From assembly GCA_902803015.1 (NCBI GenBank), contig CADCOL010000166.1, forward strand, positions 1 through 26,674: a DNA stretch of 26,674 nucleotides. Reading direction: 5' to 3'. This DNA is from an uncultured Lachnospiraceae bacterium. Lineage in GTDB: Bacteria; Bacillota; Clostridia; Lachnospirales; Lachnospiraceae. Both the position numbers and the translations under genes were made by a program. Of this stretch, positions 1 to 26,674 are shown piece after piece. How positions within the stretch are numbered: position 1 is the stretch's first letter; the number at the start of each line of letters is the position of its first letter. The notes below the pieces were generated by a model. That model saw nothing but the letters and a program-made list of their open reading frames with translations, had not been told where the DNA came from and did no database searches.

Positions 1-23
1 AAAAAAGGCTTGGGATACAGGTT

Positions 24-476
24 ATGGCTATGGAAGAATTTGTATTACTGAATCAATCCGATTTGCCGGAAATGGCGGAACTATATAAGTCGGCTTTTTA
101 CGGGGAGCCGTGGAATGACGACTGGAGCGATGAAAAGCAGCTGATGGAGTATGTAAAAGAAAAATCGGGTGGTTATCACGCAATTAATTACGGCCTGCGT
201 ATCGACGGCCGACTGGTTGCAATATCTTTAGGACAGATTACTCACTGGTGGGAAGGAACGAATTATGTTCTGGAGGAGCTTTGTGTTTCTCCAGACTGCC
301 AGGGAACCGGAATCGGAACCCGCTTTATGGAACGGATTGAAGAAGATCTTAGAACAAGAGATGTAAAAGGCATCTTTTTGCAGACGGATATCGATAAACC
401 GGCTTACAGGTTTTATCAGAAAAACGGTTTTAAAGAACTCTCAAAACATGCTAGCTTTTTCAAGGGTTTCGTTTGA
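24..476 (+). CDS. GNAT-family N-acetyltransferase
   Basis: This 150-residue protein has the size and layout of a single GNAT domain, which transfers an acetyl group from acetyl-CoA to an amine. The acetyl-CoA binding loop is visible as QGTGIGTRFM at about residues 94-103, preceded by the beta-4 strand LEELCVSP. The C-terminal part has the usual AYRFYQKNGF motif. The substrate cannot be read from the sequence; the N-terminal half does not match a named class that I recognise. A second in-frame ATG two codons later is an equally possible start because the ribosome binding site is weak and lies close to the window edge. The gene ends 9 bases from the convergent TetR-family gene, with no terminator hairpin between them. 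The family call is firm; the specific function is unknown. Confidence 0.85.
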   Translation: MAMEEFVLLNQSDLPEMAELYKSAFYGEPWNDDWSDEKQLMEYVKEKSGGYHAINYGLRIDGRLVAISLGQITHWWEGTNYVLEELCVSPDCQGTGIGTRFMERIEEDLRTRDVKGIFLQTDIDKPAYRFYQKNGFKELSKHASFFKGFV

Positions 477-485
477 CGTCCGGGT

Positions 486-1028
486 TTAATACTGACTTAA
501 ATACTGCTCAATCGTATTCTTTATATCGTCCAGGGAATCGGTCATTCCCCTGTCGACCCACTTAAAGATTACATTCCAGATTGCGCCGATGTTAAATGCA
601 ATAATATAGTCCGGCTCAAGATTTCCGATTGTTCTGGCAAACGGATTATTGCTCATATCCATGGTGCGGTTGCATTCCGGGATGACTTCGTTCAGCCGCA
701 GAAGCAGAAGATAGAGCATATTGTTTTTATGAAGTAAATTCAGCATTTCTTTGTTCTTTTCGCAAAATTCGAAAATGACCGTAAAAGGTCCTTCGGATGC
801 GTTCGAAAGCGCAATCGTGTATTCCAGAATCAATTGGTTGATTACGGAATTCAGTACATCGTCCTTGGATGTAAAATTCAAATAAAACGTCTTTCTCGCA
901 AGAGAAGTTTCCATTACAATCTGCTTAACGGATATCTCGGAATAAGGGTGATCCTGCATTAGTTTTATCAATGCATCGGTGATCTCTTTTTTTGATCTTA
1001 ACGAAGAAGGGTTCTGCGAATTGTTCAT
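486..1028 (-). CDS. TetR/AcrR-family transcriptional regulator
   Basis: This is a 180-residue one-component regulator. The N-terminal helix-turn-helix is visible at about residues 30-58 (ISVKQIVMETSLARKTFYLNF), with the typical TetR signature of a short turn followed by the TFY recognition helix and a following KDDVL segment. The rest is a mostly helical ligand/dimerisation domain with no recognisable ligand signature. The start is supported by an AGGTGAAAA ribosome binding site just upstream. It is divergent from the HXXEE membrane protein, and the 141-bp gap between them carries two inverted repeats built from the same TACACA half-site. The simplest inference is autorepression together with control of the HXXEE gene. 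The inducer is unknown. Confidence 0.88.
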   Translation of the reverse strand: MNNSQNPSSLRSKKEITDALIKLMQDHPYSEISVKQIVMETSLARKTFYLNFTSKDDVLNSVINQLILEYTIALSNASEGPFTVIFEFCEKNKEMLNLLHKNNMLYLLLLRLNEVIPECNRTMDMSNNPFARTIGNLEPDYIIAFNIGAIWNVIFKWVDRGMTDSLDDIKNTIEQYLSQY

Positions 1029-1044
1029 TTTTCACCTGCTAAAA

Positions 1045-1068
1045 TACACATAATGACGAGATTGTGTA
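1045..1068. promoter_or_regulatory. Candidate TetR operator, distal inverted repeat
   Basis: The half-sites TACACA and TGTGTA form an inverted repeat with a 12-base spacer, 17-40 bases upstream of the TetR gene start. Read on the minus strand, a possible promoter (TTACAC, 17 bases, TATTTT) is covered by this repeat. The half-sites are identical to those of the tighter palindrome near 1126. Binding by the neighbouring TetR protein is inferred from position only. Confidence 0.45.
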
Positions 1069-1125
1069 ACTTGCCTCTAATCTCTTTACCGGCTCCGGTT
1101 TGAATTGTATCATGACCTTAAAACA

Positions 1126-1139
1126 TACACAAGTGTGTA
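1126..1139. promoter_or_regulatory. Candidate TetR operator, compact palindrome
   Basis: The 14-base sequence TACACA-AG-TGTGTA is a perfect 6-bp inverted repeat with a 2-base centre, located 30 bases before the HXXEE start codon. It reuses the half-site seen at 1045-1068. It overlaps the region where a weak plus-strand promoter (TTGAAT about 20 bases upstream) would place its -10 element. Confidence 0.5.
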
Positions 1140-1169
1140 ATATTTAAAGCCGAAGATGGGGATACGTAA

Positions 1170-1712
1170 ATGAGAGAGTATATATTGCTTTTGCCGATTC
1201 TGTTTATTTTTCATGATATGGAAGAGATTATCGGATTTAAACGGTTTTTCGAAAAGAATCCGTGGGTGTTTGAAAAGTATCCGCGGATTACCAAAGCATA
1301 CAGGATTTTTTCGACGGAAGGTATGGCGCTTGGAGTTTATGAGGAATTCATTCCGTTTTTCGGAATCAGCCTTCTTGCATATTTTTTTCCGAACCGAATT
1401 CTTAATACGATTTGGTTTGCGCTGCTGCTTTCCCTGACGGTGCATTTTGTGATTCATATTGTTTTGTGCATCTTTATCAAAAAGTTTATTCCTTCGCTTG
1501 TTACAAGCCTGATCTGCCTGCCGGTCAGTATTTTGATTGTTATCAAATGCGTTCCGTTGATGCAGTTTGACCCGGGCTCTTTGGTATTCATTGTTGCCAC
1601 GGCATTAATAATGATGCTGAATCTGAAATTTGCACACAGACTGATGGAACGATTCAATCGGGGATGCTATAATAAAACACATGATTACGCATCCGATTCC
1701 GCCGGTTTATGA
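1170..1712 (+). CDS. HXXEE-domain integral membrane protein
   Basis: The protein is 180 residues and strongly hydrophobic, with about five predicted membrane segments. The name-giving motif H-D-M-E-E lies at residues 15-19, inside the first hydrophobic stretch, which is the usual place in the HXXEE family. Conserved-looking acidic and histidine residues in the membrane (EEF near residue 57, HFVIH near 92-96) suggest a metal or proton site, but the biochemical role of this family is not established. It is divergent from a TetR regulator and probably its target. Its last 32 bases overlap the start of the DNA glycosylase gene, so both are likely translated from a shared message. The ribosome binding site (GGGGA) is weak. 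Confidence 0.75.
   Translation: MREYILLLPILFIFHDMEEIIGFKRFFEKNPWVFEKYPRITKAYRIFSTEGMALGVYEEFIPFFGISLLAYFFPNRILNTIWFALLLSLTVHFVIHIVLCIFIKKFIPSLVTSLICLPVSILIVIKCVPLMQFDPGSLVFIVATALIMMLNLKFAHRLMERFNRGCYNKTHDYASDSAGL
1665..1673 (+). promoter_or_regulatory. Extended -10 promoter for the DNA glycosylase gene
   Basis: TGC-TATAAT is a perfect extended -10 element ending 7 bases before the ATG at 1681. There is no Shine-Dalgarno sequence in the gap. If used, transcription would begin at or next to the start codon and give a leaderless message. A -35 element is not convincing. Confidence 0.45.
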
Positions 1713-2160
1713 CAAGAACTCAAGAATACTGATACTTGGAAGCTTTCCCTCTGTAAAATCCAGGGAGGAGGGCTTTTTCTATGGGCATCCACAGAACCGT
1801 TTCTGGAAAGTAACTTCCGCGGTATTCGGTGACGAACTGCCGAAATCCGTCCCGGAGAAGAAGGCATTTCTTTTGCGTAATCGCATCGCACTCTGGGATG
1901 TAATCGGTTCGTGCGATATTGAAGGATCTTCGGATTCCAGCATTCGAAACGTAATTGCAAACGACTTAAGTATCCTGTTGGAGGAGGCCGATATCCGGCA
2001 AATCTACGTGAACGGCCGGACCGCATTCAAATACTATCAGAAGTATTCGGAAGCAAAAACCGGCAGACCGGCTGTTTGTCTTCCTTCAACCAGTCCCGCA
2101 AATGCCGCGTGGAGCATTGACCGTTTAACGGAAGCGTGGAGCTGTATCAAAAACGGATGA
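1681..2160 (+). CDS. Hypoxanthine-DNA glycosylase (deoxyinosine repair, UDG family 6)
   Basis: This 159-residue protein matches the small uracil/hypoxanthine-DNA glycosylase fold. Such enzymes remove deaminated adenine (hypoxanthine) from DNA to start base-excision repair. Family signatures visible are ILGSFPSVKS near residues 17-26 (active-site strand and loop), GHPQNRFWK near 35-43, and the C-terminal LPSTSPANA loop near 137-145 that contacts DNA. The length is typical. The start at 1681 lies inside the HXXEE gene (32-bp overlap), lacks a ribosome binding site, and is preceded by an extended -10 element, so it may be leaderless or translationally coupled. The separation from Mug/UDG paralogues is by motif recall; the family call is strong. 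Confidence 0.85.
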   Translation: MITHPIPPVYDKNSRILILGSFPSVKSREEGFFYGHPQNRFWKVTSAVFGDELPKSVPEKKAFLLRNRIALWDVIGSCDIEGSSDSSIRNVIANDLSILLEEADIRQIYVNGRTAFKYYQKYSEAKTGRPAVCLPSTSPANAAWSIDRLTEAWSCIKNG

Positions 2161-2163
2161 ATG

Positions 2164-2178
2164 GTGCTATAATAGCAC
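2164..2178 (+). promoter_or_regulatory. Extended -10 promoter embedded in a palindrome
   Basis: GTGCTAT-A-ATAGCAC is a perfect 15-base palindrome whose centre is TATAAT, with TG one base upstream, so it is an extended -10 element for the PAP2 gene. The palindrome could be an operator or simply a symmetric promoter. No good -35 box is seen. Confidence 0.4.
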
Positions 2179-2217
2179 TGCGACGAAAAACCGGATACGG
2201 GAAAGGACATAAATCCT

Positions 2218-2991
2218 ATGAGTGAAAAGAGCAGAGCGTTAAGAAAAGAAAGACTGCTTTGGAAGAAAAAAAGAGCATTTGCAAACCGTATGTTTGTGCT
2301 TGGCGCGGCATGCATGGTTTTGTTTCTGATTTTTATCGTACTGGTAAAAACGGTAAATGTAGCACCTATCGGTCCGCAGGAGACCTCGGTCGGGTTCTCC
2401 GCAATAAACGGAGCATTCCATGCATTGACCGGATTCAGCAAATTATGGTATCTGCTGGCCAAGGGACTTGGAATTCTTGCAATTCTGGTTGTGGCATTTT
2501 TTGCCGGAGTCGGATTGTTTCAGTTAATCAAAAGAAGAGGCATTCAGAATGTGGACCGTACAATCCTTGCAACCGGCGGATTATATGCGGTAATGCTGAT
2601 GTTCTATGTCCTCTTTGAAAAAGTGGTAATTAACTATCGTCCCATAATCATGGAAGGGGAAACGGCTCCGGAGGCATCCTTTCCGTCTTCTCACACACTG
2701 ATGGGCTGCGTGGTATTCGGAAGCGCCATTATGATAGCCGGACGGTATTTCGGGAAAACGTTAACGGCATACATCCTGCAGATTCTTGCCGGAATCCTTT
2801 TGCTCGTTGCCGTCATCAGTCGTCTGGTCTGCGGTGTCCACTGGTTAACGGATATTGTGGGAGGCGTTCTTTTAAGCGGAGCGTTGCTTTCCGTATACGG
2901 AGGAGTCATTACCATTTGGCGAAGTGCGAACCGCAAAAAGAAAAAGAAGAAAGAGGTTCAGAAAGAACCGGAATTTGAGTGGGAAGAATAA
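2218..2991 (+). CDS. PAP2-superfamily membrane phosphatase
   Basis: This 257-residue membrane protein belongs to the type 2 phosphatidic acid phosphatase family, which hydrolyses lipid phosphates or isoprenyl diphosphates at the outer membrane face. The three catalytic blocks are present: K-V-V-I-N-Y-R-P near residues 138-145, PSSHTLMG near 158-165, and SRLVCGVHWLTDIVGG near 201-216, which carries the catalytic His and Asp. About six hydrophobic segments surround them. Both termini are rich in lysine/arginine (KKKKKK near residue 241), placing them in the cytoplasm. AAAGGA precedes the ATG at 2218. Substrate specificity (undecaprenyl diphosphate or phosphatidylglycerol phosphate are possible) cannot be decided. 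A rho-independent terminator follows. Confidence 0.87.
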   Translation: MSEKSRALRKERLLWKKKRAFANRMFVLGAACMVLFLIFIVLVKTVNVAPIGPQETSVGFSAINGAFHALTGFSKLWYLLAKGLGILAILVVAFFAGVGLFQLIKRRGIQNVDRTILATGGLYAVMLMFYVLFEKVVINYRPIIMEGETAPEASFPSSHTLMGCVVFGSAIMIAGRYFGKTLTAYILQILAGILLLVAVISRLVCGVHWLTDIVGGVLLSGALLSVYGGVITIWRSANRKKKKKKEVQKEPEFEWEE

Positions 2992-3020
2992 TCATTTCCC
3001 TTTATGGATAAGGTGAATTA

Positions 3021-3046
3021 AACCGGCACGAAGGTGCCGGTTTTTT
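3021..3046 (+). terminator. Rho-independent terminator after the PAP2 gene
   Basis: A perfect 9-bp stem AACCGGCAC / GTGCCGGTT with a GAAG loop runs into six T residues. It separates the PAP2 unit from the zinc operon. Confidence 0.92.
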
Positions 3047-3096
3047 ACGTGTGCGCCCGCAGACTCCGAATGGAATCTTTTTAACAAATATAAAAA

Positions 3097-3111
3097 TGAG
3101 AATCGTTCTCA
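3097..3111. promoter_or_regulatory. Fur/Zur-type operator 1
   Basis: TGAGAAT-C-GTTCTCA is a near-perfect 7-1-7 inverted repeat with the size and TGA..TCA ends of Fur-family boxes. It ends 6 bases before the -35 element of the regulator's own promoter. Zinc specificity is inferred from the downstream importer. Confidence 0.75.
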
Positions 3112-3117
3112 AATCTA

Positions 3118-3146
3118 TTGACACAGGGTGGGGCAGGTGTTAGAAT
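3118..3146 (+). promoter_or_regulatory. Sigma-A promoter of the zinc uptake operon
   Basis: TTGACA and TAGAAT are separated by exactly 17 bases. One Fur-type palindrome lies just upstream and another begins inside the -10 element, which is the arrangement expected for metal-dependent repression. This promoter overlaps a possible GTG start at 3128 and so excludes it. Confidence 0.88.
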
Positions 3147-3166
3147 TTGAGAACGGTTTTCAAATT
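3144..3166. promoter_or_regulatory. Fur/Zur-type operator 2, overlapping the -10 and start site
   Basis: A 23-base inverted repeat centred on base 3155, with core TGAGAACGGTTTTCA and matching AATT flanks, has only one mismatched pair plus the centre. It covers the -10 box and the expected transcription start, and shares the TGAGAA half-site with operator 1. Confidence 0.75.
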
Positions 3167-3208
3167 GGACCGTTATTTTTTAGCGCAGAGAATCGGCAGG
3201 TGGCTTTT

Positions 3209-3640
3209 ATGACGATGAAACCGAAATATAAAACCAAACAAAGAGAAGTAATCCTTTCCTACATTAAGCAGACTTCCGGAAAGCATATCACGGCAGGAGA
3301 TGTCTGTGATTACTTCAAAGAGCAGGGAACACCCATCGGACAGGCAACCGTTTACAGGCAGCTTGAGAGTCTGGTGGATGAGGGAATTGTGAATAAGTAC
3401 AATATCGATGCGAATTCCCCGGCCTGTTTTGAATATGTGGCAGACGGTGAGCATGATTCGGACGGAATCTGTTTCCATGCCAAATGCGAGGAATGCGGAA
3501 AACTGATTCACTTGCACTGCGAAGAGATTCTTAAAATCCGCGATCATTTATCCGAGGATCACGGCTTTGTACTGGATCCGAAAAGAACCGTATTTTACGG
3601 GCTTTGCGAAGAGTGCGGGAAGGAAGAACGGAGTCGGTGA
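3209..3640 (+). CDS. zur: Fur-family metal-dependent repressor, probably zinc-responsive (Zur)
   Basis: From the ATG at 3209 this is a 143-residue Fur-family protein, the normal length. The winged helix runs through about residue 80 with the recognition stretch IGQATVYRQLESL (about 39-51). The C-terminal half has two CxxC pairs (KCEECGK near 101-107 and LCEECGK near 133-139) that usually hold structural zinc, plus HLHCEE between them for dimerisation/sensing. A longer reading from GTG 3128 is rejected because that codon sits between the promoter -35 and -10 boxes. A GGTGG ribosome binding site lies 5 bases before 3209. Two matching operators flank its promoter, and the next genes are a zinc-type importer, so zinc-dependent autorepression of the operon is inferred. 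Fur or PerR specificity is less likely. Confidence 0.85.
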   Translation: MTMKPKYKTKQREVILSYIKQTSGKHITAGDVCDYFKEQGTPIGQATVYRQLESLVDEGIVNKYNIDANSPACFEYVADGEHDSDGICFHAKCEECGKLIHLHCEEILKIRDHLSEDHGFVLDPKRTVFYGLCEECGKEERSR

Positions 3641-3650
3641 AGTTTAGGAT

Positions 3651-3667
3651 AAATGAATAATTCATTT
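3651..3667. promoter_or_regulatory. Palindrome between the Fur-family gene and the binding-protein gene
   Basis: AAATGAAT-A-ATTCATTT is a perfect 8-1-8 inverted repeat in the 46-base gap before the substrate-binding lipoprotein gene. Its spacing resembles a Fur-type box but the half-site differs from the two upstream operators. It could be a third operator, or an RNA hairpin that tunes expression of downstream genes; a short T-rich stretch follows it. Confidence 0.45.
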
Positions 3668-3686
3668 GTTTTATCGAGGAAAATGA

Positions 3687-4703
3687 ATGAATCGGAGGAT
3701 TATGAAAGGAATGAAAAAGAAATTAAACAAAGGGATTGTTACAGCGCTTTTATTATGCTTTGTTTTGTTGATAAGCGCGTGTAACGTAAATATGCAAAAC
3801 GGAACAAAAAAGAGTGGAATCCGTGTAGTTACCACCATTTTTCCGGAATATGACTGGGTAATAAGCATTCTTGGAGAGAATCCCGGAAATATCGAAGTGG
3901 AAATGCTTTTGGATAACGGCGTGGATCTTCACAGCTATCAGCCGACGGCAGAGGATATTGTAAAGATTTCCGATTGTGACATGTTTATTTATGTCGGAGG
4001 AGAGTCCGATGAATGGGTGGAGGATGTTTTAAAGGAAGCAGCCAATAAAGATATGGTTGTCATTAATATGCTTGAAGTACTGGGAAATGACGTAAAGGCC
4101 GAAGAAATTGTTGAAGGCATGGAGCACGAACACGAAGAAGGTGAAGAACATGAAGAGGATGAGGAAGAAATGGACGAGCATGTATGGCTTTCCCTTCGTC
4201 ATGCTGCAAGAGAATGTGATGCCATCGCCAATGGACTAAAGCAAATCGATCCCGCGAATGCGGATACATATCAGGCTAATCTGGAAGATTACAAAGAAAG
4301 CCTGAATGCATTGGATGAAGAGTATGCCGCAGTGGTCGAGGCATCCGAGAACAAAACCATTTTGTTCGGAGACAGATTCCCGTTCCGTTATCTTGCGGAC
4401 GATTACGATTTAACCTATTATGCTGCATTTGCCGGCTGTTCCGCGGAAACAGAGGCCAGCTTTAAGACAATTCTATTTCTTGCAGAGAAAACAAATGAAT
4501 ACGAGCTTCCCGTTATCCTTACCATTGAAGGAAGCGATGAAAGAATCGCAGGTTCCGTTCGCGAAAATACAAAGGAAAAGAATCAGGAAATTATGACCCT
4601 TGATTCCATGCAGTCCGTTACCGGCGCAGATGTGGCTGCCGGAGCCAAATATGTGGATATTATGCAAAAGAATCTTGAGGTACTGAAGAAAGCATTGAAA
4701 TAG
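3687..4703 (+). CDS. znuA: Zinc-type ABC transporter substrate-binding lipoprotein (ZnuA/AdcA-like)
   Basis: The protein is 338 residues and starts with a lysine-rich n-region, a hydrophobic core and a lipobox ending LISAC, so it is a membrane-anchored lipoprotein. It belongs to the cluster A-I metal-binding proteins: His82 in VDLHSYQP, His165 in DEHVWLS, and the acidic Glu/Asp segment TIEGSDE near 279-285. A His/Glu-rich loop at about residues 145-163 is characteristic of zinc rather than manganese proteins. The usual third histidine (as in HDAF) is replaced by the segment GDRFPFRY near 228-235, a variation I recall from other gut Clostridia. GAGGA lies 6 bases before the ATG at 3687; in-frame ATGs at 3702 and 3711 are alternatives. 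Followed by the ATPase and permease. Confidence 0.9.
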   Translation: MNRRIMKGMKKKLNKGIVTALLLCFVLLISACNVNMQNGTKKSGIRVVTTIFPEYDWVISILGENPGNIEVEMLLDNGVDLHSYQPTAEDIVKISDCDMFIYVGGESDEWVEDVLKEAANKDMVVINMLEVLGNDVKAEEIVEGMEHEHEEGEEHEEDEEEMDEHVWLSLRHAARECDAIANGLKQIDPANADTYQANLEDYKESLNALDEEYAAVVEASENKTILFGDRFPFRYLADDYDLTYYAAFAGCSAETEASFKTILFLAEKTNEYELPVILTIEGSDERIAGSVRENTKEKNQEIMTLDSMQSVTGADVAAGAKYVDIMQKNLEVLKKALK

Positions 4704-4726
4704 AATGATTACAGGGGCGCAGAAAA

Positions 4727-5443
4727 ATGAGTTACATTAAAGCAGTCAATTTAAGCGTAGGGTATGACAGAGAAGTTGTCAGCGAGAACATCAACTTCAC
4801 GGTAGAACCCGGAGATTATCTGTGCATTGTCGGCGAAAACGGTTCGGGGAAATCAACATTGATGAAGACTATCCTGAACCTGATTAAACCAATCGGAGGA
4901 ACGATTACGGTAGGTGACGGATTGAGAAAAAATGAGATCGGTTATCTTCCGCAGCAGACGATGGTGCAAAGAGATTTTCCGGCAAGCGTAACAGAGATTG
5001 TTCTTTCCGGATGCCAGGCCAGATGCGGTCTGCGCCCCTTTTATAATCGTGAGGAAAAGGAGTTGGCGAAGGAGAATATTCGACGAATGGGGATTGAAGA
5101 CCTTGCCAACCGTTGTTACAGAGAATTATCCGGCGGACAGCAGCAACGTGTTCTTCTGGCGAGAGCGTTGTGTGCGACAAAAAAAATACTGCTTCTGGAT
5201 GAACCGGTATCCGGACTGGACCCGAAAGTTACGGCAGAAATGTATGAGTTGATAGCCAAACTGAACAAAGAAGGCGTCACAATTATAATGATTTCCCATG
5301 ATATAACGGCAGCCGTTCAATACGCCTCACATATCCTTCACGTAGGCGATACTGTTTATTTCGGAACCAAAGAGGAGTACTTAAACAGTGAGGAAGGAAG
5401 ATTTTTTCTTTCCGGGCAGGGAAAGGACGGTGGAATGGAATGA
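4727..5443 (+). CDS. znuC: Metal ABC transporter ATPase (ZnuC-like)
   Basis: A 238-residue ABC ATPase that powers the importer. Walker A is GENGSGKST at residues 36-44, the Q-loop is LPQQ near 72-75, the ABC signature LSGGQQQRV begins at 134, Walker B is ILLLDEP near 154-160 and the switch histidine is in MISHD near 190-194. The length and the short helical domain match ZnuC/AdcC/MntB-type ATPases. It overlaps the permease start by 4 bases (ATGA), implying translational coupling. Zinc as substrate follows from the His-rich binding protein and Fur-type operators rather than from this protein itself. Confidence 0.93.
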   Translation: MSYIKAVNLSVGYDREVVSENINFTVEPGDYLCIVGENGSGKSTLMKTILNLIKPIGGTITVGDGLRKNEIGYLPQQTMVQRDFPASVTEIVLSGCQARCGLRPFYNREEKELAKENIRRMGIEDLANRCYRELSGGQQQRVLLARALCATKKILLLDEPVSGLDPKVTAEMYELIAKLNKEGVTIIMISHDITAAVQYASHILHVGDTVYFGTKEEYLNSEEGRFFLSGQGKDGGME

Positions 5444-6285
5444 TAGAAACACTGTTTTTTTATCTTGGCAGACCAATCGTTCAATATGCTATAATTGTAG
5501 GTGTTTTGATTGCGGTATGCTCTTCCCTGCTTGGAGTAACACTGGTTTTAAAACGTTTTTCATACATTGGGGACGGATTATCCCATGTTGCATTCGGAGC
5601 CATGGCGATTGCAACCGTGGTGGGGTTGAGCGACGAAATGCTTCTTATTTTGCCGGTTACGATTATCAGTGCAATTCTTCTGCTTCGAACCGGACAGAAT
5701 ACAAAAATTAAGGGAGACGCCGCTATCGCGATGATATCCGTCGGAGCTTTGGCCTTCGGATATCTTTTGATGAATCTCTTTCCGACCTCTTCAAATGTCA
5801 CGGGGGATGTTTGTTCCACCCTGTTCGGGTCGACGGCAATTTTGACGCTGACGACCGTAGAAGTCTGGGTGTGCGTGATTCTCTCCTTAATCGTATTGAT
5901 TTTATTTGTTCTGTTTTACAATAAAATCTTTGCCGTAACATTTGACGAAAATTTTGGAAAAGCTGTAGGAACCAGAACGGGGACCTATAATCTTTTAATT
6001 GCGGTTATCATTGCCGTGATTATTGTTCTGGCCATGAAACTGGTGGGTTCTCTTCTTATTTCCGCACTTGTGATTTTCCCGGCACTGTCGGCAATGAGAT
6101 TATTTAAGACCTTTAAGTCAGTAACTGTTTTTTCGGCAGCTTTTTCCGTCATCTGCACGCTGGTTGGAATACTGACATCCATTCTGATTACTACACCGGT
6201 GGGAGCTACAATCGTAGCGGTAGATGCTATCGGTTTTCTGGTTTGCTGGTTAATCAGTCTGGCATTTAGAGGGAGAAAAGGGTGA
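5440..6285 (+). CDS. znuB: Metal ABC transporter permease (ZnuB-like)
   Basis: This 281-residue, very hydrophobic protein has about eight or nine membrane segments and belongs to the ABC-3 family of zinc/manganese permeases. Family landmarks include the early GVTLVLKRFSYIGDGLSHVAFG segment (around residues 32-53), which contains the conserved D-G-L-S-H coupling region, and the late KLVGSLLISALVIFPALSAM segment. It starts inside the end of the ATPase gene, and its own stop codon overlaps the GTG start of the downstream lipoprotein. It forms the channel of the importer. Confidence 0.93.
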   Translation: MIETLFFYLGRPIVQYAIIVGVLIAVCSSLLGVTLVLKRFSYIGDGLSHVAFGAMAIATVVGLSDEMLLILPVTIISAILLLRTGQNTKIKGDAAIAMISVGALAFGYLLMNLFPTSSNVTGDVCSTLFGSTAILTLTTVEVWVCVILSLIVLILFVLFYNKIFAVTFDENFGKAVGTRTGTYNLLIAVIIAVIIVLAMKLVGSLLISALVIFPALSAMRLFKTFKSVTVFSAAFSVICTLVGILTSILITTPVGATIVAVDAIGFLVCWLISLAFRGRKG

Positions 6286-6866
6286 AAAATCGAATAAAAA
6301 AGACGGGAATCATAATTCTTTGTCTGTCAATCGGATTGATTCTGCATAGTGCATGTAAGGACACTTCGGCAACAATCAGGACCAATACCGGAAAAAACGA
6401 TGTGGCGGAAATTCTGGCAAAGGAAACACAATCCACCGAACCGCAATCCACTGAGCCGGAATCCCCACGTCCTTCGGAAACGTCGGAAGCCGAAAAACCG
6501 GTTGAAGGACAGGATGCCGATGTGGATGTGGATTTAACGAAGATGTCGTCAAACATGGTATATGCCGAAGTCTATAATATGCTTGTCGATCCTGACAGTT
6601 ACCGGGGGAAGAGCATAAAGATGAAAGGACTTTATACGCTTCTTTTGGACGAGGTGACAGGTAATACATATTACGGATGTATTGTAAAGGATGCTACGGC
6701 ATGTTGCGCATCAGGTATTGAGTTTGTACCAAAGGAAAACTACAATTATCCGAAGGATTTCCCAAATGAGGGAGAAGATATTACTGTAATCGGTATTTTC
6801 GATACCTATCTGGACGGAGAAGATTTGTACTGCACATTGCGCGAAGCGGATTTTTGGAAGGAGTAA
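6282..6866 (+). CDS. Zinc-operon lipoprotein of unknown function
   Basis: A 194-residue predicted lipoprotein: signal peptide with the lipobox LHSAC (cysteine near residue 25), then a low-complexity linker rich in Thr/Glu/Pro/Ser up to about residue 75, then a compact C-terminal domain (about 85-194). The domain carries YRGKSIKMKG and a double-cysteine segment ATACCASGIEF, which resembles the C-terminal domain of DUF1980/YcgQ-type proteins often seen near metal transporters; that resemblance is from memory and weak. The GTG start overlaps the permease stop (GTGA), so expression is coupled to the importer. A role at the outer membrane face in zinc capture or handover is inferred from location and cysteines only. 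metF follows after 3 bases. Confidence 0.75.
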   Translation: MKNRIKKTGIIILCLSIGLILHSACKDTSATIRTNTGKNDVAEILAKETQSTEPQSTEPESPRPSETSEAEKPVEGQDADVDVDLTKMSSNMVYAEVYNMLVDPDSYRGKSIKMKGLYTLLLDEVTGNTYYGCIVKDATACCASGIEFVPKENYNYPKDFPNEGEDITVIGIFDTYLDGEDLYCTLREADFWKE

Positions 6867-6869
6867 AGC

Positions 6870-7769
6870 GTGAAGATTATTGATATTTTAAACAGAAAAA
6901 ACATGTCCCTGTCTTTCGAGGTGTTTCCTCCGAAGAAGGAATCCGGTTTTGAAACGGTAAAGGCAACCACCGAAGAAATTGCAGCCTGCAATCCGGCGTT
7001 TATGAGCGTTACCTACGGAGCGGGCGGCGGAACCAGCCGTTTTACGCTGGACATTGCCAAGGACATCGAAGATAAGTATCATGTGCCGACACTTGCACAT
7101 TTAACCTGCGTTTCTTCTTCCCGTGCAATGGTAAAAGAAAAAATCGAACAGATGCATGCGATGGGAATCGACAACATTATGGCGCTCCGCGGGGATTTGA
7201 CGCCCGAGCTTGAAAGCACGGACCGCAAAAACTGGGAATACCACTATGCGGTGGAACTCGTGCGGGAGATTAAGGAAAGCGGATATGATTTCTGCGTCGG
7301 TGCGGCCTGCTATCCCGAGGTACATCCGGAAAGCGCAAACCAGCGTGACGATATCAAATTCTTAAAAGAAAAAGTGGATGCCGGTGTGGATTTTCTGACC
7401 AGCCAGATGGTATTCGACAATAATCTTTTTTACAATTATCTGTATAAAATCCGTGAAGCGGGAATTACGGTACCCGTGCTGCCGGGTATCATGCCCATTA
7501 CCAATGCCAATCAGGTAGAGCGTGCCATCAAGCTTTCCGGTTCGTTCATGCCGCAGCGGTTTAAAGCAATCGTGGATTATTTCGGAAAGGATCCGGACGC
7601 CATGAAGCAGGCGGGAATCGCATATGCAACGGACCAGATTATCGATCTTTACGCAAACGGTGTTACCAATGTTCACGTATATTCGATGAACAAACCGGAT
7701 GTGGCAAAGGCAATCATGAACAATCTTTCCGACATTCTCTGGAAGGATTTCGGTGTAGAGGAATCATAA
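6870..7769 (+). CDS. metF: Methylenetetrahydrofolate reductase
   Basis: This 299-residue flavoenzyme reduces 5,10-methylene-THF to 5-methyl-THF, the methyl donor for MetH. The N-terminal SFEVFPPKKESG with the catalytic Glu, the TYGAGGGTSRFT loop near 49-60, the ALRGDL segment near 104-109 and the FLTSQMVFDNNLFYNY segment near 174-189 are all family hallmarks. A GGAAGGAG ribosome binding site sits 6 bases before the GTG start. Only 3 bases separate it from the zinc-operon lipoprotein upstream and 3 from the reactivation-domain gene downstream, so it appears to be inside one long operon. Length is normal. Confidence 0.95.
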   Translation: MKIIDILNRKNMSLSFEVFPPKKESGFETVKATTEEIAACNPAFMSVTYGAGGGTSRFTLDIAKDIEDKYHVPTLAHLTCVSSSRAMVKEKIEQMHAMGIDNIMALRGDLTPELESTDRKNWEYHYAVELVREIKESGYDFCVGAACYPEVHPESANQRDDIKFLKEKVDAGVDFLTSQMVFDNNLFYNYLYKIREAGITVPVLPGIMPITNANQVERAIKLSGSFMPQRFKAIVDYFGKDPDAMKQAGIAYATDQIIDLYANGVTNVHVYSMNKPDVAKAIMNNLSDILWKDFGVEES

Positions 7770-7772
7770 AGC

Positions 7773-8432
7773 ATGAAAGAATTCATGGAGCATCTGCGCT
7801 TGAAAGAAAGTGCGGAAATGTACCATGCGGTACCGGTATACAAAGAATACGCGGATGTCCCGTTCAATCTTTCGGAAGCGCTTCGCTATGCGGGCATGCC
7901 GGCTCATAATGCGCCGGAAATCGGGAAAGAGAGCGTGGAAGAGGCGCGGAAGCTGATTTCGAAAGATCTGGTATACAAGGTGGGTTATCTTTGCATCGAT
8001 CTTGAAAGGGATGAGGAAGGTTTTCCCATTCTGCCGATTACCCAGCATTCGGAAATGCTGAAGAAGAATCTGCGGGACTGTGACGGAGTGATTCTGTTTG
8101 CGGCAACCATCGGTTCCGGCATAGACCGGCATATTCGCAGATATGAAAGAAGCGAAGTGTCGAAAGCGGCGATTCTGCAGGGACTCGGAGCGGAAAGAGT
8201 GGAATCGCTTTGCAACCTTTTTAACGAAGAAGTAAAAAACGAGGCAGAGCAGAGGGGATTAAAAGCACATCCCCGGTATTCCCCCGGATTCGGAGATCTG
8301 CCGATTTGTGTGCAGAAAGAATTTCTGGATGCACTGGATGCAACAAGACGTATGGGAATTACGTTAAGCGAATCTTATCTGATGGCACCGTCGAAATCGG
8401 TAACGGCAATCATCGGACTGGAGCGCATTTAA
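7773..8432 (+). CDS. Stand-alone methionine synthase reactivation (activation) domain protein
   Basis: A 219-residue protein corresponding to the C-terminal AdoMet-binding reactivation domain of cobalamin-dependent methionine synthase, which restores oxidised cobalamin. The family signature near the C-terminus is clear: HPRYSPGFGDLPI around residues 168-180 and LMAPSKSVTAIIG around 203-215. The MetH encoded just downstream lacks this domain, so the two polypeptides together make up the full enzyme. Such splitting is known in Clostridia. It follows metF by 3 bases and precedes metH by 35 bases. An electron donor such as a flavodoxin is not encoded here. Confidence 0.9.
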   Translation: MKEFMEHLRLKESAEMYHAVPVYKEYADVPFNLSEALRYAGMPAHNAPEIGKESVEEARKLISKDLVYKVGYLCIDLERDEEGFPILPITQHSEMLKKNLRDCDGVILFAATIGSGIDRHIRRYERSEVSKAAILQGLGAERVESLCNLFNEEVKNEAEQRGLKAHPRYSPGFGDLPICVQKEFLDALDATRRMGITLSESYLMAPSKSVTAIIGLERI

Positions 8433-8467
8433 CGGGGATGTTACAGAGGGCAACGGAAGGAACTCGA

Positions 8468-10909
8468 ATGAATATTAAGGAATACATGAAAGACCATTTT
8501 CTTTTCCTGGACGGAGGAATGGGAACGCTTCTTCAGGAAGCGGGACTGAAACCCGGTGAGTTGCCGGAACGATGGAATGTATCCCATCCGGAAGAGATTA
8601 TCCGTATTCAGAAAGCTTATTATGATGCGGGAAGCAATGTTGTGCTGGCCAATACATTCGGTGCCAACAGCCTGAAGTTTGAGGAGCAGGAACTCGAAGC
8701 CCTGATTGCGGGAGCCTTTGACAATGCAAGGAAGGCGAAAGAGGAAAGCACTGGAACGCAGGAAAAATTCATTGCGCTCGATATCGGCCCCATCGGGAAA
8801 CTTTTAAAACCGTATGGGGATTACGAGTTTGAAGATGCGGTTTCGGTATATGCCAAAACGGTGCAGATCGGTGTGAAATGCGGTGCGGATCTGATTTTCA
8901 TCGAAACAATGAATGACAGCTACGATACGAAAGCAGCACTCCTTGCAGCGAAGGAAAATTCCGATCTCCCGGTATTTGTTTCGAATGCATACGGAAGTGA
9001 CGGAAAGCTGATGACGGGTGCTTCGCCTGCTGCCATGGTTGCGATGCTCGAAGGCATGCATGCAGATGCAATCGGTGCAAACTGTTCGCTCGGACCGAAG
9101 CAGCTGACCGGTGTCATGGAAGAGTATTTAAAATACGCGTCGGTTCCGGTTTTGTTAAAACCGAATGCAGGTCTTCCGAGAAGCGAAAACGGAAAGACCG
9201 TGTTTGATGTGGAACCCGAAGAATTCTCGGAAGAGGTAAAAGCTCTTTTGGAAAAAGGAGTGCGGATTGCGGGCGGATGCTGCGGTACCACACCGGATTT
9301 TATCCGGGCGGTTACCAAGAAGGCGGAAGCGTTAACGCCGGTTCCCGTTACAGACAAAAACCTTTCTCTGGTTTCATCCTACACGCATGCCGTGGAATTC
9401 GGAAAAGCGCCGATTCTGATCGGAGAACGCATCAATCCGACCGGAAAGAAACGCTTCCAGCAGGCGCTTCGCGAAAACGATATGGATTATATTCTCGGAG
9501 AAGGCTTAAAACAGCAGGATGCGGGTGTTCAGCTTCTTGACGTAAATGTGGGACTTCCGGAAATCGATGAACCTGCATTGCTGGAACGTGTTACGAAAGA
9601 ATTACAGGCGGTATCGGATTTGCCGCTCCAGATTGATACAACGGACCTTACGGCCATGGAAAAAGCACTTCGCTGCTATAACGGAAAGGCGATGGTCAAT
9701 TCCGTAAACGGTAAGGAAGAAGTGATGGAAGGCGTTTTCCCGCTTGTTGCCAAATACGGCGGATTCGTAGTTGCTTTAACGCTCGATGAGGGAGGAATCC
9801 CGGAGAGCGGAAGTAAACGTGTTGAGATAGCCGAAAAGATTATAGCGAAAGCGGCGGAGTACGGAATCGCAAAGAAGGATTTGATTTTCGATCCGCTTGC
9901 CATGACCATTTCCGCAGATACGAAGGCCGCATTGTCCACGATGGAAGCGGTACATACGATTCGTACCGGACTTAAGGTGAATACTTCCCTCGGTGTATCG
10001 AACGTATCCTTCGGATTGCCGAACCGTAACATCATTACATCCACCTTCTTTGCGCTCTGTCTGGAGGAAGGATTGTCCGCTGCCATCATGAACCCGTATT
10101 CGACGGAAATGATGAATGTGTATCATGCTTATAAAGCACTCCATAACATGGACGAAAACTGCATGTCCTATATTGAGTATACAGCCACGCTTCCTGCAGC
10201 GACAGTTTCCGCGACAACTGCAAATGCCGCAGGTGCATCGAATCCGGCCTCGTCAAACCGGGCTGCCGATTCAAAATATGCATCCCCGATGCAGGAAGCA
10301 ATTATCCGCGGTCTGAAGGATAAGACGGCGGGACTGACCAAAGAACTCCTGAAAGAAAAAGAGCCGCTTGCAATTATCCAGACGGAAGTCATTCCGGCTC
10401 TTAACATTGTCGGTGAGGATTTTGAGAAAAAGAAAGTCTACCTTCCGCAACTTTTGATGGCGGCGGATGCGGCAAAAGCGGCGTTTGAAGAAGTAAAGGT
10501 TCATATGGCCAAAACGGAGGACGCGTCAAAACCGGCCGGCTGTCCGTTCGTAATTGCAACGGTACACGGAGACATACACGACATCGGAAAGAATATCGTG
10601 AAGCTGATTCTGGAAAACTACGGTTTCGCGGTCAGCGATCTTGGTAAGGACGTGCCGCCGCAGGTGATTGTGGATGAGACCATTCGCCTGCATTCTCCGC
10701 TGGTGGGACTGAGTGCGTTGATGACAACCACGGTTCCCGCAATGGAAGAGACAATTAAACTGCTTCGGGAGCAGGCACCGTGGACAAAGGTCTGTGTGGG
10801 CGGTGCCGTTCTGACACAGGAATATGCGGATCAGATCGGTGCGGACCGGTACTGCAGGGATGCCATGGAAACCGTGCGCTACGCACAGGAAATCGAAGCA
10901 ACACTGTAG
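8468..10909 (+). CDS. metH: Cobalamin-dependent methionine synthase lacking the reactivation domain
   Basis: From the ATG at 8468 (GGAAGG 7 bases upstream) this is an 813-residue MetH that moves a methyl group from methyl-THF to homocysteine via cobalamin. The homocysteine domain (about 1-300) opens with FLDGGMGTLLQE and carries the zinc ligands Cys206 (GANCSLGP) and Cys271-Cys272 (GGCCGT). The pterin domain (about 310-590) has IGERINPTGKK. An Ala/Ser/Thr-rich linker near 570-610 precedes the cap domain. The B12 domain (about 690-813) has D702-x-H704-x-x-G, with His704 the axial cobalt ligand. The reactivation module is the separate upstream gene. A longer reading starting at 8306 would overlap that gene heavily and is rejected; ATG 8438 is a weaker alternative. 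Confidence 0.95.
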   Translation: MNIKEYMKDHFLFLDGGMGTLLQEAGLKPGELPERWNVSHPEEIIRIQKAYYDAGSNVVLANTFGANSLKFEEQELEALIAGAFDNARKAKEESTGTQEKFIALDIGPIGKLLKPYGDYEFEDAVSVYAKTVQIGVKCGADLIFIETMNDSYDTKAALLAAKENSDLPVFVSNAYGSDGKLMTGASPAAMVAMLEGMHADAIGANCSLGPKQLTGVMEEYLKYASVPVLLKPNAGLPRSENGKTVFDVEPEEFSEEVKALLEKGVRIAGGCCGTTPDFIRAVTKKAEALTPVPVTDKNLSLVSSYTHAVEFGKAPILIGERINPTGKKRFQQALRENDMDYILGEGLKQQDAGVQLLDVNVGLPEIDEPALLERVTKELQAVSDLPLQIDTTDLTAMEKALRCYNGKAMVNSVNGKEEVMEGVFPLVAKYGGFVVALTLDEGGIPESGSKRVEIAEKIIAKAAEYGIAKKDLIFDPLAMTISADTKAALSTMEAVHTIRTGLKVNTSLGVSNVSFGLPNRNIITSTFFALCLEEGLSAAIMNPYSTEMMNVYHAYKALHNMDENCMSYIEYTATLPAATVSATTANAAGASNPASSNRAADSKYASPMQEAIIRGLKDKTAGLTKELLKEKEPLAIIQTEVIPALNIVGEDFEKKKVYLPQLLMAADAAKAAFEEVKVHMAKTEDASKPAGCPFVIATVHGDIHDIGKNIVKLILENYGFAVSDLGKDVPPQVIVDETIRLHSPLVGLSALMTTTVPAMEETIKLLREQAPWTKVCVGGAVLTQEYADQIGADRYCRDAMETVRYAQEIEATL

Positions 10910-10975
10910 TCCGGAAACAGAATAATAAACGGAAACCCAGTAAAAGACGGATAAAGAAAATAAGGAGATTTATAC

Positions 10976-11233
10976 ATGAGAGAAGTAAATTATAAACCCA
11001 GGGGAGTTTGCGCAGTGCTTATTCACTACGAGTTGGACGATGACGGAAAGATGCACAACTTGAGTTTTGTGGGCGGCTGCAATGGAAACTTAAAGGCCAT
11101 CGGCCGCCTTCTGGAAGGAAAGGATGCGAAAGAAGCAGCGGATATCCTGCGCGGAAACGACTGCGGCGGAAGAGGAACATCCTGTGCCGACCAGCTTGCA
11201 AAATCGATTGACGAGGCACTTGCAGAAGCATAA
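10976..11233 (+). CDS. TSCPD-domain protein (TIGR03905-like)
   Basis: An 85-residue protein that is essentially one TSCPD domain. Characteristic segments are GVCAVLIHYELDDDG near residues 11-25, FVGGCNGNLKAIGRL near 31-45 and the final CGGRGTSCADQLAKSI. The domain also occurs at the C-terminus of some vitamin B12-dependent ribonucleotide reductases, and the cysteines suggest redox or metal binding, but the stand-alone form has no established function. AAGGAG lies 8 bases upstream of the ATG. It is the last gene of the run that starts at the zinc promoter, 66 bases after metH, and precedes a strong promoter. Family assignment is confident; role is not. Confidence 0.85.
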   Translation: MREVNYKPRGVCAVLIHYELDDDGKMHNLSFVGGCNGNLKAIGRLLEGKDAKEAADILRGNDCGGRGTSCADQLAKSIDEALAEA

Positions 11234-11305
11234 AAAACGCACTGCAAAGAAGAAAAATTCCTTAGAAAATCGCACAAAAAAATTCAAAAAAGCCGGCAAT
11301 TATTA

Positions 11306-11347
11306 GCAATTAAACCAATTGCAATCGGACGTATTAGTAAATATAAT
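11306..11347 (+). promoter_or_regulatory. Strong promoter with GCAATT inverted repeat, upstream of the SCP2 gene
   Basis: TTGCAA (11319-11324) and TATAAT (11342-11347) are spaced by 17 bases. The inverted repeat GCAATT-AAACC-AATTGC (11306-11322) overlaps the -35 box, and a further direct GCAATT copy lies 10 bases upstream at 11296. This suggests an operator on a strong promoter. The binding protein is unknown. Confidence 0.65.
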
Positions 11348-11405
11348 AGCATTTGTTGATTCATAAACAGTTGGTTTTGAATTGTGATTTTAGGAGGAAT
11401 TGAAA

Positions 11406-11867
11406 ATGACTTACGAAGAATTAGTAAAACTTGCAAAGAAGACCTATGAGAAGGCAGATGCTTCCGCAGTTAAGGATCACGTTGCAATCCAGTTCAACGT
11501 AACCGGTGAGGCAGAAGGCGCATTCTACCTGGAAGTTAAGGACGGAAAGGTTTCCGTTGAACCTTACGAGTACTATGACAGAGATGTAATTGTTACCGCT
11601 GAAGATACCGTACTTGCTGACATTGCAAACGGAAAGCTTGGTCTGGAAGCTGCTTATCTTACCGGAAAGGTAAAGGCAGAAGGTAACTTAAAGAAAGCTC
11701 TTCTCTTAAAGGATTTAAAGGCTGCAGCAAAGAAAGCAGCTGCAAAGAAGGCTCCTGCAAAGGCAGAGGCTCCCAAGGCTGAAGCAAAGAAAGCTCCTGC
11801 AAAGAAAGCTCCCGCTAAGAAGGCTCCTGCAAAGAAAGCTCCCGCTAAGAAGGAAGAGAACAAGTAA
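11406..11867 (+). CDS. SCP2-like lipid-binding domain with histone-H1-like basic tail
   Basis: A 153-residue protein with two parts. Residues 1-104 look like a small SCP2 (sterol carrier protein 2-type) domain: VAIQFNVTGEAEGAFYLEV, then a strand pair leading to ILADIANG-type residues (ADTVLADIANGKL) and AYLTGKVKAEGNL, the usual hydrophobic cavity lid. Residues 105-153 are almost only Lys, Ala, Pro and Glu in repeats of AKKAPAKK, like the tails of histone H1 and bacterial H1-like proteins. AGGAGG lies 8 bases before the ATG at 11406; the in-frame TTG at 11400 is inside that spacing and is rejected. Strong promoter, strong ribosome site, codon choice like the HU gene (AAG, GCT, GCA) and its own terminator suggest high expression as a single gene. 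Binding of DNA, RNA or membranes by the tail is inferred. Confidence 0.8.
   Translation: MTYEELVKLAKKTYEKADASAVKDHVAIQFNVTGEAEGAFYLEVKDGKVSVEPYEYYDRDVIVTAEDTVLADIANGKLGLEAAYLTGKVKAEGNLKKALLLKDLKAAAKKAAAKKAPAKAEAPKAEAKKAPAKKAPAKKAPAKKAPAKKEENK
11793..11852 (+). repeat. Two exact 30-bp tandem copies encoding APAKKAPAKK
   Basis: Positions 11793-11822 and 11823-11852 are identical over all 30 bases, each starting GCTCCTGCAAAG and ending CGCTAAGAAG. They encode the basic tail repeats and are preceded by degenerate copies. An exact nucleotide repeat indicates recent slippage-type expansion. Confidence 0.9.
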
Positions 11868-11895
11868 TTCATTCGATAAGCTTTTAAAAGATATG

Positions 11896-11928
11896 CGGCA
11901 AAGACAGAAATGTCTTTGCCGTTTTTTT
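11896..11928 (+). terminator. Rho-independent terminator of the SCP2 gene
   Basis: A perfect 11-bp stem CGGCAAAGACA / TGTCTTTGCCG with a GAAA tetraloop is followed by seven T residues. Confidence 0.95.
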
Positions 11929-11981
11929 GTTGCATATTTTTATAAAAATCCGCAGAAAAATAGCATTTCTTGTATGGACTG

Positions 11982-11990
11982 TGATATAAT
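11982..11990 (+). promoter_or_regulatory. Extended -10 promoter for the chemotaxis receptor gene
   Basis: TGA-TATAAT is a perfect extended -10 hexamer 70 bases before the receptor start codon. No good -35 box and no flagellar sigma-28 consensus (TAAA..GCCGATAA) is seen. Confidence 0.55.
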
Positions 11991-12059
11991 TCAACTATAT
12001 ATGGCATTTTGTCGGTTTTTTTCGAAACACCCCGCAGCGGGCTAAGAGGAAACAATCAT

Positions 12060-13736
12060 ATGAAAAAATCAAATTTCACTTTACTGAAGATGCTTTTGAT
12101 GTTCGGCCTGATTCCTTTGGGCTGCGCCCTTGTGGCATTTTTCATCCTGACATATATAAACGTAACCAAACTGATGCACACCAATACCAGAGCGGAATTG
12201 GAACTGTGTAACGTGGAATTCAATCATTATGTTGTGGAAGCATTCGGAGACGATATGGATTCCGACAGGTGGAAGAGCGCAAAGAACTACAGCTTTGTGG
12301 ACAGTTTCCTGGGCGACGGCATTGTTATGACGGTATATAAAATGGATACCGCCGTATTATCCTCCGCAAGGGATGAGAAAGGAAACCGAATTGAAGGACA
12401 GAAGGCTCCGAACGAAATCGTTTCGGAAGTTCTGCGCGGCACCAAGCATTATACGACCGACAAGGTACAACTCGGAGAAGAGATGTATTACGCGGATTAT
12501 CTGCCGATTAAGAACAACTCCGGCGACTACGTGGGCATGACTATGATCGGTAAGAATGTCGAAGTCGTAAGAAACCGTATCTGGATGGTTGCATTACGCG
12601 TATTTGCAGCAGGCGTGATTCTTCTTATGATTTTTTCCGTGGTTATTATATTTGTGGCTGGAATCGTCAGAAAACCTTTCTTGGAAATTGCACGTGCATT
12701 GGAAATCTGTGCGGACGGACATGTCAGTGAATCCTTCCAGATTCGCAGTATCGTGAAAGAGAACAATAAAATGATTTACTCCCTCGGACAGTTTCAGGAA
12801 AGCCTGAACGGAACCGTGGAAGAGGTAAAGAATGCAACCGGTATCATCGGAGAGAATGTACATTCCATCAACAGTCTTTCCGAAGATACGCAGAATTCCG
12901 CAAATCATATTTCCTCCGCGGTCGAAGAACTGGCCCAGGGAGCACAGAGTATGGCGGAAAGCGTACAGGATGTAAACATTAAAGTATCCGACATGGGAGA
13001 CCGTGTTGCGGATATTGAAGGAAACGTAAAACGCCTTTCCGAATCGGCGGATGAGATGCATCATATCAATCGAAACGCATCCGACAGTATGGGACAGGTT
13101 CTTACCTCCTTCCATGATACGATCGATGCGGTAAACAGCATTACCGAACAGATTCTTCGTACAAACGATTCCATCGAGAAAGTAAATGAGGCTGTTGAGC
13201 TGATTATCAGTATCGCGAGCCAGACCAAGCTGCTTTCCCTGAACGCTTCCATTGAAGCGGCCAGAGCCGGTGAATCCGGAAAAGGTTTCGCGGTTGTTGC
13301 AAAGAGTATCGGCGAACTTTCGCTGAAATCCAATGAAGGTGCGACCAGTATTCAGCAAATTGCAAAAGAGGTTTTGATTAACTCCGAGGAAAGCGTAAAG
13401 CTGGCCAAGAATATCAGGGATGTCATTGAAGCGAGTCAGATGGATATCGAAAAGACCAGTAAGGAATTCGAATCTCTGAATCTTGCGATTGAAGCAAATC
13501 TTCGCGTAATCGAAGAAGTAAAAGAGAATACAAAGAAACTTTCACAGATTAAGGAATCCATCGTTTCCAACGTAAGCGATTTGTCCGCAATCTCCGAGGA
13601 GAATGCGGCATCTTCCGAAGAAGTCAGCGCATCCATCGAATCCGTTTCGGAGAATGTAACGGAAATCAACAACCAGATGTCCCAGATGGAAGCATTAAGC
13701 GAACATCTTACCGAGACGGTATCCTTCTTCAGTTAA
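12060..13736 (+). CDS. Methyl-accepting chemotaxis protein, Cache-type sensor
   Basis: A 558-residue transmembrane receptor that signals to CheA/CheW. Transmembrane segment 1 is at about residues 9-32, then an extracellular region of about 140 residues whose end ([22 protein letters not shown]) is typical of a single Cache domain, then transmembrane segment 2 at about 176-204. The cytoplasmic coiled coil contains the highly conserved tip [20 protein letters not shown] near 386-405, followed by [22 protein letters not shown] domain is poorly recognisable. There is no C-terminal pentapeptide tether. GAGGAAA precedes the ATG at 12060; a longer reading from TTG 12009 is unsupported. The ligand is unknown. 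No other chemotaxis genes are nearby, so this is an orphan receptor. Confidence 0.93.
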
Positions 13737-13779
13737 AAATGAATCAAAAGATAAATGCATCATCGAAAGGAGAATTCAA

Positions 13780-14046
13780 ATGGCACAATCCATCGAGTAT
13801 CGTTATGATACACAGTTATTGATTGAAAGAACCGACAAGGATCTGGATGAAGACGAAATCAATGATTACATCACGGATAATTTCGTGGGAGATTGTCTTC
13901 TTGCTGTCGGAGACGAGGAACTGATTAAGATTCATTATCATACCAACGAACCCTGGAAAGTTCTGGAATACTGCTCCACGCTCGGAGAAATCTACGACAT
14001 CGTTGTGGAAGACATGGATCGTCAGGCAAGAGGTCTGAAGGGTTAA
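13780..14046 (+). CDS. Stand-alone DAK/FakA-like domain protein
   Basis: An 88-residue protein resembling one segment of the DegV-like part of FakA/DAK2-type kinases, in which a strand, an acidic helix and a loop are followed by a histidine pair. The matching pieces are EYRYDTQLLIER near residues 5-16, LLAVGDEELIKIHYHTNEP near 41-59, and the closing GEIYDIVVEDMDRQ. FakA phosphorylates fatty acids bound to FakB proteins, but this protein has none of the ATP-binding (DAK2) domain and cannot be a kinase alone. AAAGGAGA lies 7 bases upstream of the ATG. It is 43 bases after the chemotaxis receptor and 25 before thiN. It may be a relic or an adaptor; annotation pipelines may call it a kinase, which I would not support. 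Confidence 0.8.
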   Translation: MAQSIEYRYDTQLLIERTDKDLDEDEINDYITDNFVGDCLLAVGDEELIKIHYHTNEPWKVLEYCSTLGEIYDIVVEDMDRQARGLKG

Positions 14047-14071
14047 GAAAGAGTCCGATTTAGAGGAAATC

Positions 14072-14776
14072 ATGTCAGAGAAAGAAAGTATCGGTATCCT
14101 GGTGGGGGCAGCCCCGCTGGGAGCCGAGAAGCAATACATCGAAACATTGTTAAACCGTGAAGATGCGGTGAGTGTGGCGGCGGACGGCGGCCTTTCTTTT
14201 TTTGCGGATATTCGAAAATGCCCGGATGCGTGGTTCGGGGACGGGGATTCACTCGGGGAAGAAGCTTTAAGAAAAGCCGGGGATGTTTTTCCGGATCTTT
14301 TGCTTTCGCCCTGCCCGAAGGAAAAGGATGATACGGATCTTCGCCTGGCGATGCTGCATTTTAAAGCACTCGGAATCCGGGAGATTCTGATATTCGGAGG
14401 ACTTGGTGGGGACCGCCCGGATCATACCATTGCCAATATTCAGCTGCTTCACGAATTTGCAGAAGAAGGAATCCGCGTATTTTTGGTTTCCGAAAAAGAA
14501 TACCTTTACGTACTGACCAAAGGAGAGAAGGCCCGGTATAAAGAAGAAACGGAGGGCATCCTTTCCGTATTCTCGTTAACGGATGAGTGTACGCTTGCCA
14601 TTCGTGACTTAAAATATGAGTTTGAAGGTGTAATCAACAACCGCAGGGTTTTTACGGTCAGCAATGAATTCAACAAAAAAGGCGGTACCGTCGAAATTTT
14701 CGAAGGCACCGCATTGATTGTCCGGCCGGTTTCTTTTGAAACCGACAGGGAGCATTTTTCAATCGGATTATTTTAA
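14072..14776 (+). CDS. thiN: Thiamine pyrophosphokinase
   Basis: This 234-residue enzyme makes thiamine pyrophosphate from thiamine and ATP. Family motifs are AADGG near residues 36-40, the acidic GDGDSLGEE near 55-63, KEKDDTDLRLAM near 83-94 that binds Mg-ATP, and GGLGGDRPDHTIANIQLL near 109-126. The C-terminal thiamine-binding domain has the expected FTVSNEFNKKGGTVEI segment. A GAGGAA ribosome binding site precedes the ATG. Its end overlaps the end of the convergent pyridoxamine kinase gene by 9 bases. The nearby rpe/rsgA cluster seen with thiN in many Firmicutes is not in this window. Both this gene and its convergent neighbour make cofactors by phosphorylating vitamins. Confidence 0.93.
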   Translation: MSEKESIGILVGAAPLGAEKQYIETLLNREDAVSVAADGGLSFFADIRKCPDAWFGDGDSLGEEALRKAGDVFPDLLLSPCPKEKDDTDLRLAMLHFKALGIREILIFGGLGGDRPDHTIANIQLLHEFAEEGIRVFLVSEKEYLYVLTKGEKARYKEETEGILSVFSLTDECTLAIRDLKYEFEGVINNRRVFTVSNEFNKKGGTVEIFEGTALIVRPVSFETDREHFSIGLF

Positions 14777-15595
14777 CAGATCGATTAAGTAACCGAGCTT
14801 CGGCTCGAATTTGACACCGTACCAGTGGGATTCGTCTCCCTGGGTATATTCGATACAGGAAACGGTGTAGTCCGCCGCAATCTTTGCGGAATCGAACGGA
14901 GTTTTTCCGTTCATCAAAGCGCCGACAAAAGCGGAGGCATAAACATCTCCGGTGCCGTGGCAGCCGCGTTCGATTTTCTTATGTTCGTAATACTGTAAGT
15001 TTCCGTTTTGATAAACCACCACACCGGTGGTTTCTTTTTTGTAGCTGACACCGGTTAATACGACAATCTGCCTGTCGTTTACGGTAAGCTTTTCCACAAG
15101 TTCTTTAATATATGCTTCGTCGTAGCTTTCCTTGTATTCCATTCCGGTAAGAAATGCAGCTTCCGTAATGTTCGGAAGAAGGATATCGGCCTTGTCGCAA
15201 AGCGTTTTCATCGCTTTTACGTATTCCATGTCAAAAATGGAATACAATGCGCCGTTGTCTGCCATTGCGGGATCCACGATAAAGGGAGCGCCCTCGTTTA
15301 AGCGTTCTTTTGAAATGCGAAGTGCCTTGTCAATCTGTGCAAGACTTCCCAGATATCCGGTATAGAAGCAGTCAAAGGAGATTCCCTCTTTTGCCCAATG
15401 GTCGGTAATTAAGTCCAGATCCTCCGTTAAATCGCGGAATGTAAATCCTTTAAAACCTGCTGTGTGGGTGGAAAGAATTGCGGAAGGAAGAATAACGGTT
15501 TCCATGCCGCATGCCGAGAGAATGGGCAGAGCTACGGTTAAGGAGCACTGACCTACACAGGAAATATCCTGAAGAGTTAATACTTTTTTGTACAT
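14768..15595 (-). CDS. pdxY: Pyridoxamine/pyridoxal kinase
   Basis: A 275-residue ribokinase-fold enzyme that phosphorylates vitamin B6 vitamers for the salvage route to pyridoxal phosphate. The N-terminal LTLQDISCVGQCSLTVALPIL (about residues 6-26), the STHTAGF substrate lid near 42-48, FIVDPAMADNG, and the anion-hole region RGCHGTGDVYASAFVGAL near 214-231 with the catalytic Asp are all clear. The start at 15595 has an AAAGGAAA ribosome site; a longer reading from 15652 adds 19 unrelated residues and is rejected. It is divergent from a MocR/PdxR-like regulator, the classic arrangement for PLP-responsive control of B6 genes. Confidence 0.92.
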   Translation of the reverse strand: MYKKVLTLQDISCVGQCSLTVALPILSACGMETVILPSAILSTHTAGFKGFTFRDLTEDLDLITDHWAKEGISFDCFYTGYLGSLAQIDKALRISKERLNEGAPFIVDPAMADNGALYSIFDMEYVKAMKTLCDKADILLPNITEAAFLTGMEYKESYDEAYIKELVEKLTVNDRQIVVLTGVSYKKETTGVVVYQNGNLQYYEHKKIERGCHGTGDVYASAFVGALMNGKTPFDSAKIAADYTVSCIEYTQGDESHWYGVKFEPKLGYLIDLLK

Positions 15596-15696
15596 AGTTG
15601 TTTCCTTTCTTTTCTTTGTATCAAAGCCCGCCTTGCGCGGGAACGGTTGCAAAATCTTGTAATCGAGGATATCATTATTTTGATAATATAAAAACT

Positions 15697-15731
15697 ACCA
15701 GATTCGATATTTTTTATATAACCAGATTGGA
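15697..15731. promoter_or_regulatory. Direct repeats ACCAGATT, candidate PdxR-type operator
   Basis: ACCAGATTCGA (15697-15707) and ACCAGATTGGA (15721-15731) are direct repeats 24 bases apart in the intergenic region of the divergent pair. MocR/PdxR regulators typically bind spaced direct repeats. The region between is AT-rich and likely carries promoters on both strands. Confidence 0.55.
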
Positions 15732-15741
15732 ATTCGAAACG

Positions 15742-16872
15742 ATGCAGAAATATATCAGTCTATACGAATCGTTGAAAAAAGACATAACCGACGGAGTATA
15801 CCGAAAAGGAAGCCGTCTTCCCGGAAAGCGTACCATGGCGGATTTAAAAGATGTAAGTGTCATTACGGTGGCACATGCCTATGAGCTGCTTACCGAAGAG
15901 GGATATATCGAATCGAGGCTTCGGAGCGGTTTCTACGTAATCTATACGGAAGGGGACTATTATACCGGAAAAGTGCCGGAACATGTTTCGGGGAAGGAGA
16001 AAGCGCAGGATGCTCGAGCCGGTTCTTACGAAGGAAAGACCGGGAAGGCGATTTCGGCAGAGGAGATTTCCGGCAAAGAGGAACCGAGGTTTTCTCCCGC
16101 GCTTTATGCAAAGACGGCAAGAAGGGTTCTTTCCGCTTATCCGGAAGCCGTCATGGAAAGGTCTCCCGGATTCGGAAATGAGTACCTGCGCTCCGTTCTG
16201 GCGGATTATCTTAAGCGAAGCCGGCATATTACCGTAGATCCGCAACAGATATTAATCGGGGCCGGTGCGGAGTATTTGTACGGAATGGTCATCCGTTCGC
16301 TCGGAAGGGATATCGTATACGGAATCGAAACACCCGGATATATGCGAATCGAGCAAAGCTATATCGACGACGGAGCATCCATCGATCTTATGCCGCTCGG
16401 AAAGGACGGAATCGAGAGCAAAGCGCTTTGGAATACCGAAGCCAGAGTGCTGCATATCACGCCCTACCGGAGCTTTCCGACCGGTGTTACCGCATCCGCC
16501 GGAAAGAAAGCGGAGTATCTGGAATGGAGCCGTTCCCGAAACGGAATTCTGATTGAGGACGATTTCGAATCCGAATTCACACCGCTTCGCAAAACCGAGG
16601 ACACCCTGTTTTCTTTGGACCGTGCGGGCACGGTTCTGTATATTAACACGTTTACGAAAACCATCGGTCCTTCCGTAAGAATTGCCTATCTGCTGATTCC
16701 CAAGCGCCTCCTTGCAAGATTTACGGATCGCATTGGGGCATATGCCTGTCCTGTTCCGACGCTGGATCAGCTGATTCTGGCGGAACTGATTGAGAACGGG
16801 GATTTTGAGCGGCACATAAACCGTGTCAGACGGCAAAACCGCATAAACCGGATGAAAAAAGAAAAGAAATAG
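15742..16872 (+). CDS. MocR/PdxR-like GntR-aminotransferase regulator, C-terminally short
   Basis: A 376-residue regulator with an N-terminal GntR winged helix (about 1-70; SRLPGKRTMADLKDVSVITV is the recognition region) joined to an aminotransferase class I/II-like domain that senses PLP. The lysine equivalent to the Schiff-base lysine is in NTFTKTIGPSVRIAYLL near residues 299-315. Full MocR proteins are usually about 450-480 residues; this one stops soon after GDFERHINRVRR with a lysine-rich end (RMKKEKK), so roughly 80-90 residues of the small C-terminal subdomain are missing. The start at ATG 15742 has a poor ribosome site; longer readings from 15598 run through the promoter region. It is divergent from pyridoxamine kinase and probably regulates it. 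Confidence 0.82.
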   Translation: MQKYISLYESLKKDITDGVYRKGSRLPGKRTMADLKDVSVITVAHAYELLTEEGYIESRLRSGFYVIYTEGDYYTGKVPEHVSGKEKAQDARAGSYEGKTGKAISAEEISGKEEPRFSPALYAKTARRVLSAYPEAVMERSPGFGNEYLRSVLADYLKRSRHITVDPQQILIGAGAEYLYGMVIRSLGRDIVYGIETPGYMRIEQSYIDDGASIDLMPLGKDGIESKALWNTEARVLHITPYRSFPTGVTASAGKKAEYLEWSRSRNGILIEDDFESEFTPLRKTEDTLFSLDRAGTVLYINTFTKTIGPSVRIAYLLIPKRLLARFTDRIGAYACPVPTLDQLILAELIENGDFERHINRVRRQNRINRMKKEKK

Positions 16873-16874
16873 AG

Positions 16875-16880
16875 TATAAT
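16875..16880 (+). promoter_or_regulatory. Possible -10 element for the Tim44-like gene
   Basis: A perfect TATAAT lies 3 bases after the MocR stop codon and 26 bases before the next start codon, which has AAAGGGGA as ribosome site. No -35 box is evident. Confidence 0.3.
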
Positions 16881-16905
16881 AAATCTTTGGAAAGGGGAAT
16901 AAAAT

Positions 16906-18006
16906 ATGAAAGACAAACGATCAAATAACCGAAAACGGTTCAGAAAACCGGATTTGGGAAATCTGATTCTGATTGCTTTGTTTGTTATGCTGGCGGGAGC
17001 GTTTACGCTGGGACTTACATTCCAATCCAAAGCATTCGGTGACTATAACGATTATGACTACGATTCCGGCGGGGGAGATTGGGGAGGCTCCGACTGGGGA
17101 GATTCCGATTGGGACAGCGGATCGAGCTGGGACGACAATGACTACGGCGGATCCGGTTCAGACGGAGAGTTGTTTTCCTGGCTTTTCAGCCTGTTATGGT
17201 TCATTCCTCCGAGATACCGTTGCTGCGGATTGATTGTAATCACTGTCATTATTATTGTGATTACTTCGGTCAGAAAGGCAAAGAAGCGAAAGGGCGTGCA
17301 GAATTTCGTGCAATCGTCAAACGGACAACAAAACAGCATTCCGGTTCAGCCTCAGGCGCCCAGAAAACAGGCTCCGCTAAAACAGCTCAACATTCCGAAC
17401 AGGGATGCGCAGATTGCGGAACTGATCAAGGCAAGGGATGAGAACTTTACGGCACCCGATTTTATCGCATTTACAAAGAATGTTTACATGAATATTCAGG
17501 ATGCATGGTGCAAGAGAGATTTAGAGCCGGTTCGCATGATGCTGCATCAGAATCTCTACGAAAGAACCGAGAAACAGATTCAGAAAAAGATAGCGGACGG
17601 TATCGTTCAGCATCTGGATCGCCTGACCGTAAACGAAGCATATATGACATCCTACAGAAGAGATGCACAGTATGAGTACATTAAGGTCTATCTGAATTCG
17701 TCCATGATTGATTATCAGGTAAAAGAGTCTACGGGACAGATTCTTTACGGTGATATGAGTACACGATGGACCATGCGTTACGAGATGACATTCATGAGAA
17801 GCATCGCAGCCAAGACTGCAGAAGCAGGTGCACAGGAAATCGGAATCAACTGTCCGAACTGCGGCGGACCGCTTCGCGGAACAAGCTTCGGCAAGTGCCC
17901 GTATTGCGACAGTCTGGTTACCACAGGTCTTTACAACTGGGTATTAAGTGATTTCAATGCCATTAAGAATGAATTCCATGACGAAGGCGTTCAGGTAAAT
18001 GAATAA
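16906..18006 (+). CDS. Tim44-like domain membrane protein with zinc ribbon
   Basis: The 366-residue protein has a basic N-terminus, a transmembrane helix (about 19-39), an extracytoplasmic loop rich in Asp, Gly, Ser and Trp (about 47-85) and a second helix after WFIPPRYRCCG (about 105-122). The second half is a Tim44-like (calcium-channel/import-type) fold with the segment FIAFTKNVYMNIQDAWCKRDL near 186-206. It closes with a zinc ribbon: CPNCGG near 308-313 and CPYCDS near 322-327. Homologues in Firmicutes are uncharacterised membrane proteins. The message ends at a strong hairpin terminator. Function is unknown; the ribbon suggests it is folded in the cytoplasm and may bind a partner. Confidence 0.82.
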   Translation: MKDKRSNNRKRFRKPDLGNLILIALFVMLAGAFTLGLTFQSKAFGDYNDYDYDSGGGDWGGSDWGDSDWDSGSSWDDNDYGGSGSDGELFSWLFSLLWFIPPRYRCCGLIVITVIIIVITSVRKAKKRKGVQNFVQSSNGQQNSIPVQPQAPRKQAPLKQLNIPNRDAQIAELIKARDENFTAPDFIAFTKNVYMNIQDAWCKRDLEPVRMMLHQNLYERTEKQIQKKIADGIVQHLDRLTVNEAYMTSYRRDAQYEYIKVYLNSSMIDYQVKESTGQILYGDMSTRWTMRYEMTFMRSIAAKTAEAGAQEIGINCPNCGGPLRGTSFGKCPYCDSLVTTGLYNWVLSDFNAIKNEFHDEGVQVNE

Positions 18007-18012
18007 TAAAAG

Positions 18013-18041
18013 GCTCCCGGCATTTTTGCCGGGAGCTTTTT
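18013..18041. terminator. Bidirectional rho-independent terminator
   Basis: A perfect 10-bp stem GCTCCCGGCA / TGCCGGGAGC with a TTTT loop is followed by five T residues on the plus strand and by TTTT on the minus strand after one CC. It lies between the convergent Tim44-like and transglutaminase-like genes and can serve both. Confidence 0.92.
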
Positions 18042-18078
18042 GTTTCGTAGGAGATTTTCCGCAGGATGCTTTGTTATT

Positions 18079-19398
18079 CTATCTCGGAGCCGCACAGACG
18101 AAGGTGTGATTGCCCATGTGATAGGTGTAAATGGTAAGTCCGGGATGCTGGACTTTCAATTTTAATTTGATTTCGTTTGTAAGATCGTCCGGCCAGACAA
18201 AATTATCCAGAATCAGATACGAGACAACGGAATCATATGAGGTATCCACATTATCCAGAAGCAGGGCAATTTCTTTTTTGGCTTCTTCCAAATCGGAAGA
18301 GTATCCGCAATCGTCGAAACTGTCCGAATAATAGAAATAGGTTTTGTCGCTGGTGGGAGAGATCGGAAGCAGTTCGTTTCCGTCATCAATCCGGTGGGTG
18401 TATTCGATTAAGTCTTTTCCGACATTAAAATACGCATAGCTTTGATACATGGAACCGTTCGAAATGACGGATGTGTCATCAAACGTAACATCTACGGCCC
18501 GCCATTCACCTTTGATTTTAATAATGTTCCAAACGTGCATCGCACTTCCGCCCCAGCCGCTTTGTTTTTCCACCTCAAAGCCGGCCATTCTCGACAACAT
18601 ATAGAAGCAGTCGGTATAGCCCTGACAGTTGGCGGCACCGTCCAGAAGAAGTCCGGTTGCGGTACAGTATCTCGGCATATGTTCTCTGCTTCCGGGATTG
18701 GAGTAAACGGCATGGGAACAGATGTAATCGTGAATCAGACGTTCCCGGACCAAAAGGTCCTTCTCGGGCAGGACGGTCTTTTCGATGAATTCGGATGCCA
18801 TTTTATAGACGGTTAAGTCATCACCGGAAAGTGAAGACGGGTCTTTCTTTAAATAGGCATCGGAGATTAACAGACCGGGATAGTAGCCGATGGAAATATC
18901 CCAGTAAACCTTATTGTCGGGAAGCTCCGTTCTGGAACTGGAGACATAGGGCGTGGAGAAACGATACAAAAGAATATTGTTATCGATTTCGAAACCGTTG
19001 ATTGCGTTAAAACTGATGTTGCGTTGTCTGTTCTCCATCATAAAGAGAAAGTATTCGTTGAATTCCTCTGTCGTACCGATGTCCGGAACGCGATCCAGAC
19101 TGTATGGAAAATCATTTTCCCTGGAGGGCGCTTCCCAAACCGGGTTCGGGATTTCTTCCGCAAAAAAGAAATCCGGATTAACGGAATTCTCCGGCTCTTC
19201 CGAAGGCTCCTCGGATGTGATTTCCGAAACCGGTTCCGAAACAAATTCCGATACGGGTTCGGTCAGCCCAAAGTAATCATCTAAAATCCCGGAGAATGTA
19301 TTACAACCCGAAAAAGAGGTGCAAAGAAGCAACATCGCCAGTAATACGGCGACGGTACGGTGCATATTCCTTTTTTTGAGAATGTTATTTCTTTTCAT
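18079..19398 (-). CDS. Transglutaminase-like domain lipoprotein
   Basis: A 439-residue predicted lipoprotein: lysine/arginine-rich start, hydrophobic core, lipobox TSFSGC, then a Glu/Ser/Pro-rich linker (SEPVSEITSEEPSEEPE). The C-terminal half has a transglutaminase-like cysteine-protease fold with a complete apparent triad: Cys258 (NCQGY), His288 (HVWN) and Asp303 (VDVTFDD). Such extracellular domains in Clostridia are thought to act on cell-wall or surface peptides, but no substrate is known. The start is uncertain: ATG 19398 lacks a ribosome site and would sit at the start of transcription from a possible promoter (TTTACA 17 TACCAT, 19434-19406, minus strand); ATG 19365 has AAAGGA only 2-3 bases before it. 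Either gives a good signal peptide. Confidence 0.85.
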   Translation of the reverse strand: MKRNNILKKRNMHRTVAVLLAMLLLCTSFSGCNTFSGILDDYFGLTEPVSEFVSEPVSEITSEEPSEEPENSVNPDFFFAEEIPNPVWEAPSRENDFPYSLDRVPDIGTTEEFNEYFLFMMENRQRNISFNAINGFEIDNNILLYRFSTPYVSSSRTELPDNKVYWDISIGYYPGLLISDAYLKKDPSSLSGDDLTVYKMASEFIEKTVLPEKDLLVRERLIHDYICSHAVYSNPGSREHMPRYCTATGLLLDGAANCQGYTDCFYMLSRMAGFEVEKQSGWGGSAMHVWNIIKIKGEWRAVDVTFDDTSVISNGSMYQSYAYFNVGKDLIEYTHRIDDGNELLPISPTSDKTYFYYSDSFDDCGYSSDLEEAKKEIALLLDNVDTSYDSVVSYLILDNFVWPDDLTNEIKLKLKVQHPGLTIYTYHMGNHTFVCAAPR

Positions 19399-19443
19399 AT
19401 TCTTTATGGTATCGGATATTTGACAAAGTGTAAAGAAAAACTG

Positions 19444-19472
19444 TTTACAAACATACGTTCGTATGTTATTAT
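19444..19472 (+). promoter_or_regulatory. Promoter with an 18-bp palindrome as its spacer
   Basis: TTTACA and TATTAT are 17 bases apart on the plus strand. The spacer is filled by AACATACG-TT-CGTATGTT (19450-19467), a perfect 8-bp inverted repeat. This is the layout of a tightly repressed promoter. It resembles but does not match the Firmicute LexA box. It would transcribe toward the terminator at 19503. Confidence 0.6.
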
Positions 19473-19478
19473 GATATT

Positions 19479-19533
19479 GCAGTAACGAAATCTCAAAGAG
19501 GGCGCAGGGAACCGAAAGGTCTCTGCGTTTTTT
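19479..19533 (+). ncRNA. Possible ~55-nt terminated small RNA
   Basis: A promoter ending at 19472 and a terminator at 19503-19533 define a short transcript of about 55 nt with no open reading frame of note. It lies between a divergent pair and upstream of a second promoter (19570-19598) that serves the next gene. It may be a regulatory RNA, a leader cut short by attenuation, or a relic. No known riboswitch motif was recognised. Confidence 0.35.
19503..19533 (+). terminator. Rho-independent terminator of the short transcript
   Basis: CGCAGGGAACC pairs with GGTCTCTGCG (one G-T pair, one bulged A) around a GAAA tetraloop, followed by six T residues. The T run is on the plus strand only. Confidence 0.75.
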
Positions 19534-19569
19534 CTGTGCGAAAAATAAGATTTTAACTGATTTTGGCAA

Positions 19570-19598
19570 TTGCTTAATATACATAAATCCGCTATACT
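19570..19598 (+). promoter_or_regulatory. Promoter of the two-TM membrane protein gene
   Basis: TTGCTT and TATACT with a 17-base spacer lie 40 bases upstream of the ATG at 19638, which has an AAAGGGGAG ribosome binding site. Confidence 0.65.
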
Positions 19599-19637
19599 AA
19601 AATTCGATGTTTTGTTTTTGCAGGAAAGGGGAGTATT

Positions 19638-20393
19638 ATGTTTTTTTCTAAAATCAGATTATGGATATCATCCGTAGCCGCTATTATTTTCGGTATCGCA
19701 ATTTTGATTTACGGATTGGTTCTCAATATTAATATGAGACAGCCGGCAAAGGATTTGTACCAGATTGACTGGAGTACCTTGCGCGGAAGCCAGCATATTG
19801 AAGTGGATCTGGACTTCATTATGGATCCGTACATGCTTTACGAAAAGGACGGAACTGTTACTTCACAGTTCTATGTAATTCCGGATTTGTATCAGGCGGA
19901 TGACGGAAGATTATACATGGGTGGTTTCATGGGGATAGCGGTTCCGAAGGATAAATTCTCAGAATATGATGCACTTGTGGATCAGAGCTGGGAATGGTGG
20001 AACGATGAAACCGGTACGGTGGAATTCGGGTCAAAGACCATTCACATTGACGGCTATGTTCGTAAAATGAGTGCCAATGACAAGAAGTATATGAGAGAGT
20101 ATCTTCAGGACATGGGTTATTCTTCCACGGAAATCGATCAGCTGATTGTTCCTTATGTACTTATGAACAATGCAAGCTCCAATACCGGTTTTATCTTCGG
20201 CGGTTTGCTTCTTCTGGCAATCGGCGGTGCGCTTCTTGCTTTTGCACTGATTCGAACCATAAAGGATAAACAGGCTACTTCAACGACATTTGCAGCAGGC
20301 GGAAATTACGGCGGCAATTACGGCGGCATGAACAGCGGTTCCTACGGAGTACAGCAGGACCCTTTTGCGGACAATAACGATACATTCCGCTAA
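19638..20393 (+). CDS. Membrane protein of unknown function, two TM helices
   Basis: I do not recognise the family with confidence. The 251-residue protein has a first transmembrane helix (about residues 9-30), an extracytoplasmic domain of about 150 residues beginning after MRQPAKDLYQIDW, and a second helix (about 186-209). The cytoplasmic tail is rich in Gly, Asn, Tyr and Ser (GGNYGGNYGGMNSGSYG) and ends in an acidic segment. The outer domain contains EWWNDETG and VEFGSKTIHIDGYVRKMS, which suggests a beta-rich fold. Proteins of this layout (short TM, soluble sensor-like domain, TM) are common but uncharacterised in Lachnospiraceae. It has its own promoter and a good ribosome site, and sits upstream of the T-box leader without a visible terminator. 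Confidence 0.75.
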   Translation: MFFSKIRLWISSVAAIIFGIAILIYGLVLNINMRQPAKDLYQIDWSTLRGSQHIEVDLDFIMDPYMLYEKDGTVTSQFYVIPDLYQADDGRLYMGGFMGIAVPKDKFSEYDALVDQSWEWWNDETGTVEFGSKTIHIDGYVRKMSANDKKYMREYLQDMGYSSTEIDQLIVPYVLMNNASSNTGFIFGGLLLLAIGGALLAFALIRTIKDKQATSTTFAAGGNYGGNYGGMNSGSYGVQQDPFADNNDTFR

Positions 20394-20407
20394 ATCAAAA
20401 AAACTGA

Positions 20408-20436
20408 TTGACAACTATTTGAAAACAAATTATTAT
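20408..20436 (+). promoter_or_regulatory. Promoter of the T-box operon
   Basis: TTGACA and TATTAT spaced by 17 bases, giving a predicted start near 20443, just ahead of the T-box leader. Confidence 0.85.
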
Positions 20437-20442
20437 TAGTTC

Positions 20443-20714
20443 AATCGTGAAAAATCAAATGCTATGAAGGAATTATGCTTCATTCGGATGTTTCAGAGAG
20501 CCGGCGGCAGGTGAAAGCCGGTACGGAAGGATGGTTGCAGTCTCACTCCCGAGCAGAGTTCCCGAACTGACAGTAAGGAACTACGGAAGGCCCCGTTATC
20601 GCAGTCGCAGATATGTTGGTATCTGATAAAGAGGTTGTGTAAACAACAAGTCGGGTGGTACCGCGGTAAAGAAGATTTATCGTCCCGAGAGCCGAAAGGC
20701 TTTCGGGATTTTTT
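20443..20714 (+). promoter_or_regulatory. T-box leader, probable leucine specifier (CTC)
   Basis: This fills the 347-base gap before the LeuA-like gene. The conserved T-box sequence GGGTGGTACCGCGG is at 20653-20666, with TGGT able to pair with the tRNA 3' end (discriminator A, as in tRNA-Leu). Upstream, the Stem I distal arm (CAGAGAGCC, then GGTGAAAGCCGG) is visible. The specifier region reads CTC-ACTCCC-GAGC, which fits the usual codon followed by A-C-rich-GAG pattern, with the codon at 20542-20544 calling for leucine. The terminator is TCCCGAGAGCC / GGCTTTCGGGA (20683-20708, one G-T pair) with a GAAA loop and six T. Uncharged tRNA-Leu would favour readthrough. A 6-bp hairpin ATGAAG/CTTCAT lies at the 5' end. 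Confidence 0.9.
20683..20714 (+). terminator. T-box regulated terminator
   Basis: An 11-bp stem with GAAA loop followed by TTTTTT, 26 bases before the LeuA-like start codon. It competes with the antiterminator formed around 20653-20666. Confidence 0.9.
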
Positions 20715-20740
20715 ATTTTACAAAGAAAGGACAAAGCATT

Positions 20741-22156
20741 ATGAACCGAATCAGAATCGCTGATGTAACGATCAAGGAATCCTGCAACAGCAGGGAAGCA
20801 GCCCTTAGCTTTAAGGAAAAAATGGAGGTTGCAAAGCAGCTGGACCTTTTGATGATTGATGTCATCGAAATGCCGAAGGTTACGGAGCAGACGGAAAACC
20901 TATTGGTAAAGTCACTTTGCCCCGTTATTAAAAACAGTGTCCTTTCCGTGGAAGTGGGACTCGATCAGGCAGAGGTGGACCGTGCGGCGGCAGCGCTTGC
21001 AAATGCAAAGAAACCGCGAATCTGCATCAGTGTTCCGACTTCTCCCGTTCAGATGGAATATCTCTGCGGAATGAAGCCGAAGAAGATTCTGGAACTGGTT
21101 CCGGCCATCGTGTCCTATGCAAAGACCAAATGCGAAGATGTGGAGTTTTACTGCAAGGATGCAACCAGAAGCGAAAAAGAATTCCTTTGCAATATTATCC
21201 TCTGTGCGGTAAAGGCCGGAGCGAATATTGTGGATTTGGAAGATACGGCGGGAATTATGCTGCCGGAAGAATTCGATTCACTGATTGACGGCATTCGTGC
21301 GGTTTTAAAGGAAGAAGGTCAGAATGCGGATCTTTCCGTAACCTGTTCGGACAACTTAAACATGGCGACTGCAAATGCCGTTACCTGCATTCGGAGCGGC
21401 GCGGTGGAAGTAAAGACTTCCTTAATCGGTAAGGCGGCACCCCGGCTGGAAGCCATCGTAAACATGGTTACGGAACGCGGCGATTCCCTTGAGATGGAGA
21501 TTGCCCAGAAGCGTCCCGAAGTGGAAAAGACATTAAGAAAACTGTTCTGGATGGAAGGAAGCAAGAGCGGCGGAACATTTGCCTTAGAGCATGACGAGTC
21601 CAAGAAGGAACTGGATCTGGACCTTGATGAGAATGCGGATATTTCCAAGGTAATTCGTGTCATTAAGAAACTGGGATACGATCTTTCGGATGACGACAAT
21701 GCGAAAGTTTATAAAGAGTTTAAGAGAGTATCCGAAAAGAAGAAAGTCGGAAGCAAGGAAATGGAAGCGATTATCGCAACCGCATCCTTACAGGTTCCTC
21801 CGACATACCAGCTTGTGAATTTTGTCATCAACAGCGGAAATATTATCACGCCGACGGCGCAGGTTACGCTGGAAAAAGACGGAAATCAGTTAAAAGGATT
21901 AAGCTCCGGAGACGGCCCCATTGCGGCAGCATTTTTAGCCGTGGAAATGGTTGTGGGAGTACATTACGAACTGGATGACTTCCAGATTCAGTCCGTTACG
22001 GAAGGCAGCGAAGCCGTCGGAAATGCACTGGTGAAGCTTCGTTATAACGGAAAACTGTATTCCGGAAACGGAATTTCGACCGATATTATCGGCGCAAGCA
22101 TCCGCGCATACTTGAATGCCATTAACAAGATTGTATACGACAGCAGGAACGAATAG
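20741..22156 (+). CDS. LeuA-like protein with intact regulatory domain but degenerate catalytic site
   Basis: A 471-residue member of the isopropylmalate/homocitrate synthase superfamily. The barrel retains KDATRSEKEF near 144-153 and VDLEDTAG near 163-170, and the C-terminal 120 residues are a good LeuA dimer/allosteric domain (SSGDGPIAAAF, VTEGSEAVGNA, YSGNGISTDIIGASIRAYLNA). But the catalytic motifs are altered: the usual DTTLRDG is D8-V-T-I-K-E-S, the metal-binding HxH-N-D is T201-C-S203-D-N, and the GERAGN loop is GKAAPRL. So most metal ligands and the catalytic arginine are gone. Ordinary 2-isopropylmalate synthase activity is unlikely; a regulatory, leucine-binding or altered function is inferred. 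AAAGGA precedes the ATG. The gene is under a leucine T-box and is 14 bases upstream of the TIM barrel-ligase fusion. Confidence 0.88.
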   Translation: MNRIRIADVTIKESCNSREAALSFKEKMEVAKQLDLLMIDVIEMPKVTEQTENLLVKSLCPVIKNSVLSVEVGLDQAEVDRAAAALANAKKPRICISVPTSPVQMEYLCGMKPKKILELVPAIVSYAKTKCEDVEFYCKDATRSEKEFLCNIILCAVKAGANIVDLEDTAGIMLPEEFDSLIDGIRAVLKEEGQNADLSVTCSDNLNMATANAVTCIRSGAVEVKTSLIGKAAPRLEAIVNMVTERGDSLEMEIAQKRPEVEKTLRKLFWMEGSKSGGTFALEHDESKKELDLDLDENADISKVIRVIKKLGYDLSDDDNAKVYKEFKRVSEKKKVGSKEMEAIIATASLQVPPTYQLVNFVINSGNIITPTAQVTLEKDGNQLKGLSSGDGPIAAAFLAVEMVVGVHYELDDFQIQSVTEGSEAVGNALVKLRYNGKLYSGNGISTDIIGASIRAYLNAINKIVYDSRNE

Positions 22157-22170
22157 GAAAGGGAAAAAGA

Positions 22171-24690
22171 ATGAAATTATCATTTAGCACAAACGGATGG
22201 GATGATTTTGACTGGACAGACTGTTATACTACCGCAAAGGATTTGCAGTTTGCCGGAATTGAAATTCATGATATCAAAAGGGAAGTATTCTCCGGAAAGA
22301 ACAGACCGTTCAATAATGAGAATATTCTCGAAACAGCAAGAAAAATCTTCCAGATGCAGCTTGAGATTCCCTGCCTTGACGCAACCTGTGATGTGGCGGA
22401 TCCGGACCGTATCGAGAAGAATGTGGAGGAAATCCGCGAATATATCCGCATCGCAAAGATTTTGAAATGCCCCGCAATTCGTTTAAGAGCGGGAAAAAGC
22501 ATTAAGGATACGGAAGTAAAGGACGAGCCGGTTATCGAATGTATTCGTCAGACTTTTAAGGAGGCGGATTTAAACGGCGTATCCCTGCTCCTTGAAACCA
22601 TCGGTGTTTATTCCGATACGGAGCGTCTTCGCAACGTATTAAACGTATTTGCAAGAGACAATGTGGCGGCGTTGTGGGACATTCATCATACCGTACGTCA
22701 CGGAAACGAAACGCCCGAGCAGACCATTCAGAACCTCGGCGCATATGTAAAACACGTACATATCAAGGATTCCGACGAGAACGGCTACTGCCTGATGGGC
22801 GAAGGAAACCTTCCGATTGCCGATTTGATCCTTGCTTTGCAGAGCGTCAATTACGAAGGCTTTGTTTCCTTTGAGTGGATTCCTTCCTGGCTTCCCGAAT
22901 TGTCGGACTCCGGAATCGTATTCCCGCACTTTGTCAATTACATGAGCCAGTATGAGCGTGAAACCGTTACGGCGGATCACGGATTGTATTCCAATCGTGC
23001 CGGCACCGGTAAGTTTGTATGGAAAAAAGAAGAGATTATCGACAAGACATTCCCGCAGGTATTGGACCGCATGGTGGAAGAATTTCCCGATCAGTACGCG
23101 TTCCGTTATACGACGCTGGATTATACCAGAACATATAAAGAATTCCGCGATGACGTGGATGAGTTTGCAAGATCCTTAATCGCGCTTGGCGTAAAGCAGG
23201 GTACCCATGTGGCAATCTGGGCCACCAACGTGCCACAGTGGTATATTTCCTTCTGGGCATGCTGCCGGATCGGTGCCGTACTGGTTACCATGAATACGGC
23301 GTATAAAATCCACGAGGCGGAGTACCTGCTTCGAAACTCCGATACCCATACGCTCGTTATGATTGACGGATTCCGTGATTCCCATTACAACGAGATTATG
23401 GCGGAGCTGTGCCCGGAACTTGCAACCAATACACCGGGCAAGGCATTGCACTGCAAGAGACTGCCCTTCCTGCGTCACATCATTAATGTAAGCTCCCGTC
23501 AGCCGGGTTGCTTAACCTGGGAAGATGCGCTTGCATTGGCGGATACCGTTCCCATTGAAGAAGTGTACAGAAGATCATCCCTGGTAGACAAGCATGATGT
23601 CTGCAACATGCAGTATACATCCGGAACCACGGGATTCCCGAAGGGCGTTATGCTGACGCATTATAATGTTGTAAATAACGGCAAATGCATCGGTGACCGT
23701 ATGGACTTATCCACTGCGGACCGTATGATGATTCAGGTGCCGATGTTCCACTGCTTCGGCATGGTACTTGCGATGACGGCTTCCATGACGCACGGCGTTA
23801 CCATTTCGCCGATTCCGTATTTTTCCACGAAGCCGGCACTTGCCTGCATCAATCGCGAAAAGATTACCTGCTTCCACGGAGTTCCTACCATGTTCATTGC
23901 CATGCTTGAGCATGAGGATTTCGAAAAGACCGATTTTTCCTATATGAGAACCGGTATTATGGCCGGATCTCCCTGTCCGATTGCTATCATGAAGGACGTT
24001 GTGGAGAAAATGCACATGACCGAGATTACGATTGTATACGGTCAGACAGAGGCATCCCCGGGATGTACGATGTCAAGTACCGAAGATTCTCTGGAAGTTC
24101 GTGTAAATACGGTAGGCGGACCGCTTCCCGGCGTGGAATGCAAGGTAGTGGATCCCGAAACCGGAGAAGAAGTTCCGGACGGTGTGAACGGCGAGTTTGT
24201 GGCACGCGGTTACAATATTATGAAGGGATACTATAAAATGCCCATGGCGACCGCTCAGGCCATTGATAAGGACGGATGGCTGCATACGGGTGATCTGGCA
24301 TGCAGAACGCCGGAAGGAAACTTCCGTATTACCGGCCGCTTAAAGGATATGATTATCCGCGGCGGCGAGAACATTTACCCGAAGGAAATCGAGGAATTCA
24401 TTTATACGCATGAGTCCGTAAAGGATGTACAGGTTATCGGTGTGCCCGACGAACAGCTCGGCGAGGAAATCTGTGCTTGCGTAGTACCCAAGGAAGGGGT
24501 TACTCTTACAGAAGAAGAGATTAAAGATTATGTAAGATCCCATATGGCAAAACATAAAGTTCCGAAATATGTCGATATCGTGGACGGTTTCCCGATGAAC
24601 GCAGCCGGCAAGATTTTGAAGTATAAAATGCGCGAGGCGGCAATCGAGAAGTACAATCTGGCGAAAGCGGACAGTATCGAGACGGCATAG
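22171..24690 (+). CDS. Fusion of xylose-isomerase-like TIM barrel and acyl-CoA synthetase
   Basis: An 839-residue protein with two complete modules. Residues 1-265 are a sugar phosphate isomerase/epimerase (xylose isomerase-like) barrel with a full set of likely metal ligands: Glu142 (LLLETIG), Asp170 and His172-173 (WDIHHT), His195/His197 (KHVHIKD) and Glu235 (SFEW). Residues 290-839 are an AMP-forming ligase: T483-SGTTGFPKG-492 binds ATP, Y623-G-Q-T-E-A, D708 in HTGD, RLKDMIIRGGENIYPKE, and the adenylation lysine K814 in AGKILKYKM. The ligase half resembles FadD/medium-chain acyl-CoA synthetases. Both halves look active. The start is supported by GGAAAGGG upstream. Acid substrate unknown; the neighbouring LeuA-like gene suggests a branched or hydroxy acid, as inference. 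No terminator separates it from cca. Confidence 0.92.
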   Translation: MKLSFSTNGWDDFDWTDCYTTAKDLQFAGIEIHDIKREVFSGKNRPFNNENILETARKIFQMQLEIPCLDATCDVADPDRIEKNVEEIREYIRIAKILKCPAIRLRAGKSIKDTEVKDEPVIECIRQTFKEADLNGVSLLLETIGVYSDTERLRNVLNVFARDNVAALWDIHHTVRHGNETPEQTIQNLGAYVKHVHIKDSDENGYCLMGEGNLPIADLILALQSVNYEGFVSFEWIPSWLPELSDSGIVFPHFVNYMSQYERETVTADHGLYSNRAGTGKFVWKKEEIIDKTFPQVLDRMVEEFPDQYAFRYTTLDYTRTYKEFRDDVDEFARSLIALGVKQGTHVAIWATNVPQWYISFWACCRIGAVLVTMNTAYKIHEAEYLLRNSDTHTLVMIDGFRDSHYNEIMAELCPELATNTPGKALHCKRLPFLRHIINVSSRQPGCLTWEDALALADTVPIEEVYRRSSLVDKHDVCNMQYTSGTTGFPKGVMLTHYNVVNNGKCIGDRMDLSTADRMMIQVPMFHCFGMVLAMTASMTHGVTISPIPYFSTKPALACINREKITCFHGVPTMFIAMLEHEDFEKTDFSYMRTGIMAGSPCPIAIMKDVVEKMHMTEITIVYGQTEASPGCTMSSTEDSLEVRVNTVGGPLPGVECKVVDPETGEEVPDGVNGEFVARGYNIMKGYYKMPMATAQAIDKDGWLHTGDLACRTPEGNFRITGRLKDMIIRGGENIYPKEIEEFIYTHESVKDVQVIGVPDEQLGEEICACVVPKEGVTLTEEEIKDYVRSHMAKHKVPKYVDIVDGFPMNAAGKILKYKMREAAIEKYNLAKADSIETA

Positions 24691-24728
24691 GAACCGGTCA
24701 GGGATCGTTATCTTGCAATGAGGTTATT

Positions 24729-26087
24729 ATGGAGATAATTCTTCCCGAAGATGTCAAAAGAATTATAGAAACCTTAAGCAAGGCAGGCTTTGAAGCATAC
24801 GCGGTGGGCGGATGCGTCAGGGACTGCCTTCTTGGCAAGCAGCCGAACGACTGGGACATCACAACCTCGGCATTGCCGAAAGAGGTTAAATCGCTCTTTC
24901 GCCGTACCATTGATACCGGCATTGCGCACGGAACCGTTACGGTAATGATGAATCATACGGGTTATGAGGTGACCACCTACCGGATTGACGGAGAATACGA
25001 AGACGGCCGTCACCCGAAGCAGGTATCGTTTACGAGAAGCTTACGCGAGGATTTAAGGCGCAGGGATTTTACCATCAATGCAATGGCCTACAATGAGCAG
25101 GACGGGCTTGTGGACCTTTTTGAAGGGCAGCAGGATTTGCAAAACGGAGTCATTCGCTGTGTGGGTGAAGCCGAAGAACGTTTCGGAGAGGATGCGCTTC
25201 GCATGCTCCGCGCCGTTCGTTTTGCGGCACAACTGGGATTCTCATTGGATCCCGCGACCGCATCGGCCATAAGGGAGCTTGCACCGACGCTTTCGAAGGT
25301 CTCCGCGGAGAGAATCCAGACGGAACTTGTTAAGACACTTGTTTCCGGCCATCCGGAGCGAATCAGGGATGCATATGAATACGGGCTGACGGCGGTGTTT
25401 TTACCGGAATTTGACCGTATGATGGATACTAAGCAGAATAATATCAACCATATCTACAGCGTGGGGGAACACACGATTCAGAGCATGTGTAATATCCGTG
25501 CGGATAAAGTGCTTCGCCTTACCATGCTCTTTCATGATATCGGAAAGCCGCTTTGCAAAACTACGGATGAGGACGGAATGGATCATTTTCACGGGCATCC
25601 GGAACTGTCCGCGAATCTGGCGAAGGAATGCTTAAGAAGGTTAAAATTCGATAACGAAACCATAGAGCGGGTTTACAGGCTCTGTAAGTGCCATGATTAC
25701 CGGATTGAACCGGAGCGTAAATACCTGCGGCGTGCCATGAGAAAGCTGGGTGCGGATCTCTTTCCGGACTTCTTTGAGGTGCAAAGAGCGGACGTTTTGG
25801 CACAGAGTGATTACAAAAGAACGGAAAAACTGGACCAGATTACGCACAATGAGGCGGATTTTCGCGAAATTCAGGGCAAATCGGAGTGTGTTTCGCTGCA
25901 TGATCTGGCAGTGAACGGAAGTGACTTAATCGGACTCGGAATACGACCCGGAAAACAGATTGGCGAACTCTTAAATTTGATGTTGGATGAGGTGGTGGAA
26001 AACCCCGAAAACAATGATAAATACTACCTTTTGCAAGTTATGTTACCCAAAAACCTTGAAAAATGGGAAAAAATTGAAAAAAAATAG
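24729..26087 (+). CDS. cca: CCA tRNA nucleotidyltransferase with HD domain
   Basis: This 452-residue class II enzyme adds or repairs the CCA end of tRNAs. The N-terminal signature is VGGCVRDCLLGKQPNDWDI (about 20-38), holding the DxD-type catalytic acidic pair; RRDFTINAMAY near 110-120 and SAERIQTEL near 193-201 are the further nucleotide-binding and RNA-binding blocks. The HD phosphohydrolase-like domain has LFHDIGKPLCKTTDEDGMDHFHGHPE near 266-291. GAGG lies about 6 bases upstream of the ATG at 24729. It follows the fusion gene by 38 bases on the same strand with no hairpin between, so it may be partly cotranscribed. Essential housekeeping function. Confidence 0.94.
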   Translation: MEIILPEDVKRIIETLSKAGFEAYAVGGCVRDCLLGKQPNDWDITTSALPKEVKSLFRRTIDTGIAHGTVTVMMNHTGYEVTTYRIDGEYEDGRHPKQVSFTRSLREDLRRRDFTINAMAYNEQDGLVDLFEGQQDLQNGVIRCVGEAEERFGEDALRMLRAVRFAAQLGFSLDPATASAIRELAPTLSKVSAERIQTELVKTLVSGHPERIRDAYEYGLTAVFLPEFDRMMDTKQNNINHIYSVGEHTIQSMCNIRADKVLRLTMLFHDIGKPLCKTTDEDGMDHFHGHPELSANLAKECLRRLKFDNETIERVYRLCKCHDYRIEPERKYLRRAMRKLGADLFPDFFEVQRADVLAQSDYKRTEKLDQITHNEADFREIQGKSECVSLHDLAVNGSDLIGLGIRPGKQIGELLNLMLDEVVENPENNDKYYLLQVMLPKNLEKWEKIEKK

Positions 26088-26117
26088 CAAAAAACCCTAT
26101 ATTTTGTGGTATTCACC

Positions 26118-26146
26118 TTGACAAAAGGGGTAAAAACATCTATAAA
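26118..26146 (+). promoter_or_regulatory. Strong sigma-A promoter for the HU gene
   Basis: TTGACA and TATAAA with an exact 17-base spacer, 68 bases before the HU start codon. Its presence rules out the longer upstream reading from 26106. Confidence 0.88.
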
Positions 26147-26213
26147 TAGATTATACGGTGAATATGCCGTAAGACAAAAATTCATTCTATTTTATCAAGA
26201 GGAGGAGTTCATA

Positions 26214-26495
26214 ATGAACAAGACAGAATTAGTTGCAGCAATCGCTGATCAGGCTGGTTTAACAAAGAAAGATGCTGAGAAGGCAGTTAACGCTTTCACA
26301 GAGGTAGTTAAGAAAGAATTAAAGAAGAAAGACGGAAAGGTTCAGTTAGTTGGCTTCGGTACTTTCGATGTTGCTAAGAGAGCAGCTAGAGAAGGCAGAA
26401 ATCCTCAGACCGGCGCTAAGATGAAGATCAAAGCTTCCAAGGCTCCGAGATTCAAAGCAGGCAAGGCTCTTAAGGATGCTGTAAACAGCAAGTAA
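26214..26495 (+). CDS. hup: HU-family nucleoid DNA-binding protein
   Basis: A 93-residue HU/IHF-family protein that bends and packages DNA as a dimer. It begins [20 protein letters not shown] and carries the beta-arm signature [21 protein letters not shown] at about 47-67, with the tip Pro that kinks DNA. A GGAGG site lies 8 bases before ATG 26214; a longer reading from 26106 passes through the promoter and is rejected. It has its own strong promoter and terminator. The codons are the highly expressed type (AAG, GCT, GTT), matching the SCP2-tail gene at 11406. Its neighbour is an RqcP-like S4 gene, a common pairing in Clostridia. Confidence 0.95.
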
Positions 26496-26516
26496 TTAAA
26501 AGTAGAATGACTGATG

Positions 26517-26545
26517 GGACCACCTCTTTGAGGTGGTCCTTTTTT
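26517..26545 (+). terminator. Rho-independent terminator of the HU gene
   Basis: A perfect 10-bp stem GGACCACCTC / GAGGTGGTCC with a TTT loop and six T residues. Confidence 0.95.
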
Positions 26546-26564
26546 CTGCATACAAGGAGTATCT

Positions 26565-26674
26565 ATGAGACTGGATAAGTATTTAAAGGTATCGCGCTTA
26601 ATCAAGCGCAGAACCGTGGCAAACGAAGCCTGTGATGCGGGACGTGTTACGGTAAACGATAAAGTGGCCAAAGC
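26565..26674 (+). CDS. rqcP: S4-domain RNA-binding protein, RqcP/YabO-like (partial)
   Basis: Only the first 36 residues are in the window; the reading frame runs off the edge. They read [16 protein letters not shown] then [17 protein letters not shown], the start of an S4 RNA-binding domain of the YabO/RqcP/Hsp15 type, which takes part in ribosome-associated quality control (C-terminal alanine tailing) in Firmicutes. AAGGAG lies 5 bases before the ATG at 26565. It sits 20 bases after the HU terminator, the typical position in Clostridia upstream of yabP-yabQ sporulation and divIC genes. Confidence 0.88.

Follow-up and report, generated by a model that had tools for sequence, protein, structure and literature searches.

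Architecture of the cassette and its leader RNA

The window, meaning the whole stretch of 26 674 nucleotides that was analysed, carries a cassette in which a T-box leader is followed by a gene for a LeuA homologue (gene 1, pseudo-LeuA) and by a gene for a fusion of a TIM barrel with an acyl-CoA ligase (gene 2, the fusion; Table 1). The intergenic gap is 14 nucleotides, as the preliminary description had stated. Promoter-like sites numbered two in this region, where 0.7 were expected. The flanking genes, for a DUF6709 protein and a CCA tRNA nucleotidyltransferase, are apparently unrelated to the cassette.

Table 1. Features of the cassette in the window.
Feature	Position	Strand	Basis
Sigma-70-type promoter-like site, TTGACA-17-TATTAT	20408..20436	+	11/12 matches
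T-box leader (RF00230)	20455..20690	+	Rfam 118.8 bits; gathering score 93
Specifier triplet CUC (Leu)	20542..20544	+	Aligned to the Rfam specifier and to other leaders
T-box sequence GGGTGGTACCGCG, antiterminator part	20653..20665	+	RF00230 match
Intrinsic terminator stem-loop, then T run	20682..20709	+	12-pair stem
Pseudo-LeuA, 471 aa	20741..22156	+	HMGL-like and LeuA_dimer domains
Fusion, 839 aa	22171..24690	+	AP_endonuc_2, AMP-binding and AMP-binding_C domains

The leader covered the Rfam model completely (positions 1-219 of 219; E 4.5e-26), and its CUC triplet lined up with the specifier position of the Rfam family and with the specifiers of 15 other leaders. Both a terminator, with a folding energy of -22.2 kcal/mol (z -6.6), and a T-box sequence are present, and switching is predicted from the sequence. 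According to a title cited in PMC2494555, CUC is also the triplet of the Bacillus subtilis ilv-leu leucine T-box. The leader anatomy is the same, but the present leader governs pseudo-LeuA and an acyl-CoA ligase and not the ilv-leu genes.

Specifiers of related leaders were read with a stem-I covariance model built from 16 CTC leaders, used instead of a regular expression that read only 21 of 65; the training set overlapped with nine of 81 gene-1 leaders and five of 11 leaders at loci that carry the fusion without gene 1 (fusion-only loci). Among the 81 gene-1 sequences, window included, leaders were matched in 64, of which 60 read CUC and four CUG, all leucine codons, and the leucine-type specifier proposed in the preliminary description was thus borne out. 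The upstream DNA was too short in three of the 17 unmatched cases (L028, L035 and L061), the 3′ T-box motif still being visible in L035, and the 14 loci with enough upstream DNA had no T-box directly upstream. Two extra matches in L056 (CTG and TTC) were located elsewhere and were excluded from the counts. For the fusion-only class, 17 loci were examined from 50 genomes: 11 had a leader, CUC in every case, and the other six had none directly upstream. The Rfam gathering score was passed by five of these 11 leaders; the Rfam search placed the leaders of L092 and L093 below it. A model trained on CTC leaders could bias such readings, yet its readings at the second ligase described below were AUC, GUA and GUC.

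The contig scan found at least 582 stretches encoding relatives of gene 1, some of which may be ordinary LeuA, and the best 80 (44-89% identity) were kept. The fusion, or whatever part of it the contig holds, lay directly downstream in 78 of the 80 loci, and in the remaining two the contig ends within 215 nucleotides. A sample of 243 genomes was also searched, drawn evenly across the class at a requested completeness of at least 90% with the window's own genome added. Gene 1 (E ≤ 1e-60) was present in 22, and in all 22 the fusion began no more than 17 nucleotides past the matched stretch. The fusion itself was counted in 72 genomes, 22 with gene 1 and 50 without. This tally was made by hand from 99 genomes with a TIM-barrel match (E ≤ 1e-25) by taking only uninterrupted open frames of at least 520 amino acids; G180 and G281 were dropped for a stop. 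With the same gene order seen again in 78 of 80 loci, a chance pairing of the two genes was rejected, and the pairing noticed at the outset is a conserved one.

A LeuA homologue without the LeuA active site

Pseudo-LeuA consists of a degenerate HMGL-like barrel (residues 4-230; 127 bits) and a LeuA_dimer leucine domain (residues 337-464; 104.8 bits, cut-off 24.9). In the window protein E13, T201 and S203 replace the D, H and H of 31 canonical LeuA sequences (30 loci plus L082), and across 81 pseudo-LeuA sequences these residues were retained in 0%, 0% and 1%. The family thus lacks the DRE and HxH motifs of 2-isopropylmalate synthase, which we take to be the metal-binding and catalytic motifs of LeuA. 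Gene 1 scored 269 bits against the NCBIfam type I leuA equivalog (TIGR00973), below its cut-off of 598.7. The barrel fold and the leucine domain are common to pseudo-LeuA and type I LeuA, but the metal and catalytic residues are missing from the former, and an ordinary LeuA is ruled out by the loss of the active site across the family. The preliminary description had already recognised a LeuA-family protein with a retained leucine domain and a lost catalytic site.

The two parts of the protein have been conserved to different degrees. For the leucine domain, mean column identity was 0.80 over the 81 pseudo-LeuA sequences and 0.54 over the 31 canonical ones; for the barrel, the values were 0.54 and 0.65, respectively. 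The divergence of the canonical set was not matched to that of the 81. Pseudo-LeuA formed a clade apart from the canonical set (support 0.845), and this separation, together with the higher conservation of its leucine domain relative to that set, led to the rejection of pseudogene decay. The AlphaFold2 model (pLDDT 86, pTM 0.59) resembles LeuA folds in the PDB, the leucine-bound 3fig among them. These observations indicate that the protein is probably a leucine-sensing pseudoenzyme that regulates the ligase. It could instead still catalyse a reaction, by some other chemistry that needs no metal, and have no regulatory role, a reading for which the barrel positions still conserved (D8, T10, P99, S101, E135, D140, R143 and D168) can be cited. 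This appears unlikely, given that the canonical metal and catalytic positions are free to vary among the 81 members, that two segments invariant in canonical LeuA have been deleted and that conservation is highest in the leucine domain.

The retention of an inactive enzyme for a regulatory task has a precedent in HisZ, a catalytically dead synthetase paralogue that regulates ATP phosphoribosyltransferase. Pseudo-LeuA would be the analogous case, although fold and pathway differ and contact of pseudo-LeuA with its partner is only proposed. From domain conservation and gene pairing we infer that leucine would restrain the ligase through pseudo-LeuA; the protein would then bind leucine and make physical contact with the fusion.

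The fusion and its neighbouring genes

The fusion joins an AP_endonuc_2 TIM barrel (residues 22-237) to an AMP-forming acyl-CoA ligase (residues 299-814), the latter identified by AMP-binding (315 bits) and AMP-binding_C (74 bits) domains. Strict patterns for what we take to be the ligase motifs were surveyed in 85 fusions, from 68 pseudo-LeuA loci and 17 fusion-only loci, and found the P-loop in 85, the hinge in 84, YG[QM]TE in 79, TGD[LV] in 65 and the catalytic-lysine region in 78. Among the ANL acyl-CoA ligases, subfamily PRK12583 matches the entire C-terminal half at 688.7 bits; the fusion differs in falling under the subfamily cut-off of 832 and in being joined to the TIM barrel. The ligase substrate would be isovalerate.

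The modelled TIM barrel (pLDDT 92) folds like D-tagatose 3-epimerase, IolI and Art22, at 14-21% identity to these barrels. Its presumed metal site, an E-D-H-E set assigned with the help of an alignment with MJ1311, is present in the window protein as E142, D170, H197 and E235. Every one of the 17 fusion-only loci has all four ligands, against 39 of 68 pseudo-LeuA loci, the site being altered in the other 29 (p 0.0004, kinship ignored), and mean identity across the fusion was 0.83 in the ligase and 0.57 in the barrel. Because the metal site has changed there, some of the pseudo-LeuA lineage can apparently do without any reaction of the barrel, which argues against the barrel as a step of the main route in that lineage. 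Sequence and fold matches of the barrel yielded no reaction; of the isomerase/ligase fusion named in the preliminary description, the two-domain composition is confirmed, and the isomerase half has no reaction assigned to it.

The 80 loci (mean length 13.6 kb) were searched for neighbours. Subunits of 2-ketoisovalerate:ferredoxin oxidoreductase (VOR) and/or a branched-chain aminotransferase (IlvE) were found nearby in 25, always on the same strand; representative neighbours scored 562 bits for VorB (NF005507, cut-off 399) and 398 for IlvE (TIGR01123, cut-off 250). The full gene order, for example in L029, L030, L070 and L077, is pseudo-LeuA, fusion, IlvE, CbiA-like protein, VorB, beta and gamma. 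Two candidates were set aside: genes of VOR-like sizes upstream in L010 and L011 proved unrelated, and P0109, in which a POR_N domain comes after a TIM fragment, occurred on a single contig and was not used as evidence of an oxidoreductase fusion.

A second AMP ligase with a T-box of its own was found in some loci, and all 16 of its leaders that were read specify isoleucine (AUC; nine loci: L016, L040, L043, L045, L048, L049, L078, L108 and L109) or valine (GUA or GUC; seven loci: L037, L044, L057, L063, L064, L074 and L081), those of L063 and L081 being assigned by visual inspection because the alignment has a gap there. VOR genes are present at 12 of the 16 loci, the exceptions being L045, L057, L108 and L109. 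HTH and cupin domains accompany the second ligase in L057, the one locus checked for them. Ligases under leucine, isoleucine and valine T-boxes are the pattern expected if separate ligases and a shared VOR make the three amino acids; isovalerate, 2-methylbutyrate and isobutyrate would then give leucine, isoleucine and valine, respectively.

Pathway markers were compared across the 243 genomes, the presence and absence lists for VorB, LeuB, the fusion and gene 1 being compiled by hand; p values ignore kinship and, like all those given here, are inflated by shared ancestry. VorB (E ≤ 1e-100) was present in 69 of 72 fusion genomes against 85 of the 171 others (p 1e-13). LeuB, found in 157 of 243 genomes at E ≤ 1e-70 (151 above the curated cut-off), was present in only four of 22 pseudo-LeuA genomes against 42 of 50 fusion-only genomes (p 1.5e-7), and IlvC in four against 26 (p 0.009). 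The same four genomes (G073, G082, G119 and G154) retain LeuB and IlvC, so 18 of the 22 are without both canonical markers. Nine family groups (f1, f5, f11, f15, f18, f40, f47, f59 and f63) pair a LeuB-less pseudo-LeuA genome with a LeuB-bearing relative that has no pseudo-LeuA, the former being, in f1, the incomplete window genome. A LeuC-like match (TIGR01343, E ≤ 1e-80) occurred in 15 of 22, at 1e-167 or better in the four that keep LeuB and IlvC and only at 1e-101 to 1e-112 in the 11 others, whose weaker matches may be aconitase. A branched-chain aminotransferase was present in 20 of 22. Nearly all pseudo-LeuA genomes retain the enzymes of a carboxylation route.

These data also bear on a second possible use of the ligase. 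Its proposed product, isovaleryl-CoA, would also be needed to prime iso-branched fatty acids, and the second ligase would then supply 2-methylbutyryl- or isobutyryl-CoA, with leucine control merely reporting branched-chain supply. Such a role is quite improbable in view of the same-strand VOR and/or aminotransferase genes, the frequency of VorB in fusion genomes, the loss of LeuB and IlvC and an induction by uncharged tRNA-Leu, which suits leucine supply.

Leucine-bound pseudo-LeuA might also act on a target other than the ligase, such as VOR or, through mixed oligomers, a residual LeuA. The Pfam name of its C-terminal domain, LeuA allosteric (dimerisation) domain, is compatible with this, and two of the 22 pseudo-LeuA genomes keep a type I LeuA (E ≤ 1e-150). 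None was matched at that threshold in the other 20, and the fusion is the next gene wherever the contig extends that far, which makes cross-talk of this kind a doubtful alternative to regulation of the ligase. Of 50 cassette genomes, at least 11 encode a further full-length protein of the LeuA/CimA type.

The window genome, which is 76.75% complete, yielded no VorB at E ≤ 1e-100 and no match for LeuB, IlvC, LeuC-like protein or type I LeuA. It does encode a branched-chain aminotransferase (G000:C185), at 375.9 bits against a cut-off of 250. Twenty other genomes with the cassette were checked for a VOR-type alpha subunit, and all but G004 have one. Since a close relative (G001; gene 1 89% identical) has its CbiA-VOR-ligase cluster elsewhere, loss of VorB from the window assembly is plausible, though unproven.

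A proposed route from isovalerate to leucine

Taken together, the data make it likely that the cassette serves leucine synthesis by isovalerate carboxylation, as the leucine-specific entry module of that route. Its two genes would then be the ones so far missing from the conversion of isovalerate to leucine by bacteria of the gut and rumen. Strong comparative evidence points to a switch responding to leucine shortage: when charged tRNA-Leu(GAG) is low, the uncharged tRNA would pair with the CUC specifier, and read-through at the T-box would raise the amounts of ligase and sensor. The ligase half of the fusion would convert isovalerate to isovaleryl-CoA, which VOR, encoded next to the cassette in some relatives and elsewhere in others, would carboxylate with reduced ferredoxin to 2-oxoisocaproate; a branched-chain aminotransferase would then form leucine. 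Pseudo-LeuA would serve as the leucine-binding regulatory partner, most likely exerting feedback control on the co-transcribed ligase.

Flux would presumably run towards leucine. Leucine fermentation uses the same kinds of enzyme, and amino acid fermenters that transaminate leucine and oxidise the product with VOR would obtain isovaleryl-CoA and isovalerate; hosts without LeuB and IlvC could well consume leucine in this way. A pathway in this direction is nevertheless very improbable, because induction by a T-box under leucine starvation is the opposite of a catabolic need and an AMP-forming ligase spends ATP.

The preliminary description was partly supported. Two outcomes that it had named as refuting, a pair that relatives do not conserve and a specifier other than leucine, were looked for and did not occur. 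Its suggestion of a leucine-responsive acid-activation or branched-acid pathway is judged right, but it was probably mistaken in denying that this is an operon for leucine biosynthesis: leuB, leuC and leuD are missing from the cassette most likely because it serves a ferredoxin-dependent route from isovalerate. Allison, Bucklin and Robinson reportedly dealt with the carboxylation route to leucine in 1966. In PMC7356843, the rumen route from isovalerate to leucine is said to have been described biochemically in the 1960s, and branched-chain volatile fatty acids appear there as growth factors for ruminococci. The route proposed here agrees with it in the habitat of many loci, in the proposed substrate and in carboxylation and amination to leucine, and would add a ligase devoted to the route, its control by a leucine T-box, and pseudo-LeuA. 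A literature search brought up no paper that names genes for the isovalerate carboxylation route, and the cassette is not named in passages of PMC2494555, PMC7356843, PMC11304471 and PMC3766115; it is possible that supplements or the subscription literature already describe it.

There is about an even chance that these bacteria have dropped the classical pathway and have kept LeuA only as a catalytically inactive sensor of leucine, coupled to the ligase that serves a rival, ferredoxin-driven route. If the proposal is true, the ligase, leucine sensor and RNA switch of the carboxylation route would gain names, and the route could be called from genomes, including the 18 of 22 pseudo-LeuA genomes that, judged by LeuB and IlvC, would pass for leucine auxotrophs. 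It would also provide a clean case of an enzyme converted to a regulator of the pathway that replaced its own.

The second AMP ligase and genomes lacking an IlvC match

Ile or Val T-boxes were found at the second AMP ligase, a protein of ~800 amino acids, in relatives' loci L043 (12015-12117) and L074 (599-698) and in 14 similar places. This enzyme is probably a 2-methylbutyrate/isobutyrate ligase. The copy in locus L057 contained HTH, cupin and ligase domains.

In two genomes of the sample, G148 and G207, LeuA, LeuB, VorB and the fusion were all present, and no match to IlvC was obtained; here, 2-oxoisovalerate derived from isobutyrate perhaps feeds the classical leucine pathway.

The TIM barrel of the fusion and genes near the cassette

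The presumed metal site of the TIM barrel (window 22171-23010, and relatives) was altered in 29 of 68 loci carrying pseudo-LeuA, as against none of the 17 fusion-only loci. At L004 (3375-8395), two overlapping frames took the place of the single fusion frame, with the TIM barrel separate from the ligase, which represents either a natural split or a sequencing frameshift.

An Amidohydro_2 (PF04909) gene lay 3' of the fusion at 18 of the 80 loci (for example L074, 11893-12711). A CbiA-like P-loop protein of about 220 amino acids was encoded at L078 (14592-15263) and 21 other loci, usually before VorB.

Other genes of the window

The MetH-like protein falls short of the 1182-position methionine synthase model in length. 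The Transglutaminase-core and Tim44-like genes adjoin one another.

Positions of the other window genes
Feature	Position	Strand	Length	Domains or basis
MetH-like protein	8306-10909		867 aa	homocysteine methyltransferase, pterin, B12 domains
Tim44-like protein	16906-18006			domain match
Transglutaminase-core protein	18079-19584	minus		domain match

Distribution across taxa

Pseudo-LeuA with a Leu T-box was present in genomes labelled Caccocola and Synergistes (loci L021 and L047), and for this reason the cassette may have been transferred between phyla.
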